Shown: piece by piece, positions 1-64,000 of the stretch
Numbering within the stretch: position 1 is the first letter of the stretch
Layout: the number at the start of each line of letters is the position of its first letter
Source of the DNA: Leptospiraceae bacterium
Lineage (GTDB): Bacteria; Spirochaetota; Leptospiria; Leptospirales; Leptospiraceae
Reading direction: 5' to 3'
DNA: 64,000 nt
Assembly (NCBI GenBank): GCA_022402465.1
Contig: JAKRSH010000022.1
Span: 1-64,000 of the forward strand
Position numbers and translations under genes: made by a program
Notes under the pieces: model-generated
The model's database searches: none
Seen by the model: the letters and a program-made list of their open reading frames with translations, nothing else
What the model was told of the DNA's origin: nothing

Positions 1-1740
1 AAATCTAAGGATTCCATTCTTAAAAATCGAATTGAATTTTTGCGATTAGAAATTGGTGGAAATAATTTATCAATCACTGATAAGACCTTCTTTCGATCTA
101 TCCAAGGTGAAGAGAATAGAGGCTTTAGGTTTCGTAACCCTGTAGATCTTGAAATTGATGAAGAGGGAAATATTTATATTTTATCCTTTGGAACGACTAA
201 CTTAGTTAAGTTAGATCCTAATTTTAATCCTGTTTGGGTAAGCCAAGGTGGATTTGCTCGTCAAATGAAAGGACCTGTAGCTATGGATTACTACAAGGGC
301 TTATTTTATGTAGCAGACTTCCCTTCTGATTTTATCTATATTTTTAATAAAAAAGGAATCTTTCAATCCCGAATTGGAGAAACGGGATCTGGCCTAAATC
401 AATTCCGGGGACCATCAGGAATTACAAGAGATAATCAAGGAAATTTATATATCTCAGATTTAGGGAATCACAGAATTTTAAAATGGTCCTCTAAATTAGA
501 ACCACTATTTGCATTTGGAAATTCTGGCAAAGGTGCTATGGAGTTCCCTTCCGGTTTAAATTTTCATAAAAACAATTTATATGCCATAGACAAAAAACAA
601 AAACGCATAGTGATCTTTGACCAAGAAGGAAATTATTTAAATGAAATTAAATCCGATCTTTTTAAAAAACCTCGTTCTTTAGAATTTATTCATGACCAGA
701 TTTATGTTTCCGATGAAATTGCAGGTTTACTTATGTACAACCCAGAAAATGATTCTTGGAAAAAGCTAGAAAAGTTTAAGGATGGTAAAGGCAAAATTAG
801 GAATGTTGACAGACCTTTTTCATCAAAACTCGATAATTATGGATATCTATTCTTATCAGATAACAACCGTCATAGGATTGATATTTTTGCACCTAAGACA
901 TATTTGCTTTCTAACTTAGGCCTTGAAGTAGAAAAAGTGGATACTAGCTATTTCCCAAGTATTGCAATCTACCTTAGAGTTAAAAGTAGGAGACAACAAG
1001 ATATCCTTGGATTAAAAAGAGAAGATTTTCATTTAGTAGAAAACCAAAATGATAAATTTCTTATTGATTTGAAAAGTCTTAGAACAATAGATAATAAAAT
1101 TACAGTTTCACTCGCTTTTGAGAATTCAAATTCTTTTCATAATAATCTAACTTTATTCCAAAACCAACTTGAAAGTTTTTTTGAAAAACTTACTAAAAAT
1201 GATCGCATAGAATTATTTCGATCAGGGAAAGACGCGACAAAAATTCTTCCCTACACCTTTTCCAAAAATACAATCTACCATGCGATGCGAACTTCTACAC
1301 CTGAGAATACAAGCTATCCTGGAAAGGCTATTCACTCAGCCATACAAAATCTTACTCATGAAATAGGTCCTAGAGCCGTAATCTATTTGAGCTCTGGTGA
1401 AGTTCCCTACTCTTCCAAACAATACCCCCTTCAATCTTTAGTTCAATTTGCAAAAGTAAATGGAATTCAAATCTATCCTATTCTTTTGAATCAACCTGAT
1501 CCAGAGGATGAATCTTGGAAATACCTAGCAGAAGAAACGGGCGGTCAAATTTCCATAATCCGCAATGGCGATGATGATAACCTTTATGATTCTATCAAGT
1601 CAAAACTTGATCTTCGTTATGTGGTTTCATACGAAACTGAAGTTAAATCTTTCCTTAGCGAAAAGTGGATACCATTTAATCTCGATGTAAAATATAGAGA
1701 TTTTGGTGGAAGGACCCAAGGAGGATATTTTGTTCCATAA
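1..1740 (+). CDS. NHL-repeat beta-propeller protein with C-terminal VWA-like domain (5' end outside window)
   Basis: The reading frame is open from base 1, so the true start lies upstream and about 579 codons are visible. The first half carries repeated NHL-type blades built around G-x-x-x-V/I-x-D followed by N-x-R-I, for example GNLYISDLGNHRILKW and GYLFLSDNNRHRIDIF, typical of a six-bladed propeller. The second half (from about residue 310) looks like a von Willebrand A fold, but the metal-binding DxSxS is degraded to ENSNS, so metal binding is doubtful. The 3' end holds the ribosome-binding site of the next gene, so the two are probably cotranscribed and coupled. Likely exported or surface-associated, though the N-terminus cannot be seen. 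The function is unknown; a binding or scaffold role is inferred. Confidence 0.75.
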   Translation, partial: KSKDSILKNRIEFLRLEIGGNNLSITDKTFFRSIQGEENRGFRFRNPVDLEIDEEGNIYILSFGTTNLVKLDPNFNPVWVSQGGFARQMKGPVAMDYYKGLFYVADFPSDFIYIFNKKGIFQSRIGETGSGLNQFRGPSGITRDNQGNLYISDLGNHRILKWSSKLEPLFAFGNSGKGAMEFPSGLNFHKNNLYAIDKKQKRIVIFDQEGNYLNEIKSDLFKKPRSLEFIHDQIYVSDEIAGLLMYNPENDSWKKLEKFKDGKGKIRNVDRPFSSKLDNYGYLFLSDNNRHRIDIFAPKTYLLSNLGLEVEKVDTSYFPSIAIYLRVKSRRQQDILGLKREDFHLVENQNDKFLIDLKSLRTIDNKITVSLAFENSNSFHNNLTLFQNQLESFFEKLTKNDRIELFRSGKDATKILPYTFSKNTIYHAMRTSTPENTSYPGKAIHSAIQNLTHEIGPRAVIYLSSGEVPYSSKQYPLQSLVQFAKVNGIQIYPILLNQPDPEDESWKYLAEETGGQISIIRNGDDDNLYDSIKSKLDLRYVVSYETEVKSFLSEKWIPFNLDVKYRDFGGRTQGGYFVP

Positions 1741-3763
1741 TATTTTAAAATATACACATGTATTTTCTGAAAGTTCTTTTCAGACAATAGCATTTATTCT
1801 TATTTTTTGTTTCATTGCAAACGATTTGTACTCAATGGAAACAATTGAAGAAATCCAGGAAGGCAATCGCCTTTACGAACAAGGAAATTATAAAAAAGCA
1901 TTAATTCATTTTTTACAAGCAAAACAACAAAATCCTAACTCTGTAAAAGCTTTGATTGGATTTGGAAAAGCCTCTCTCGCCTTAGGCTCAATAAGTGATG
2001 CAAGGATTTCTTTTGAAAAATGTCTTAAACTTGAGCCTAATGATCCTGAAGCCATTGCTGGGCTTGGACGAGTCCTTGTTCAAGAGAATAAATTCAATGA
2101 ATCAAGAAATTTTTTAGAAACCTCACTCAAATCTAAAACCAACAATCCAATCATTCACCTTGCTTTAGCTGAAACTTTTCAAGCGATGGGAAAACCAGAA
2201 TTAGCCATTCATAAATTGGAAACATTCTCCAAGAAAATGGAATTAGATTACAATCTTCAAGAAAGATTAGCGTATTTGTATCTTTCAGTGAATCAATTTG
2301 AAAAGGTGAATGGCATTGCAGAGACACTGATCTATAAAAATCCAGATAGATACCAAGGATTCTTACTGAAAGGAAAATACTTTACTTATCTCTGCTATGA
2401 CTCTGATCCATCTTCTAAGGAAAGTCAAAACTATTTCCAAAGAGGAATCTCTGCCTTCGACAACGCTTTAACTCTTTCTCCAGACAATTTAGAAATTAAC
2501 CATTGGAAGGCTAAACTTTATATTTGGAAGGGAAGAGAAGAAAAAAAAGAAGCTGTAAATCTTTTAAAACAGATACTTAAAGCAGATAGCTTAAATAAAA
2601 ATGCAATGGTTAGTCTTGCTTCATTATTGACCGAACAAAATAATCTTAGTTCAGAAGATACCCAACTTGCTATAAGTCTTTGGAAAAATGCACTTAATCT
2701 ACTGGATACAGATGAGATAATAAGATATGGTGCAGAAAATTTTGCAATCAGACACCTTCCTGAGGAATCTCCTCTTCGTAAATCATTAGGTAAGTATAGA
2801 ATAGAGAGACATAGAGCTGAAGTGAACTCCTTATACTATGAATCTTCTTTATTTCACCTTTGGCGTGCAAAAGATTTGAGTCCTCATTCTCCAGTTACAG
2901 AAGCTCTTCTTGAATCTCATTATTCCAAGACAGGTGATAGCCCCAATTACATTAACACATTACTACGCTTACTTAAGGAAGATCCGAGCAATTATAAAAT
3001 TCAAAACAGATTAGAAAAAGCAGTGCTAAGAGCCAAAAAATCAATTGAATATAAGGAAGCTTATTTATTTCCCGAAGGTCCTGGTCTTGGTTTTCAAAAT
3101 CCTTCCACTAGTCCCAAGGTCTTAGTATTGGATTTCAAACCCAACTCTGGCATTCAATCTATTATCTCTTCAGGTCACCTTCTCCAATCTGCCATCAAAT
3201 TGGTGCTAAATCAAACCAATGGAATTCGCGTGGCAAGCCAAGAGGAAGAAAAATCTCTACGAGATTTATTAGAGTCTAGAAATAAATCCTCTTGGAATCC
3301 TTATCATAGTTCTATATATTTCGATTTGAATGAAACTTCCTTGTACCCAACCGATATAAGATTCCTAATTTTTGGAAAGTTAAATGAAGACGAGAATTCC
3401 ATTCAAGTAGAATTTCAGTCCTATGATAGATTAACTGGTAAATATTCTGAATCAATTAAGATTCGAGGAAAAGGAAGAGGCTCCCTATCATATATAACAT
3501 CTTCTTTTGTTGAAAAATTTAAGAGTTTATACCCTATTGAGGGTCAAATTCTGAAAATGAAAAATAATGGAGTTGTTGTGAACTTAGGAAAAAACAATGG
3601 ATTGAATCCTAATTCCGTTGTAGAATTCTATAGAGGAAAGAAGTCCTTAGGTTATTCCAAGATACTTGAGTTAGGTGATTATATTTCTATTGTTCAACCC
3701 GAACTTAGAGACTGGGAAAGGGAATTTGCAACAGGTGAAAAAGTTAGAGTTAGGAAACCTTAG
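1730..3763 (+). CDS. TPR-repeat exported protein with CsgG/FlgT-like C-terminal region
   Basis: 677 aa. I place the start at TTG 1730 because AAGGAGG lies 5-6 bases before it; this gives an N-terminus with a hydrophobic segment (IAFILIFCFIANDLYS) resembling a signal peptide or anchor. The frame also allows TTG 1703, but that has no good ribosome-binding site. Residues about 40-440 form tandem tetratricopeptide repeats (A-x-x-x-Y/F, N-P-x repeats). From about 465 a CsgG-like segment (PKVLVLDFKPNSG) is followed at the end by a small beta domain (EGQILKMKNNGVVVNLGKNN and onward) like the C-terminal domain of FlgT-type proteins. It overlaps the upstream gene by 11 bp and converges with the next gene by 14 bp. 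An envelope scaffold role is inferred. Confidence 0.75.
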   Translation: MFHNILKYTHVFSESSFQTIAFILIFCFIANDLYSMETIEEIQEGNRLYEQGNYKKALIHFLQAKQQNPNSVKALIGFGKASLALGSISDARISFEKCLKLEPNDPEAIAGLGRVLVQENKFNESRNFLETSLKSKTNNPIIHLALAETFQAMGKPELAIHKLETFSKKMELDYNLQERLAYLYLSVNQFEKVNGIAETLIYKNPDRYQGFLLKGKYFTYLCYDSDPSSKESQNYFQRGISAFDNALTLSPDNLEINHWKAKLYIWKGREEKKEAVNLLKQILKADSLNKNAMVSLASLLTEQNNLSSEDTQLAISLWKNALNLLDTDEIIRYGAENFAIRHLPEESPLRKSLGKYRIERHRAEVNSLYYESSLFHLWRAKDLSPHSPVTEALLESHYSKTGDSPNYINTLLRLLKEDPSNYKIQNRLEKAVLRAKKSIEYKEAYLFPEGPGLGFQNPSTSPKVLVLDFKPNSGIQSIISSGHLLQSAIKLVLNQTNGIRVASQEEEKSLRDLLESRNKSSWNPYHSSIYFDLNETSLYPTDIRFLIFGKLNEDENSIQVEFQSYDRLTGKYSESIKIRGKGRGSLSYITSSFVEKFKSLYPIEGQILKMKNNGVVVNLGKNNGLNPNSVVEFYRGKKSLGYSKILELGDYISIVQPELRDWEREFATGEKVRVRKP

Positions 3764-4376
3764 AATTGATTCTAAGAGGTCTAGGCAAGCTTTCCAAATA
3801 ATTTAAAATACATTCTGAAACTTTTTCTTCAAAAATTGACCAAGATTTAGATTTATTTAATTCTATTTGAATTTTGTAGCTTTCAATGTAGATTGACTCT
3901 ATTGCTTTTATCTTAAAAAGGCTATCGATTAATAAGGGTTTCTGAACATCTTCTGATCTCTCCCAGGCTCCATACCTTAGCTCCGATTCTTCAGAAAGAA
4001 TTTTCTTATTAGATTCAAAGATTAGAATATGGGCATTTGGACTTAACTTCACATTAAGATCAATACGCGGGTATACTAAAAAATTTCCTTTAGCATCTAA
4101 ATCAACTCCGCATCCTTCTAAAATTTCCTTGGAGTTCTTTCGAAAATGAATTGGAATTCCATCTTGGTAATCTTTTGGATGATTAGATTCAAGTTTATCA
4201 AATCCTACTTGGACAAGACCCTTTCCTTTTTTATCTCGAATCACTTGAAACACTAAACCCGACTCTTGTGGTAGAGTTTTTAAATGTTCGATTAAGAACT
4301 GCAATGCCTTCTCTGAAAAAAATAAAATATCTTTCTTCTTTTCTTTCTTAAAAAAACGTTTTAACCATTGAAGCAT
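3750..4376 (-). CDS. Degenerate HesB/IscA-like plus Nfu_N-like protein
   Basis: 208 aa, ATG start. After a basic N-terminus (KRFFKKEKKK), residues about 20-120 follow the layout of the A-type iron-sulfur carrier fold: a helix ALQFLIEHLK, strands, then GIPIHF, an LEGCGVDLD turn and FLVYPRIDL. Residues about 147-196 read like the Nfu/NifU N-terminal domain (LFKIKAIESIYIESYKIQIE, then SWSIFEEKVSECILNYL). Only two cysteines are present (89 and 189), and neither sits where IscA-type carriers hold their cluster ligands. Cluster carriage is therefore unlikely, and a regulatory or assembly-partner role is only a guess. The start region faces the SRPBCC gene on the other strand. Confidence 0.55.
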   Translation of the reverse strand: MLQWLKRFFKKEKKKDILFFSEKALQFLIEHLKTLPQESGLVFQVIRDKKGKGLVQVGFDKLESNHPKDYQDGIPIHFRKNSKEILEGCGVDLDAKGNFLVYPRIDLNVKLSPNAHILIFESNKKILSEESELRYGAWERSEDVQKPLLIDSLFKIKAIESIYIESYKIQIELNKSKSWSIFEEKVSECILNYLESLPRPLRINSKVS

Positions 4377-4391
4377 AAGTCTATATCCTAT

Positions 4392-4874
4392 ATGGATAGT
4401 ATTTCTACCTTTGTGTGTAAGTCTAGATTTTCTACCTCAGTAGAAAATTTGTTCCAGTTCCATGAGTCATCTCTTGGTTTTGATTCTCTAGTTGGCTCTG
4501 TTCCAGGGATAGAAGTCCTTAAAAAGCCTAAATCCTTAGCTGTGAATGAAATGGCTATTATGAAAATTCCGATTGTACCCTTGGTCAAAGTGAAATGGAT
4601 CGCAAAACATACTCTCTACGAAAAGAATCGAATATTCCAAGACATTCAAGTGCAAGGACCGTTTAAAGTTTTTATTCATTCTCATAAATTTCAAAGTGAG
4701 GCAGAGAATTCCATCTTGGAAGATAAGATAGAATTTAAGGCTGCCTTTCCTTTTATTTCAAAATTTATTGTGGCTTTCCTGCTGAGACAACAGTTCAAAA
4801 ATCGACATAAAATAACTGCCCAGGCACTGGGTGTGGAATTCCAAACTTTGGCCTGTGGACTTAGTAAGACTTAG
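4392..4874 (+). CDS. SRPBCC (START-like) family protein
   Basis: 160 aa from ATG 4392; an upstream in-frame TTG at 4368 would overlap the divergent gene and is less likely. The sequence follows the SRPBCC/cyclase-dehydrase pattern: an N-terminal strand with FVCKSRFSTSVENLFQFHES, a central W-I-A-K-H strand, then F-Q-D-I-Q-V-Q-G-P-F-K and H-S-H-K-F in the positions where members carry D-x-Q-x-x-G-P-F-x-x-W-x-H-x-H-x-F. Such proteins form a hydrophobic ligand-binding cavity; the ligand is unknown. The gene is monocistronic and its 3' end overlaps mgsA by 4 bp in convergent orientation. The family call is fairly safe; the function is unknown. Confidence 0.65.
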   Translation: MDSISTFVCKSRFSTSVENLFQFHESSLGFDSLVGSVPGIEVLKKPKSLAVNEMAIMKIPIVPLVKVKWIAKHTLYEKNRIFQDIQVQGPFKVFIHSHKFQSEAENSILEDKIEFKAAFPFISKFIVAFLLRQQFKNRHKITAQALGVEFQTLACGLSKT

Positions 4875-5338
4875 ATTTTATTCTGTTCCACATTTGGTAG
4901 CCTGGATTCATAGTCTACAATTACTCGGTTGTAGGGTTCGTCCATCAAGCTGGATGAAATTACAAAATCAGCTGAGGATCGATTGCAGGCCATAGGAACG
5001 TTGTAAAGAACTGCAATTCGTAACAAAGCCTTCACATCAGGATCATGGGGCTGTGCCGTTAAGGGATCCCAGAAAAAAACCATAAAATCTATTTCGCCAG
5101 ATACAATTTTTGCACCAATTTGTTGGTCACCACCCAAGGGTCCCGATATGAAACGATGGACAGGAAGATCTGCCTTCTCCTGAATGATTTTTCCAGTTGT
5201 TCCTGTTGCAAACAATCTGTGCCTAGAAAGAGTTCCTCGATTGTATATCACCCATTCTAATAGATCTTTCTTACGGTTGTCATGAGCGATTAGAACAATG
5301 TTCTTAACCTTTTCCATTTTCTTGAGAGGTATGTTCAT
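4871..5338 (-). CDS. mgsA: Methylglyoxal synthase
   Basis: 155 aa, the usual length for the family. It converts dihydroxyacetone phosphate to methylglyoxal and phosphate in the cytoplasm, bypassing lower glycolysis when phosphate is short. Family landmarks are visible: the N-terminal IVLIAHD, the catalytic loop GPLGGDQQIG with the general-base Asp at about residue 71, FFWDPLTAQPHDPDVKALLR, and ACNRSSADF. The start is taken at ATG 5338; a TTG three codons upstream is possible. It is a single gene between convergent and divergent neighbours. Confident. Confidence 0.95.
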   Translation of the reverse strand: MNIPLKKMEKVKNIVLIAHDNRKKDLLEWVIYNRGTLSRHRLFATGTTGKIIQEKADLPVHRFISGPLGGDQQIGAKIVSGEIDFMVFFWDPLTAQPHDPDVKALLRIAVLYNVPMACNRSSADFVISSSLMDEPYNRVIVDYESRLPNVEQNKI

Positions 5339-5413
5339 AAGTACCAAATTGATGGATTTCGGGAATTAGGCAAGTTAAAGCTTTCAGAGAATCTACCGAA
5401 ATTAATAGAAGTT

Positions 5414-6190
5414 ATGGATCTAAAGAAATATTCTCTATTCCTTCTCCTTCTCTGTTTACCTACTTATGCTGAAAGTAAAAATAAAATTGAACTTTTGGTT
5501 CCTGACTCTAAGATTCCTGACTCTGGATGGGGCTCTTCCACTGAGACAATCAAAAATTTAGAAATTTTGGATTTTATCGATGAATCATCTTCCAAGAAAA
5601 AATTCAATGAATCTTTAGAAGACTATAAAACCGCTGTAGATATTTTCCGAAATACAGAGGATGCAGTTGAAAAGAAAAAAGAAGATTTTGAGATGGAAGT
5701 ACATCCAGAAGATAGATATGATTGGCAGAAGAAAGCAAGAGAAGAGTCACAAAACAAAGATTTAACGAAAATGACGAATGAGGGGAGGAACCAAGCCCTC
5801 CAATTCCTAGTTAGAGCTATGACTGCCCTAGATAAGGTTGAAAATCCCAAAGTCAAAGAAAGCAATGCTTACCTCGAATTAAAAGCTGGGATATACCGTG
5901 AGTATGCCAAACACCAATTTGCCTATAGAAACTATGGAGTCGTAGCTGATATCTTATCGAGATATATAGCCTTAGATGATAAGTTTAAAACAGAGAGTGA
6001 ACCGCACAGACTACTTGCTCATTGCTTTGAAAAAATGGAACTAGGCGCATCAAAAAATAAAAAAACCTTCATTGCTGAGGAATACAAAGAAAAGAAAAAA
6101 CAGCATATTCTTAGTTACGCAGAAGTTCAATATGGCAAAGACTCTAAAGAATATGAATCTATCTTTGAGAAAGTCATGAAAGATTATTAA
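5414..6190 (+). CDS. Exported helical protein, possibly flagellar-coiling-protein (FcpA/FcpB) related
   Basis: 258 aa, ATG start. A clear signal peptide (YSLFLLLLCLPTYAES) predicts export to the periplasm. The mature part is rich in charged helices, with a coiled-coil-like segment (about 65-120, rich in K and E) and TPR-like helix pairs in the C-terminal half (LELKAGIYREYAKHQF, HRLLAHCFEKMEL). The overall composition and exported helical-repeat layout recall the Leptospira flagellar sheath proteins FcpA and FcpB, but this rests on memory of the family and not on an alignment. It is shorter than those proteins (roughly 290-310 aa). It stands alone, convergent with the pseudo-receiver gene. Alternative: an unrelated periplasmic TPR protein. 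Confidence 0.5.
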   Translation: MDLKKYSLFLLLLCLPTYAESKNKIELLVPDSKIPDSGWGSSTETIKNLEILDFIDESSSKKKFNESLEDYKTAVDIFRNTEDAVEKKKEDFEMEVHPEDRYDWQKKAREESQNKDLTKMTNEGRNQALQFLVRAMTALDKVENPKVKESNAYLELKAGIYREYAKHQFAYRNYGVVADILSRYIALDDKFKTESEPHRLLAHCFEKMELGASKNKKTFIAEEYKEKKKQHILSYAEVQYGKDSKEYESIFEKVMKDY

Positions 6191-7021
6191 TCAAGATAAT
6201 CCTAATTGCTTTTTCAGTTTCTTATTTTCTTCTAATAGTTCTAAGATTTCTTTTTCGGTATAAGAAAAAAGTCTATCCTGGGCTTGGATGATTTTGTCCT
6301 GATTGATTTCTTCTACACGAGAATATTCTAAAGCTCTTTCCGTAGCCTTCTTTTCTTCTATGGCTGATTTTAATTCTTTCTCACGTAAGGCATCCAAAAG
6401 TTCTCCCGCCCGAATTCTTTCATGAAGTTCAATCAACTCCAAGTTTTTTAGTTCGTCCACTTTTTTCATAGCTAAATTGATTTCATCTTGGTTGATCTTA
6501 ACTTTTTCTTCATATTCTAAGATAGAAAGTAATGCTTCTGTTTCGTGCTCTTTAGATTCATACTCTTTGTGAGCAAGGGAAAATACACCTTCGAAAAATC
6601 CCACATTGGCAAGACAGCCATTTCCAATTTCCATAGCAGCATTTTTGTAAAATTCAACTTGGATGATCCTGTCCAAAATGATTCTCAATTCTCTTAGATG
6701 AATAGGATTTTCTAAGACTAAAAATTTTGATTTGGAAACTAATTCTTGGTTAAAAACTTCCGGATCATCAGGAGTGGAAAGAATAATAATGGAGATAAAA
6801 GGATGGAGTTCAAAATTTTTTAAAAATTTCTCTCTCAGATCTTTCCATTCCTTAGCGGTCACACGAAGGTAAAAAATATTAATTTCCTGGTCAGAAACAA
6901 CCAAGTCAGTCGCCTCCGATAAGGATAGATGTTTAAGTTCAATTGTTAATTTAGGATGTTTCCATATTTCAAGTGGAAATTTGTCCTTTGAGGATATATT
7001 CCAAATAACTGATTTCTTCAA
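6191..7021 (-). CDS. Pseudo-receiver domain plus coiled-coil protein
   Basis: 276 aa, starting at TTG 7021 behind AAGGAG with 8-base spacing. Residues about 5-125 resemble a CheY-type receiver: a late strand FISIIILSTPDDPE, then FLVLENPIHLRELRIILDRI where receivers normally have K-P-F. The usual phosphoacceptor context (a strand ending in D-x-x-x-P) and the conserved Lys are not evident, so phosphorylation is doubtful. Residues 150-276 form a long charged coiled coil ending in LLEENKKLKKQLG. It lies 84 bp downstream of lptF, and a perfect 12-bp palindrome sits in that gap. Probably a cytoplasmic protein-interaction module. Function unknown. Confidence 0.6.
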   Translation of the reverse strand: MKKSVIWNISSKDKFPLEIWKHPKLTIELKHLSLSEATDLVVSDQEINIFYLRVTAKEWKDLREKFLKNFELHPFISIIILSTPDDPEVFNQELVSKSKFLVLENPIHLRELRIILDRIIQVEFYKNAAMEIGNGCLANVGFFEGVFSLAHKEYESKEHETEALLSILEYEEKVKINQDEINLAMKKVDELKNLELIELHERIRAGELLDALREKELKSAIEEKKATERALEYSRVEEINQDKIIQAQDRLFSYTEKEILELLEENKKLKKQLGLS

Positions 7022-7064
7022 AATAAATTCTCCTTAGAATGAAACTATAGTTTGTAGAAATCTA

Positions 7065-7076
7065 TGAGAATTCTCA
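7065..7076. promoter_or_regulatory. 12-bp perfect palindrome upstream of the pseudo-receiver gene
   Basis: TGAGAATTCTCA forms an exact dyad 44 bases upstream of the TTG start at 7021, in the lptF-to-pseudo-receiver gap. It could be an operator or a chance palindrome; no second copy was noticed in the window by eye. Confidence 0.25.
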
Positions 7077-7105
7077 AACACTTTTTCATTAGATCGATGA
7101 AACAA

Positions 7106-8698
7106 TTAGCTTTTTTTATGTCTTTTTAGAATTGTAGACAATTTAAAAAATAAATTTTCCTTAACAATTGAGACTTTATCTATGAAATTTTGGATAGGTG
7201 CAGGAAATTTTGCATCTGTTCGAGTTATCATAATATAAAGAGAAATGCTAGCAATCACAAGATTAGCTGACCATGGACCTATCCAGTCTGGGACTCCTTC
7301 CTTGTAGGAAACTCCACTTCCAAAAATATAGAATAGGTAGTAGATTAATAAAAATACAACTGCCAAAGTGAAACTCATGCCCTTACCCGATCTTTTCACA
7401 ACTAATCCAAGTGGAAAGGAAAGAAAGAAGAATATTTGGCAGGAAATAGGGGTTGCGATTCTTTTATGGATTTCAACATTAAAGGATGTTAGAGTTTTTT
7501 TAGACTCAGTTAATAATTCATTCAATTGAGTAAATAGAGTTACTTGTTGTGTTAAATCGGAAGTGGAAGTTGAGTTATTGGAAGATGCCATGATCAAATC
7601 AATCTTCATTTTCTCTACCATTTGCTTCAGACCTCCAACTCCTTTAATCGAAATTCCATATTCTTTGAGAATTTCCAATCCAGGAATATTTTCTAAGCCT
7701 TCAGATTCTATACTATCTCTAACTTTAAACAACATGGGCATAGAAAATGTCTCAGGCTTTACATTAATTTGTAGAGTTGGTTTTTGCTCTTTTGCAGGAA
7801 CATTATAATCCATTTCACCATTTATAAAATTCGTTATAGTGAAACCAGTTTTCTCTTCATTCCATTCAATGATAAATCCATCTTGTAAGCGAATGGATTT
7901 TTCATAAACACCATTTTCGTTTAACTTCTCAACTAAGACTCCTTTCTTAGCATTGATGATCTGAACCATACGGGAACCACCCATGGGAATCACTAAATCA
8001 TTGAAACTGATAAAATCATTTCCTTCTGCAAAGACTTCCCATTCGCGAATTTGAACACCAAGAATGTCACCTGTGTCTTCATCTATCCCACCCGAATACA
8101 TGGTTCGACCTTTTTTCTCAAGTAACTCCTTGGTGGCGTCTCCACTGAACTGACCAGGACTTATTGCTAACAGTGGATTGTAAGTCATGATCCAGTTGTT
8201 AAAATCCTTCATCTTTCGAGTATTTTCCGGTCCAAGATAAAAATTTAAATAACCAACAAGACAGGTCATCAAAAAGCCAAAGAATAGAAAATTGAAATAA
8301 ATTCTAGGAAAGCTTATACCTGCAGACCTCATAGCAGTGATCTCAGAGTCACCTGAGAGTCTACCCGCGGCCATAATTCCACTCATAAGGCATGCCATGG
8401 GAATAGTCATAGGAAGTGTGTTGCCTAGTATATAACCGAGGTAATCCAGTAATTTGAAAAAGTCTATACCCTTACCTATAAACAAACCTATCATTTTCTG
8501 AATAGCAACTGCCATGAAGATCATAGTAAAAAAAGAAAGAGCAACTAAAAATGGACTAAGGATTTCTTTAAAAATATATAAATCTAGAATAGGTGGCTTT
8601 AAACGATAAAAAATACCTACTCTATCAGTGGAAACTGAAAAATCGGCAGGTAAATCTTTAACGGAAGATAGACGGACTTTTCTTAAATCATCCGCCAA
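7106..8698 (-). CDS. lptF: LptF/LptG family permease (LPS export)
   Basis: 530 aa, longer than typical LptF/G (about 360-400 aa) because of a larger periplasmic domain between the third and fourth membrane segments. LptF and LptG form the inner-membrane part of the ABC exporter that moves lipopolysaccharide to the outer membrane. Seen: a cytoplasmic N-terminus of about 35 residues, then [20 protein letters not shown] and two more N-terminal membrane segments, the [23 protein letters not shown] motif region, a beta-rich periplasmic stretch (about 160-390), and three C-terminal membrane segments. Only one copy is here, so LptF versus LptG is undecided. It follows miaB by 3 bp and is probably in one transcript. 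Confidence 0.85.
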
Positions 8699-8701
8699 TC
8701 T

Positions 8702-10093
8702 TCAACCTACCCAATTACCTTTAAGGGTTGCACTTGTTGAATGAGTAATATGCACTTTGACGGTTTTTCCTATCCAATCTTGACTTTCTCCGTGTGGAAT
8801 AGGAAAAACAACCATACGACCGCAGGGAGTTTTTCCATTTAAATCTAATTTACTCTTCTTAGAAGTATTTTCAACTAGGACATCATAAGTTCTGCCAACC
8901 TTTTCGAAGTTCTTCTTAGCAGAGATGAGTGTCTGAAGTTCAACAAGTCGCGTTAGGCGATCTGATTTATCTTTCTCAGAAACATTATCGGGAAGTTTTC
9001 TCTGAGCAATGGTGCCTTCTCGCTCGGAATATTTAAACATATAAGCCATATCATACTCAACCTCTTGAACAAGACCAAGGGTTTCTTGGAATTCCTCTTC
9101 TGTTTCACCTGGAAAGCCCACAATAATGTCTGTGGATAAACCTACATTGGGAATTAAACTTCGTATATTTCTTACTAGATCTAGGTATTCTTCTTTCGTA
9201 TAACTCCGATTCATTTCTGATAATACTTTTGAGTTACCAGCCTGTATAGGTAGGTGAATATAACTAGAGAACCGTTCTTCTTTAGCCATGAGATCGATCA
9301 AGTGCATAGGAAAATCTTTAGGATGAGGAGATGAAAAGCGAATTCTTTCAATGGTACTTTGTTCGAGTATTGCTTTGACTAAGGCAGCAAAGTCATGACC
9401 TTCGTGCATGTATGAATTAACATTCTGACCTAGAAGTGTAACTTGCTTTACACCGCTTTCTACAAGTGAATTGATTTCTTTGACTATTGATGAAACAGGT
9501 CTTGATCTTTCTCTCCCTCGCGTGTATGGAACAACACAGAATGTACAGAAATTATTACAACCCCTCATTATAGTTACAAATGCTTGGATTCCATTGATAA
9601 CTTGAGGCTCAATTTCATCATACGTTTCAGTTCTGGAAAGCGAGGTCAACTGGTATGGTGCGAATTGAGCTTTGCTACGGATTTCTTGTATAATTTGGGG
9701 AAGGTTTCTATAATTGTCAGGACCAACAACTAAATCCAAGGGAAGTTCTTGATTAAAAAGATCTTCACCCAAATTTTGAGCCATACAACCCAGAATGCCT
9801 ATTAATAATTTTGGATTTCGTTTCTTTAGATATCCTAGACTTTGTAATTTTGTATAAATTTTTGCATGTGCATTTTCACGAATTGCACAGGTGTTGATAA
9901 AAATTAGATCAGATTCCTCAACAGAAGAAACAAGTTCATAGGATTCTTTTTGAAGAATTCCTTTTACAAGTCCCGAATCGTATTCATTCATTTGACAACC
10001 ATAAGTCTCTACAAAAACCTTACCTAAAAATGGAACCTGCTCCGATTCATTTAAAGAAGATTCAAGAGAATTTGACTTGAGTAATGATTGCAT
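8702..10093 (-). CDS. miaB: tRNA-2-methylthio-N6-dimethylallyladenosine synthase MiaB
   Basis: 463 aa, full length. This radical-SAM enzyme adds the methylthio group at C2 of i6A37 in tRNAs reading UNN codons. The N-terminal UPF0004 domain holds cluster ligands Cys33 ([12 protein letters not shown]), Cys69 (NTCAIRENA) and Cys103 (LGCMAQ). The radical-SAM cluster is Cys179-x3-Cys183-x2-Cys186 ([11 protein letters not shown]). [12 protein letters not shown] is the MiaB-type signature that separates it from RimO and MtaB. The C-terminal TRAM domain ends the protein. It heads a probable operon with lptF. Confident. Confidence 0.96.
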
Positions 10094-10138
10094 AAGGTCA
10101 AAATATTAAAAATATGGGTATTGTAAAGTCGAATTAAG

Positions 10139-10744
10139 ATGTCAAAAGCGATTGGAACTATTGAAACTTTTTATGAAATCTTAGGCATTCCTTTTGATGC
10201 TAATTCTGAAGAAATCGAACAAGCATATATAAATGCTATTTTTTCCTACAATCAGTTAGGAATTCATTCGAAAAACCAAGAATGGAATTCATATATATTA
10301 GAAATTACAAAAGCCTATACTGTAATTTCAGATCAAAACTCAAGGGAAAAATACAATAGAACCTTAGATTTTGATATTGTAATCTTGGATAAAAACATAG
10401 ATAAAACAGATCTGGCAGAACTTAGCAATGAATATAAAAAATACTCTTCTATGCAATATGATAAAATATTATTTAATTACAATAAATTTAAAATAGAGAT
10501 GAATGAAACTCTTTGGTTGTTAAAAACGAGTTCTGTTTTCTTCTTTTTCAACATTTTATTTTGCTTTTCTTCCATCTATACAATTATGCTACTTACCGAA
10601 AATTCTCTTAAATACAATTATATTTATAAATTTCTTTATACCCATTCAATTTCTATTAGTTTTGCTATGATAGTAAACAATTTTATTCTTTTTCGATTTT
10701 TTTGGCAAGAACCAATATTGAATCAAAAAAGAAGAATTAAATAA
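10139..10744 (+). CDS. J-domain-like membrane protein lacking HPD
   Basis: 201 aa, ATG start. The N-terminal 70 residues follow a DnaJ J-domain: FYEILGIPFDANSEEIEQAY (helices I-II start) and ITKAYTVISDQNSREKYN (helices III-IV). The HPD tripeptide needed to stimulate DnaK is absent; the loop instead reads around GIHSKNQEW. Two hydrophobic segments follow (about 130-150 and 165-190), giving a membrane anchor with a basic C-terminus (QKRRIK). It is thus a J-like (degenerate) membrane protein that may bind partners without activating Hsp70. It is divergent from miaB, with a short AT-rich leader. Gene likely real; function unknown. Confidence 0.6.
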   Translation: MSKAIGTIETFYEILGIPFDANSEEIEQAYINAIFSYNQLGIHSKNQEWNSYILEITKAYTVISDQNSREKYNRTLDFDIVILDKNIDKTDLAELSNEYKKYSSMQYDKILFNYNKFKIEMNETLWLLKTSSVFFFFNILFCFSSIYTIMLLTENSLKYNYIYKFLYTHSISISFAMIVNNFILFRFFWQEPILNQKRRIK

Positions 10745-10857
10745 TTGAGATATTTAAATTTTCATATATTCATATATTCAAATGGTATTTTTATTTTTTT
10801 TATTTACAAATCGTACATACATATTGACCTGAAGTATATGCTTATTTGGAGAAAAAA

Positions 10858-11211
10858 ATGATTTCAGAGAATGAAGCCAGGAAGCTTTGTAACTCTGTGG
10901 AAATTCAATTAGTTTTAGGTAGCTTTCCTAGAGGTCTCAAAGAATTAAACTACAAGAAAATTACAACTCGCATAAAGAATTGTGAGAAAGCAATATCCTA
11001 TTGGACAGGAAGATATGAAAATTTAAAAAAGAAGCTAGATAAAATTAAAAAATCTGGACAAGATGTACCATTAATTCCTGAAATTAATATGGAAAATTTT
11101 AAAAAGAAATCTCAAATCTTTGAAGAAACGCTTACTAGGTATACAAAAGCTCTTAAAAAAATACCTTCCAAAAAATTAATTGGAAAAACTATCTCTAAAA
11201 AGAGAAAATAA
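10858..11211 (+). CDS. Small basic helical protein of unknown function
   Basis: 117 aa from ATG 10858, which has GGAG about 7 bases upstream; an in-frame TTG at 10846 is less likely. The protein is Lys-rich with predicted helices and a coiled-coil-like centre (YWTGRYENLKKKLDKIKK) and ends in KKRK. No family is recognised. It sits 113 bp after the J-like gene, behind a run of short AT repeats, and its last 36 bp overlap the end of the convergent SGNH gene. Possibly nucleic-acid binding from its charge, but that is only inference. Confidence 0.55.
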   Translation: MISENEARKLCNSVEIQLVLGSFPRGLKELNYKKITTRIKNCEKAISYWTGRYENLKKKLDKIKKSGQDVPLIPEINMENFKKKSQIFEETLTRYTKALKKIPSKKLIGKTISKKRK

Positions 11212-12309
11212 TTCAGGATAACAGGCTCCGCTTAGGTGCACACTATCTACAAAAGCTCTACATTTCAGTTTTTTAGAATTTTGTGGATCAACAATATAAG
11301 TTTTATATTGAGGGTAATCTTTCCTAATTAACTCTATTTCATGATTAATAAAGGTCATATATTCTTCAACTAATCCACGATTTTCCATATCATTTCTTAA
11401 TGGTTGAGCAACAATAGGCCAATAAATGATAGTTGGAATATTTTTATTGGCTAAGAGTCTGAGAGTCTTCTTGAAGAATAAAATTTGTGTTGTAGCAGGA
11501 CTATATTTTGTTCCAAAAAACATCTTAGCGATATTTTTTGCATCTTTTTCTATAAATTTATCATCGCCTTGGTGAAATATTTGATTCGGGATGGCTCCAT
11601 ATTCAATTCGATTTGCTTCTAAAACTGTTTTATGAAAATTTTCCTTATAATCATAACCTTTAACCATTGTTAAATTTCCGCCATCAATCCACATTGCTTC
11701 TTTGGAATTGTCTTTTATAGAATTTGGATCGGGAGGGTATTTATAAACGTAAAATAGATGTTTATTAAACCATGTTTCTACTTCATCCCAACTCATACCT
11801 TTCCCTTCTGCCTTAAGTGGGTTAATATCTTTACGAGGTAGAAAATTTGAGTTTTGTAACACAAATTTATAATCCAAGGAGTAACTAAAAGTATATTTTA
11901 AACTATTCTTACTGAAAATGATGGGATCTGCCTCTAAGATAACAAAATCTATAGGAATCTCATTTGAAATCCTCTCTAACCAATAATAATGAAAAATAGG
12001 ACCCGCAAGTGGAGCACTAAAATTATAAGTTGCCGTATCTTTAAACACTCTTTGGATGTCTTTGTAAGAAAACTCACCAGAACGGGATGAACCTAAAACC
12101 AATGCTACCTTTTCTCCCTTAGATTGATGCTTGGGATAATTAGATTTAAGAACATCAAATAAATCATCTTTAGACTCATAAAATAAAATTTCAATTTTCT
12201 TCCATGGGATGGTATACTTTTTAACAATCTCTAATGAAAATATTTTATCAAAAGAAAATAAAAACAGAGCAAGTAGTAGAGGTAATACAAATATAAATTT
12301 ATTTTTCAT
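11176..12309 (-). CDS. SGNH-like acyltransferase partner (DUF1574/AlgX-DltD-like)
   Basis: 377 aa. An N-terminal signal peptide or anchor (FIFVLPLLLALFLFSF) puts the rest in the periplasm. Two SGNH-hydrolase-like blocks are visible: LGSSRSGEF (about 72-80, nucleophile Ser block) and DSVHLS (about 355-360, Asp-x-x-His block). It starts 3 bp after the MBOAT stop codon, matching the well-known pairing in which an MBOAT passes an acyl group across the membrane to an SGNH partner that transfers it to a polysaccharide or lipid (as in alginate acetylation or teichoic-acid D-alanylation). The substrate here is unknown. It resembles the DUF1574 proteins recalled from Leptospira. Its 3' end overlaps the convergent small gene. 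Confidence 0.75.
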   Translation of the reverse strand: MKNKFIFVLPLLLALFLFSFDKIFSLEIVKKYTIPWKKIEILFYESKDDLFDVLKSNYPKHQSKGEKVALVLGSSRSGEFSYKDIQRVFKDTATYNFSAPLAGPIFHYYWLERISNEIPIDFVILEADPIIFSKNSLKYTFSYSLDYKFVLQNSNFLPRKDINPLKAEGKGMSWDEVETWFNKHLFYVYKYPPDPNSIKDNSKEAMWIDGGNLTMVKGYDYKENFHKTVLEANRIEYGAIPNQIFHQGDDKFIEKDAKNIAKMFFGTKYSPATTQILFFKKTLRLLANKNIPTIIYWPIVAQPLRNDMENRGLVEEYMTFINHEIELIRKDYPQYKTYIVDPQNSKKLKCRAFVDSVHLSGACYPELFSLFRDSFSN

Positions 12310-12312
12310 AGT

Positions 12313-13764
12313 TTAGAATTGGAAATAAATAAATTCCGCTCCTTCAGGTGTAAATAATCCTAAAATAATTAAAGAGATTGTAGAAAATAAAAACAAGGAT
12401 ATTATTCCTAAATTACTTGTTCCAAAACCTTCCCAATTTTTCTTTTGAAGAAAATTAAAAAATAAAGTAGCTAAGAAAGCATAAGCGACAGGTTCAATTC
12501 CTGTTGCAAGTTTACCTGCTTGGAAACTATGCATAGAAACTATCATCTGAAAAGCTAAATCGATATTCTCTGAATTGAAAAAAGAAGATCCTATTGCACA
12601 GACCCATTGAGTGAATGAAAATCCTAAGATTAAATAAATTAAATAACGAACTTTACCAAGAAAATTATTTCCCTTATCTAAATCGGTATTTAAAAAAGGC
12701 AGAATTAAACATAGCCTTCTCTCTATGGCAATTGCAAAACCATTCCAAGCTCCCCAGAATAAAAAGGTATAATTAGCTCCATGCCAAAGTCCTCCAATAG
12801 TGAAGGCTAGAGTTAAATTAAATATATTTCTCAATTCAGATGATTTTGAACCACCTAAGGGGATGTAGATATAGTCTCGTATCCAAGTTGATAAAGTATA
12901 ATGCCATTTCTTCCAGAAATCTCTAATATTGGTAGTTAAATATGGTGCAAGAAAATTCTCAGGTAGCTCTAAACCAAGAAGTTTAGAAAGACCTCTAGCT
13001 ATATCAGTGTAACCAGAGAAATCACAATAAACTCTCATAGAATATCCAACAGTTGCGACTAATATGGAAGCTGAGTTAAAAGCAGTAGGATCCGCATAGA
13101 CTGGTTGAATGATAGGTGCTATGTTATCAGCAATAATTAATTTCTTTAACATACCTTGTGTTATCAAATACAAACCGCTTGTTATCTTAACAGAATCAGG
13201 TTTGATAGGATTTTTGATTTGATAAAAGAAATCGCTATGACGAATAATTGGTCCTGCAACTAAATGAGGAAAATAAAATATAAAAGTGAAATACTCTAGA
13301 AAGCCTTCTTTTTCTTTAATTTTACCATTATAGACATCTACAGTGTATGCAATAAAAACAAAGGAATAAAAACTTATGGCTAAAGGGAGAAAGATGGAAC
13401 TTGAACCAGTATTTGCCTCTAACCAAGAATTGAAAACTTGACTTTGAAATATTTCAAATCGAGTTAACTTATAGAGAAAATCTAGTAAAAGATAAAAGTA
13501 TTTAAAGAAAAATAAATTAGAAAGGTCTACAAATAGAATTAGTGCAAGTAGAGATTTTGATTTATGATCAAATAACTTTACAACTGCTAGATAATTAAAA
13601 ATTGCAATGGCGAGGAAATGAATCGCAAAAGCTGGTGACCATGCCGCATAAAAAAGTAAGGAAGCTAAAAAAATAAAAACAAGTTTAGATCTCCCTTTTA
13701 ATTGCCAGTATAAAAAATAAATAAATAGAAAGAAAAATCCAAATGTAATTGAAGTAAATTTCAT
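12313..13764 (-). CDS. MBOAT-family membrane-bound O-acyltransferase (AlgI-like)
   Basis: 483 aa with many hydrophobic segments throughout. AlgI-like motifs are present: FFPHLVAGPIIRHSDF (matching the F-P-x-L-x-A-G-P-I-x-R block), MRVYCDFSGYTDIARGLSKLLG, FLAPYLTTNIRDFWKKWHYT, LSTWIRDYIYIPLGGSK, and GGLWHGANYTFLFWG with the conserved catalytic His. It should move acyl groups across the inner membrane to a periplasmic acceptor, working with the SGNH gene immediately downstream (3-bp gap). The upstream rlmI-like gene is 66 bp away on the same strand. The family call is confident; the acceptor is unknown. Confidence 0.92.
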   Translation of the reverse strand: MKFTSITFGFFFLFIYFLYWQLKGRSKLVFIFLASLLFYAAWSPAFAIHFLAIAIFNYLAVVKLFDHKSKSLLALILFVDLSNLFFFKYFYLLLDFLYKLTRFEIFQSQVFNSWLEANTGSSSIFLPLAISFYSFVFIAYTVDVYNGKIKEKEGFLEYFTFIFYFPHLVAGPIIRHSDFFYQIKNPIKPDSVKITSGLYLITQGMLKKLIIADNIAPIIQPVYADPTAFNSASILVATVGYSMRVYCDFSGYTDIARGLSKLLGLELPENFLAPYLTTNIRDFWKKWHYTLSTWIRDYIYIPLGGSKSSELRNIFNLTLAFTIGGLWHGANYTFLFWGAWNGFAIAIERRLCLILPFLNTDLDKGNNFLGKVRYLIYLILGFSFTQWVCAIGSSFFNSENIDLAFQMIVSMHSFQAGKLATGIEPVAYAFLATLFFNFLQKKNWEGFGTSNLGIISLFLFSTISLIILGLFTPEGAEFIYFQF

Positions 13765-13830
13765 AATGATTGCTACTATATTTTTTTAATCCCAGAATTA
13801 GGTCAAGGGGATTGAAATTCAAATTTCCAA

Positions 13831-14994
13831 TTATTCAATTTTTAAAACCATGCCTTTTAGATAGTCACCCTCTGGATGGAAAATATCTACAGGATGATCG
13901 AAACTATGTCCTAGCTCTTCCAGAATTTGGACCTTACGTCCAGCTTCTTGGCTAGCTGCAAATATGATCTGTCGAAATAAATTTTTATCCATAAAGCCTG
14001 AACATGAAAAAGTAAAAATGATACTATTCTTTGCAATTTTTTGGAAGGCTATTCTATTTAAATCTTTATATGCCCTAGCTGCTTGAGGAAGAGATTTTTT
14101 TGATTTTGCAAAAGCTGGGGGATCAAGAACAATTAGATCATACTTTGAAACTTCCATTTCACGCAGAAAAGAAAACACATCCGCTACAGAATGTTGAAAA
14201 GTATTATCATTAGGGAAATTGATTTCTTGAATAATTTTAGAAGCTTCAATTGCCTTGTTTGAACTATCTATATTGTGGATATGTTTTGCTTTACCTCTTT
14301 TTCCATAAATACCAAAGGCTCCTGTAAAGCTAAATGTATTTAAAATACTTCGCTCACTAGCATAGGTTTCTATTTTCTTACGGTTATCTCTTTGGTCTAG
14401 ATAAAAGCCTGTCTTTTGAGAATCTTGTATTGAAAATTGAAATTCCAAGCCATTTTCTTTAAATCTTATTTCACTTATATGTTTCTCTGTTAAGAAGGAA
14501 AATCCTGAATTTTCATTTTTGATTGCAAAATACTGGATTCCCTTTGTCGCTAAAAATTCTTGTACTATACGAATCCAATTCTTAACGTAATTTGAACTTA
14601 TAGAAAAGATTGCTAACTCATGATAGATATCTACAGTCAGGCCAGGTAGATAATCACCTTCAGAATTTATGAACCGAAATGAATTAGTGAAACTAAAATC
14701 CAAAAAACTAGATCTTAAATTCCATGCATCATTCAATCTAGATATAATACTATTTGTATCAAATTTTTCATCAGCCTCAGTAAAAAGCAGAAAACGAAGA
14801 GGAATTCGCCCATTCTTATCAAGATAAGCAATTCCAATTCGACCCTTACTATCCTCTAAATAAACTAGCTGGGAATCTTCCAGGGATGAATCAAGCTCAT
14901 GAATTGCACCTGAATAAACCCAGGGATTTTTAGACAATCGAAATGCCTTAGAGCTTTTGTCTTTAATTTTAACAATAGGATAATTTAAATTCAT
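13831..14994 (-). CDS. RlmI-like 23S rRNA (cytosine-C5) methyltransferase
   Basis: 387 aa. The N-terminus follows the PUA-like pattern of RlmI (FRLSKNPWVYSGAI), then the EEHEA-like insert with EGDYLPGLTVDIY. The SAM-dependent Rossmann domain has KTGFYLDQRDNRK, FSFTGAFGIYG (SAM-binding motif I, normally LNCFSYTG), DLIVLDPPAFAKSKK (motif IV DPP) and the motif VI Cys in FTFSCSGFMD. In E. coli RlmI methylates C1962 of 23S rRNA; the exact position here is inferred. It may share a transcript with the downstream MBOAT and SGNH genes. Confidence 0.85.
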   Translation of the reverse strand: MNLNYPIVKIKDKSSKAFRLSKNPWVYSGAIHELDSSLEDSQLVYLEDSKGRIGIAYLDKNGRIPLRFLLFTEADEKFDTNSIISRLNDAWNLRSSFLDFSFTNSFRFINSEGDYLPGLTVDIYHELAIFSISSNYVKNWIRIVQEFLATKGIQYFAIKNENSGFSFLTEKHISEIRFKENGLEFQFSIQDSQKTGFYLDQRDNRKKIETYASERSILNTFSFTGAFGIYGKRGKAKHIHNIDSSNKAIEASKIIQEINFPNDNTFQHSVADVFSFLREMEVSKYDLIVLDPPAFAKSKKSLPQAARAYKDLNRIAFQKIAKNSIIFTFSCSGFMDKNLFRQIIFAASQEAGRKVQILEELGHSFDHPVDIFHPEGDYLKGMVLKIE

Positions 14995-15169
14995 GGAGCT
15001 ATAGTTTTCACAGAAACCAATTTCAATCTTAGTGTTGATATTTAATTTCTAACCAAGATTGAAGCTTAAACATAAATCGAGAACTCTTTTTCTCATGATA
15101 TTTCTTTTCTTCGGCTTTGTAACACAGCTTACAACTAGTAAAAAGAAAGACCGTAAGGCAGAGAGAAAA

Positions 15170-17623
15170 ATGAAATATAAATTACTTGCTATAGCATTGA
15201 CATTTTTAGAGCCTATCTACTCCCAAAGTTTAGGCGTCTGGGAATACAAAAAGTCCATCAATATAAATAAAGAAATTTCTCAGTTAGATAAACAATCAGG
15301 TTGGAGTTTAATTTCTCTACCTTACAATTTAGCTAGTTTACCTTCTGATACAGAACCAGATTTATATTGGTTAAGGAATACTTTTTCAATTACTGATTGG
15401 GATCCAAATAAGCCCTATTCTATACGTCTTGGTATAATTCTAGATTGTGAACGAATTTGGCTGAATCAACGAGAGTTACCATTAAACCAAGATTGCGAAT
15501 CCGATAAGCCCCAGGCTTATGATAAAATACGAATTTTAGATTTACCTTGGAATCTTTTAAAGAAAGACCAAAAGAATGAAATTCATATATTAGTTAAAAG
15601 ATATTTTCCGAATGAAATTGGATTGGTTCAAGATAGAATAGAATTAGGCGAGAGTAAAATTATTTACAAAGATTATTATCTGGAAGAGGCAGTTAGACTA
15701 AGTTTTCTTGTTGTATATGTAACAGTTGCTTGCTATTTCTTATTTCTGTATATCAGGCGACCTCAAGAAAAAGAATACCTTTTTTTTGCATTATTTTCTA
15801 TCAATTTAGTGCTCTACCAGTTCCTCAGGTGCCAAAGTAAATATTTTCTGAATATAGATTTTTGGATTTTAAAGAAATGGGAATATTGTGTATTGCCAAG
15901 CTTTATTCCATTTATGGCTCATTTCATTAGATGCTTCTTTAAATATTCATACTTTAAGAGATACAAAGCCTTAGATTTAGGTTCACTTTTTAGTTTTCTG
16001 GTTATAATCAGTATTTCGGATATTCTAATTTTAGATCAATTGAATCGATATATCATTCAACCGCTTTGGATTTTGTATTTAATGAACTCATTGCAACTAT
16101 TAATTTCGCAAGCAAGGAAATCCAATACAAATGCTAGCTTAATTTTGATAGGAATATTGACTATTGTTCTTTCAGCAGTAGTTGATATCTTAGCTGCAAG
16201 ATTTGTTTGGAACATTCCGCGTATTTCTGGGTATATATTTATAGCAAATATTCTTTTCCAAGCCCTCATCTTAGCGAACCGTTTTGTGCAAATTAATGAA
16301 GAAGTGGAAGATCTAAACAAAAATTTAGAAATAAAAGTTACAGATCGTACGAAATCATTAGAATTATCATTGGAAGAAATTAAAAAATTAAAAACCAACC
16401 AAGATGGAGATTACTTTCTTACCTCTCTATTATTAAAACCCTTACATAGAAATTGTACACCTAAGTCTCATCTAAGGACAGAATTTATAACTATCCAAAA
16501 GAAACAGTTTGAATTTAAAAATAAAATTCATCAAATAGGAGGAGATTTATCTTTAACGGAAGAGATAGAATTAAAAGGGCGAAAATATATTTTATTTCTA
16601 AACTCAGATTCTATGGGTAAATCTATTCAAGGTGCTGGAGGTGCATTAGTTTTAGGTGTTATTGTAGAGTCTATCCTTGCCAGATTAAAGAATCAGAATT
16701 TTAGAAATCGATTTCCTGAGAGATGGCTCAAAGATGCCTTCTTAGATATCCAAAAAGCTTTTGAAACCTTTGATGGTTCCATGTTTGTTTCTATGGTTAT
16801 GGGCTTAATTGATTTGAATAATGGATATTTGTATTATTTTAATGCAGAGCATCCCCAACCTATTTTATTTCGAAATGGTCAGGCTAGTTTTTTACCAATC
16901 AATGATAAGTTTTTCTTAAGAAAAATTGGAATTAAGGAAAATGAAGATAATTTTTATATAGAAACATTTCTTTTGGAATCCCAAGATCAAATTTATATTG
17001 GAACTGATGGAAAGGATGATGTTTATTTTATAGATTCAAGTGGAAATAAATATATGAATGAAAATGAAAATAAATTCTTAGAATATCTTGAAGAAACACA
17101 AGGGAATTTAGAAAATTCAATTTATCTGTTACAAAGTAAATCAGAATTAGCTGATGATGTTTCCATTTTAAAAATTGAAAACACCAAAATATTAAAATTA
17201 CAAGAACCTTCAAATATGGAATATCTAACTTATTTAAGGAAAGCAAAATCTCTAATTCAAAAAGGACTCTATCATAAGGCAAAAAAAGAATTAATTCTAT
17301 CTCTAAGCCTAAATCCGAATTATTTAGCAACAATTCTACTTTATGGAAAAGTTGAATACCATTTGAAAAATTACGAAGATGCATTTTACATTTGGAAAAA
17401 GGCCGAAGAGAACTTTCCTGAAAACACGGATTTACTATATTTGCAAGCGATAGCACTTCGAAAATGCAATCGTATTATAGATAGCATAGATACCGCTGAG
17501 AGAATCAGATTGAGGGAACCAGATCATCAGAAGGCTTTGGTTCTATTGGAGGAGCTCTATCTGATAAATTACCAAAGACCAAGTTTTGAAAGAGGGGAAA
17601 CTTTAGAATCCAAGGCAGCCTAA
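15170..17623 (+). CDS. 7TM-sensor SpoIIE-type phosphatase with C-terminal TPRs (copy 1)
   Basis: 817 aa from ATG 15170, chosen because it opens a clear signal peptide (KYKLLAIALTFLEPIYSQ); an in-frame TTG at 15059 would add a second hydrophobic stretch. Order: a periplasmic jellyroll-like ligand domain (about 30-190, with CERIWLNQRELP), a block of about seven membrane helices (190-365), a short coiled coil, a SpoIIE/PP2C domain (about 370-640) and two or more TPRs at the end. Metal-ligand positions are conserved: IGGDLS, NSDSMGKS, GTDGKDD and ADDVSIL. It should dephosphorylate a partner-switch protein (anti-sigma antagonist type) on an external cue. Tandem paralogue of the next gene. Confidence 0.8.
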   Translation: MKYKLLAIALTFLEPIYSQSLGVWEYKKSININKEISQLDKQSGWSLISLPYNLASLPSDTEPDLYWLRNTFSITDWDPNKPYSIRLGIILDCERIWLNQRELPLNQDCESDKPQAYDKIRILDLPWNLLKKDQKNEIHILVKRYFPNEIGLVQDRIELGESKIIYKDYYLEEAVRLSFLVVYVTVACYFLFLYIRRPQEKEYLFFALFSINLVLYQFLRCQSKYFLNIDFWILKKWEYCVLPSFIPFMAHFIRCFFKYSYFKRYKALDLGSLFSFLVIISISDILILDQLNRYIIQPLWILYLMNSLQLLISQARKSNTNASLILIGILTIVLSAVVDILAARFVWNIPRISGYIFIANILFQALILANRFVQINEEVEDLNKNLEIKVTDRTKSLELSLEEIKKLKTNQDGDYFLTSLLLKPLHRNCTPKSHLRTEFITIQKKQFEFKNKIHQIGGDLSLTEEIELKGRKYILFLNSDSMGKSIQGAGGALVLGVIVESILARLKNQNFRNRFPERWLKDAFLDIQKAFETFDGSMFVSMVMGLIDLNNGYLYYFNAEHPQPILFRNGQASFLPINDKFFLRKIGIKENEDNFYIETFLLESQDQIYIGTDGKDDVYFIDSSGNKYMNENENKFLEYLEETQGNLENSIYLLQSKSELADDVSILKIENTKILKLQEPSNMEYLTYLRKAKSLIQKGLYHKAKKELILSLSLNPNYLATILLYGKVEYHLKNYEDAFYIWKKAEENFPENTDLLYLQAIALRKCNRIIDSIDTAERIRLREPDHQKALVLLEELYLINYQRPSFERGETLESKAA

Positions 17624-17627
17624 AATG

Positions 17628-17650
17628 TTTCAAAAATGTTTCAAAAATTA
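17628..17650. repeat. Two tandem 11-bp units
   Basis: ATGTTTCAAAA is repeated twice in direct succession just after the stop of the first SpoIIE gene and about 55 bp before the second. It could be a slippage tract; no function is visible. Confidence 0.4.
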
Positions 17651-17702
17651 GCCAAAAGAAAGTCTTGTATTTGAAATCAGCTATACGATTCTAGTCTTTA
17701 TC

Positions 17703-20309
17703 ATGAAGATTCGGAATCACATTGTAGCTGGTCTCTCCTTACTTATACTAACAAGCCCAAATTCAATCTTTAGCCAAGAGCAATTTCAAATCCAAGCAAT
17801 AGAATCTTTAGATGAAGTAGTAAACTTGGATAGCATTTCAGTTAATGGAGCCAAGAATCTTTATTACCAAACTGAAACTGAAATAAATCCAGAAATCTTC
17901 AAACAAGCTGATGATTGGTCGACCTTTTCTAAATTGGATTGGAAACCTTATCTTGTGCCAGGAAATATTAATTCAGAAAGTATCACTCCCACAAGTGGTA
18001 AGTTTTTTCGAGTTAGCAAATGGATCAAACTTCCTGAAGAATGGAAATCCCCTCATATTTCTATTCGTTTAGGAATTATTTCTGATAAAGATAGAGTATA
18101 TTGGAATGGAAATTTTATTGGATCAACAGGTGATTTCTCTAATTCTTCTCCTGAATCTTATGACAAAATAAGAATCTATAAGATACCTACAAACCTCTTA
18201 GTTCCAGGAAAAGTCAATAATTTATTTATAGAAATAAAACCTTTTTTTGATAATGATTCAGGAATTAACCAAGACAAAATTGAAATCGGTCCATCTGAAA
18301 AATTAGAAAGATCTTTCTTAAGAGATGAATATATCAAAATTATGTTACTTATGGTCTATGCCACTGTTGGATTTTATTTTTTATTTTTGTTTATACGTAG
18401 GAGAAAAGAATCTGAAAATTTATTTTTTGCCTTATTTACTTTCAGCTTAGTTGTATATCAGTTCTTAAGAAATCAAATAAAATATGACTTAGATATTAAT
18501 TTTCACACTATGAAAACATTAGAATATTTAGTTTTAATGTTTATGATTCCTTTTATGACTCATTTCCTTAGAAAATATTTTGATAAGTCTTACAATATTT
18601 TCTTGAAGTTTGCTGATTTAATCATGGCTTGTTGTTTTCTTGCAATACTAATAAATCAAGATATTAAATTTTATAATAAATTAAACATCTATATAGTTCA
18701 GCCTACTTGGATCATTTACATTGCAAATGTCTTTACTATTTTAATCTATCATTCTTACAAGAAAGATTTAGATGCAATATTAATGTTTGGTGGTTTTATA
18801 TTTTTGATCACAGCAGCTGTCCTAGATGTATTAAGTACAAGAAATATTATAGTTATTCCAAGAATGTCAGGTTATGCATTTATAACCCTAATCTTGAGTA
18901 TAGCTACTATCCTAGCAAATCGATTTGTTAGATTGAATAGCCAAGTCGAAGAACTCAATGAGAATTTAGAACAGAAAGTCATTAAAAGAACTGAACAATT
19001 AAACCAAACTTTAGAAGAAGTTCAAAATTTAAAGATTCAACAAGATGGAGATTATTTCTTAACATCCTTATTACTCAATCCTCTTTCCACTAATTCAAAT
19101 GAGAGCGAATTTGTGGATGTTCAATTCTTCACTAAACAAAAGAAAACTTTCGTTTTCAAAGATAGAACTCACGAAATCGGCGGTGATATAAGCATTTCTT
19201 CGTCTATTTTTCTTAAAGGTAAAAAATTCACTGTCCTAATCAATGGGGATGCTATGGGAAAATCCATCCAGGGAGCTGGAGGAGCCTTAGTTTTAGGTGT
19301 AGTGTTTAATGCAGTTTTAGCTAGATCGAATGCAGACCAAAACAAAAATAAACATCCTGAAATTTGGATTAAGGAAACCTTCATAGAATTACAAAGAATA
19401 TTTGAAAGTTTCAATGGATCTATGCTTATCTCAATTGTACTATGTCTGATTGATGATAATACTGGATTTATGTATTACATCAATGCAGAACATCCGTGGA
19501 CAGTTCTATTCAGAGATGGGAAATCTAGCTTTCTGGAAAATGAATTAGTTCTTCGTAAATTAGGATTTCCAGAAAATGATGATTTGTTCTTTGTAAAAAC
19601 ATTTCAACTTCAGAATGATGATATTCTTCTTATCGGATCAGATGGTAGAGATGATCTTCAGGTTGGTTTAGACTCAGAAGGTCGAAGAATAATAAATGAA
19701 AATGAAGAGTTATTTCTAGATCTAGTTGAAGAATCTCAAGCAGATCTTGATACTTTAGTTCAAAAAATAGAATCTAGAGGCGACTATACAGATGATATAA
19801 CCTTAGTTAGAGTTCAATATTCCAGCCCAAATGAACTTGTTAAGAATGATTTAGACACAGATTCCAAAGATAAACTAGAAAAAGGAAAAGAACTGATTCG
19901 ATTAGGGAAATTAGAGCAAGCAATACAAAACTTAGAGCAATTGATAACTAAGGACTTTCCCCAAAAAGATACTCTCTTCAGTCTCTTAGGACAGACCCAC
20001 TTCAAATTAAAAAATTGGAATCTAGCTTTGACTCACCTTTTAGAAGCTCTAGAAACCAAACCTTCTAATTCTGATTTACTTTTCTATGCTTCCTATTCTG
20101 CTAAAATGATACACAATTATAAATTAGCCTCTGAATGTGGTGAGCGTTGTTTCTTAAGAGATCCTTTGAATATCAAGAATTTAATCAATCTGGCTGACGT
20201 TTACAAAAAACTAGAACAAGGAAATCGAGCTAAATACCTAGTCAACAAGGTCTTAAAAAAGGAACCAAATAATAGAAACGCACTAAGACTTTTAGAAATT
20301 TTAAATTAA
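17703..20309 (+). CDS. 7TM-sensor SpoIIE-type phosphatase with C-terminal TPRs (copy 2)
   Basis: 868 aa, ATG start, signal peptide (HIVAGLSLLILTSPNSIFSQ). It has the same architecture as the preceding gene: a jellyroll-like periplasmic domain with RVYWNGNFIGSTG, a seven-helix membrane block starting near YIKIMLLMVYATVGFYFLFL, a coiled coil (about 415-445), SpoIIE domain motifs EIGGDISI, INGDAMGKSIQGAGGALVLG, IGSDGRDD and DDITLV, then about four TPRs. The catalytic motifs match copy 1 closely, while the periplasmic domains differ more, suggesting duplication followed by a change in sensing. The end overlaps uppP by 9 bp in convergent orientation. Substrate and ligand unknown. Confidence 0.82.
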   Translation: MKIRNHIVAGLSLLILTSPNSIFSQEQFQIQAIESLDEVVNLDSISVNGAKNLYYQTETEINPEIFKQADDWSTFSKLDWKPYLVPGNINSESITPTSGKFFRVSKWIKLPEEWKSPHISIRLGIISDKDRVYWNGNFIGSTGDFSNSSPESYDKIRIYKIPTNLLVPGKVNNLFIEIKPFFDNDSGINQDKIEIGPSEKLERSFLRDEYIKIMLLMVYATVGFYFLFLFIRRRKESENLFFALFTFSLVVYQFLRNQIKYDLDINFHTMKTLEYLVLMFMIPFMTHFLRKYFDKSYNIFLKFADLIMACCFLAILINQDIKFYNKLNIYIVQPTWIIYIANVFTILIYHSYKKDLDAILMFGGFIFLITAAVLDVLSTRNIIVIPRMSGYAFITLILSIATILANRFVRLNSQVEELNENLEQKVIKRTEQLNQTLEEVQNLKIQQDGDYFLTSLLLNPLSTNSNESEFVDVQFFTKQKKTFVFKDRTHEIGGDISISSSIFLKGKKFTVLINGDAMGKSIQGAGGALVLGVVFNAVLARSNADQNKNKHPEIWIKETFIELQRIFESFNGSMLISIVLCLIDDNTGFMYYINAEHPWTVLFRDGKSSFLENELVLRKLGFPENDDLFFVKTFQLQNDDILLIGSDGRDDLQVGLDSEGRRIINENEELFLDLVEESQADLDTLVQKIESRGDYTDDITLVRVQYSSPNELVKNDLDTDSKDKLEKGKELIRLGKLEQAIQNLEQLITKDFPQKDTLFSLLGQTHFKLKNWNLALTHLLEALETKPSNSDLLFYASYSAKMIHNYKLASECGERCFLRDPLNIKNLINLADVYKKLEQGNRAKYLVNKVLKKEPNNRNALRLLEILN

Positions 20310-21203
20310 TGTGAAACAAAGAACAATCAAACCTAAAACAATTCGATAATATCCAAAAATAGAAAAGCTATGCCTTCTTATGTAAGATAGGAACAATCTG
20401 ATTACAAATATACAAAGTAGGAATGAAAGAATACTGCCAAGTAAAAGCAAAAATAGCTTTTCCCCTTCTATAATATTTCTATATTTATAAAGTTTATATA
20501 CACCGGCTGCAATCAAAACTGGAACTGCTAAATAAAACGAATATTCTGCAGAATGTTTCTTTGATAAACCTATTGATCTGCCTGCTACTATCGTTGCGAG
20601 TGATCTAGAAACACCAGGCAACAAAGCTATACATTGAACGAAACCAATAATAAGAGAATTCTTTATCGATAAAATTGGATAATGGTTTTGATGATTTTCT
20701 AAAAGTGGCGGATGAGGCTCATTCTTTAAGAGGGATGCATCTTCTAATTTAGTCTTATTTTGAAAAATTCTTTCTTGAATCAATATTCCAATTCCACCCA
20801 AAAGCCATGTACAGCCTAGAATTGTGAGTAAGTAAGAACTTGCTTTAATACCATCCAAAAAATTTTTAAGTAAAAATCCAATTATAAGAATTGGTATACT
20901 TCCTATAAATATTGATAAAAGAAAATCAAATCCCGATCTTTTAGCTCTATCTCCTTGTATAAATTTAATCGAATCTAGAGTAGAAATTTTAAATTTATCG
21001 AAATAAAGAACAAGAACTGAAAGTATAGCTCCAGATTGTATAAAAATATCGAAAAGATCTTCGAATTCTTCTTTGTTATTTGTTATATCTGAAAAAGGGA
21101 AAAAGTAGGAAAATAAAAATAAATGCCCGGTTGATGATACGGGCAAAAACTCTGTGATCGCTTCAATAATGCTTCTGAGAATAGCATTGATTGTATTATC
21201 CAT
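20301..21203 (-). CDS. uppP: Undecaprenyl-diphosphatase
   Basis: 300 aa, integral membrane protein with about eight hydrophobic segments. It recycles undecaprenyl diphosphate to the monophosphate carrier for peptidoglycan and O-antigen synthesis. Both UppP/BacA signature boxes are present: AITEFLPVSSTGHLFLF near residues 16-32 and LLPGVSRSLATIVAGR near 194-210, which hold the Glu, Ser, Arg and His active-site residues. A longer soluble loop (about 115-165) is rich in charged residues. It is the last gene of the long minus-strand run beginning at the adenylate cyclase and overlaps the convergent SpoIIE gene by 9 bp. Confidence 0.95.
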   Translation of the reverse strand: MDNTINAILRSIIEAITEFLPVSSTGHLFLFSYFFPFSDITNNKEEFEDLFDIFIQSGAILSVLVLYFDKFKISTLDSIKFIQGDRAKRSGFDFLLSIFIGSIPILIIGFLLKNFLDGIKASSYLLTILGCTWLLGGIGILIQERIFQNKTKLEDASLLKNEPHPPLLENHQNHYPILSIKNSLIIGFVQCIALLPGVSRSLATIVAGRSIGLSKKHSAEYSFYLAVPVLIAAGVYKLYKYRNIIEGEKLFLLLLGSILSFLLCIFVIRLFLSYIRRHSFSIFGYYRIVLGLIVLCFTLI

Positions 21204-21241
21204 ATTGCTGAGTGATATGTCTAATATTTTCTATAGTTATA

Positions 21242-21949
21242 CTATTTGTCACCGTCGCTTGAGTCGGAGTCTTGAGATTCTTTTTTAGATTCTGAATCAA
21301 CTTTATCCTGTCCTGGAAGAATATTATTGTTTAAATAACTGTCCAAATCAAATTTTTCATTGTGCTTAATAGAAACACCTTCTTTGATTCTCTCCATAAC
21401 CTTAGGTAGGACTTCTTGGGATTTCACTCTTTTCAAATTTCCACGACCTAACATGATGCACTTGTCTATAGGCATTCCAGAAACTTGAGTGTTTTGAGTT
21501 CTAAGTCTCTCGCATTCAGCTTTTGCTTCCGCATCAGAAATCTTTATCTTTTTCTCAACTTGTTCTTGGATATAAAGTTGAGTAATAGTTTGCATTTCCA
21601 CTTGTTCGAGGATTTCTTTTATATCTGGTCTTGAGGTAAATCCATTCTTTTCAGCTGCTAGTTTAGTCATTAGCATTTGTCTGAAGTTTTCATAAAAATT
21701 TTTCTTTTGGAATTGGTAGTTGAGAGGTTGGAATTGTTCTGGTACCTCATCAATATCTTTAGAAATAAATTCTAACAGATTTTTCTTCTCAATATTCTGC
21801 ATACGACTCATGGTTTCTATTGCAGTTTCATAAGAAGTTTCAAATCTTTTTACAGTGATTTTCTCACCATTTAAAGATTCTATAAGAGGTGAATCATCAC
21901 CGCAATTGATAGCAGTGATTGCCAAAATTAATAGTATTATGTTTCTCAT
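21242..21949 (-). CDS. SurA-N-like lipoprotein downstream of mfd
   Basis: 235 aa. A spirochete-type lipobox is seen at IITAINC-like Cys16 ([12 protein letters not shown]), predicting a lipoprotein. The mature part begins with [20 protein letters not shown], the pattern seen at the start of SurA/PrsA N-terminal chaperone domains, followed by helices ([32 protein letters not shown]). No parvulin rotamase domain follows, and the C-terminus is an acidic, Ser-rich tail. Genes for SurA/PrsA-type proteins often follow mfd in other bacteria, which supports the call. It starts 13 bp after mfd. Probably a periplasmic chaperone without isomerase activity. Confidence 0.65.
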
Positions 21950-21962
21950 TATAAATATCCGT

Positions 21963-24900
21963 TTAAGATATATTTTCCTTATCTACCATATTGTCTATCT
22001 TGTTTTTTGATTTTTTACTAGGTTCAATTTGCAAAAGAAGATTTTGTACAGCAGTTAATTTTTCTTCTTCTGAGCGACCTTTGACGTTTAGTCTGAGTAC
22101 AGTAGGTTCACTTGGGTGTATGGATAAGCCTTTTATTCTTGAAATCAATCGAACTACAGAATTAGGGTCACCTCGAAAATCAGCACCTGATTTTATTTTT
22201 ATTTCTTCATTCACTTCATTGAGAGATTCTATGCCCAAGCTGGAAGCTATTGTTCGTATACTTTCCAATAGTAAAAACGTCTGAGCGATAAGCGGCGGCT
22301 CACCAAACCTATCAATCATTTCTGCTTTTACTATTTCCAAATCATCCAGAGAAGTACAACCTTCCCATTTTTTATAGAATTCTATTTTTTGTTTGGTATC
22401 TGGTATATATTCATCTGGAAGATAAAAGTTTGCAGAAAGATTGATTGAAGTTCTAATTTCAATTTCAGTTTCTATACCTTTGATTTTAGCTATTGCCTCA
22501 TCAAGCATTCGAACGTAGAGATCAAAACCTATTTCAGCTATGTCCCCTGATTGTTCCGAGCCCAATAAATTTCCAGCTCCGCGAATTTCTAAATCACGCA
22601 TAGCTACTTTAAAACCTGAACCTAATTCTTGGTATTCATAGATAGTATTCAATCGTTTTTCAGCTTGCTCAGTTAGCACTCTCCCTCTTGGATGAATTAG
22701 ATAAGCATAGGCTTTGCGGTCACTTCTACCTACTCTTCCTCGAAGTTGATACAGTTGAGATAAGCCAAAGGTATCCGCTCTACGAATAATTAAAGTATTT
22801 ACATTGGGCATATCAATTCCAGATTCTATGATAGTAGTTGTTACCAAGATATCATATTTTCTGTGATAGAAGTCTAACAGAATTTGTTCAATAAATTCCT
22901 CATCCATTTGCCCATGTAGAATTCCAACCGATAAATCAGGGACTAGACTTGATACAAAATTTGCCTCAGCTTCTATACTCTCAACTCTATTGTAAAGATA
23001 GAAGACCTGCCCTCCTCTATCAATTTCTCTTCGTATAGCCTTTTGAAGAACTTCATCATTTTCTTCCATTACATAAGTTTCAACACTTTGCCTATTTTTA
23101 GGAGGAGTTGAAATGATAGATAAATCACGAATACCAGAAAGTGCCATGTGCAAGGTACGTGGAATGGGGGTTGCTGTTAATGTAAGAACATCAACTAAGT
23201 TTTTCAATTTCTTAATTGTCTCTTTATGATTAACACCAAACTTTTGTTCTTCATCAATAATTAGTAATCCTAGATTTTTTGGCTTTAATTTTGTCGATAA
23301 TAAGGCATGAGTTCCTACCAAAAAGTCCAATTCTCCCTTTGCATAAAGCTCAAAGGATTCTTTATTTTCTGTTATAGTTTTAAATCTAGAAACAAAGCCA
23401 ACCTTGATAGGATAATTTTTATATCTCTCTGAAAAAGTATTAAAATGTTGAAGCGCCAAGATTGTTGTCGGACAAAGTAATAAGGCTTGCTTACCTGCCA
23501 TTATAACTTTAAACGCTGCACGTATGGCAACTTCTGTTTTGCCATAACCGACATCACCACAAACCAATCTATCCATAGGTTTAGAGCTTTCTAGATCAGC
23601 CTTAACTGCATCAATTGCTGTTAGTTGATCCGGGGTTTCTTCATATTCAAAATCTGCTTCAAATTCTTCTTGCCAAATTGTATCTTTAGGAAAAGAATAA
23701 CCACTTAATTTAAGCCTATTTGCATAGAGGCGAACAAGATCTTCTGCTAGTTTTTCAACTGCTTCTCTTACTCTTTCCTTTGTTTTCTTCCAATTAGATT
23801 TACCCAGGGCGTCAAGTTTAGGATGATCTGAACCACCTATGTATCTTTGAACAAGTGATATTTGATCTAAGGGTACATATAGGCTTGCCTGCCCAGCGTA
23901 TTCTAATTTGAGAAAGTCTCTCTGTTTATTATCTGCTGTTACACGTTCAATTTTTTTGAATCGACCAACACCATGATTAATATGTACGACAAAATCGCCT
24001 TCTTTTAAATCTAAAAATGATTCAATCGCACTTGATGCAGTTTTTTTGTAGCGAGTTTTTCTTTTGTATTTTCTACCAAAAATATCATTTTCAGTGAGAA
24101 TAATTACATTCAATTCGGGAATCTCAAAACCTTTTCTTAATTCAGAAAGAGCTATAAAAAATTTAGTCTTTGCATCCTTAGGTAAGTAAACTGGGAGAGG
24201 CTCTTCCGATTCTTTATTGAGTCTTTGGATTTTATGAGTAGCGAATAGTGATTCCAACCTATCTGTTTGTTGGATAAAAGAGGAAGTTAAGAGAATGGTT
24301 TTCGGCTCATCTGCTTGAAGCTGGGATTCAATATATTCTCTTGCTTCTCGAATTTTACCTTTGAATTCTGGAATTTCTTTAGTATAAAGAAAAGGAATTT
24401 TTAAAGAATCCTCCGGTGGAGGAAGGCGATTCAATCGAATTGTATTCTGAACTAAATTACTAGTCAAAAAATTGTATTCATTTTCAAAGGAATATTGTTT
24501 TGTAGGTGAGGCTAAGAGATATTCATCTTTTTTAGATTCATATATTAAGTTTAATTCCCTAAACATCTGTAAGGTTTTATCTTTAACAGAAAGTGGATTA
24601 ACTAAAATAATATGAGGCTGAGCCAAAGTAAAATATTCTAATATTCCAACTCCCTCCCGAATCAAAGGTACAATTTCTTCAACAATCAAAACCCTCTCTT
24701 CTGGCTTTATCAAATGCGAATCTGATTCTAATAATTTAAAATAAGCATCTCTTTCTTTGTCTGAAAGTGCATATTCATCCACTGGGTAAATAGGTATAGA
24801 ATCGAAGTAAGAAAGTGATTTTTGTGAATCAGGATCAAAGGATTTTATATTTTCTAATTGATCTCCGAAAAAATCTAACCTTACTGGAGTGTTTAGATGG

Positions 24901-25451
24901 GATGGAAAAATATCAATGATTCCACCTTTAACTGAAAAAGTGCCATAGTGGTCGCATATTTGTCTACGTTCATATCCAAGCTGTATAAATTTGCGAAGTA
25001 TGTCTTCCAAATCATAATCATCATTCTTTTTAAAAACTATAGACTCAGAAAAAATAAAATCTTTACCTGGAACCTTTTGGACAAAGCCAGAAACGGAAGT
25101 TACTATTAGTGATTTTTGGTTAAGAAATAATTGACTTAAAGTATAAATTCTATCTCGTTTAGTATCTGGTGGGATATGTGCGTATTCATAAGGAATAGTA
25201 TCGTTGCCTGGCAAAAAATGAACAGAACTAGAATCTACAAATGTAAATAACTCTCTATAGGCTGCTTCAGCTTCTAAATTTGTAGGATAAACCAAGAATA
25301 CAGAATTAGAACTCAATGTATGATACAAGAGACTTGCAATAAATGTTGATGAAGCATCAGGAATAGAATATAAATCTAATCCTTTAATTGAAATTTGATT
25401 TTGGATATCCTTAGAAATATCTAAGGTTTTTAATTTTTCACTTAAAAACAA
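21963..25451 (-). CDS. mfd: Transcription-repair coupling factor Mfd
   Basis: 1162 aa, full length. It releases RNA polymerase stalled at DNA lesions and recruits UvrA. Seen in order: UvrB-like N-terminal modules ([39 protein letters not shown]), the RNA-polymerase-interaction/CarD-like domain ([20 protein letters not shown]), the helicase motor with Walker [25 protein letters not shown] as Walker [16 protein letters not shown], and motif [19 protein letters not shown], followed by the C-terminal TRCF domain. It lies 6 bp after panC and 13 bp before the SurA-N-like gene. Confident. Confidence 0.97.
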
Positions 25452-25457
25452 AAAATA

Positions 25458-26315
25458 TCAACCTTTTTCCGTGCTTATCTGTATATTATCGATTAGCCGA
25501 ATAGAACCAACAAAAACTGCTGTTGCCACAAGCATTTGATTTTGAATTTTTGCTATAGGTGTCAACAATTCAGGATCAACAATTTCCAAATAATCTATTT
25601 TTAATAAGGAACTACTTTTCATCACATCCGAGAGTATTTCCAATAAGGAATTTAAGTCACTTTCACCTTCATGAATCAATTTTTCAGCCAACTTAAGTGC
25701 TCGTGGAATCAAGTTAGCTGCCTCACGCTCTTTCTCGTTCAATCGAGCATTTCTTGAACTCATAGCTAAGCCATCCGATTCTCTAACCGTTTCTATGCCA
25801 ATGATTTGGATTGGGAAATTTAATATTTCAGAAAAACGTTTTACAATTTTATATTGCTGAAAATCTTTCAAACCCATATAACAATGACTAGGCTTAATAA
25901 TATGAAAGAATTTCGAGAGTACCAAAAGCACTCCGTCAAAATGTCCAGGTCTTGTTGCACCACATAAATAATCCATCATACCTGGTAATTGAATTTTAAT
26001 TTTAGGAATTTCATTGGGATAAAAATCTTCAGCATCAGGTATATATAAGATTTCAACACCTTCCGATTCAAGCATAGCCGTATCTTTTTCTAGGCTTTTG
26101 GGATAATTATTAAAATCTTCTGCTTGGTTAAATTGTGCTGGATTAACAAAAATACTAACTATAACAAGGTCGCTAGTTTTTTTTGCTTCTCTCACCAACT
26201 CCATGTGTCCTTGGTGCAAATATCCCATAGTCGGAACAAATCCGATTCTTTTTTTATCCTGCCAAAATACATTTAAACTTTCTTCAATTTTCTTTCTTGT
26301 ATTTAGAACTAACAT
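25458..26315 (-). CDS. panC: Pantothenate synthetase
   Basis: 285 aa, typical length. It joins pantoate and beta-alanine using ATP to give pantothenate, the coenzyme A precursor. The nucleotidyltransferase motif PTMGYLHQGHMELV contains the HxGH signature (His34, His37); NPAQFNQAEDFNNYPKSLEKD, GATRPGHFDGVLLVLSKFF and LKDFQQYKIVKRF are family hallmarks, and DGLAMSSRNARLN is the KMSKS-like loop. It starts 5 bp after hisD and ends 6 bp before mfd, so it is clearly within the same transcript. Confidence 0.97.
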   Translation of the reverse strand: MLVLNTRKKIEESLNVFWQDKKRIGFVPTMGYLHQGHMELVREAKKTSDLVIVSIFVNPAQFNQAEDFNNYPKSLEKDTAMLESEGVEILYIPDAEDFYPNEIPKIKIQLPGMMDYLCGATRPGHFDGVLLVLSKFFHIIKPSHCYMGLKDFQQYKIVKRFSEILNFPIQIIGIETVRESDGLAMSSRNARLNEKEREAANLIPRALKLAEKLIHEGESDLNSLLEILSDVMKSSSLLKIDYLEIVDPELLTPIAKIQNQMLVATAVFVGSIRLIDNIQISTEKG

Positions 26316-26320
26316 TGAAT

Positions 26321-27607
26321 TTATAAAGTCCTAAGGTAAACAGAATGCCCGTGTTCTTCTTCAAGTCCTTCGGACTCACTCATTTCTTTTACAAAAGGAT
26401 ATAATTTTTGCAAGGATTGCTTTCTAATTTCTTGAAAGGTTGTTCTTTTTAAAAAGTGATCTACACCTAAAGATGAAAACAACCTTGAACCACCCGATGT
26501 TGGAAGTATATGATTGGTGCCAGAAATATAATCCCCCATAGCAACAGGAGAAAAATCACCCAAAAATACAGAACCAGCATGGACTATTCCTTCAAAAATC
26601 TGATTATAATTTTCTGTCATGATTTCTAAATGCTCAGGAGCATACAAATTTGAAAAATCTACACAATCAGATAAACTAGCTGCGACTAAGATAAAACTGT
26701 TATTGTAAATTGCTTTTTGTTTGATGCTAAGTCTTTTGGTTCTTTGTTTAAATGCTAATTCAATCTCCTCTTGAACCTTGATAGCAAGTTCCATTGAATC
26801 TGTAAGTAAGATTGCTATTGAGTCTTCTCCGTGCTCAGCTTGGGATAAGAGATCGCAGGCTATCCACTCTGGATTGGCCTTAGAATCAGCAATGATGAGA
26901 ACCTCGCTAGGACCAGCTGGACTTTCAATTCCAATTTCACCTAATCCAGATAGATATATTTTTGCAGCAGCAACATAAGAATTACCAGGACCTACGATAA
27001 ATTCTGATCTAGGTATAGTTTCTGTACCAAATGCACAGGCAGCAATAGCCTGTGCTCCCCCAACAGTTATTATGCGATCTATTCCGACTAAGCGAGCGAC
27101 AAAAGCAAGAACTGGAGGGATCCCATCTTTTTGAGGTGGAGTTACCAATTGTACATTTTTAACACCTGCAAGTTTAGCAGGAATTGCTCCCATTAAAACT
27201 GAGGATGGATACAATGCCTTCCCACCTGGTGCATAAATTGTTACTGAGTCAACAGGAGTGTATTTGATTCCCAATCGATTTCCAGAAATTTCTTGGGTCC
27301 AAGATTTGGGAATTTGGTATCTATGAAATTCTTCTATATTCTTTTTAGCTTCTTCAAATGCTTTTTGGAGAGAAGTAGGAATCGAAAAATTTCTTACATC
27401 TTCCATATTCCACATAAATCGGTCTAAGTCTATTCCATCAAATTTATAGGTATATTCTTTAACTGCAAGATCACCTTTTTCTTTAACATTTTGAATAATG
27501 GGAATGATTTTAGTAATAGTTTCTGATAAATCACTCTTAGATCTATTCAGAAATTTATGAAATGAGCTTTTATCCTGAATGGAGAATTTATGAATTGGTA
27601 TGCCCAT
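26321..27607 (-). CDS. hisD: Histidinol dehydrogenase
   Basis: 428 aa from ATG 27607; a TTG five codons upstream is possible. It carries out the last two NAD-dependent oxidations of histidine synthesis. Family motifs: YAPGGKALYPSSVLMGAIPAK, GAQAIAACAFGTETIPR, VGPGNSYVAAAK, DLLSQAEHGEDSIA (catalytic and zinc-site Gln/His region), and the C-terminal Glu/His zinc ligands near EEEHGHSVYLR. No other his genes are nearby, so histidine genes are scattered in this genome. It begins 58 bp after the FN3/DUF5683-like gene. Confidence 0.96.
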   Translation of the reverse strand: MGIPIHKFSIQDKSSFHKFLNRSKSDLSETITKIIPIIQNVKEKGDLAVKEYTYKFDGIDLDRFMWNMEDVRNFSIPTSLQKAFEEAKKNIEEFHRYQIPKSWTQEISGNRLGIKYTPVDSVTIYAPGGKALYPSSVLMGAIPAKLAGVKNVQLVTPPQKDGIPPVLAFVARLVGIDRIITVGGAQAIAACAFGTETIPRSEFIVGPGNSYVAAAKIYLSGLGEIGIESPAGPSEVLIIADSKANPEWIACDLLSQAEHGEDSIAILLTDSMELAIKVQEEIELAFKQRTKRLSIKQKAIYNNSFILVAASLSDCVDFSNLYAPEHLEIMTENYNQIFEGIVHAGSVFLGDFSPVAMGDYISGTNHILPTSGGSRLFSSLGVDHFLKRTTFQEIRKQSLQKLYPFVKEMSESEGLEEEHGHSVYLRTL

Positions 27608-27665
27608 AGATACCAGAGTCAAGTTTCACTATCTCTGCAACAAGCACTTTTATCCAGCAAAGAAC

Positions 27666-28826
27666 TTAGAAAGTTTGGATAAACTCCAATGATTGATAGG
27701 TCTCAGCTTGTCTAGTAATAAAATTAGCATTCGATCTGAATTCAGAGTTCGCTTTAATTTGTAAGCCTTCACCTATTGGCAAAGTTTTAATTTCATTTAC
27801 TGCTACGTTACGTCGCACTGATAAAAAAGCATCAACAATATTATAAATAGCGAATAAGCCGACTGCACCTGCACCTATTTGTATTTGGTTTAGTTTTTCT
27901 TTGGCAGAATTGTATTGTTCCGTAGACTGTTGGTTTGTGAATAGAAATAATAATTCATTTGTAGAACTGCTTGATAATAAGAAATTTATTTGAACACTAT
28001 CATAATATGTTTTTCTAGCAGATAAAAAATCTTGGTATCCTTTTGCATATATACCAGCTGCTCCAAAAAATAAAACAGGATATACGTATAATTTCCATTT
28101 CTTGTCATCAATATAATCTTGTCCCCAACCAGGAACGAGAGTAGACCTCCACATAGTACTCCAATAAGGAGTATCATAATAATCTGGAGGAATCTCATTA
28201 TTCTGAATTCGAACTTGTTTGGCGGCAACTTTTTCTGCTAATTCTTTATCTTTAGCAAAAACAAAATTTTTAGCTTTAATTGCAACCTTTCTTCTTGGAT
28301 TTTCCAATACTAAATCATATAATCCTAATTCTGCGATATCTTTGGTATTAAAATCAACAATTGCTGTTTTACCATCCGGTGAAATATTGATAGCCTTAGG
28401 AATTATTTTATCTTCTCCTTTTTGGAGGTAGACTTTCATAGTATCGAGAAAATTGGATCCAGTTATTTCAATTCGTTTTGTTGTCTCATCTTGGCCTGCA
28501 AAATAGATTTTTTGAGAACCGAAAACAGGTACTACAGATTTTACAACTTGAAATGGAACCCACTCTGTAAAGTTTTCGACTTTCCCAAATTTATTTATTA
28601 CACCTATTCTATGTTCGTAAGTTCCAGGTTCTAGGTTTTTGATTTCATAACTACTTGAAGTGATTTTTTGGCTAAGGAAAATTTTACCCTGCTTATCTCT
28701 TGCCTCAACTACATATCCAAGCGAATTAGCTACCTCCTCCCATTTTAAAGTAGCATCGCCCACTTCTTGAGAGAATAATAAGGAAGGTAAAAAAATAATG
28801 AATGAAAGTAAAATTCTATTCCACAT
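27666..28826 (-). CDS. Exported FN3/IPT-like protein with DUF5683-like membrane region
   Basis: 386 aa. Signal peptide ILLSFIIFLPSLLFSQ. Residues about 23-95 read like a fibronectin type III domain (DATLKWEEVANSLGYVVEAR, with YEIKNLEPGTYEHRIGV). Residues 100-195 look like an IPT/Ig-like domain (IEITGSNFLDTMKVYLQKGE). The C-terminal half has the DUF5683 pattern WRSTLVPGWGQDYIDDKKWK with following hydrophobic segments and a later membrane stretch. Its start overlaps the FecR gene by 11 bp, so the two are translationally coupled. Probably envelope-anchored; function unknown. Confidence 0.7.
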   Translation of the reverse strand: MWNRILLSFIIFLPSLLFSQEVGDATLKWEEVANSLGYVVEARDKQGKIFLSQKITSSSYEIKNLEPGTYEHRIGVINKFGKVENFTEWVPFQVVKSVVPVFGSQKIYFAGQDETTKRIEITGSNFLDTMKVYLQKGEDKIIPKAINISPDGKTAIVDFNTKDIAELGLYDLVLENPRRKVAIKAKNFVFAKDKELAEKVAAKQVRIQNNEIPPDYYDTPYWSTMWRSTLVPGWGQDYIDDKKWKLYVYPVLFFGAAGIYAKGYQDFLSARKTYYDSVQINFLLSSSSTNELLFLFTNQQSTEQYNSAKEKLNQIQIGAGAVGLFAIYNIVDAFLSVRRNVAVNEIKTLPIGEGLQIKANSEFRSNANFITRQAETYQSLEFIQTF

Positions 28827-30939
28827 AAACTTTCCCTGGTGTTAGAATTTTAGTAATAGTTCCTGAATCAAGCTTGATAAAAAAATCTGCTCTATTTGCA
28901 TTAGATGAAGAAAAACTACCATCATTATTTTTGGTTAAGGATTTTACTTCCCATCTAAACTTACCTTCATTCAATTTTGTTAAATCAGTAAGAATATATT
29001 TTAATTCTTTAATTTTGACGTTTATAATTTCTCGTTCTTTTATTCCTGTTACATCATATACTAGTAATTGATATTGATCGGCTTCTACAACATTACTCCA
29101 TTGAAAAATTAAAGAGTCTCTTAATGTCATATCTACAATTTGATTCTTAGATGGTATTTGTAAATTTGGAGCGACTAATTTTTTAGAAGTTGTAAAGTTA
29201 AATATTTCAGATTCAGCTGACTCACCTTCTCCATTCCAAACAAGTCTCCAATAATAAATTCCTGTGGTATCGGTAACAAATTTATAGCTTGTTCCAGATA
29301 CTTTTTCCTTTAGAATTGCAGCTTCCATATTTTTATTTTTAGAAATTTCTAAAGTAACTGATCCAATATTTGGAAAAGGTTTCCAGGAAAGATTTAAGCT
29401 AGATGCATCATCTAAATCAATTTGAGAACCATTATTTGGTCTAAGCAATGCTAAGTTAAGGGATTCGGTGATCTGGAATTGATAGACATCCGATTCTTTT
29501 TGAATTCCTGTTTTAGTTTTACCAATGATTTTCCAGAAAAATTTTCCTGGCTTGATCTCATTTGTTAGCTTATAAAAATTCGATGAACTTGAATCTTTAA
29601 CAATAGGATTAGTAAAATTCGCATTGTTAGATAAATAAAATTCATATTCAGAAAAATCAGATGAGTCCTTCCAGGAGAAAAATAATCCTGAATCTGGAAT
29701 AGAAAATTTGGAAAGAGTCTTACCGTTAGAAGGTTCAAATAAACTTGGTTTAACTGCATCCACTCTAGAAGTTACGGAAAAAGAATGCGAGTTACTGGTA
29801 ATAAGACCCATCTCTTTTATAGAGGATTTAGCTAAAACCCTCACGAAATAATTGCCTTCCGGTATGTCTGAAAAAGAAATCGAGTTATTGAAAGTATCTT
29901 TTTGAAGAAAAATATTTGAAAAATCACTCGATTTAGAAATTTGTACATTATAATTACTAGCTAATTGAAGTTTGGACCAAGAAACACTAATTGGTAATGA
30001 AGTTGATCCTGGAATAAAAGAATAATTCTGACCTTGGGAAGGAGTAAATAATCTCAAGTTTTCTTTCTTTTCTATAGAGAATCTTGATATTGCGGTAAAT
30101 CGATTTGATGCCTTATCATCTTTATACGCAAGACGCCAGTAATAACTTCCTGGTGCCAAAGTGACAGAAGTAAAATCTGTTTTTACATTTTGACTTGTGA
30201 CGATTCGTTTGAAGCCTGGATCTGTGGAAACTTCCATTTTAACACCTGTTAATTTGGATTTTCCTTGTTTGCTCCAAGAGAATCCTATATTTTTGTTATT
30301 ACCTTCAATAACAGAAATACTTCTATCATTGGGAGTTAGTAATTTATATTCGATATCATTAACACTTATTCCCTCACTACTTAGATTTGCAATTTGATCT
30401 TTTGCTATCTCTTGGGTTTGGCCACCATTTGTAACTTTCGCCTGACCTGAATCTATCTTTACATTCAAGGATTCTCCAGATTTATCAAGACTCAATCCAC
30501 CAGCTCCAACTTGAATTTTACTATCTCCCGCTTGGATGTTCATCACAGAATCACTAGCATTCGCCGATCGTTCTGTAGCAACAGTTCCATAAGCAAAATT
30601 CAAATTCCAATTGTTATCTGAAAAATCCACAAGTATCATAGAATTTTCACCGATTTGAATTTTTGTTCCATCTTCTAAGGTTAGAACTGCATCAGAAAGA
30701 TTTTCTGTACGTATTGTATCTTTATTATGGATTTCAGTGGCAGTAGTTATTGATTCCCAAATAACTTCATTGTCGTATTTTCTTTGTATGGTTCTAGTTT
30801 TAAAAGTGAGAGTTCCTATAACAGGGTTATCAGAAGCTTTTACTTTTTCTGTTAGATTTTTATATAATAAAAAACTAAAAAGTAGAATAAGCAAACCTAA
30901 GATAGGTATCGTGAAATATGTTCTATTGATAAGACTCAT
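28816..30939 (-). CDS. FecR-domain protein with FN3-like repeats
   Basis: 707 aa. One N-terminal membrane anchor (FTIPILGLLILLFSFLLYK) and then a periplasmic FecR domain (about 55-200: NKDTIRTENLSDAVLTLEDG, IQIGENSMILVDFSD, TVATERSANASD). The remainder holds about four to five Ig/FN3-like repeats with recurring I/V-x-F-x-W and Y-x-x-Q/E-I-S (for example NIGFSWSKQGKSKLTG, LPISVSWSKLQLASNYNVQI, LFFSWKDSSDFSEYEF). It begins 2 bp after the cyclase stop codon and overlaps the next gene by 11 bp. A periplasmic sensor or surface scaffold paired with the cyclase is inferred. Confidence 0.75.
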   Translation of the reverse strand: MSLINRTYFTIPILGLLILLFSFLLYKNLTEKVKASDNPVIGTLTFKTRTIQRKYDNEVIWESITTATEIHNKDTIRTENLSDAVLTLEDGTKIQIGENSMILVDFSDNNWNLNFAYGTVATERSANASDSVMNIQAGDSKIQVGAGGLSLDKSGESLNVKIDSGQAKVTNGGQTQEIAKDQIANLSSEGISVNDIEYKLLTPNDRSISVIEGNNKNIGFSWSKQGKSKLTGVKMEVSTDPGFKRIVTSQNVKTDFTSVTLAPGSYYWRLAYKDDKASNRFTAISRFSIEKKENLRLFTPSQGQNYSFIPGSTSLPISVSWSKLQLASNYNVQISKSSDFSNIFLQKDTFNNSISFSDIPEGNYFVRVLAKSSIKEMGLITSNSHSFSVTSRVDAVKPSLFEPSNGKTLSKFSIPDSGLFFSWKDSSDFSEYEFYLSNNANFTNPIVKDSSSSNFYKLTNEIKPGKFFWKIIGKTKTGIQKESDVYQFQITESLNLALLRPNNGSQIDLDDASSLNLSWKPFPNIGSVTLEISKNKNMEAAILKEKVSGTSYKFVTDTTGIYYWRLVWNGEGESAESEIFNFTTSKKLVAPNLQIPSKNQIVDMTLRDSLIFQWSNVVEADQYQLLVYDVTGIKEREIINVKIKELKYILTDLTKLNEGKFRWEVKSLTKNNDGSFSSSNANRADFFIKLDSGTITKILTPGKVYVE

Positions 30940-30941
30940 TT

Positions 30942-33758
30942 TTACTTAGTGGTTCGAGTAAAGACACCATCCCAGTCTTTAGGTGGGGGAGAAATTTTAT
31001 AATCTTGGCAACGTGCTATAAGCATATGTGCTGATTTATCCTTCTTCCCCTTAGCTAATTCAGCAGCTTGGAACTTTTTGATTGCTGCATCCCAATTTTT
31101 CTTAAGATATAAATCAAAACCCTCTTGGTATAAACCAACAGAATCAGCGATATTTTGGGCCACATTATTTTTAAATGCTACTAATTCATAAACCTTAACC
31201 GGTTCATTTTTTCCTTTAACCCGAACAAGATCTAAAAATCTCAAAAACATTTCGTCTTCTACTAAATTTTTCGTTGCTTCGGCTATCATTACATTGACAC
31301 CATAATCCTTGCCAGCAGCTTCTAGCCTAGCTGCAAGGTTAACAGTATCGCCCATCATTGTATAAGATGCAAGCGCATCTGTTCCCATAAAGCCTACTTT
31401 TGCAAGACCTGTATTCAAGCCAATCCTTGCGTCCATTTCTTGCGCTTCTTTGGAGTATAAATTATTCTTCTGCCAATAATTACGCAAGTCTTCTAACTTC
31501 ATAACCATCTCTAAGGACGCCTTGCATGCTTTAATAGCATGATTATCAACAATGACAGGTGCTCCGAAAATTCCTACTATAGCATCCCCTATGTATTTAT
31601 CTAGAACCCCTTCATTTTCTTTAAGGAGGATAGTCATAGCTGAAAGGTATTCATTTAAAAGTGCCGCTAGCTCAACAGATGTTAGCTGCTCACTAATTGT
31701 TGAAAAACCTGCCACATCGCTAAAAAATGCAGTGATCTCAGCTTCCTTTCCACGTTTTAAGGCCTGCATATCAACCATAGCCTCTTTGACCACAACTGGA
31801 TCTATCATAGAACCTAGAATGCTCTTTACCTTTTCTCTTTCTTCTAAACCCTCTCCCATGGTAACAAAGTAAGATGTTAGTAAACCTACTTCATCTTTTG
31901 TTGTTGGTTTAATGCCAATGTTAAAGTTACCTTTTGCAATTTCCAAAGTAGCACTCAAAAGAGAAAGTATTGGTCTACTTAGTGATTTTGCAAAAAAGAA
32001 AACAATTATCATTGCTAAGCATAAGGAAATTCCCATGATATAAAGATTAGTTTCCTGAATTTTGTATACAGCTTGTAGAGCCTTTTCTTCTGACACTATG
32101 GAAATAATTCCTGCATCTCCAAATCCTAATCTTCTATAAGAACCAAGAAATGCTTTTCCTTCTGAATTCTCAAATCGCTTGAGTCCAGATTCAACTTGGC
32201 TTGTAAGCATTTCTTTCACGATTGGTAAATCAATAAAGTTACCTGCTGATAAAACAACCTCTTCAATAGGGTGAGCGATAGCTTTCCCCTCGCCATTTAC
32301 CATAAAAGTGGTATTGATTCCTTTATTATTAAAGGCAGGAGAAATCTTATCTAAACGAACTAAAATTACAAATAATCTAGGTGTCGAAGTATCTATGTTA
32401 GCAGGTAATGCTAAAAGAAAGGATGGTTTAGAAAATCCTGGTGTTGAATTTAATATGACAGGAGTTCCATTGGTAGCCTTGAGAATATTTTCTGTGTTTA
32501 TTGATATAGCTTTCTTTACTTCTTCCTCGGAAATTGCAACATCAATTAAATAATCCTCATTATAATAAGATGTTTCATTATTCAGAGTTCCATCTTGAGA
32601 ATTGAACACTCCAACATAAACAAAATCTTTGTCATTTTTAAAGAATAGATCCGTTACGAATTTCTTCTCAGAATCACTTATATTTTTTCTATTACCTTCA
32701 ACCAATTGTTCGGCTTTGGAAACTATAGATTGAATATCAGATGAAACTTTTAAACCTATTACTCCAACTAAATTTAAGTTATTTTCTTGGATTCGAATGA
32801 TGGAATCATCTTTAAAAAAGTAAGTAGCAATTGCAATGATCGTTGAGACAGTAACTGCAAGAATCAAGGATATCATCCCCATCATCTTTATCTGTATCGA
32901 AAATTTTGCATTGGTCTTCTCTGTGTTACTTATATTTGTTTCTTGCTTTTTAGCTTCCTCAGTTTCTTTAGAATTAACTGGTTCTATTTTAGACTCTACT
33001 TGTTTGATTTGAACTTGTTTAGGATTTTCTTTCGGAATATTTGAGGTTTCTTCTGGAACACTTGGAGGTTCCTTAGCAATATTGCTTGAAACTCTTGTTT
33101 CTACAGCTGTTGGATTTTGTATTTCTACTTTGGCTTCAGATTGTTTTTCTTTTTTATTTTCATCAATGGATGGTCTAGAAATAGTTTGGATTTCTTTAGT
33201 ATCATCTTCTGGTTCTTTACTTATCCTTTCTGAGTTGGAAATAATTTCTATTTCCGCGAAAGAAGTTTTATCCAATTTTTGACGAAACATATTAAATCCA
33301 AATTGGATAAAAGCCTGCTTCCAATCTTTGCTTGGTTTCTCGAAAATAATATCAGGAGTATTTGTATCATCAATTTCAAAAGGTGAAGAACCTAAGCGAA
33401 TTAAATAAAGTATCTCATTTATTTTTTCCTCTTCTTCGGAATGATAAAAAATCACTAAATTGGAGCCGTTTAGTTTTTTGATTAATTCTTGGCTTAGTAA
33501 TTTAATATCTGCTATACTATCAAAGCCATTCGGATCAGGAAAACTAAATTGCAAACTATCAAGATTATTTTGAGAGGATGAGGGAACTCCAAAATGATAG
33601 AAGGATTGCTCATGGAATATTTTTTTTCCTAAAAATTGAGTTGAGTATAAAATTCTTCTTTTCTCTGCCTCAGAAGCGGAAAATGAATGGTTTACAGGTT
33701 CCAAATAGATAACAGAACCCGAGGAACCTAAGTGAATAAAATTTCTAATTGCGCTCAT
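30942..33758 (-). CDS. Class III adenylate/guanylate cyclase with Cache and HAMP domains
   Basis: 938 aa. Order: a cytoplasmic N-terminal domain of unknown family (1-170), a long low-complexity K/E/P-rich linker (about 170-290), a membrane helix near 295-315 (GMISLILAVTVSTIIAIA), a periplasmic Cache-like sensor (to about 580, ending before SIVSEEKAL), a second helix (MGISLCLAMIIVFFFAK), HAMP, and a class III cyclase catalytic domain. Metal-binding Asp residues are present in FFSDVAGFSTISE and KYIGDAIVGIFGAP, and YTMMGDTVNLAARLEAAGK gives the conserved Asn/Arg region, so it should be active. It is the first gene of the long minus-strand operon. Confidence 0.88.
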   Translation of the reverse strand: MSAIRNFIHLGSSGSVIYLEPVNHSFSASEAEKRRILYSTQFLGKKIFHEQSFYHFGVPSSSQNNLDSLQFSFPDPNGFDSIADIKLLSQELIKKLNGSNLVIFYHSEEEEKINEILYLIRLGSSPFEIDDTNTPDIIFEKPSKDWKQAFIQFGFNMFRQKLDKTSFAEIEIISNSERISKEPEDDTKEIQTISRPSIDENKKEKQSEAKVEIQNPTAVETRVSSNIAKEPPSVPEETSNIPKENPKQVQIKQVESKIEPVNSKETEEAKKQETNISNTEKTNAKFSIQIKMMGMISLILAVTVSTIIAIATYFFKDDSIIRIQENNLNLVGVIGLKVSSDIQSIVSKAEQLVEGNRKNISDSEKKFVTDLFFKNDKDFVYVGVFNSQDGTLNNETSYYNEDYLIDVAISEEEVKKAISINTENILKATNGTPVILNSTPGFSKPSFLLALPANIDTSTPRLFVILVRLDKISPAFNNKGINTTFMVNGEGKAIAHPIEEVVLSAGNFIDLPIVKEMLTSQVESGLKRFENSEGKAFLGSYRRLGFGDAGIISIVSEEKALQAVYKIQETNLYIMGISLCLAMIIVFFFAKSLSRPILSLLSATLEIAKGNFNIGIKPTTKDEVGLLTSYFVTMGEGLEEREKVKSILGSMIDPVVVKEAMVDMQALKRGKEAEITAFFSDVAGFSTISEQLTSVELAALLNEYLSAMTILLKENEGVLDKYIGDAIVGIFGAPVIVDNHAIKACKASLEMVMKLEDLRNYWQKNNLYSKEAQEMDARIGLNTGLAKVGFMGTDALASYTMMGDTVNLAARLEAAGKDYGVNVMIAEATKNLVEDEMFLRFLDLVRVKGKNEPVKVYELVAFKNNVAQNIADSVGLYQEGFDLYLKKNWDAAIKKFQAAELAKGKKDKSAHMLIARCQDYKISPPPKDWDGVFTRTTK

Positions 33759-33827
33759 CTTTATTATTCTCGACCATTTACTTAGTTAATTACAGTTCTT
33801 ATTCTCCATTTTAAAAGGTAGTACAAA

Positions 33828-34592
33828 ATGAAAATTATTTCTTTAAATTGCAATGGATTGCGCTCAGCGGCATCTAAGGGATTATTTGAGTGGATTTCTT
33901 CAATAAAACCAGATATTATATGCTTCCAAGAAACTAAGGCAAAACCTGAACAGTGTTTTCCTGAAAAATGGGAAGATTTAGGCTATTCTATCCACCACCA
34001 TACAGCAGAAAAACCTGGCTACAGTTCTGTAGCAGTTTATTCAAAAGTAAAACCTAAATCTGTTTTGGTGGGCTTAGGAAATACCTTTTTCGACAAGGAA
34101 GGCAGATCCTTAGGTCTTGAATTCCCAAATTTTTTCCTTTGGAATGTTTATTTCCCATCTGGGACTTCTGGTGAGGAAAGACAGGCAAAGAAGATGGAAT
34201 TCTTAGAAATTATAAACAGGTATTCAGAAAAGCTTATATCAAAATACAAGAACGTCATTTTATGTGGTGATGTAAATATCGCTCACCAAGAAATAGATAT
34301 TCATAACCCCAAGGGCAATAAGAAAAACAGCGGCTTTCTTCCCGAAGAAAGAGAATGGCTCAGTAATTTCCTTTCCCTAGGATGGGAAGATAGCTTTCGT
34401 AAGCTACATCCCCAAAGACAAGATTATTCTTGGTGGTCTTACAGATCGAATGCAAGATCACAGAACAAAGGTTGGAGAATAGATTATTTTTTTCTAACGA
34501 AATCCTTAATGAAAAATATTCTAGCTAGTGAAATACACAATGAGATAGTTCTTTCGGATCATGCACCGATTTCTATAGAATTGAAAAAATAA
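33828..34592 (+). CDS. xth: Exodeoxyribonuclease III (AP endonuclease)
   Basis: 254 aa; ATG start with AAAGGT about 9 bases upstream. Base-excision repair enzyme that cuts at abasic sites. Catalytic residues of the EEP fold: Asn7 in SLNCNGLRSA, Glu35 in CFQETKAKPEQ, CGDVNIAHQEIDIHNP (Asp and Asn), DSFRKLHPQRQDYSWWSYR, WRIDYFFLT and C-terminal LSDHAPISIEL with the catalytic His. It is the first gene of a two-gene plus-strand unit with the LEA2-type lipoprotein gene. Confidence 0.95.
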   Translation: MKIISLNCNGLRSAASKGLFEWISSIKPDIICFQETKAKPEQCFPEKWEDLGYSIHHHTAEKPGYSSVAVYSKVKPKSVLVGLGNTFFDKEGRSLGLEFPNFFLWNVYFPSGTSGEERQAKKMEFLEIINRYSEKLISKYKNVILCGDVNIAHQEIDIHNPKGNKKNSGFLPEEREWLSNFLSLGWEDSFRKLHPQRQDYSWWSYRSNARSQNKGWRIDYFFLTKSLMKNILASEIHNEIVLSDHAPISIELKK

Positions 34593-34629
34593 TGTTTGCT
34601 AAAATGAATAAGAGTATGTAGAGTAAATT

Positions 34630-35553
34630 GTGAAAAAAATTATACTCACCTTCCTGTTTATTTTTTCCCTCAATCAGTGCAATTTAGTCGACGTAATTAA
34701 ATCTTCCATTCCTGAACCTGAGATAGAAATTATAGGACTAAAATTATCCAAGGTAACAATGACTGATGTAAGCTTACTTTTGGAGACCTCAATCAAAAAT
34801 CCATACAATGTAAGCATACCAAGATCAGATCTAGCGCTTGATGTGAACATAGAAGGATTAAGGCTAACTAGCCTCAAAACAGACCTAGGGAAAATTGAAT
34901 CAAAATCCACTAAAAATATGCCTTTTCAATTGAATTTCAAATACACAGATTTAATCAAATTCTATAATAAGTTTCCAAGCAAAGAATTTCTGAATCTACA
35001 ATTAAAAGGTGATCTTTCTGTTCCTATACCTAGTAAATATGATCTAGCTGGAAAGAAGTCCTTTGCAGTACCAGTTGAATTTATTAAACCCATTCCTTCT
35101 GCACTTCCCGATATAGAAATAAGTAATTTCACAATGATTAGTCCAGATTTTTCTCAGTTAGCTTTAGATTCTGCGAAAGGTATCATTGGTGGTGTTCTTG
35201 GAAACAAAGATCCTAAGAATGGTCCCAAAATAGAAACAGCATTTGATTTAAAATTTTTAAATAAGGCTGCTTCGAAAATGAATTTGAATGATTTAAAATT
35301 TAATTTAGAACTAGATGGTCAGAAATTTGTTACCGCTAGTCCTGAAGAAATAATCAATGATGGAAAGACATCTTTTGTTAAAATAAAAACATCAGTTCCT
35401 ATTCTAGATGCAGGTTCAGCACTGGTAAGCATAGCAAAGAGTAAATCTGCAAAATATGAGTTAACAGGTATTTCAGGATGGTCTTTTCCTGCTATGAATG
35501 AAGCAAATATCCCCTTTCAATACAATAAAATGGGAAGCTTAAGATGGAAATAA
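34630..35553 (+). CDS. LEA type 2 (WHy domain) lipoprotein
   Basis: 307 aa, GTG start at 34630. The signal sequence ends at a lipobox-like FIFSLNQC (Cys17), so lipidation is predicted. Residues about 35-145 match the LEA_2/WHy pattern: IIGLKLSKVTMTDVSLLLET, N-P-Y-N in IKNPYNVSIP, DLALDVNIEGLRL, and LKGDLSVPIP. A second, less regular LEA2-like half may follow (about 165-290). LEA2 proteins in bacterial envelopes are linked to desiccation or stress, but the role here is unknown. It lies 37 bp downstream of xth. Confidence 0.7.
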   Translation: MKKIILTFLFIFSLNQCNLVDVIKSSIPEPEIEIIGLKLSKVTMTDVSLLLETSIKNPYNVSIPRSDLALDVNIEGLRLTSLKTDLGKIESKSTKNMPFQLNFKYTDLIKFYNKFPSKEFLNLQLKGDLSVPIPSKYDLAGKKSFAVPVEFIKPIPSALPDIEISNFTMISPDFSQLALDSAKGIIGGVLGNKDPKNGPKIETAFDLKFLNKAASKMNLNDLKFNLELDGQKFVTASPEEIINDGKTSFVKIKTSVPILDAGSALVSIAKSKSAKYELTGISGWSFPAMNEANIPFQYNKMGSLRWK

Positions 35554-35563
35554 ATAGATAGTC

Positions 35564-35595
35564 TATTCTACTATTGTATTATTCTACTATTCTAC
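35564..35595. repeat. Short direct repeats (ATTCTACTA type) between convergent genes
   Basis: ATTCTACTA or near copies occur three times between the LEA2-type gene and the end of the pseudo-HD-GYP gene; the last copy runs over the TAG stop of the minus-strand gene. Slippage here could change the end of that gene. Confidence 0.35.
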
Positions 35596-36900
35596 TTTAA
35601 GTTTTCTAGTGGGTGGAACAGGCTCTATGTGTAACCTTTGCTTCAACTCCTCTTCCAATTGGCATTTCGGGTAGCTGCCTTCCTTAAGGCTGGTTCCGAT
35701 ATATCCAAATGCTTCTTGGGAAGTTATGACTCGAATGTCCCAACCAGCAACAATTAGAGGACAGTCGTAATGACTATCTTTGCATAAAATTTGGGCTGCC
35801 TTAGGTTTTGGATAAGCCCAAGCTGATGTTTGGAATTTACATTTATTTTCAATTTCTGATACAATACGGATTCTTTGGATTACAGTATCAAACATTTTAA
35901 AAAGGGAAATAACCAAATCCGCTACTTCTTTCTTAAAATATCCTTTCTCCACATTATATGTAAACATAACCAATAATTTCTCTGAAATCTGATCTTTTTC
36001 TGAGGATGATTTCAAATTCTCCATTATATATCTTCCTACTCTTAGAGCTTCCGTAGCAAATTCTAAAGTACGTTCTGTAATTCCTTCATCGTGTGGAGAC
36101 TCTTCGTCAATTTTTTCTCCTTGAGTATCTATTTCTAGTAACTCATTTAGATAGACACTACTATTTAAGATATCAAAATTAAGACCTGAATCCTCAGATC
36201 CTGTATCCATAACCAAATCAGGAATTGGATGAGCGTTGATAGCATCTGCAAGTTCTGGTGGAAGCTTTAGCTTCAGAATTGCTTGAGAAGAGTGCTTTGT
36301 GTACTTTGCAACATCCTTTCCATTGAGTGGGGTCTTCCAATAATCAGTATCCACCAAACATAAATCTGCAAGTAGCCCTGACAAAAAGGAATAACGATTT
36401 ACCATCTTGATTCCTAATTTTTTCTGAATCACAGATCCCATGCTCATTAGTCCCAAATCTGCACAATGATTGAAAAAATTAGGATGATCTATTAATATAC
36501 GAAAAAAAATCAAAGTTAAACTCTTTGTACAGAAAGCGTGAAAAATGATTCCTCTGAAATTAGGTAAGGTAACCTCACTTTCTTTATAAATGAAATGCAA
36601 GAAATGATTCGTTTTATCTTCAAATCTTTTATATACAGCTTTCGATATTTGCTGTTTGATTTTCTTCAATAAATCATTGGTTAAACTGAGCTTAAATAAT
36701 GGAATAAACTGCCCTTCCATCTCTTCAAGCTTCTTCATCATAGAATCTTTAACTGTGACTTTTTCTTTTATTAGAATATTACCATTATTATCTACAATCG
36801 CTTCCTCAAGAGAAATGGAACCAATTAACTCTTGGTCAACTGCGAACCTTTTAAACGCTTTAAAATCATTGAATTCGAAACCAGTAGCAGTTATTTTCAT
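35587..36900 (-). CDS. Degenerate HD-GYP-like protein
   Basis: 437 aa, ATG start. An N-terminal region (1-110) is followed by a helical domain with the order of an HD/HD-GYP fold: His145 in FFNHCADLGL, then SFLSGLLADLCLVD where active enzymes have L-L-H-D, KHSSQAI (His203), and INAHPIP (His224). The His of the HD pair is replaced (LLAD, residue 178) and no HHE or GYP motif appears, so cyclic-di-GMP hydrolysis is unlikely. The C-terminal 120 residues are unassigned and contain several Cys (FQTSAW, AQILCKDSHYDC). It is monocistronic. Possibly a signalling protein that has lost catalysis. Confidence 0.55.
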   Translation of the reverse strand: MKITATGFEFNDFKAFKRFAVDQELIGSISLEEAIVDNNGNILIKEKVTVKDSMMKKLEEMEGQFIPLFKLSLTNDLLKKIKQQISKAVYKRFEDKTNHFLHFIYKESEVTLPNFRGIIFHAFCTKSLTLIFFRILIDHPNFFNHCADLGLMSMGSVIQKKLGIKMVNRYSFLSGLLADLCLVDTDYWKTPLNGKDVAKYTKHSSQAILKLKLPPELADAINAHPIPDLVMDTGSEDSGLNFDILNSSVYLNELLEIDTQGEKIDEESPHDEGITERTLEFATEALRVGRYIMENLKSSSEKDQISEKLLVMFTYNVEKGYFKKEVADLVISLFKMFDTVIQRIRIVSEIENKCKFQTSAWAYPKPKAAQILCKDSHYDCPLIVAGWDIRVITSQEAFGYIGTSLKEGSYPKCQLEEELKQRLHIEPVPPTRKLKVE

Positions 36901-36948
36901 AAAGTTTCCACAAACCTAGCCCATTTGACTATAAATACAAGAAAAATC

Positions 36949-36977
36949 TTAAGAATGTTGCTTGAAAAACTTATGAT
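36949..36977 (+). promoter_or_regulatory. Candidate sigma-70 promoter for pdhABC
   Basis: A -35-like TTAAGA (36949-36954) and a -10-like TATGAT (36972-36977) are separated by 17 bases, about 48 bases before the pdhA start at 37025. The match is moderate. Confidence 0.35.
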
Positions 36978-37024
36978 ACTTCATAAGGTAATGAATTTAC
37001 GTCTAATCTTTGAAGGTGATTAAT

Positions 37025-37990
37025 TTGGCGACAAATGTTGAAGAATTAAAGAAATTTTATTACCAAATGCTTTTGATAAGAAAATTTGAAGAAGCATGTG
37101 CAAAAGGTTATAGTACAGGTAAAATCGGTGGCTTTTTACATCTATACATTGGACAAGAGGCCGTAGGAGTTGGATCAATTGCTGCCTTGGAAGAAAAGGA
37201 TTATATTGTATCAACATACAGAGATCATGGCCATGCTCTGGCTAGAGGATTAGATCCTAATTCTCTCATGGCAGAATTATATGGGAAACGAACAGGAACT
37301 TCTAAAGGAAATGGAGGTTCTATGCATTTTTTTGATAAAGAAAAGCATTTCATGGGAGGGCATGGGATAGTTGGTGGTCATATTTCTCTTGCGGCAGGAA
37401 TCGCTTTTTCCTCTAAATATAAAAAAGAAAATTCTGTTACAATGTGTTTCTTTGGTGAAGGGGCTGCAAATATTGGATCATTTCATGAAGGTTTAAACTT
37501 AGCAGCTATTTGGAAGTTACCTGTTGTTTTCATCTGCGAGAACAATCATTATGCGATGGGCACACCTGAATATAGAGCTCTGTCCGTTAAAGATGTATCC
37601 ATTCGTGCTGTTGCCTATGATATTGCAAGAGATAGAATTGAAGGTGATGAGGTACGGAAAGTACGAGATCATATAAAAGTTGCTGTTGATAGAGCCAGAC
37701 GAGGAGAAGGTCCAACCTTGGTGGAAGTTTCAACCTACCGCTTCCGTGGACATTCTATGTCTGATCCAGCTAAGTATAGAACGAAGGAAGAATTAGAAAC
37801 TCATAAGAAACGCGATCCCTTATTTAAAGCATATGGCGATTTAATTGATGCTAAGGTAGCGCAAGATGAACTTGCTAAATTAGAAGAAGAAATCAACCTT
37901 AAAATAGAAAAGGCTGTTCAATTTGCAGAAGAAAGTGAAGAACCACCTCTCTCCTGGTTATACAATCATGTTCTTGCGGAGGATATATAA
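37025..37990 (+). CDS. pdhA: Pyruvate dehydrogenase E1 alpha subunit
   Basis: 321 aa from TTG 37025, chosen because GAAGGTGA ends about 5-6 bases before it; TTG 37010 and GTG 37016 are in frame but lack a site. With PdhB it forms the heterotetrameric E1 that decarboxylates pyruvate using thiamine diphosphate. Seen: YRDHGHALARGLDP, GKGNGGSMH-like KGNGGSMHFF, the thiamine-binding motif CFFGEGAANIGSFHEG to ICENNHYAMGT, and the loop YRFRGHSMSDPAKYRT. The cofactor motif reads GEG where most homologues have GDG. The stop overlaps the pdhB start by one base. Confidence 0.93.
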   Translation: MATNVEELKKFYYQMLLIRKFEEACAKGYSTGKIGGFLHLYIGQEAVGVGSIAALEEKDYIVSTYRDHGHALARGLDPNSLMAELYGKRTGTSKGNGGSMHFFDKEKHFMGGHGIVGGHISLAAGIAFSSKYKKENSVTMCFFGEGAANIGSFHEGLNLAAIWKLPVVFICENNHYAMGTPEYRALSVKDVSIRAVAYDIARDRIEGDEVRKVRDHIKVAVDRARRGEGPTLVEVSTYRFRGHSMSDPAKYRTKEELETHKKRDPLFKAYGDLIDAKVAQDELAKLEEEINLKIEKAVQFAEESEEPPLSWLYNHVLAEDI

Positions 37991-38964
37991 TGGGTATCAC
38001 TACATATAGAGAAGCCTTGAACCGTGCTATGGTTGAGGAAATGGAAAAGGATCCCAATATTTTTCTCATGGGCGAAGAAGTTGGACACTACCAAGGAGCC
38101 TATAAAGTTTCCCAAGGTATGTTAGAAAAATTTGGTGAAAGTAGAGTAATAGACACCCCAATTTCTGAGAATGGGTTTGCTGGGATAGGAGTTGGATCTG
38201 CAATGACAGGGCTTCGACCTATTATTGAATTTATGACATGGAATTTTTCCTTAGTAGCTATTGACCAAATAATCAATTCAGCAGCTAAGATGCTTTATAT
38301 GAGTGGTGGACAATTTCCTATGCCTATAGTTTTTCGAGGAGCGGGAGGTGCTGGAGGAAGACTGGCTGCCCAACATTCACAAGCCTTTGAAAGTTGGTAT
38401 GCTCATATTCCTGGGCTCAAGGTAGTTGCACCTGCTACACCCAAGGATGCTTGCGGTCTTTTAAAATCGTCTATCCTTGACAACAATCCAACCATTTTCA
38501 TAGAAAGCGAAGTTCTCTATGGTATGAAAGGAGAAATACCTGAGCAGGAATTTTACATCCCTTTGGGTAAGGCAGAAATAAAGCGCGAAGGAACTGATAT
38601 TTCAATTATAACTTGGTCCAGGGCACTTGGCTTTTCTATGGAAGCAGCGGAAGACTTAGCCAAAGAAGGTATCAATGTAGAAGTTTTGGATTTAAGAAGT
38701 TTACGCCCATTAGATGAAGAAGCTATCATACAAACTGTTCGCAAAACGAAGCGTGCCTTAGTTGTAGAAGAAGGTTGGCCTATGGCAGGGTATGGAACTC
38801 ACGTTGCTTATGTTATTCAGAGAGAAGCCTTTGATTATTTGGATCATCCTGTGGAAAGAGTAACCCAAAGAGATGTGCCTATGTCGTATGCAGCAAATTT
38901 AGAACGAGAATCTCTGCCTAATTCAACCCGTGTTAAAGAAAAAATTCGTTCCATGTTAGAATAG
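37990..38964 (+). CDS. pdhB: Pyruvate dehydrogenase E1 beta subunit
   Basis: 324 aa, ATG overlapping the pdhA stop (TAATG). Family landmarks: MGEEVGHYQGAYKVSQG, RVIDTPISENGFAGIGVGSA, LRPIIEFMTWNFSLVAIDQI, FRGAGGAGGRLAAQHSQAFE, and the C-terminal transketolase domain with VLDLRSLRPLDEEAI and VEEGWPMAGYG. It is the middle gene of pdhABC; the E3 dihydrolipoamide dehydrogenase gene is not in this window and must lie elsewhere. Confidence 0.96.
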   Translation: MGITTYREALNRAMVEEMEKDPNIFLMGEEVGHYQGAYKVSQGMLEKFGESRVIDTPISENGFAGIGVGSAMTGLRPIIEFMTWNFSLVAIDQIINSAAKMLYMSGGQFPMPIVFRGAGGAGGRLAAQHSQAFESWYAHIPGLKVVAPATPKDACGLLKSSILDNNPTIFIESEVLYGMKGEIPEQEFYIPLGKAEIKREGTDISIITWSRALGFSMEAAEDLAKEGINVEVLDLRSLRPLDEEAIIQTVRKTKRALVVEEGWPMAGYGTHVAYVIQREAFDYLDHPVERVTQRDVPMSYAANLERESLPNSTRVKEKIRSMLE

Positions 38965-38972
38965 GAGGTTCT

Positions 38973-40286
38973 ATGGCTAAGATCGCAGAAATGACTCAAC
39001 TTTCCCCAACAATGACAGAAGGTACAATTGTAAATTGGCTTAAAAAAGTTGGAGATACCGTTTCGCCAGGTGACATCCTAGCAGAAGTAGAAACAGATAA
39101 AGCAGTAATGGAGATGGAAGCCTACGATTCAGGAACACTTCTTGCTATCGTTGCCGATGCTGGTTCAAAAGTTGCAGTTGGACTTCCAGTTGCCATTATT
39201 GGTCAAGCTAACGAAGATATAACGAAACTCTTAGAGGAATCTAAAAATAAGATCCCTCAAACCTCAGTACGTGAGACTAAACCAGTTCCAATTGAATCTT
39301 CTAAGGAAAAAATAAAGGAAGCCTCACAATCAAAGGATGAAAAACAATCACAAGCAAAGGAAGGAATTAAATCGCATCAGGAGAATGTTTTTTCGGCTAC
39401 TGGACGAATTTTAGCCTCACCACTTGCCAAATCAATTGCTCTAGAAAAATCTATAGACCTACAAAAAGTGCAAGGAAGTGGACCCGCTGGTAGAATCCTG
39501 CAAAGAGATGTTCTTGCTTATCTTGAAAATCCAAATATAAACCAGAAACAAATTTCATCTAAGTCACAATCTAGGGTAAGAGAAGATTTAGAGAAGCCTA
39601 TCTCCGGCATGAGAAAGGTGATTGCAGAAAGATTGACATCATCTAAAATCAATCTGCCACATTTTTACTTAAACATGGAAATTGATGCTAGTGCCATAGT
39701 TTCTTTTCGCGAAAAGTTCAATCTGGGACTTAAAGAATTTTCCAAGAATGAGAGTCCTTTGCAAAAGATAAGTATCAATGATTGTATAGTAAAAGCTGTT
39801 GCCTTAAGCCTATATAAACACCCAGCAGTGAATGCAAGTTGGCAAAATGATAAAATAATTGAATATGGAAGAATAGATATAGGAATAGCAGTTTCTATAG
39901 AAGATGGTTTGATCACACCTGTTCTTAGAAATACCAACCAGATGAGTTTAATCGATATTTCGGAAGAAATTAAATCTTTAGCTGATCAAGCGAAGAAGAG
40001 AAAATTAAAGCCTGAGCAGTTTACAAATTCAACTTTTACTATATCAAACTTAGGAATGTTTGGAATTTCATTTTTTACGGCTATAATCAACGAACCAGAA
40101 TCAGCCATTTTGGCTGTAGGTGCAATAGAAGAGAAACCTGTTATCAAGAATGGTCAAGTAGTAGCTGGAAAGACAATGTCTCTAACTTTATCCTGTGACC
40201 ACCGAGTGGTCGACGGAGCTGAGGGTGCAAAGTTTTTGGGAACTCTTAAAAAATTCTTAGAGAATCCCGAGCTGCTTGCAAGCTGA
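38973..40286 (+). CDS. pdhC: Pyruvate dehydrogenase E2, dihydrolipoamide acetyltransferase
   Basis: 437 aa; ATG start preceded by AGGAGG. One N-terminal lipoyl domain (1-75) carries the lipoyl-Lys at about residue 43 in EVETDKAVMEME. An Ala/Lys/Gln-rich linker follows, then the peripheral-subunit-binding domain (about 148-182, ASPLAKSIALEKSIDL and GPAGRILQRDV). The catalytic domain (about 205-437) has the active-site HRVVDG motif near residue 410. It forms the complex core that passes acetyl groups to coenzyme A. Confidence 0.96.
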   Translation: MAKIAEMTQLSPTMTEGTIVNWLKKVGDTVSPGDILAEVETDKAVMEMEAYDSGTLLAIVADAGSKVAVGLPVAIIGQANEDITKLLEESKNKIPQTSVRETKPVPIESSKEKIKEASQSKDEKQSQAKEGIKSHQENVFSATGRILASPLAKSIALEKSIDLQKVQGSGPAGRILQRDVLAYLENPNINQKQISSKSQSRVREDLEKPISGMRKVIAERLTSSKINLPHFYLNMEIDASAIVSFREKFNLGLKEFSKNESPLQKISINDCIVKAVALSLYKHPAVNASWQNDKIIEYGRIDIGIAVSIEDGLITPVLRNTNQMSLIDISEEIKSLADQAKKRKLKPEQFTNSTFTISNLGMFGISFFTAIINEPESAILAVGAIEEKPVIKNGQVVAGKTMSLTLSCDHRVVDGAEGAKFLGTLKKFLENPELLAS

Positions 40287-40340
40287 CAACCCTTATTCAA
40301 ATGAAAGGCAATCAGCTAATAAAGATTAAAGTAAGGTTAA

Positions 40341-40550
40341 TTAAGCAGCAAAGAAATCAGCTTTTTTGATTTCTTGGATTGCGATTTTTACTTTCCCTTC
40401 TTGCAGATTACCTACAACAAATTCACCATCCATAACTCGGTTTTTATCTAGTTCAACGATCTTTCCATCTTTCAAATGTAGAACGATATCAATTCCTCTA
40501 TAACCGATGTATCTTTCTAGTGTTTCTTTAAATTTGTTGTTTGGTTGCAT
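40341..40550 (-). CDS. Small conserved-type protein of unknown function (69 aa)
   Basis: 69 aa, ATG start with AAGGA about 7 bases upstream. The sequence is well formed and predicted mostly strand: YRGIDIVLHLKDGKIVELDK, GEFVVGNLQEGKVKIAIQEI. It suggests a small beta-barrel or ribbon fold. No family is recognised. It is divergent from fliG across a 118-bp gap and convergent with pdhC. Confidence 0.6.
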   Translation of the reverse strand: MQPNNKFKETLERYIGYRGIDIVLHLKDGKIVELDKNRVMDGEFVVGNLQEGKVKIAIQEIKKADFFAA

Positions 40551-40668
40551 TCTTTCAGTTCCTTAAGTATTGTGATCAATATTCGATATTCAAGTTGTCG
40601 TACAAGTTTTTTTTTAACTTAAATAAAAAAATGTTGACCCTTGGTTTTTTTTTAGTTTTTTATGTCTC

Positions 40669-41658
40669 ATGACAGGCGCTCGAAAATCTGCCCTACTTTT
40701 ACTCTCCATTGGGCGTGAAGAGGCAGCTGAAATTTTAAAACATTTGGATGATAAGTCCCTGGAAGCAGTGATTGCTGAAATGTCCAAGATCAAATACATA
40801 TCAAAGACAGAAAAAGAATCGATTTTAACTGAATTCCAAAAAAGCTCAGATCGAATTTCATTAGAAACCAAAGCTGGAGAAGATGTCGCAAAAGAATTGT
40901 TAGAAGGAACACTAGGGAAAGAAAAAGCGGAAGGAATCATGAATAAGGTTCTTGGAAGAGGAATCCATACGGATTTTGAATATTTGAATGATATTGAACC
41001 TGCTACCTTACAGACTATACTAGCTACAGAATCAGCCCAAACAGTGGCAGTTACTCTATCTTTTCTTGAACCAAAAAATGCCGCACAGGTTTTAAAATTA
41101 TTTCCCAAAGACCAACAAGCAAACATTGCCTACCGTCTTGCGAATATGTCCAAAACCCATCCAGATGCAATTCGAGAAATTGCAAGGGTTATCAAGAAAA
41201 AATATGATGCCAGAGATTCTCATGAATTCAGCGAAGCAGGTGGAGCAGAAGCACTTGCGAACATTTTGAACCATATGGAGAAAGGTCTTGAAGATGTTAT
41301 TCTGCAAGAACTTGAGGACAACAATCCTGATCTTGCTAATCAAGTAAGAGAAAAACTTTATACCTTCGAAGATTTATTAGCCCTAGACAAGAAAGAGATG
41401 CGTTTATTAATAACAAGATTGCAAAATGATGAATGTATTTCAATGGCACTGAGAGGTGCTGGCGAAGAAATGAAAGACCATTTTTTCAATGCAATGTCTC
41501 AGAATAAATCTTATGATATTTTAGAATCCATGGACCTTCGTGGAAAGCTTACTCTAAGAGAAATCAACGAAGCAAGAAGTACTATTCTAAATCTTGCGAG
41601 GCGTTTGGAAGAAGATGGTCTCATCATTTTCAAGAAAAACAAAGAAGAATATATTTAA
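40669..41658 (+). CDS. fliG: Flagellar motor switch protein FliG
   Basis: 329 aa, near the usual length. FliG links the MS-ring to the switch complex and carries the torque helix. The N-terminal FliF-binding domain begins ARKSALLLLSIGREEAAEIL. The middle-domain motif normally EHPQ is ESAQ (121-124). The C-terminal domain holds the charged torque helix MRLLITRLQNDECISMALRGA and the end INEARSTILNLARRLEEDG. It stands alone with no fliF or fliH next to it, which fits one of several fliG copies known in Leptospira. It overlaps pepN by 4 bp convergently. Confidence 0.9.
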   Translation: MTGARKSALLLLSIGREEAAEILKHLDDKSLEAVIAEMSKIKYISKTEKESILTEFQKSSDRISLETKAGEDVAKELLEGTLGKEKAEGIMNKVLGRGIHTDFEYLNDIEPATLQTILATESAQTVAVTLSFLEPKNAAQVLKLFPKDQQANIAYRLANMSKTHPDAIREIARVIKKKYDARDSHEFSEAGGAEALANILNHMEKGLEDVILQELEDNNPDLANQVREKLYTFEDLLALDKKEMRLLITRLQNDECISMALRGAGEEMKDHFFNAMSQNKSYDILESMDLRGKLTLREINEARSTILNLARRLEEDGLIIFKKNKEEYI

Positions 41659-44246
41659 ATAAAGGAATCTAGTATTTCAAATACAAGATTAGAAAGATCT
41701 TTCTCATTTAAAATTATTTCAATATTTTTCTTAAGCAAGACTCTTTGCTCAATTGGTAAATGATCAAGGTCACCTAAATTTTTACTCAATCTCGCTGCTG
41801 ATTGAGGATTGATTCTATCCAATTCTAGGATACAATCTCGAATAAAATCATAAGCCTTGCCATCGGTTTTATGGAATTGCAATCTGTTTCTAGAAAAATT
41901 CCCTAATAAGGCTGAAACTCTGTTAGGATTCTTTATATCAAAATAGTTACTATTCTTAATATCCTGAACCCTTGTAAGTGTATCCTCTCGTTCGGATGAA
42001 GCCTGGCTAGAAAACCAAAAATCTAATACCAAAGGATTGGATTTCCACTTACTAAAAAAAGCATCCATGATTCTGAAAAAATATTCCGATTCTGAATGGG
42101 ATAGAATACGAAGAGATGCAATTTCATCTGTTAAATTATCTGCATAGAGCCACTGCTCATAAACCATAGATTCATCTTTAAGAAAAGATAGAATTGTATT
42201 TTTAAGCATACGACCACCAACTGCCTTCAAACGACTAGATTCATCTCTTAAGTAGGCGAGTAGATAGTTATAATTTTTTAGAAGGGATTCTGCGTGAAGC
42301 TCTGAAATGGATTGTTTTAATTCCGATATAGCCTTTTTAGTTTCTGCGAGTTTATAAACTTTTTGAACATTTGTACAATTCGTTATATTTGGAATATTCA
42401 ATAAGCTTGCAATGAGTCGAAAATCTTCTTTGCTCTTGGATATAGAATCTAGTATTGTAGCGTAGGATTGTTCAAATCTAGGATCAATTTCAAAGTTTAA
42501 ATTGATTTTGGACTGGATAATTCTGTTTTTAATTTTATTTCCACTATCCCAACGAACAAAAGCGTCTTTGCTTTTAGCCCAAAGAAAATATTCATCATCT
42601 AAAGATTGCTGCCACTGAAGTTCAATCGGTGCAGAAAAATTTTCTAATACCGAGAGTATGGGTTTCTTTTCAAAGAAGCCAAGATCTATACTCCCTAATT
42701 CACCACTTAATTGCCAAATCCCAGATTTAACAATTTCACCATCGATATATACAGAATATTGTATGGGATAAGTTAATGGAATATTCGAACTATTAAAATT
42801 TATATCCTGCCAAGTAATTTCATATTTTTTAGAATCAGGATAGTATTGATCAGTAAACTTTAGTATCGGTGTTCCTTTTCGGTCATACCAATTTCGAAAG
42901 GTACTTAAATCAATGGATGTTGAGTCTTGCATACAATCAATAAAATCTTTTGTTGTTACAGCCTGTCCATCATGTCTATGAAAATACAGATCCATTCCTT
43001 TACGAAAACCGTCTTTGCCAAGTAAAGTATAGAGCATACGTATTACCTCAGCACCCTTTTCATAGACTGTTCTTGTATAAAAATTATCAATATCTAAATA
43101 TTCTTTAGGTTGAATGGGATGAGAAAGTGGTCCATTGTCTTCAGGAAATTGAAAGTTACGCAGGAAATCAACATCATCAATTCTCTTAACACCACTTCCT
43201 AATTTATCTTGGGAGAATAGCTGATCTCTAAATACTGTTAATCCTTCCTTGAGAGTTAATTGAAACCAATCTCTGCATGTTATACGATTCCCTGTCCAAT
43301 TATGAAAGTATTCGTGCGCAATTACACTAAGTATATCCTCGAAAACTGTATCAGTTGCTGTTTGTTCAGAAGCTAAGACAAGTTTAGAATTAAAAATATT
43401 TAAACCCTTATTCTCCATAGCTCCCATATTAAAATCATTCACAGCAACAATCATATATAAATCTAAATCATATTCTCTTCCAAAACTTTCTTCATCCCAT
43501 TGCATGGCGAGTTTCAAAGACTCCATCGCAAAATTACAGTAAGAAGATAAGCCTTTATTGGAATATATTTCTAATTCAACCCTACGACCTGATTTCGTAA
43601 TAAAATGATCACTAATCTTATCTAGGTCACCAGCTACTATGGCAAACAAATAAGAAGGTTTTGGAAAGGGATCCTTCCAAGTGTAAATTTTTCTTCCCTT
43701 CTCTGCATCCTCTATGGAAATCCGATTTCCATTCGATAAAGCGGTAGGACATTCTTTAGGATCGACAATAATTTTTACTGTATAAACAGAAAGTATGTCA
43801 GGTCTATCAATGAAATATGTGATTCTACGAAAACCTTCTGGTTCATTTTGGGTACAATAGATTCCATTAGATAGGTAAAGTCCTAAAAGTTCTGTATTTT
43901 GAATTGGATTGATCGTATTTTCAATTTCTAAGGTATGATTGCTCAAATTTACATTTAGAATTTCCAAACTATGATCTTGTAATCTGTAATCAGAAGGTTC
44001 TAACAATTTTCCATCGAAACGAATGCTAACAAGATTGAGAGATTCACCATTCAGAACCAAATCTCTACTTACTTGGTTTAGGGAAGCATCTTGGTTAAAA
44101 CTTGGATTAGCTTGGATAAGAAGTGTACTCTTTACAAGAGTAGATGAAGGTTGAAGGAAAAATTCTAATTTAACCTCTGGTATCAACCAACCAGAGGGTT
44201 TATAATCAGAAAGTTGGGTCTTTACACGTTTAGCAGATGGAGACAA
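41655..44246 (-). CDS. pepN: Aminopeptidase N (M1 metallopeptidase)
   Basis: 863 aa, close to the 870 aa of E. coli PepN and of the same subtype. It removes N-terminal residues from peptides in the cytoplasm. The substrate-anchoring GxMEN motif is MGAMENKGLNIFNS; the zinc site is HEYFHNWTG with the downstream Glu in KEGLTVFRD; YEKGAEVIRMLYTLLG holds the catalytic Tyr region. The TTG start at 44246 directly abuts the RRM gene stop; no ATG exists close by. It probably shares the RRM gene transcript. Confidence 0.95.
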   Translation of the reverse strand: MSPSAKRVKTQLSDYKPSGWLIPEVKLEFFLQPSSTLVKSTLLIQANPSFNQDASLNQVSRDLVLNGESLNLVSIRFDGKLLEPSDYRLQDHSLEILNVNLSNHTLEIENTINPIQNTELLGLYLSNGIYCTQNEPEGFRRITYFIDRPDILSVYTVKIIVDPKECPTALSNGNRISIEDAEKGRKIYTWKDPFPKPSYLFAIVAGDLDKISDHFITKSGRRVELEIYSNKGLSSYCNFAMESLKLAMQWDEESFGREYDLDLYMIVAVNDFNMGAMENKGLNIFNSKLVLASEQTATDTVFEDILSVIAHEYFHNWTGNRITCRDWFQLTLKEGLTVFRDQLFSQDKLGSGVKRIDDVDFLRNFQFPEDNGPLSHPIQPKEYLDIDNFYTRTVYEKGAEVIRMLYTLLGKDGFRKGMDLYFHRHDGQAVTTKDFIDCMQDSTSIDLSTFRNWYDRKGTPILKFTDQYYPDSKKYEITWQDINFNSSNIPLTYPIQYSVYIDGEIVKSGIWQLSGELGSIDLGFFEKKPILSVLENFSAPIELQWQQSLDDEYFLWAKSKDAFVRWDSGNKIKNRIIQSKINLNFEIDPRFEQSYATILDSISKSKEDFRLIASLLNIPNITNCTNVQKVYKLAETKKAISELKQSISELHAESLLKNYNYLLAYLRDESSRLKAVGGRMLKNTILSFLKDESMVYEQWLYADNLTDEIASLRILSHSESEYFFRIMDAFFSKWKSNPLVLDFWFSSQASSEREDTLTRVQDIKNSNYFDIKNPNRVSALLGNFSRNRLQFHKTDGKAYDFIRDCILELDRINPQSAARLSKNLGDLDHLPIEQRVLLKKNIEIILNEKDLSNLVFEILDSFI

Positions 44247-44522
44247 TTAGGAATTTCTTGGATTGAAATTTCTAGGTTTTTCCTCAGCTAGGTTGACTCT
44301 AAGAGCTCTTCCATCTAAATCCTTACCATTCATTCCTTCTATAGCCTTTTGAGCTGAATCAGGAGTATCAAATGTGATAAATGCAAATCCCTTAAAATTT
44401 CCAGTTTCTCTATCACGAATCATTCTGCAGTCTTGGATTGTTCCGAAATCAGAAAACACTGCTCGAATCGCTTCTTCAGTAATACGAAAATTCAAATTGC
44501 CAACATAAATCTTAGAAACCAT
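44247..44522 (-). CDS. RRM RNA-binding protein
   Basis: 91 aa, a single RNA-recognition motif. RNP2 is KIYVGNLNF and RNP1 is KGFAFITF, both intact, and the short tail NLAEEKPRNFNPRNS is typical of small bacterial RBPs. ATG start with AAGGT 6 bases upstream. A strong promoter lies upstream (44566-44594). Members in cyanobacteria and spirochetes bind mRNA, and some respond to cold; no target is known here. It is followed immediately by pepN. Confidence 0.92.
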   Translation of the reverse strand: MVSKIYVGNLNFRITEEAIRAVFSDFGTIQDCRMIRDRETGNFKGFAFITFDTPDSAQKAIEGMNGKDLDGRALRVNLAEEKPRNFNPRNS

Positions 44523-44565
44523 AGTCTTACCTTAAACTAACCTTACTTGTAAAAAAATCCTCCTT

Positions 44566-44594
44566 ATCTTATTCGTAGGATTATTTTTTGTCAA
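44566..44594 (-). promoter_or_regulatory. Sigma-70-type promoter for the RRM gene
   Basis: On the minus strand, TTGACA (44594 down to 44589) is followed after exactly 17 bases by TAAGAT (44571 down to 44566). This gives a leader of roughly 35-40 bases that begins with an AAGGAGGA stretch, well upstream of the SD used by the gene. Confidence 0.6.
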
Positions 44595-44634
44595 ACAATT
44601 TCAGAAATTATACCAAAAATAGTTAGAAATATCC

Positions 44635-45408
44635 TTAGATTTTATGGGCACCTGGTGATTGATTTGTTGTTATTTGCAATTCGATTGCTCTAAGATTCCT
44701 GATTTCTGAATAATTTTTAGATAAAGAAATAGAGATTTCCCTTTCCCAGGATGGAATTGGAATTAAATCGTCTTGGGCAAGACTTCTCCAAAGTAGACTT
44801 TCATCTTCCTTGGATCTAGAAAAGTAAAAAGGATTCCTATTTTCATCCTTTTCAATTTGTGGATAGTTTGTATCATTTTGTCCAATTAATTCTATAAGTT
44901 CATATCCTCTAGCTTCAATATAATTCAAAAAAGATAGCCCAAATGGATTCAAATCTTTTGTTTCATTTGGAATAATTTGTGTTCTCCATTTGTACCAATC
45001 GTAACCGTAAAGAAAATCATGAAGATATTTAAAACGAACCAAAGAATGGGACCCAAATAATCTAAAGATAGTTGAAATTTTCTTTTTACGTTCTTCTAGA
45101 AATTCTGATTTATCTTTTGTTGAACTATATTCAGAAACCAAAGAATGAATGAAAAAGTCAAAATCCCAGAAAATGTTTTCCTTGAAATTGAAAACAGACT
45201 CTTCTATGAGAAGCTTACAGAAAAGAATCCATTCCGTAATTTCCAATTCGGAATCTAAGTTTTCTTTTTCTACTTCCAATATTTGAGTAATGCAAGTCGC
45301 CAATTCTTTATTAGGAGATAAAGATAAGAAAGAAATAGAATGATCTTTTAATAATTGATCAATTGCAATTAGTAAATCTATTTGATAATTAGTAAATTTC
45401 GAACTCAA
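44635..45408 (-). CDS. Unknown protein coupled to a UbiA prenyltransferase gene
   Basis: 257 aa, TTG start overlapping the UbiA gene stop by 4 bp (TTGA), so translation is coupled. No membrane segment or signal peptide. It is acidic and rich in aromatic residues (YDWYKW, FWDFDFFIH, LLWRSLAQDDLIPIPSWE). The second half has an ordered stretch NPFGLSFLNYIEARGYELIE and NPFYFSRSKEDES. No family is recognised. Context suggests a role with the prenyltransferase, but the sequence itself gives no activity. Confidence 0.6.
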   Translation of the reverse strand: MSSKFTNYQIDLLIAIDQLLKDHSISFLSLSPNKELATCITQILEVEKENLDSELEITEWILFCKLLIEESVFNFKENIFWDFDFFIHSLVSEYSSTKDKSEFLEERKKKISTIFRLFGSHSLVRFKYLHDFLYGYDWYKWRTQIIPNETKDLNPFGLSFLNYIEARGYELIELIGQNDTNYPQIEKDENRNPFYFSRSKEDESLLWRSLAQDDLIPIPSWEREISISLSKNYSEIRNLRAIELQITTNQSPGAHKI

Positions 45409-46337
45409 AATCGGACCAAACCCTTACCTAGGAATATTAAGGATAGAATTAGAAAATTCCCCCAAATCAAAAGGTGCAATTTGGATTTATAATATTGAAT
45501 ATCTAAAAAAGCCTCTGTAACAGCTTTCTTTTTTAAACTATACAAATTTTGTAATAGAATTAAATTAAAAACTGCCAAGAAGAATACTTCAATCCAAGAA
45601 AGGATTTCATCATGAAATATTGGTGTAAGTAGTATAAAGCAAAAACCCACAAAACTAAAACCTAAGATTAAATTTTTGGAATACTCATTCCCCCATTTTG
45701 TAACAAAGGTTTTCTTTCCTCCCTTGCGGTCTGAGACTTCATCACTGAGACCACTAGCAATAGCACTTGCTAAAGCAAATGATAGAGAACTTAAATAAAG
45801 AAAATATAGATTAGAAATATTAATTTCCCCAGCTTGTAGGTATAGATTGCAAATTGGTAAAAGGAATCCAACTCCAAACATTTCTAAAAATTCCCCACCC
45901 CCTAAGTAATTCAAACGTATAGGCGGGGCTGAGTACAATAAAAATATGAATAAGCAGATAATTCCCATAAGCCCGAAGGAAACTCTTTGTAAAAAAAATT
46001 CAGCGAAAAAAGAAATAAGTCCAGCGAAAACACCTGAAAGTATTCCTATCAGTAAAAGTTGATTTGCAGGAAGAATTCCATCTGGGATGGTTTTAGGGCT
46101 TCCTGAGCTTGGATACAAACTTCTTTTGATTCCATCTACCTTCTGATCCCAAAAATCATTTAAGAGAACAATAAAAATAGTCAGAAAAAAGGTAAATGCC
46201 AATCCAACTAGGAAGGGAAGAAGAGAATAGTCATGAGAGATGAAGACTCCTAAACTTTGCCCCCAAAAAAAAGGGATCAGCATCTTAGGCCAAGAATTGA
46301 TTTTTATAGCAAAAAGCCATCTTTGGAAAAATTTCAT
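45405..46337 (-). CDS. UbiA-family prenyltransferase (copy 1)
   Basis: 310 aa with about eight to nine membrane segments. The first Asp-rich motif is NDFWDQKVDGIKR (Asn60, Asp61, Asp64, Asp68) and the second is DEVSDRKGGKKT (about 198-209), both binding prenyl diphosphate through magnesium. An SSGSPKTIPDGILPA block follows the first motif. UbiA enzymes prenylate aromatic or polyene acceptors (quinones, haem, chlorophyll, carotenoids). It is divergent from an ABC/UbiA/lycopene-cyclase-like cluster that holds a second UbiA gene. MenA-like or carotenoid-type substrates cannot be told apart from the sequence alone. Confidence 0.85.
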   Translation of the reverse strand: MKFFQRWLFAIKINSWPKMLIPFFWGQSLGVFISHDYSLLPFLVGLAFTFFLTIFIVLLNDFWDQKVDGIKRSLYPSSGSPKTIPDGILPANQLLLIGILSGVFAGLISFFAEFFLQRVSFGLMGIICLFIFLLYSAPPIRLNYLGGGEFLEMFGVGFLLPICNLYLQAGEINISNLYFLYLSSLSFALASAIASGLSDEVSDRKGGKKTFVTKWGNEYSKNLILGFSFVGFCFILLTPIFHDEILSWIEVFFLAVFNLILLQNLYSLKKKAVTEAFLDIQYYKSKLHLLIWGNFLILSLIFLGKGLVRF

Positions 46338-46425
46338 AGAGATATTAAATGTTTGAAAGGATAATTCTACTTTCCATTTTCATATTAGAAATCAATCTGA
46401 ATCCATATACACAATTTTAAAAAAA

Positions 46426-47193
46426 ATGTCCAACAATTCTAAATTCTCTATTACCTTGGATCAAATTTCTAAATCCTATGGCCCAAGAATCGTTCTAAAA
46501 GATATACAATTAGAATTTGAATCCAGTCGCATCTTTGGACTGATTGGAGCGAACGGATCAGGTAAAACCACCCTGCTTGAAATTCTGGTTGGTTTAAAAT
46601 CTTATGATAGTGGATCTATCCTTTTTCAGTTAGAACAAAACCATACTTCCATTCCGAAGAATCTAATCGGATTTGCAGGTCAAGTGCCTGTGTTATGGAC
46701 TCAATTAACTTGCAAAGAACATGCACAACTCCTAGGAAGATTCTATAATTTATCTAAACAAAAATCAATGAGTGCTATGGAAGATCTTTTTGCAAAATTT
46801 CACTTAAGCAGTTACCAAAATGAAAGAATTGAAAATTTATCCGGTGGACTAAAACAAAGACTAAATCTTGCACTATCCCTATTGCATAAGCCTAGAATCC
46901 TGATTTGGGATGAACCAACTACTGGCCTAGATATCGATTCTAAATTATTGCTTCGTGACTTATTAATGCAGTATTCCCAAGAAACCTTAGGAATCATAAT
47001 TCTCTCAAGCCATGATCTTTTTGAACTGGAAAACCTATGCAACCATCTAATCTTTCTAAACCAAGGAAAGATTCTAGCCCAAGGAAGCTTTGTCGAATTA
47101 CAAAAAAAAATGAAAGAGCAATATAATTTTAACAAACGAAATATACACCTTGAAGATATCTATAAATCCTTGATCCAAACAACTGAAAAATGA
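46426..47193 (+). CDS. ABC transporter ATP-binding protein
   Basis: 255 aa, ATG start. Walker A is GANGSGKTT (41-49), the Q-loop is near FAGQVPVLW, the signature is LSGGLKQR, Walker B with catalytic Glu is ILIWDEPTTGLD, and the H-loop is SSHDLFE. The sequence is typical of the ABC-2 exporter/CcmA-like class. It overlaps the permease gene by 4 bp (ATGA). The cargo is unknown; neighbouring UbiA and cyclase-like genes suggest a lipid or isoprenoid. Confidence 0.93.
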   Translation: MSNNSKFSITLDQISKSYGPRIVLKDIQLEFESSRIFGLIGANGSGKTTLLEILVGLKSYDSGSILFQLEQNHTSIPKNLIGFAGQVPVLWTQLTCKEHAQLLGRFYNLSKQKSMSAMEDLFAKFHLSSYQNERIENLSGGLKQRLNLALSLLHKPRILIWDEPTTGLDIDSKLLLRDLLMQYSQETLGIIILSSHDLFELENLCNHLIFLNQGKILAQGSFVELQKKMKEQYNFNKRNIHLEDIYKSLIQTTEK

Positions 47194-47933
47194 AACTTAT
47201 ATATCTAATTCAGAAAGCATGGATTCAACAATCACGAGATATATTATCTTTAGTTTTACTGATTTCAACAACTCCTATTCTATTTTTACTTTATTATTCC
47301 ATTACTTTGGGTGAATCAAAAGAATTTATAACTTTGCTAATTTTACTTTCTGTAATCATGGTAGTATTTTCTTCCTCTATGGTTGTTGCTAAAGAAATAG
47401 AATCAAAAACAATCATTCGTTTGATACTTGCAGATATTCCCTATTACCAAGGAATCATAGGATTGTGTTTGGTTCAATTTTTCTTAAGTATAATTTCTAT
47501 TCTTTTAACTTTCATTTTTTTATTTTTTTATGAAATATACAATATAGAAATTTTAATAGAATTTTTCTATTTCGCTACTATCAATTCCCTTACTTCCATT
47601 TGGATAGGAGCAAGTGTTGGATCACTCACAAGAAATACTTTTAAAGCTTTTACAATTTCCAGTCTACTTATGTTTTTATTATTATTGCTATCAGGAGCTC
47701 TCTTCCCAATTCCTAGAAAAGAGATTTTATTCTTTAATACGATTCCTATAAGATTATTTGATTTAATACCTTCTAACCTTTTCCTACAAAGTATAAATTC
47801 TATTTTAGAATCAAATAAATCTAAATCAGGAAATTTACTCTTTCAAAATTCTTTCCTCTCATTTTTCTATTTTGTTGTAGCTATTGCATTTTTTCAAATT
47901 TCTAAAACCAAGAAGGTGAATGATGAACTCTAG
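47190..47933 (+). CDS. ABC-2 type transporter permease
   Basis: 247 aa with about six membrane segments, starting ATG overlapping the ATPase stop. The pattern of a short N-terminal cytoplasmic helix (IQKAWIQQSRDIL), membrane pair, EIESKTIIRLILAD coupling loop and a late LSGALFPIP segment is like ABC-2/CcmB permeases. It is the second gene of the four-gene plus-strand cluster and overlaps the UbiA gene by 14 bp, which argues for one operon. The substrate is not deducible. Confidence 0.85.
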   Translation: MKLIYLIQKAWIQQSRDILSLVLLISTTPILFLLYYSITLGESKEFITLLILLSVIMVVFSSSMVVAKEIESKTIIRLILADIPYYQGIIGLCLVQFFLSIISILLTFIFLFFYEIYNIEILIEFFYFATINSLTSIWIGASVGSLTRNTFKAFTISSLLMFLLLLLSGALFPIPRKEILFFNTIPIRLFDLIPSNLFLQSINSILESNKSKSGNLLFQNSFLSFFYFVVAIAFFQISKTKKVNDEL

Positions 47934-48825
47934 ATTTTTTATTTGGATAAAGGCAGCAAGACTTCCGTCGCAATCTTACATTTTAATTCCCATACTACTG
48001 GGACAAATGGTAGCATTTTCAATCTATAAATATTTTTCATGGCATTTATTTTTACTTTTATTAGCTTTTAGTTTGTTTATACAATTTTACATAATATTTG
48101 CCAATGACTTTGCTGACTTTGAAACAGATAGACTCAATAAAACCTACACCATATTTTCTGGTGGATCAAGAGTATTAGTTAATGGGGAACTCTCATTTAG
48201 TGCTATTAAGATAGCAATCCTAGCAGCAATGACTCTTTGTTTGGTTGTGGGATTCATTTTTACTTTTCTTTACCAAAGAAACTTAGCCCTGGCATTTGTA
48301 ATTCTAAGTTTCTCTTTACTTTGGGCATATTCTTATAAACCTTTACAACTCTCTTATCGAGGTGGAGGCGAATTATTGCAGACTTTAGGACTTGGACTCG
48401 TACTTCCTTATTTTGGATTTTATATCCAATCAAATTCTTTAATAGGACTTCCATTTCTTTTGCTTTGTATTTTGTTTCCTACTCATCTTGCTTGTGCAAT
48501 TGCAACTTCCTTGCCAGATCAACCTTCAGATGCACTTTCTGACAAGAAAACATTTACGGTTCAATTTGGGAGTGATTTCGCTAAAACAACAATCTTAGTT
48601 TTGCAGATTATTTCTTTAGTTCTCTTATGGATCTATTTTAAAGAAACATTCCAGAATCCAAAGATGGAATTTTTAATTTATCTTCCAATTATTGGTATTC
48701 TATTGAGTCTCCCTTTTTTCAGATCAAATCCAAACGAAACGAAACTAAGTTTCTTTGTGTTTTTTTCTCTCCTAACAACAATGGCAACTGAGATAGTTTT
48801 AATTCTAATCCACTATTTTGGATAA
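47920..48825 (+). CDS. UbiA-family prenyltransferase (copy 2)
   Basis: 301 aa (ATG 47920, or 47923 one codon later; AAGGTG lies just upstream). About nine membrane segments. The first motif is NDFADFETDR (Asn62, Asp63, Asp66, Asp70) followed by FSGGSRVLVNGELS, a MenA-like-looking block; the second is PDQPSDALSDKKT (about 197-209). It differs clearly from copy 1 across the divergent gap but follows the same plan. The 14-bp overlap with the permease gene and a 37-bp gap to the lycopene-cyclase-like gene put it in that operon. Acceptor unknown: a quinone ring or a carotenoid are both possible. Confidence 0.85.
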   Translation: MMNSRFFIWIKAARLPSQSYILIPILLGQMVAFSIYKYFSWHLFLLLLAFSLFIQFYIIFANDFADFETDRLNKTYTIFSGGSRVLVNGELSFSAIKIAILAAMTLCLVVGFIFTFLYQRNLALAFVILSFSLLWAYSYKPLQLSYRGGGELLQTLGLGLVLPYFGFYIQSNSLIGLPFLLLCILFPTHLACAIATSLPDQPSDALSDKKTFTVQFGSDFAKTTILVLQIISLVLLWIYFKETFQNPKMEFLIYLPIIGILLSLPFFRSNPNETKLSFFVFFSLLTTMATEIVLILIHYFG

Positions 48826-48862
48826 GATACAAAATCAATTACTAACTAAGATTCAAATATAA

Positions 48863-49564
48863 ATGTTACAATTTTTGATAGATCATAACTTTTTAGTATT
48901 AAGCTTATTATTCATCATGCCAGGAATTGCTATATGGTTGCTTAGAAAGGATTTACGAGAACCTATTTTTTTAATGTCGGTTGCAAGCATTCCCTTCGCT
49001 TTTACAGAGTATTTATTCTACCCAAATTATTGGGAGCCAAAATTTCTTTGGAATCTCATCGATAAAATTGGATTTGGTCTTGAAGATATTATATTTGTTA
49101 TAGGACTTGCAAGTTTTTCATCTACAGTATACGCTTTCATTTTTCAATTCAAGTACCACCCAAGAGAAAAAATAAACCGCATACGACAAATTCAAAGAAT
49201 CAGTCTTCTGTTCATCATCGTATTAATATTATTGCTTTCTGTTTTATATTTTAAAATTCCTATCATTTATGGAAGTATAATTATTATGATTGGACTTAGT
49301 TTATTTATTTTCAACCAAAGACGAGATCTTATTTCACCTGCGATTTGGGGAGGATGTTTAACTTGTTTGATTTATACTATATTATGTGTAGTACTAATTA
49401 TTATCTATCCAAGAATCTTTACAATTACTTGGCATACAGATAAATTTTTAAATCTTTATTTCTTCGGATTACCATTTGAAGAACTTCTTTATGGATATAG
49501 TTCTGGATTCATAGCAACCATCTTTTATCCATATGCAACCAATTCATACTTTATAAAAAAATAA
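48863..49564 (+). CDS. Lycopene-cyclase-domain membrane protein (two CrtYc/d-like halves)
   Basis: 233 aa with about six to seven membrane segments. Two internal halves each end in the CrtYc/CrtYd-type acidic motif: FGLEDIIFVIG (71-81) in the first and FFGLPFEELLYGYSSG (200-215) in the second, where cyclases have L-P-x-E-E. A YW/Y-W-E-P stretch and ITWHTDKFLNL precede them, matching the W-rich region. In actinobacteria and archaea such heterodimer-type domains make beta, epsilon or gamma rings on carotenoids, some with a UbiA elongase giving C50 products. No phytoene synthase or desaturase gene is in the window. The family call is good; catalysis is inferred. Confidence 0.7.
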   Translation: MLQFLIDHNFLVLSLLFIMPGIAIWLLRKDLREPIFLMSVASIPFAFTEYLFYPNYWEPKFLWNLIDKIGFGLEDIIFVIGLASFSSTVYAFIFQFKYHPREKINRIRQIQRISLLFIIVLILLLSVLYFKIPIIYGSIIIMIGLSLFIFNQRRDLISPAIWGGCLTCLIYTILCVVLIIIYPRIFTITWHTDKFLNLYFFGLPFEELLYGYSSGFIATIFYPYATNSYFIKK

Positions 49565-49589
49565 TTGCTATTTTGTGGAATTATTTTTT
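49556..49589. terminator. AT-only inverted repeat between convergent genes
   Basis: An 11-base arm AAAAAATAATT (49556-49566) pairs with AATTATTTTTT (49579-49589) across a 12-base loop, covering both convergent stop codons. The T-run on each side would suit a weak bidirectional terminator, but the stem has no G-C pairs. Confidence 0.4.
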
Positions 49590-50222
49590 GAAAAGTTTTT
49601 TAGTATTAAGAAAATTTGCACCTATATGAAACTTACCATCTATAGATAAAATAGGATAGACTAATGAGTCTTGGAATTTTTTGTTAGTGGAATTAGATAG
49701 TATATTTTTTTGAATCTCTTCTTCAGTTTCTTTTAGATTACTATCTTTATAAATGTATTGAATTTTCCTAAGATTAAAATGCATTCTTAAATCCTCTACT
49801 TCTGAAGAAGTAGAGGAACCATAAAGAATTAATTTATGTTGTTTACTAAAATTTTTATAGTAGTTTGGAAAATTTAATTTAGTCGCAAATTCAGAAAAAC
49901 TAGGTCTAATCCAAATATTATTTTTATATACAACTAAAGGTAGATCCACTGAGTCCAGGTCAGGATCGAATTTTTCAGCATACTTTCGCATTTCTTTTAT
50001 TTTACCTTGGTCTTCAGCTATATCAAAGAATGTGTAAGGTTCATCTAAGGTTTTTAATTCATCCAAGAAATGGATACAATGGGAACAAGTAGAAAGTCCA
50101 TAGACTTTTATATTCTGTGATAATAATTGTTGTGAAAGAAGTGTAAGAACTGAAATAAATAAAAATTTCCAAGTCGTAAACTTCAAGGATGGTAATGGAA
50201 AATCTTGGAACCAGAAATTCAT
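49581..50222 (-). CDS. Exported tandem glutaredoxin-like protein
   Basis: 213 aa. A hydrophobic N-terminal signal or anchor (about 17-36, FLFISVLTLLSQQLLSQ) sends it to the periplasm. The first thioredoxin-fold half has the redox motif STCSHC (Cys46-x2-Cys49) and cis-Pro region VDLPLVVYK. The second half (from about 131) repeats the fold, LILYGSSTSSEVEDLR, but the cysteines are replaced by Ser and the end reads VYPILSIDGKFHIGANF. So one half is redox-competent and the other probably structural or peptide-binding. It is a single gene between the lycopene-cyclase-like and flgF genes. Confidence 0.75.
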   Translation of the reverse strand: MNFWFQDFPLPSLKFTTWKFLFISVLTLLSQQLLSQNIKVYGLSTCSHCIHFLDELKTLDEPYTFFDIAEDQGKIKEMRKYAEKFDPDLDSVDLPLVVYKNNIWIRPSFSEFATKLNFPNYYKNFSKQHKLILYGSSTSSEVEDLRMHFNLRKIQYIYKDSNLKETEEEIQKNILSNSTNKKFQDSLVYPILSIDGKFHIGANFLNTKKLFKK

Positions 50223-50264
50223 AATCCAAAAATAATTAGATTCTTAGGTTTGTAAAATCTTTAT

Positions 50265-51128
50265 CTAACGATTTACTTCATTGATCAATCGTCCAAGCAA
50301 TTGGTCATGGGTCTGCATTGCCTTGGAATTAGCCTCATAAGCTCGGTTGACTTCTATCATCTCAACCATCTCTGTAACCACCGAAACATTGGAGGCTTCT
50401 AGGTAGCCCTGTAGAATCTGAGGACGATCTAAATCTTGGAAAGCATAAGGCTCTCCAGATTCGGGTGTATCTACATAAAAAGAATCGCCTTCTTTATCAA
50501 GATGCCTTGGATGTTCAACGGTTCGAATTTTTATTTTATCCACCATAATGGGATCTTCAAAGCGATTGTTATCAAAATTTACACCATCTTCTGGTTTAGT
50601 TCCAATTCTATTATTCACAAAAATTTCCCCATTTTCTTTGATAAGAAAATTTCCTTGGTTGATTTGGATAGGTCCATTTTCGCCCATGAGAGGATAACCC
50701 TGGGGAGTAACTAGGTATCCCATGCGGTCTAAGATGAAAGCACCAGACCGAGTAAGTCTTTCTCCCTTATTAGTCATTACACTAAAGAAAGCGGGCTTCT
50801 CAAGTCCTGGTTTATCTTGGATCATTAAATCAAAGTTATTATCCGTTTTCTTAACTGCACCTTGTTCAAATCTTGTATATACTTCATTGACTTCACCACC
50901 CAGCCCAAGTTTGCCAACAAGGGGAGCTGTATCAAAAGAACCCATAGGAGTTTTTCCAACTCCATCATCATTAAATCTATGCAATAAAAGCTCGGGAAAG
51001 GTTTTAAATACGGTAGTATCTCTTTTGAATGCCGTTTTATCAACATTGGCTAGATTGTTCGCAATTACATCCATACGAACTTGTTGAAGATTCATCCCAT
51101 TTGCGCCAGTATAAATTCCACGTATCAT
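50265..51128 (-). CDS. flgF: Flagellar basal-body rod protein FlgF (FlhO-like)
   Basis: 287 aa. FlgF forms part of the proximal rod. The N-terminal rod signature is [34 protein letters not shown], and the C-terminal hallmark is [32 protein letters not shown]. FlgF and FlgG are close relatives; the second FlgG-type gene at 56758 has the more typical MMRSLW start, so this one is assigned FlgF. It is separated from the other flagellar genes by a 3.2-kb plus-strand block. Confidence 0.88.
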
Positions 51129-51241
51129 TTTGTCCTACCTATGTCTAGTATCGATTTTTTTTGGAATTTCAAGAGTCCTTTTCAAAAAAACTTGCCTACA
51201 ATTTGACCATCCTTAGCATCAAAGAAGAGGTACTGATTCGT

Positions 51242-51610
51242 ATGAAGATAAGTTATTCCAATTTTCCTCAAACTCTTGAGGAATCCGCTATTCAGAAAAT
51301 GTTTGAAGCATTTGGAAAAGTAGAATCCTTCACGCTAAAGAAAGATAAACTCACAAAAAAATCCTTGGGATATGGCAATCTTGAAATGGATGATGCTTCA
51401 GGACAAAAAGCGATCAATGCGCTTCATGGCAAGACTGTAGAAGAAAAAGTGCTATCCGTAGGGAATTTGGAAGAATTGCAAGCTAAGGTTCAAGATAAAA
51501 AAGGGGCTGGTCTTGCTTCCAATAATCTGGGAGGGAGTAAGTTCCATGGTAGAACCCAAAGTATTGGAACTCCAGGTGTTCAGAGAAGAGGTGGTAACCG
51601 AGGAAGCTGA
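51242..51610 (+). CDS. RRM-type protein with divergent RNP1
   Basis: 122 aa from ATG 51242; a TTG-type start further up is possible but has no domain support. The fold order is a standard RRM: KISYSNFPQTLEESAIQKMFEAFGKVES, then KSLGYGNLEM in the RNP1 position, where most have K-G-F-G-F-V-x-F. The C-terminus is Gly/Arg/Gln-rich (GRTQSIGTPGVQRRGGNRGS). Both RNP aromatic positions are weaker than in the other RRM gene at 44247, so RNA binding is less sure. Its 3' end carries the ribosome-binding site for the ATP-grasp gene. Confidence 0.72.
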   Translation: MKISYSNFPQTLEESAIQKMFEAFGKVESFTLKKDKLTKKSLGYGNLEMDDASGQKAINALHGKTVEEKVLSVGNLEELQAKVQDKKGAGLASNNLGGSKFHGRTQSIGTPGVQRRGGNRGS

Positions 51611-51611
51611 T

Positions 51612-52820
51612 TTGAAAAAATCAGGATACTTTATTTCTATTGGAGCTGGTCTCAATCAAAAACCATTGATTGAGACAGCAAATTCTTTGGGATTGAAAAC
51701 CATCTCCATCGATAAAAATGATATTGCTCCAGGTTTTGAGATTTCGGATGTAAAAATCTTAGAATCAACCAGTGAGTACAGAAAGATCTATTCAGCTTTA
51801 CGACACATTCCCTTAACAGATAGAATTGTAGCAGTTGGAACAAGATCTTATGGTAAAGCAACCTATTCAACTGCTTACTTATCATCAAAATTAAAACTTG
51901 TAGGAACTGAACCAGAGGTAATTAAACTTTTTGAAAGTAAGAAAACGTATCTTAGCTTCTTAAATTCGAAAGGTTTAAGAATACCTAAGTCATATGAATG
52001 GAAGAATAAATCCTCGTTAAATAAATTATTGAATGAAATTCAATTCCCTGTTATACTCAAACCTTCTTTGGGAAATGGAAAAATTGGAATTGAACATTTT
52101 GAGACCAAGGAAGAATTCAAATTAAGGATAGATAAAAATTTTCCTGACTCTCAGAAATTTGTTCTAGAAGAATTTATATCTGGTCCTGAAATTACAGTTT
52201 TAGGACTTACCCACAATCAAAAGTTTCATTTATTCTCAATAACAGACAAATGGACAACAAACAAGGCTCCTTTTTTGGAGCTAGCCCACACTTCACCTTC
52301 CCGTTTCCAATATTTGGAAGCAGAAATAAGAATTTTTATTCAAAATATAATTTTTTATACAAATTACTCGAATGGTCCATTTGTTGCTGAATTTAAAATT
52401 GATAGAAATGGTGATTTGGTTTTACTTGAGTGCAATCCTGAAGTTGGAGGTGAGTTCCTAGCGGATCAGTTAATTCCTAATGCTTATAATTATTCTTATT
52501 TTGACTCATATGTAAAAATACTCGCTGGTAGAGCCTTTACTGCTCCTAAGCAAAATGCAACTCCAAAGAATTTAATAACATGTATTTATTATTATCTTCC
52601 ACCCTTCCTTGCTTCTAAAATCAAAAGTATTCCCGATTTCGTTCCATCCATATATGAAAATCTTTTCTTTGAACAGAACTTAAAAAAGGAAAATGACATA
52701 GTAGATAGATCAAGAGGCAATAATTCAAGAGTCAAAGTGATAGGATTGACAAGATCCCAAGATATCAATATAGAATCTTGGTTAGATGATCTCTCTAAAA
52801 GGATTGAAATTGGATACTAA
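51612..52820 (+). CDS. ATP-grasp carboxylate-amine ligase
   Basis: 402 aa from TTG 51612, chosen because GAGGAAG ends 5 bases before it and the protein then starts directly with a nucleotide-binding strand (FISIGAGLNQKPLIETANS). ATP-grasp parts: ESKKTYLSFLNSKGLRIP, FPVILKPSLGNGKIGIEHF (lid Lys), FVLEEFISGPEITVLG (hinge Glu), and the metal-binding FVAEFKIDRNGDLVLLECNP. The last looks like the carnosine-synthase or PurK type of ligase, suggesting that it joins a carboxyl to an amine. Substrates unknown. It overlaps the first methyltransferase gene by 11 bp. Confidence 0.82.
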   Translation: MKKSGYFISIGAGLNQKPLIETANSLGLKTISIDKNDIAPGFEISDVKILESTSEYRKIYSALRHIPLTDRIVAVGTRSYGKATYSTAYLSSKLKLVGTEPEVIKLFESKKTYLSFLNSKGLRIPKSYEWKNKSSLNKLLNEIQFPVILKPSLGNGKIGIEHFETKEEFKLRIDKNFPDSQKFVLEEFISGPEITVLGLTHNQKFHLFSITDKWTTNKAPFLELAHTSPSRFQYLEAEIRIFIQNIIFYTNYSNGPFVAEFKIDRNGDLVLLECNPEVGGEFLADQLIPNAYNYSYFDSYVKILAGRAFTAPKQNATPKNLITCIYYYLPPFLASKIKSIPDFVPSIYENLFFEQNLKKENDIVDRSRGNNSRVKVIGLTRSQDINIESWLDDLSKRIEIGY

Positions 52821-53451
52821 TCTTACTCAAAAAATTTGGGATTCCCATTATACGAAATCCAAATCTCAACTTGCTTATCCAGACGAAAATCTAGTGCGTA
52901 TTTTAAGCAAGCTTCCTTATCAAGATCGCAAAGAATTATCTTATCAAGCACTTGATCTAGGTGCTGGTTCAGGGAGACACACCTATCTCTTGAAGAATTT
53001 TGGATATGAAACTTATGCCATAGATTATTCCCAAGAATCAATCAGTATGATTCAGTCAAAGCTACCAGATGTGACTGCCTTGCAAATCGACAAACTTCCC
53101 TATCCTTTTAAGTCTAAGACCTTTGATCTAATAGTTTCTTGGGGAATGCTTCATTATAATTCTAAAGAAGAAATTGATCGAATACTTAAAGAAATAAAAA
53201 GAATCCTAAAACCTAATGCTTATTTCATTGGTACACTTCGTTCAGATAAAGATACTCATCTAAGAAATAATTCCCAAAATAATATTCAAATAGAAGATTT
53301 GAAAGGTGGCTTTGTTCAACTCTTCAGTCAGGAAGATTGTTTGAATTTACTTAATGATTTTCATAACTTGAGCCTAGGTTATATGGAAAGAACTCCTATG
53401 GGAAAATTACACCAAAAAATCGCTCACCATATTTTTCTTTGCCAAGCCTAG
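52810..53451 (+). CDS. Class I SAM-dependent methyltransferase (first of pair)
   Basis: 213 aa from TTG 52810 with AAAGGA about 6 bases upstream; ATG 52786 is also in frame but overlaps more of the ATP-grasp gene. SAM-binding motif I is ALDLGAGSGRHTYLLKNFGY, followed by Asp of IDYSQESIS, DVTALQIDKLPYPFKSKTFDLIVSW (motif IV) and ILKPNAYFIGTLRSD. It belongs to the small-molecule-type methyltransferases (UbiE-like). Coupled to the ATP-grasp gene by overlap; the likely substrate is the ligase product, but that is inference. Confidence 0.85.
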   Translation: MDTNLTQKIWDSHYTKSKSQLAYPDENLVRILSKLPYQDRKELSYQALDLGAGSGRHTYLLKNFGYETYAIDYSQESISMIQSKLPDVTALQIDKLPYPFKSKTFDLIVSWGMLHYNSKEEIDRILKEIKRILKPNAYFIGTLRSDKDTHLRNNSQNNIQIEDLKGGFVQLFSQEDCLNLLNDFHNLSLGYMERTPMGKLHQKIAHHIFLCQA

Positions 53452-53458
53452 CAAAAGA

Positions 53459-54364
53459 ATGAATGAACCCAATGAAAAAGAAATCTGTCCCTTAAACAAG
53501 AATTGTAATTTTCATTTTCTTTACAATAGTACATTTAATAATTACAATCTACCCATTTACCTATGTAAAACCTGTGGATTGCAAAAGCTCTTTCCTAGAC
53601 CTTCTCAATTAGAAGAGCTATACCAAAAAGATTACTACCATGGGACAGCAAGTTTTGCATACACAGACGAAAGAAAAAATTATCATTTTCATTCGTATGT
53701 TTGGAATTCAAGATTAAAACTCATTCAAAAATATAAAAGGCAAGGAAGCATCTTAGAAGTAGGATCTTCTTTTGGAGGATTTCTTTCTAGAGCCAAGGAA
53801 TTTGGATTTGAGATCCAAGGTATAGAGTTATCTGAGTATTCTTGTAAATATGCAAATTCTATTGGAATCCCCACTTTTCAAGGAGTCTTAGAAAATGCAC
53901 CATTCTCTAAAGAGAATTATGATATTATAGTCTTGAATGAAGTCATTGAACATTTACCAAATCCAAAATTAAGTTTAGATATACTAACTAACTTATTGAA
54001 ACCTAATGGATTGTTGATCATACAAACAGCCAACTTTGATGGCTGGCAAGCAAAGAAAGAATCCTCTGAATACCATTACTATCTTCCTGGGCATCTTTTC
54101 TATTACACTGAGTCAGTTTTGAGAAATGCCTTTATAGAACGAGGAATCCATAGAATGAAAATATACTACGGTTCTGATATAAGTCTTTATTCTAAGCTAA
54201 TGAAATCTAGAGGGAGTTTTAAAAATGCAATCGACTATCTTCGTTGGTTTAAGACTGCCTTCTATCATTTTAAATCAAAACTAAAATGGAAGTCTTATCC
54301 ACTAACTTCTGGATTTGTTATCTATGGTTTCAAAGGCGGTAGATTAGAAGAAAGGGAAGAATAA
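53459..54364 (+). CDS. Class I SAM-dependent methyltransferase with N-terminal zinc-ribbon-like motif (second of pair)
   Basis: 301 aa, ATG start. Two CxxxxxC/CxxC pairs at Cys10, Cys16, Cys36 and Cys39 (CPLNKNC and CKTCGLQK) suggest a metal site at the N-terminus. The SAM domain follows: SILEVGSSFGGFLSRAKEFG, GIELSEYSCKYANS, DIIVLNEVIEHLPNP, and LLIIQTANFDGW. The C-terminal third has no clear family. It lies 7 bp after the previous methyltransferase and overlaps the convergent flgJ by 43 bp. A sugar or small-molecule methyltransferase is likely. Confidence 0.82.
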   Translation: MNEPNEKEICPLNKNCNFHFLYNSTFNNYNLPIYLCKTCGLQKLFPRPSQLEELYQKDYYHGTASFAYTDERKNYHFHSYVWNSRLKLIQKYKRQGSILEVGSSFGGFLSRAKEFGFEIQGIELSEYSCKYANSIGIPTFQGVLENAPFSKENYDIIVLNEVIEHLPNPKLSLDILTNLLKPNGLLIIQTANFDGWQAKKESSEYHYYLPGHLFYYTESVLRNAFIERGIHRMKIYYGSDISLYSKLMKSRGSFKNAIDYLRWFKTAFYHFKSKLKWKSYPLTSGFVIYGFKGGRLEEREE

Positions 54365-54861
54365 ACCTGTTCTGCAATTCCCATAGAGTCATTTTTGGAA
54401 ATATTTTTGGCATACTCATCATAAAGCATATCTTCAAAAATTTCTTCCGCATGTCCTCCACTAATCAAATTAGATTTATGAATAGATGTTTTCATTTCTT
54501 TTAACATCATTTTAACAAAAATTGATTCAAATTCTACAGATGCATCATAGAGTTTTTTACGATAAGGATCTTGTGAAACTTCTTCTTTGATGTTTTTTGG
54601 AAATTGTAAATTTGCTGAACTAACTATTCCTTGTGTTTTCTCAATAGATTGTTCTTTTAAAATTTCTTCGAAAGTTTTATTTTCCTTAACAGCTTCATTA
54701 CCAGTTCTAGTGGCCGATTTAGAATTACCTAGTGAATCTTTTTTATCAATATCGTTATTTTTATTTTGATTAAATTCAGTAATACCTCGGTATTTATTGA
54801 TATTAAATGAATCTCTTTGGAAACGATTGGAGTAATCTTGGATAGAATATATTTCACTCAT
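54322..54861 (-). CDS. flgJ: Flagellar rod-binding protein FlgJ (no hydrolase domain)
   Basis: 179 aa. Only the rod-binding part of FlgJ is present (about 95-175): KLYDASVEFESIFVKMMLKEMK, HKSNLISGGHAEEIFEDMLY, and AEQVYSSL. The muramidase half of the enterobacterial protein is missing, as in other spirochetes. The first 90 residues are a low-complexity Asn/Lys/Ser-rich region. It starts 1-4 bp inside the flgI stop, so it is translated in one run with flgGHI. Confidence 0.88.
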   Translation of the reverse strand: MSEIYSIQDYSNRFQRDSFNINKYRGITEFNQNKNNDIDKKDSLGNSKSATRTGNEAVKENKTFEEILKEQSIEKTQGIVSSANLQFPKNIKEEVSQDPYRKKLYDASVEFESIFVKMMLKEMKTSIHKSNLISGGHAEEIFEDMLYDEYAKNISKNDSMGIAEQVYSSLSSNLPPLKP

Positions 54862-56042
54862 TGTACAATAACCTCTGCATGAAGACTACCTGATTTTTTA
54901 AGACTCTGTAGAATAGAAATAATATCTTTTGTTGAGGCACCTGTACGGTTTAATTCGTCCACTAAGGATTTAACATTATTTGATTTTTTTAGATAAAAAA
55001 CAGACTCTTGCTTATCATCTACATCTGTCCAAAAATATTTAGATTTACCTTTGTTATTTTCAGATTTAACATTTAATCCTTGTTTAGAGAAAGCAACTTC
55101 ATCAAGTGCTAAATTACCACCCATGATGATAACACCAGATTTCTCATTGATGACAACTCTTGCAGGAGTTTCGGGTTCAATTTTTAGGTTTTCAAAAGTT
55201 GCTAAAAAATTAGTAGGGCTTACCTCTAAAGGTAAATTTATCTCAAACTCTCTTTTCGAGATAACTACAGGTTTTATGCCTAGCTCAGCAAATTCACTTT
55301 CTATGCTCTCAAGGATAGAATTCAAAGTCGAATAACTGGGATTCAACAATTGAATTCTAAGTTTGCCTTGGATGGCTTTTTCTTCTTGGGAATCAGAATT
55401 TTCAATAGGATTGTCTGTAGAGATTTTCTTGCTACTATCAGCACTTTGGAGAATAGGTCTTGATGGTAATTCTTTTTCAATTATTGCGCCACCAAGAATT
55501 ATACCTGCATTCTTGCCAGAGTTCTTTCTTGAATATCCTGACCTCTTACCTTGGTCATCAGTATTACCAAATTGAAGATTACCTGATGCCACAGCGATGA
55601 TACTTCCGTTGCCTGCTTTGAGTGGACTCTGCAGGAGAACTCCTCCATCAAGTGATCTAGCATCACCTATAGAAGAAACCGTCACATCTATTTTATCTCC
55701 CACCTGGGACCAAATAGGTATATTTGCTGTAACTATAACAGATGCTATATTTCTTGTATCTTTAGGTTTAAGCTTTGTGTCTACACCCAAATTATTTAAA
55801 TAGTTTTGCAGAGCTTCACCGGTTAAAGCTGACCTTGTGTCACCTGTGCCAGGAAGTCCTACAACCAATCCGTAACCCGTTATTTGATTTTCCCTTGTTC
55901 CATAGATTTTTACAAGATCCCCTAATCGAACCTCTACTGAACCTAATGAATTAGAAAATAAAATCAATAAAACAAAAATTATGGAGAGAGACATTAAGTA
56001 ATTAGATTGAATCTTAAAATTGGGATTTTGCAAGAACTTCAT
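54858..56042 (-). CDS. flgI: Flagellar P-ring protein FlgI
   Basis: 394 aa. FlgI motifs: VRLGDLVKIYGTRENQITGYGLVVGLPGTGD, NIASVIVTANIPIW, GDARSLDGGVLLQSPLKA, and VVINEKSGVIIMGGNL. There is an N-terminal hydrophobic signal (MSLSIIFVLLILFSNSLG). An insert of about 45 residues rich in Ser, Lys and Glu lies around 185-225. Spirochete flagella are periplasmic, so a P-ring in the peptidoglycan is not obviously needed, but the protein is conserved in the group. The start overlaps flgH by 4 bp. Confidence 0.92.
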   Translation of the reverse strand: MKFLQNPNFKIQSNYLMSLSIIFVLLILFSNSLGSVEVRLGDLVKIYGTRENQITGYGLVVGLPGTGDTRSALTGEALQNYLNNLGVDTKLKPKDTRNIASVIVTANIPIWSQVGDKIDVTVSSIGDARSLDGGVLLQSPLKAGNGSIIAVASGNLQFGNTDDQGKRSGYSRKNSGKNAGIILGGAIIEKELPSRPILQSADSSKKISTDNPIENSDSQEEKAIQGKLRIQLLNPSYSTLNSILESIESEFAELGIKPVVISKREFEINLPLEVSPTNFLATFENLKIEPETPARVVINEKSGVIIMGGNLALDEVAFSKQGLNVKSENNKGKSKYFWTDVDDKQESVFYLKKSNNVKSLVDELNRTGASTKDIISILQSLKKSGSLHAEVIVQ

Positions 56043-56758
56043 CGACTTCCCTCTTCCCCAGATTCGCCTAACATCCTTTTCATATATTTTAGTATGAGTT
56101 CTTGCTTTTCAACCTCAGATAATTCAGCCTTAAAAGTTGTAGTACCATCAGGGTTCTGGGTTTGTTTGATTCCTATATCAGGATTTTGTAAGTTTCTTGG
56201 AGTTGGGTTAGCAAGATAATTGATCTCTAAATTAGCTACTCTAGAAGAATCGACAACTCGAGAAGATCCTAAATCTTTTCTAGCTATCGTACCTTTAACA
56301 GTTATTACTTGTCTATCATTATCAAACCGAGTTTCTCGTCGACCTTCTATTTCTAGGTTATCACCATTTACGTCAAGACCAACTATTCTAGCAGCCATTC
56401 GACCAATTACTTTTCCTTGGGTTTTTGATTTTCCATTTATATTTCTTGCTATGGATTGATCAGATTCATATCCATTGATTTCAGAAATCATTTTTTTATC
56501 TGGATTACTCATAATCTTATAATCTGAATCAGATTTATACTCTACTTTATAATCAGTTTTGATTCCTTCAGAAAATACAATTTCAATTATATCTCCATTA
56601 TTTATTTCTACTGATGATGAATATGGATTCTTATCCTTCCATAAGGATCCAGAAGAAAGATCTTGAGATACAAGGAAGTTAGAGAAATAATAAGCAAAGC
56701 AAATAACAAAGAAAAACTTTATTAGATTTGTCAGTGCTTTTTGAATTCTATAGTTCAT
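56039..56758 (-). CDS. flgH: Flagellar L-ring protein FlgH, without a clear lipobox
   Basis: 239 aa. FlgH pattern: SGSLWKDKNPYSSS, NNGDIIEIVFSE, GRMAARIVGLDVNGDNLEIEG, and VKGTIARKDLGSSRVVDSSRVANLEINYL. In most bacteria FlgH is a lipoprotein. Here the only early Cys (20) lies in the middle of a long hydrophobic segment as VIC-F and is followed by more hydrophobic residues, so lipidation is unlikely and cleavage near SQ32 is more plausible. The ATG overlaps the flgG stop (TAATG), and no flgA sits between flgG and flgH. Confidence 0.88.
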   Translation of the reverse strand: MNYRIQKALTNLIKFFFVICFAYYFSNFLVSQDLSSGSLWKDKNPYSSSVEINNGDIIEIVFSEGIKTDYKVEYKSDSDYKIMSNPDKKMISEINGYESDQSIARNINGKSKTQGKVIGRMAARIVGLDVNGDNLEIEGRRETRFDNDRQVITVKGTIARKDLGSSRVVDSSRVANLEINYLANPTPRNLQNPDIGIKQTQNPDGTTTFKAELSEVEKQELILKYMKRMLGESGEEGSR

Positions 56759-57555
56759 TATCTCTTCAATTGTATTGCTGTGGAAAGCATGTTATCAGAT
56801 GTCTGAATAGCCTTGGAATTGGATTCGTAGGCTCTTTGGGCAACTATCATATTTACCATTTCTTCTACTATCTTGACGTTACTCATTTCAAGAAATCCCT
56901 GAAGAACATTTCCAAAACCCTCTTCCCCTGGCATTCCTGGAATCTCGGGTCCACTTGCTACAGTCTCACGAAATAAATTTTTACCAATTGCTTGCAGACC
57001 AGCAGGATTCACAAAACGATAAAGTTCAATCTGTCCAATAACGGTAGGTCTTATATCATTTGCAATTTTTACTGTTACTTCACCTTCTTCCGCAATCTGA
57101 AGAGTATTCAAAATTGCTCCTTCTGGAAGAACAATAGGAGGTTCCAAAAGATACCCATTTGAGGTAACAACTTGCTGTTTTGAATCTATCTTATAAGAAC
57201 CATCTCTCGAAAAACCAAAAGTACCATCAGGCATTTGAATCTTGAAAAATCCCATTTCAGAGGTAATGGCTAAATCCAATTTATTTCCCGTAGCCTGGAA
57301 GGAACCGATTTCAAATAATTTCTGGGTTGCAGCTGTTCTAACACCATGACCCACATTAACACCTGTTGGAATCTCACTCACGGAGGTCGCAGGTGTTCCT
57401 GCCAAAACTTGGTGTTGGTAAACTAGGTCTTCAAAATCTACTCGGTTCTTTTTAAAACCCGTTGTGTTAACATTGGAAAGGTTATTGGAAATTGTATCAA
57501 TTTGAAATTGCTGAGCAATCATTCCAGTAGCCGCTGTCCATAGGGATCTCATCAT
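56758..57555 (-). CDS. flgG: Flagellar basal-body rod protein FlgG
   Basis: 265 aa from ATG 57555, which gives the usual MMRSLWTAATGM start and has AGAGGT about 8 bases upstream; an earlier in-frame ATG at 57579 is not needed. Distal rod subunit. N-terminal rod motif QQFQIDTISNNLSNVNTTGFKK and C-terminal EMVNMIVAQRAYESNSKAIQTSDNML are both intact. It heads the flgG-flgH-flgI-flgJ run and lies 84 bp after dut. Confidence 0.95.
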   Translation of the reverse strand: MMRSLWTAATGMIAQQFQIDTISNNLSNVNTTGFKKNRVDFEDLVYQHQVLAGTPATSVSEIPTGVNVGHGVRTAATQKLFEIGSFQATGNKLDLAITSEMGFFKIQMPDGTFGFSRDGSYKIDSKQQVVTSNGYLLEPPIVLPEGAILNTLQIAEEGEVTVKIANDIRPTVIGQIELYRFVNPAGLQAIGKNLFRETVASGPEIPGMPGEEGFGNVLQGFLEMSNVKIVEEMVNMIVAQRAYESNSKAIQTSDNMLSTAIQLKR

Positions 57556-57639
57556 AAGATTGTACCTCTTTTGGATCATCGGCTGTTTTTATAAAAAGAT
57601 AAATGTCCTTTTTTCTTGGATTATGTCAATTTTTTAAAA

Positions 57640-58089
57640 TCAATGGCTTCCGCTAGAGCCAAAGCCTCCTGAGCCTCTAGCAGTCTCAGAAAGCTCAGTA
57701 ACTAGTTTCCAGGTAAAAATTTCATACCTTGCAACCACCAATTGAGCAATACGCATTTCTGCTGTGATGGAAAACTCTGTTTCTGAAAGATTCATGAGCG
57801 GAACAAATATTTGACCTCTGTAATCTGAATCTATGGTGCCCGGTGAATTGATTAATAGTATTTTGTTCTTGGTCGAAAGCCCGGAACGAGGACGAATTTG
57901 AGCCTCGAAGCCCATGGGTAGTTCAATTCCTATTCCTGTAGGAACTAAAGCCAGTTCTTTTGGTTGTAACAAAATCTCAGATTTCCCTTCAGGCAAGCAA
58001 ACATGCAGATCATAACCAGCACTTCCTTCAGTCTGTCGGCTAGGAATTATAGCGGATTCATGAAATTTTTTAATCGATATGGAATTCAT
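57640..58089 (-). CDS. dut: Deoxyuridine 5'-triphosphate nucleotidohydrolase
   Basis: 149 aa, the usual trimeric dUTPase size. It hydrolyses dUTP to dUMP, keeping uracil out of DNA. Motifs 1 to 5 are visible: EGSAGYDLHV, RPRSGLSTKN, NSPGTIDSDYRGQI, AEMRIAQLVV, and the flexible C-terminal ARGSGGFGSSG. It starts 21 bp after the M16 peptidase gene and is probably in the same transcript. Confidence 0.96.
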   Translation of the reverse strand: MNSISIKKFHESAIIPSRQTEGSAGYDLHVCLPEGKSEILLQPKELALVPTGIGIELPMGFEAQIRPRSGLSTKNKILLINSPGTIDSDYRGQIFVPLMNLSETEFSITAEMRIAQLVVARYEIFTWKLVTELSETARGSGGFGSSGSH

Positions 58090-58110
58090 CTTTCTTAAGA
58101 CAAAAGAATT

Positions 58111-59595
58111 TTATTTTAATTTCAACCTATTTTTACTAGGTACAAAATTAGGAATACTAGCAAAATCTTTTGTATTTAAATCTCCAATAGCCGAAAGATG
58201 GTATTTCTCTAATTGATAAACTTTTCGAAAAACATCATTCAAGGAATCTAAATCTATCTTGCTGAAAATTTTGATTCTGTCCATTAAGGAAAAAAATCTT
58301 CCATAGTAAATTTCCTGAATGGCAATATTATTCATTCTTGATTCGGAAAGTTCGTAACCCATAGCTAGACTTCCAATAAGATTGGATCTAGAATGTTCTA
58401 ACTCATCTTTTTTAAATCCTTTCTTTAGAATTTTATCAATTTCTTTCAATATAACATCAATTGCTAAATTCGTTTTATTAGGAGATGTTGCACAAAAGAT
58501 TGAAGTCATACCTACAAATTTATAACTGCTTGGAAAACATTGAATACTGTAACATAAACCTAGTTTCTCCCTTACTTCTTGAAAGAGTCGAGAGGACATA
58601 CCTCCACCAAGAATATTCGAAGCTAAAATCAAAGCTGGAGTGTTTTCATTTGTTCGAGCAAATCCCTCTGCTCCCATATAAAAATTAACCTGCTCGATTT
58701 TTCTCTTTATCAAAACCTTTTCAAAGTTTTTCTTTAAGGGAGAAGGATCACCAGAGAAGTCTTGGTTTTCCTTGGATTCAGAATTAGTTAAGTAAGCAGA
58801 TTTTGATTTATAGCTTTTGTCAGAGCCAATATCTTTTGACTGCTTGGATTTTGTAGGATAAGAAGTCTTAGGATTGAATATTTTATTTTTCTCAAATCCC
58901 TTTAGAAAAAATTTATCAACCAGGGGTTGCAACTCTTTAAGACTGGTATTGCCAGAAACAGAAAGTATCAGATTAGAGGGATGATAATGTTTTTGATAAA
59001 AGCGCTCTAACTTTTCTTTATTGACTGAACTAACACTTTCTATAGTTCCCGCAATGTTTTTACCTATGGCCGCCTTATTGAAATAACTTTCATAATAAGA
59101 ATCATACAAATAATCTTCAGGACTATCTTCATAACTTTTTATTTCCTCTATTATCACACTTCTTTCTAGATTGATGTCTGAAGTTTTGAATAAAGGCTGC
59201 TGGATCATATCTGCTAGTATATCTAAAGCAAGTTCCATCTCATCTCGAATCAAACTGATATAATAAGAAGTGTATTCTCTGCTGGTAACAGCGTTGATGA
59301 TACCACCGACTCTCTCTACAGTCTCAACAATGGCTTTGGCACTTCTTGTTTTAGTACCTTTAAAAAGCATATGTTCTACGAAATGAAAAAAACCTGCCTC
59401 ATTGGAAAGTTCATCGACTGATCCTTTTTTAAGATAAAGACCACAAGATACGGAGGCAACGTGAGTTACTGGTTGGAAGAGCAAAGTAAATCCGTTTGGA
59501 TAAACTTTTTTATGAAGAGTCTCGTTATAGGTAGAAAGATTAGATTTCCCTAACTTCGAAATGAATTCTTTAGTTGTATTTCGAAGCGTGGGAAT
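58111..59595 (-). CDS. M16-family zinc peptidase (apparent ATT start)
   Basis: 494 aa if it starts at ATT 59595. Downstream the first standard start is a TTG at 59484, which would cut off the first beta-strand of the fold. Translation upstream of that is coding-like (KEFISKLGKSNL, then KKVYPNGFTLLFQPVTH), matching the usual M16 opening K-x-V-x-x-N-G-L-x-V. AAGGA sits 7 bases before the ATT, and the pnp stop is 10 bases upstream. The zinc motif is HFVEHMLFKGT (HxxEH) with the downstream Glu in VIIEEIKSYEDSPED. Likely a cytoplasmic or secreted processing peptidase. Confidence 0.8.
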   Translation of the reverse strand: MPTLRNTTKEFISKLGKSNLSTYNETLHKKVYPNGFTLLFQPVTHVASVSCGLYLKKGSVDELSNEAGFFHFVEHMLFKGTKTRSAKAIVETVERVGGIINAVTSREYTSYYISLIRDEMELALDILADMIQQPLFKTSDINLERSVIIEEIKSYEDSPEDYLYDSYYESYFNKAAIGKNIAGTIESVSSVNKEKLERFYQKHYHPSNLILSVSGNTSLKELQPLVDKFFLKGFEKNKIFNPKTSYPTKSKQSKDIGSDKSYKSKSAYLTNSESKENQDFSGDPSPLKKNFEKVLIKRKIEQVNFYMGAEGFARTNENTPALILASNILGGGMSSRLFQEVREKLGLCYSIQCFPSSYKFVGMTSIFCATSPNKTNLAIDVILKEIDKILKKGFKKDELEHSRSNLIGSLAMGYELSESRMNNIAIQEIYYGRFFSLMDRIKIFSKIDLDSLNDVFRKVYQLEKYHLSAIGDLNTKDFASIPNFVPSKNRLKLK

Positions 59596-59605
59596 CTTTT
59601 TTTCC

Positions 59606-61696
59606 TTAGTTCTTTTGCGGTGCGTCTTTTTTGGAAAGATCTATCTTTCCTTGTTTATCAATTCCGATAACTTTCACTTGGATGATTTGCCCTTCGGTTA
59701 CAACATCTCTTACATTTGCAACTCGTTTAGAATCCAGTTTGGAAATATGAACCAAACCTTCCTTGCCTGGAGCAATTTCTACGAAGGCACCAAAATCAGT
59801 TATCTTTTTGATTAGACCATCATAGATTGCGCCGATTTCGATATCACGAAAGATCCCTTCGATCATATCCTCGGCTTTCTTGAGTGAGTTAGTATCAGGG
59901 CTAGAAATTGTAACCTTGCCTGTATCATCTACATTGATATCCGAACCTGAATGTTCTATGATAGCGCGAATATTTTTACCACCTGGTCCTATTAATTCAC
60001 CGATTCTATCTTTAGGAATTTGGATTTGGTGTATCCTTGGAGCAGTTACAGCTAAATGATCAGCTACCTTATCAATGGATTTCAACATCTCACCCATGAT
60101 ATGGTCTCTACCGCGTTCTGCTTGTTCTATAGCTTTCTTCAGAACTTCGAGACCCAAACCAGTGACTTTCAAGTCCATTTGAAAGGAAGTAATCCCGTTT
60201 TTGGTTCCAGCTAACTTGAAATCCATATCCCCAAAATGATCTTCTATACCAGCAATATCACTTAGAACTGCAAATCGTCCCTTATCATCGCTGAAAAGTC
60301 CCATAGCAATTCCTGCAACAGGCGCCTTTATTGGAACTCCTCCTGACATTAAAGCGAGAGTACCACTGCATACTGATGCCATAGAAGAAGAGCCATTGGA
60401 TTCTAAAATTTCGGAAACAAGTCGAATCACATAAGGAAACTTATCTTGGCTTGGCAGCACTTTTTTCAAAGCTCGCTCAGCAAGATTCCCATGTCCAATT
60501 TCTCTACGTCCTGGACCAGAGGAGCGCCTAACTTCACCAACAGAAAAAGCAGGAAAGTTATAATGGAGCATGAAATTTTTCTCTTTCTGACCCTCTAGAC
60601 TTTCATATCTCTGATTGTCCATAGAGGTTCCTAAAGTCATCACACCCAAAGATTGAGTTTGGCCGCGAGTAAAGATAGAAGAACCATGAGCACCAGGAAG
60701 AACATTTATTTCACAGGAAATAGCACGGATTTCTTCAGGTTTTCTACCATCCGCTCGAATCCCCTCAGAAAGTACTAAATCACGCACTACTTCATACTCT
60801 AATTCATGTAGAAAATGCTTTACTTCTTTGGTATATTCGTCGGTACCTAATTTTTCTTTGATGTATTCAACAGTTTGCTTATTGATTTCATTAATATCAG
60901 AAGATCTCTTCGCCTTCTCAGTATTGCGGTTAGCCTTCCCCAATTTTTCAAATGCATAATCCCTTACGAGTTTCGTAACTTCTTCGTTAGGAGTCTTTAA
61001 CTTAACTTCACGTTTGGTGATATTCATAGGAGATACAAATTCATTCTGCAACTCTACCAAGTCAGCAATTACTTTCTGGGCAAAAGTAAGAGCAGCCATC
61101 ATATCTTCATTTGAAATCTCATTCGCCTCACCTTCTATCATTACGATATTTTTATGAGTGCCTGCAACGATAAGATCCATATCGGATGTTTGCATTTCTA
61201 GATTGGTAGGATTCGCTACAAATTCACCATTGATCCTTCCTACCCTTACACCAGCTATTGGTCCATGAAAAGGAATATCAGAAGCTGCTAGGGCAGCACT
61301 AGCTGCTGTTATAGCATGACCTTGAATACATACAGTTTTGTCAGCAGAAAGAACTTGAACAAGCAACTGAACTTCACAGAAATATCCTTCTGGGAACATA
61401 GGTCGTATAGGTCGGTCAATTAATCTTGAAATTAGAACTTCATGCTCAGGCGGCTTAGCTTCTCTTTTGAAATAACCACCTGGAATTCTCCCTACAGAAT
61501 ACATCTTTTCATTGTATTCACAGGTTAAAGGAAAAAAATCTTGTCCCTCTTTCGCATCGTCTGATGCACAAACAGTTGCTAGTAAAACAAGGTTTCCAAC
61601 TCTGTACACAACAGAACCGTGAGCTTGTTTGGCCCACTTGCCTGTTTCCATAGAAACAGTGTCCCTTCCCAGGGACTTCGACTGTGTGAAGATCAT
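59606..61696 (-). CDS. pnp: Polyribonucleotide nucleotidyltransferase (PNPase)
   Basis: 696 aa, full length. It degrades RNA 3' to 5' using phosphate. Two RNase PH domains are seen (first with [25 protein letters not shown], second with [19 protein letters not shown] and [18 protein letters not shown]). They are followed by the KH domain ([19 protein letters not shown]) and S1 domain ([20 protein letters not shown]). The ATG overlaps the rpsO stop (ATGA), the classical rpsO-pnp pairing. Confidence 0.98.
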
Positions 61697-61959
61697 TTTC
61701 TAATCCCGAGTTTCTGGATTAAAGATTTGTATTTATCAAGGTCAGTATTTTTTAAATAATCGATTAATTTTCTTCTTTGGTTTACCAATTTAATCAAACC
61801 AACCTTAGAGTGGTGGTCTTTCTTATGTTTTTTAAAATGCTCGTTTAAATCTTTAATTCTAGTTTCAATTAAAGCGATTTGAACTTCTGTTGCGCCGGAA
61901 TCCTTAGCGGATTTTCCATAAGTTTGGATAAGAGTCTGTTTTTGTTCTTTTGTGATCAT
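61693..61959 (-). CDS. rpsO: 30S ribosomal protein S15
   Basis: 88 aa, standard length. It binds 16S rRNA helix 20-22 early in 30S assembly. Motifs: [46 protein letters not shown] and the basic C-terminal LIQKLGIRK. It overlaps pnp by 4 bp and lies 58 bp after truB. Confidence 0.97.
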
Positions 61960-62017
61960 GATCTTTTACTGCTTTTTTACCATTTTTTTGAGTTTTCTAG
62001 TTTTGAAAATCTAAAAT

Positions 62018-62911
62018 TCAATGAAATACTTTAAGATACTTCCATTCAGAGTCAGGAAATTTTTCACACAAGGCTAGAATTTGTTTTGCTTGGTTTACCA
62101 TATAAAACTTCCCTATTTCCAAATTTTCTAGACCAAAACCTTGGATTTTTCTCCCATGAAATACTGAATTTTGATCCACCTCATCCAGAAGACATTCTGG
62201 ATAGGGAAAACATTCCTGAATTCCTAAAGCATCGCTCCAATTCAATTCCTCAGCAAATTTCCCATTTTTTAGCAAATATTTCCCAACCGAGTTTCGAATT
62301 AGTCTCTTCAAACTTATGGGAAATGCTAAAATCTGGCTTAAATCGATGGCAATTTGGCGAATATAGGTTCCTGAACTAACATGAACTTCAAAAGAAAAAT
62401 CTTCCCAGGAATTTGAAATTATCCTACTTGAAAAGACTTGGATCTCTCGTTTTTTTTGAGGTGTTTCCTGACCCTGTCTAGTTAGTTCCGAGTAACGCAT
62501 TCCATGGTGCTTCAGAGCTGAAATCTTGGGAGCATCTTGCATTTTCCATTGAACAAGATTTTCAATTTGTTCGATTAATACCTGTCCGTTCTTCCATTCA
62601 TTTTGCCAGATATTGGTTACTTCTGAAGGAGAGGCTTGGCCCAAAATCTCGGATTCTGGATCACCTGACAAAGTAGCTTTGCCAATTTCCAAAGTTGCGG
62701 TATATGATTTACTCAGCTTCAGAAAGTCTTGACTGAAAAATGTTGCTCGTCCAGCTGGTAGTATAAGCAATCCCTCAGCAAATCTATCAAGAGTTCCTGT
62801 ATGTCCTAGTTTGGGAATATTAAGTTGCTTACGAAGTTTCTGAACGAGTTGCGATGAAGTAATTCCAGCTTCTTTGTTTACTAGAAAGAATCCATCCTTA
62901 TTTTTGTTCAT
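62018..62911 (-). CDS. truB: tRNA pseudouridine-55 synthase TruB
   Basis: 297 aa. It makes the universal pseudouridine in the T-loop of tRNA. The catalytic region is KLGHTGTLDRFAEGLLILPAGRAT, with the catalytic Asp in GTLD; the later motifs RQGQETPQKKRE and VSSGTYIRQIAIDL fit TruB. It overlaps rbfA by 14 bp, giving the common infB-rbfA-truB-rpsO-pnp order. Confidence 0.95.
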   Translation of the reverse strand: MNKNKDGFFLVNKEAGITSSQLVQKLRKQLNIPKLGHTGTLDRFAEGLLILPAGRATFFSQDFLKLSKSYTATLEIGKATLSGDPESEILGQASPSEVTNIWQNEWKNGQVLIEQIENLVQWKMQDAPKISALKHHGMRYSELTRQGQETPQKKREIQVFSSRIISNSWEDFSFEVHVSSGTYIRQIAIDLSQILAFPISLKRLIRNSVGKYLLKNGKFAEELNWSDALGIQECFPYPECLLDEVDQNSVFHGRKIQGFGLENLEIGKFYMVNQAKQILALCEKFPDSEWKYLKVFH

Positions 62912-63332
62912 CTTTATCTACAGATGCTATCTCAGAATTTATTTCCTCTGATCGCATCGGCTTTTCTTCTTGCCATTCGATAGTTTGTTTGGGGGCTAGA
63001 TCGTCTATCAATTGATTGATCTCAATACTCTTTATATAATCTTTATCCCAGATAAAATTCAACCTTGGCGTGTAGCGCAAGTTCAATTTTTTTCCTATCA
63101 TAGCTTGCATAAAACCAGTTGCAGACTTAAGTCCCTGGGCAAGTTTCTTTCTTTCATTATTGTTGCAGTAGGCTGTGTAATAAATTGTAGCAACTGACAT
63201 ATCAGGAGCCAGTTCCACTCTATGAATAGTGGTCATAGAGATTCTGGGATCTTTTACTTTTTCACCAACGATTAAGCTAGCAATTGTTCTTTGGATTTCT
63301 CTTTCGATTTTTTTCTGGCGAATTTCGTTCAA
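62898..63332 (-). CDS. rbfA: Ribosome-binding factor A
   Basis: 144 aa; TTG start at 63332, with the family opening NEIRQKKIEREIQRTIASLI. Single KH-like domain protein that assists 30S maturation. Landmarks: VKDPRISMTTIHRVELAPDMSVATIYY and a RYTPRLNFIWD stretch where members have P-x-L-x-F. The acidic tail (about 120-144) is longer than in the minimal family. It is 26 bp after infB and overlaps truB. Confidence 0.94.
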   Translation of the reverse strand: MNEIRQKKIEREIQRTIASLIVGEKVKDPRISMTTIHRVELAPDMSVATIYYTAYCNNNERKKLAQGLKSATGFMQAMIGKKLNLRYTPRLNFIWDKDYIKSIEINQLIDDLAPKQTIEWQEEKPMRSEEINSEIASVDKDEQK

Positions 63333-63358
63333 AAAGAGAAGTCCTTAGTTATTATCAG

Positions 63359-64000
63359 TTAAAGCTTCTTAGCTATTTCGTTGATTTCGTATACTTCAAT
63401 CGTATCTTCTAGAGAAAATTCATTGAATCCATCTAGTAAGATACCACACTCGAAACCGTTAGCAACTTCAGAAACTTCATCCTTCATACGTTTCAAGCTC
63501 TTGATTTTTCCTTCAAAGATAATCTCACCTTTTTCTTTGGAAATAACTCGAACACTTGCAGCCTTGGTAACCTTACCAGAGGTAACCATACAACCTGCAA
63601 TATTTCCAATTCTTGTAATCTTGAAGATATCACGGATTTCTACAGTTCCAATAATGTTTTCAATTTTTTCAGGATCCAGTAGGCCTTCCATAGCTGCTCG
63701 AATTTCATTTACCACATCATAAATAATGCTGTAGTATTTGATTTGGACCTTTTCTTTCTCAGAAAGAGCCACAGTCTTAGGATTCGCTCTTGTATGGAAA
63801 CCAATCACAAAAGCATTGGAAGCAGATGCTAACATAATATCTGTATCAACAATAGCACCTGTTCCAGCATGAATAACTGTTAAGCGAACATCATTGGTAG
63901 ATAATTTTTCTAAGGCTTCTTTCACTGCTTCCGCAGAACCTCTAACGTCAGCCTTTATGATAACTTTAAGTTCTTTGAGACCACCCTGCATGATAATGTC
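63359..64000 (-). CDS. infB: Translation initiation factor IF-2 (C-terminal part; rest outside window)
   Basis: 213 codons are visible and the frame stays open to the last base, so this is the 3' end of a larger gene. The visible part covers the third and fourth domains of IF-2: [45 protein letters not shown] and [11 protein letters not shown], then the initiator-tRNA-binding domain ([22 protein letters not shown]). The GTPase domain lies beyond the window. It heads the visible infB-rbfA-truB-rpsO-pnp run. Confidence 0.97.

Follow-up and report, generated by a model that had tools for sequence, protein, structure and literature searches.

What would a bacterium with no recognisable carotenoid pathway do with a lycopene-cyclase-like protein encoded beside a UbiA prenyltransferase and an ABC transporter? 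The question is raised by a locus in the window, i.e. the whole 64,000-nucleotide stretch of Leptospiraceae DNA analysed here, for which a first-pass annotation had proposed an isoprenoid modification and export system. To our knowledge, CrtYc/d-type cyclases are recognised only as carotenoid enzymes. The reading favoured here, with about even confidence, is a prenyl-lipid tailoring module, in which a UbiA enzyme would prenylate, the cyclase-like protein (CYC) would cyclise, and the ABC pair would move a product that is not a carotenoid.

Gene content and layout of the locus

The genes considered are listed below by their position in the window.

44635-45408, minus strand: orphan gene of 257 aa, coupled to UbiA2, without Pfam or NCBIfam match
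45405-46337, minus strand: UbiA2, divergent prenyltransferase of 310 aa, same UbiA subfamily as UbiA1 (PF01040, 72 bits; cut-off 34.2)
46426-47193, plus strand: DrrA-like ABC transporter ATPase of 255 aa, first gene of the operon (PF00005, ABC_tran, 101.7 bits)
47190-47933, plus strand: ABC-2 permease of 247 aa (PF01061, ABC2_membrane, 32.6 bits; PF12698, ABC2_membrane_3, 34.9 bits)
47920-48825, plus strand: UbiA1 prenyltransferase of 301 aa (PF01040, 82.6 bits; cut-off 34.2), with DxxDxxxD and DxxSD motifs
48863-49564, plus strand: CYC, two-repeat CrtYc/CrtYd-type lycopene-cyclase-like membrane protein of 233 aa (PF18916, 42.3 bits)

The plus-strand open reading frames follow the order ABC ATPase, ABC-2 permease, UbiA1, CYC, and together with the Pfam matches they bear out every gene of the operon as first described, including the reported overlaps of 4 bases between ATPase and permease and of 14 bases between permease and UbiA1. 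UbiA1 and CYC do not overlap, and are separated by a 37-base gap. Both the ATPase and the permease score above their Pfam cut-offs, which marks the pair as a putative ABC-2 exporter. A promoter and terminator scan gave no signal above that of shuffled sequence, and no genes for making an acceptor were found near the locus. The flanking genes appear to be ordinary cellular ones (aminopeptidase-like, RNA-binding, glutaredoxin-like, flagellar-rod-like and ATP-grasp).

The divergent UbiA2 gene is indeed coupled to the 257-aa gene, the two sharing a 4-base overlap (TTGA); the 257-aa gene extends beyond the range 45405-49564 originally given for the locus. Both genes lie outside the conserved core described below: no close relative of UbiA2 was found in 296 genomes of the phylum, and no homologue of the 257-aa gene in 149. 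The membership of UbiA2 in the module is uncertain, and the 257-aa gene, which is probably not a core component, was given no weight in the interpretation.

Quinone and carotenoid genes in the genome

Both UbiA1 and UbiA2, which are 34% identical, score above the PF01040 cut-off and carry two Asp-rich motifs, as members of the UbiA superfamily do. In the tree, UbiA1, its orthologues, UbiA2 and a second UbiA from a Myxococcota MAG (L012; 29% over 233 aa, encoded away from the L012 operon) form one clade that is sister to MenA within a larger group, with a support of 98/98 when six long rows are excluded and weak support when these are included. The closest curated families of UbiA1 are the NCBIfam models of MenA (1,4-dihydroxy-2-naphthoate polyprenyltransferase). 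However, a menA-type identity of the UbiAs was ruled out: the best score was 67.6 bits against a cut-off of 264, TIGR00751 gave 34 against 102, and the first Asp-rich motif reads DxxDxxxD in all eight subfamily members, as opposed to DxxDxxxxxD in all four MenA references, a difference described in an earlier report (PMC9235831). Judged by these comparisons, the UbiAs would constitute a new subfamily, sister to MenA and distinct from it. Searches of PDB sequences matched the UbiAs only to chlorophyll synthase and an archaeal UbiA.

A comparable orphan enzyme is the Ubi-297-type UbiA of marine Flavobacteria, which likewise stands outside the main quinone routes, lies in a conserved operon and has a DxxDxxxD-type motif. 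This enzyme farnesylates quinoline carboxylates and, unlike UbiA1, is described without a cyclase or an ABC exporter, as far as the accessible part of the source extends (PMC9235831).

Elsewhere in the genome two proteins of PF02621, the family to which MqnA and MqnD of the futalosine route belong, were found, as well as a UbiA_other/MqnP-type enzyme, CtaB and a decaprenyl-phosphate phosphoribosyltransferase. With separate MqnA/MqnD, MqnP-type and CtaB genes available, menaquinone and haem synthesis need not use UbiA1 or UbiA2. These genes bear directly on a first alternative, in which UbiA1 and CYC turn menaquinone intermediates into an end-cyclised, menaquinone-like respiratory quinone, with the ABC pair being incidental or serving lipid transfer. 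End-cyclised menaquinones occur in Nocardia, and the position of UbiA1 in a MenA-sister subfamily would suit such a modifier. In L012 an ABC1/UbiB-type kinase gene adjoins the operon in divergent orientation; the ABC1/UbiB family is linked to quinone lipids, and the gene weakly favours a lipid of that kind. Still, the motif and scores are unlike those of MenA, the genome has its separate MqnP-type enzyme and no quinone-biosynthesis gene adjoins the locus, and we consider this alternative unlikely.

The lack of a phytoene synthase or desaturase, at first noted for the locus, extends to the whole genome, which is rated 100% complete in 45 contigs. A search of this genome for PF00494 (phytoene/squalene/diapophytoene synthase) returned nothing, the same search being positive in 7 of 14 genomes as a control, and the best CrtI match reached 60 bits against a cut-off of 238. 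With neither PF00494 nor a CrtI above cut-off in a genome rated complete, it is very unlikely that the module acts on a classical, phytoene-derived carotenoid in this organism, which fits the original suggestion of a substrate other than a carotenoid. PF00494 was also missing from all five MAGs whose CYC belongs to the same clade (clade A), including the 8.2 Mb G393; this is weak evidence, as these MAGs may be incomplete and contigs shorter than 3 kb were not in the source collection. CrtI was not found above cut-off in G393, G394 or G397. Conversely, the Desulfuromonadales MAG G396 encodes a CrtI-family desaturase of 317 bits, and G395, of the same order, a truncated one of 228 bits, slightly below the cut-off of 238; each gene adjoins an aldehyde dehydrogenase and is broken by a contig end. 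A carotenoid role is therefore possible in these two MAGs, and a blanket statement that no relative in the clade has carotenoid genes was dropped.

The comparison with C50 carotenoid synthesis, where a UbiA elongase acts together with a heterodimeric cyclase, is fair at the level of domain logic. The operon crtE-cg0722-crtBIYeYfEb of C. glutamicum groups an efflux gene with those for the cyclase subunits and a UbiA elongase (PMC5401885), and as with CrtEb and CrtYe/CrtYf, the UbiA gene of the window adjoins two CrtYc/d-type units and shares its operon with a transporter. In contrast, the two cyclase units are fused here, the transporter is of the ABC-2 and not the RND type, and crtE, crtB and crtI are missing from the operon, crtB and crtI also being undetected genome-wide. 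The parallel is one of logic, by analogy, and no proof of carotenoid chemistry. Extended to the chemistry itself, it would have UbiA1 elongate and CYC cyclise a C30/C40 carotenoid in the manner of CrtEb and CrtYe/Yf, the carotenoid coming either from a synthase not homologous to the known ones or from uptake of what other organisms make. This is a distinctly unlikely reading: the shared operon logic and the desaturases of G395 and G396 speak for it, but it has to accommodate the missing PF00494 in this genome and in the clade-A MAGs, the CrtI score far below cut-off, and a UbiA1 whose closest curated families are of the MenA type.

Family, repeats and fold of CYC

CYC matches Lycopene_cyc (PF18916) over residues 135-224, well above the gathering cut-off of 27 bits, though it has no NCBIfam match at E<=1, TIGR03462 (CarR domain) included. 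The L012 CYC scored 22 bits with that model, below the cut-off of 39.4. The two CrtYc/d-type motifs reported at the outset are present, FGLED at residues 71-75 and GLPFEE at 202-207, and hhalign, run on profiles of the N-terminal and C-terminal halves, identified a tandem repeat (96% probability, E 1e-9), in whose alignment E74 pairs with the E206/E207 motif. The halves being homologous, CYC is regarded as a fused CrtYc-CrtYd-type protein. Across 46 aligned sequences the acidic residues E49, E74, D155, E206 and E207 never vary, and neither do R153 and W190. CYC shares its tandem membrane repeats and paired acidic motifs with the two-repeat lycopene cyclases of PF18916 (the CrtYc-CrtYd type and the cyclase domain of fungal CarRA/CrtYB); unlike these it forms a clade of its own, has no TIGR03462 match, is linked to UbiA and is encoded where no carotenoid pathway was found.

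The AlphaFold2 model of CYC is confident (pLDDT 92.8, pTM 0.89). A Foldseek search of the model against PDB and BFVD gave no match with E < 0.001, a PDB sequence search returned nothing for CYC, and no relative was found in viral contigs. MvINS, a homologue of Insig, was the top structural match, at Z 8.5 and 4.2 A across 162 residues, a Z covered by the range of chance helical-bundle matches; the second-ranked fold, with Z 3.1, was well below. The likeness of the modelled fold to MvINS is suggestive, and it would agree with a role other than that of a cyclase, in which CYC binds isoprenoids in an Insig-like way and regulates or docks its UbiA partner. The fusion of CYC to UbiA1 in one genome (L016) would agree with such a role as well. 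We regard this role as improbable, since the PF18916 match, together with acidic residues that stay invariant in each repeat, is what an enzyme would show, and Z scores of this size are common among helical bundles. As a caveat to the favoured reading, CYC could have turned into a non-enzymatic lipid-binding protein. Literature searches returned nothing relevant on the CYC-UbiA gene pair, on PF18916 outside carotenoids, or on a link between lycopene cyclases and Insig.

Conservation and candidate function of the CYC-UbiA pair

The closest relatives of CYC form one clade with a support of 100/100 in the tree, comprising seven genomes: the present one, Ilyobacter polytropus, the Myxococcota MAG L012 and four further MAGs (L013-L016), one filed under PVC, two under Desulfuromonadales and one under Sumerlaeota. 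All seven encode both CYC and a UbiA of the same subfamily, the UbiA1-type gene being found in each of the five MAGs, and five of the seven loci have the pair side by side or fused. The four-gene order of ABC ATPase, permease, UbiA1 and CYC recurs in L012, again with 4-base overlaps; its ATPase and permease are 34% and 31% identical to those of the window, and the L012 permease is the sole homologue of the window permease among 12 other genomes. UbiA1 directly follows CYC in Ilyobacter polytropus (48% identity for CYC, 51% for UbiA1 over 225 aa) and in L013, and in L016 the two are fused into a single 579-aa open reading frame, for which the model (pTM 0.54) gives an unreliable relative orientation of the domains. 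In both Desulfuromonadales MAGs UbiA1 is unlinked to CYC, on another contig and at a contig end. The CYCs of L013-L016 are 75-80% identical to one another despite three nominal phyla, pointing to transfer or misbinning, and the clade was consequently counted as about four independent diverged lineages, only two of which keep the ABC pair.

A UbiA profile run over 83 CYC loci found no UbiA near CYC in any of the 77 loci outside clade A (Fisher p ~7e-7 for the difference in linkage, the samples not being independent). That the UbiA and cyclase genes are chance neighbours of unrelated function is disfavoured and highly improbable: the separation in both Desulfuromonadales MAGs would allow it, but the pairing in four diverged lineages, the identical gene order in L012, the fusion and the 77 UbiA-free loci argue against it. 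The CYC-UbiA core is a conserved module, and the early notion of a UbiA and a CrtYc/d-type protein acting as one locus agrees with adjacency in about four lineages, one fusion and the exporter genes alongside. Apart from the present genome, no CYC relatives were found among 393 genomes of the phylum, and CYC was not found in seven other genomes of the family. This distribution points to horizontal acquisition, and the gene set was probably obtained by transfer.

The module is not explained by any known pathway in this genome; what is new is the pairing of UbiA with a CrtYc/d-type protein, in the logic of CrtEb and CrtYe/Yf, without carotenogenesis. UbiA motifs support prenyl transfer, and the CrtYc/d family supports acid-initiated cyclisation. 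In the prenyl-lipid tailoring module UbiA1, possibly aided by UbiA2, would bind a polyprenyl diphosphate through Mg2+ and the DxxDxxxD and DxxSD motifs, and would attach its polyprenyl group to a lipophilic acceptor that does not belong to the menaquinone route of the cell. The paired acidic residues of CYC would protonate the free prenyl end and bring about a beta/epsilon-type ring closure without phytoene or lycopene, after which the DrrAB-like ABC-2 pair would transport the resulting amphiphile, either across the inner membrane or out of it. Of the modification and export system proposed in the first-pass annotation, the UbiA-CrtYc/d association beside exporter genes stands as observed; substrate, cyclisation, order of steps and export are what we infer from it.

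With no known carotenoid route in the genome, the conserved pairing of cyclase and UbiA leads us to predict a class of cyclised bacterial isoprenoids that has so far gone unrecognised. As a tentative generalisation, which may well prove too broad, a lycopene-cyclase-type enzyme outside carotenoid metabolism would act with the new UbiA subfamily to yield a prenyl lipid that is end-cyclised but not a carotenoid, either prenylquinone-like or a meroterpenoid; some lineages would move it with an ABC-2 transporter dedicated to the task, and the system would have spread among spirochaetes, fusobacteria, myxobacteria and uncultured lineages. The module represents a two-enzyme reaction open to direct testing, and it illustrates that the annotation 'lycopene cyclase' need not mean carotenoids.

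Another CYC clade, from Flavobacteriia, Methylophaga, Burkholderiales and DPANN archaea, shares the two-repeat architecture and the invariant residues at 25-30% identity. It differs in having GFDIES where the clade of the window has GFGLED, and in the UbiA-free setting of its loci, which lie in stress and metal islands with efflux and stress genes as conserved neighbours.

Fusion and conservation of the cyclase-like protein

At one locus of a Sumerlaeota MAG (L016), the two-repeat lycopene-cyclase-like protein CYC and the operon prenyltransferase UbiA1 are fused in a single reading frame of 579 aa (L016:618-2357), known from a single assembly with a coverage of about 7-fold. The CYC proteins of this locus and of L013, L014 and L015 share 75-80% identity, and their MAGs are assigned to three different phyla; such high identity across phyla may reflect recent transfer or misbinning.

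Neighbouring genes

In the Myxococcota MAG with the four-gene operon (L012), an ABC1/UbiB-type kinase gene lies divergent from the operon (L012:2463-3893), and a related gene also adjoins CYC at L023. The second prenyltransferase gene, UbiA2, is coupled to an orphan gene of 257 aa (window 44635-45408), for which no relatives were found in 149 phylum genomes.

No UbiA was found near the CrtYc/d-like proteins of the GFDIES clade (loci L021-L091). Within these loci, the proteins are encoded in a strongly conserved gene block in Flavobacteriia (e.g. L021:5000-12000), and in Methylophaga their neighbours are RND efflux genes or arsenic genes.

Desaturases and fold

CrtI-family desaturase genes adjoining aldehyde dehydrogenase genes were located at contig ends in two Desulfuromonadales MAGs:
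L137:2-2819, first MAG
L138:2-2477, second MAG
This gene content suggests the presence of carotenoids in both bacteria.

The predicted CYC model (m99914978df93; window 48863-49564) resembled the Insig homologue MvINS with Z 8.5, within the range of chance for helical bundles. Cyclases of the CrtYc/d type may be related in fold to Insig proteins.
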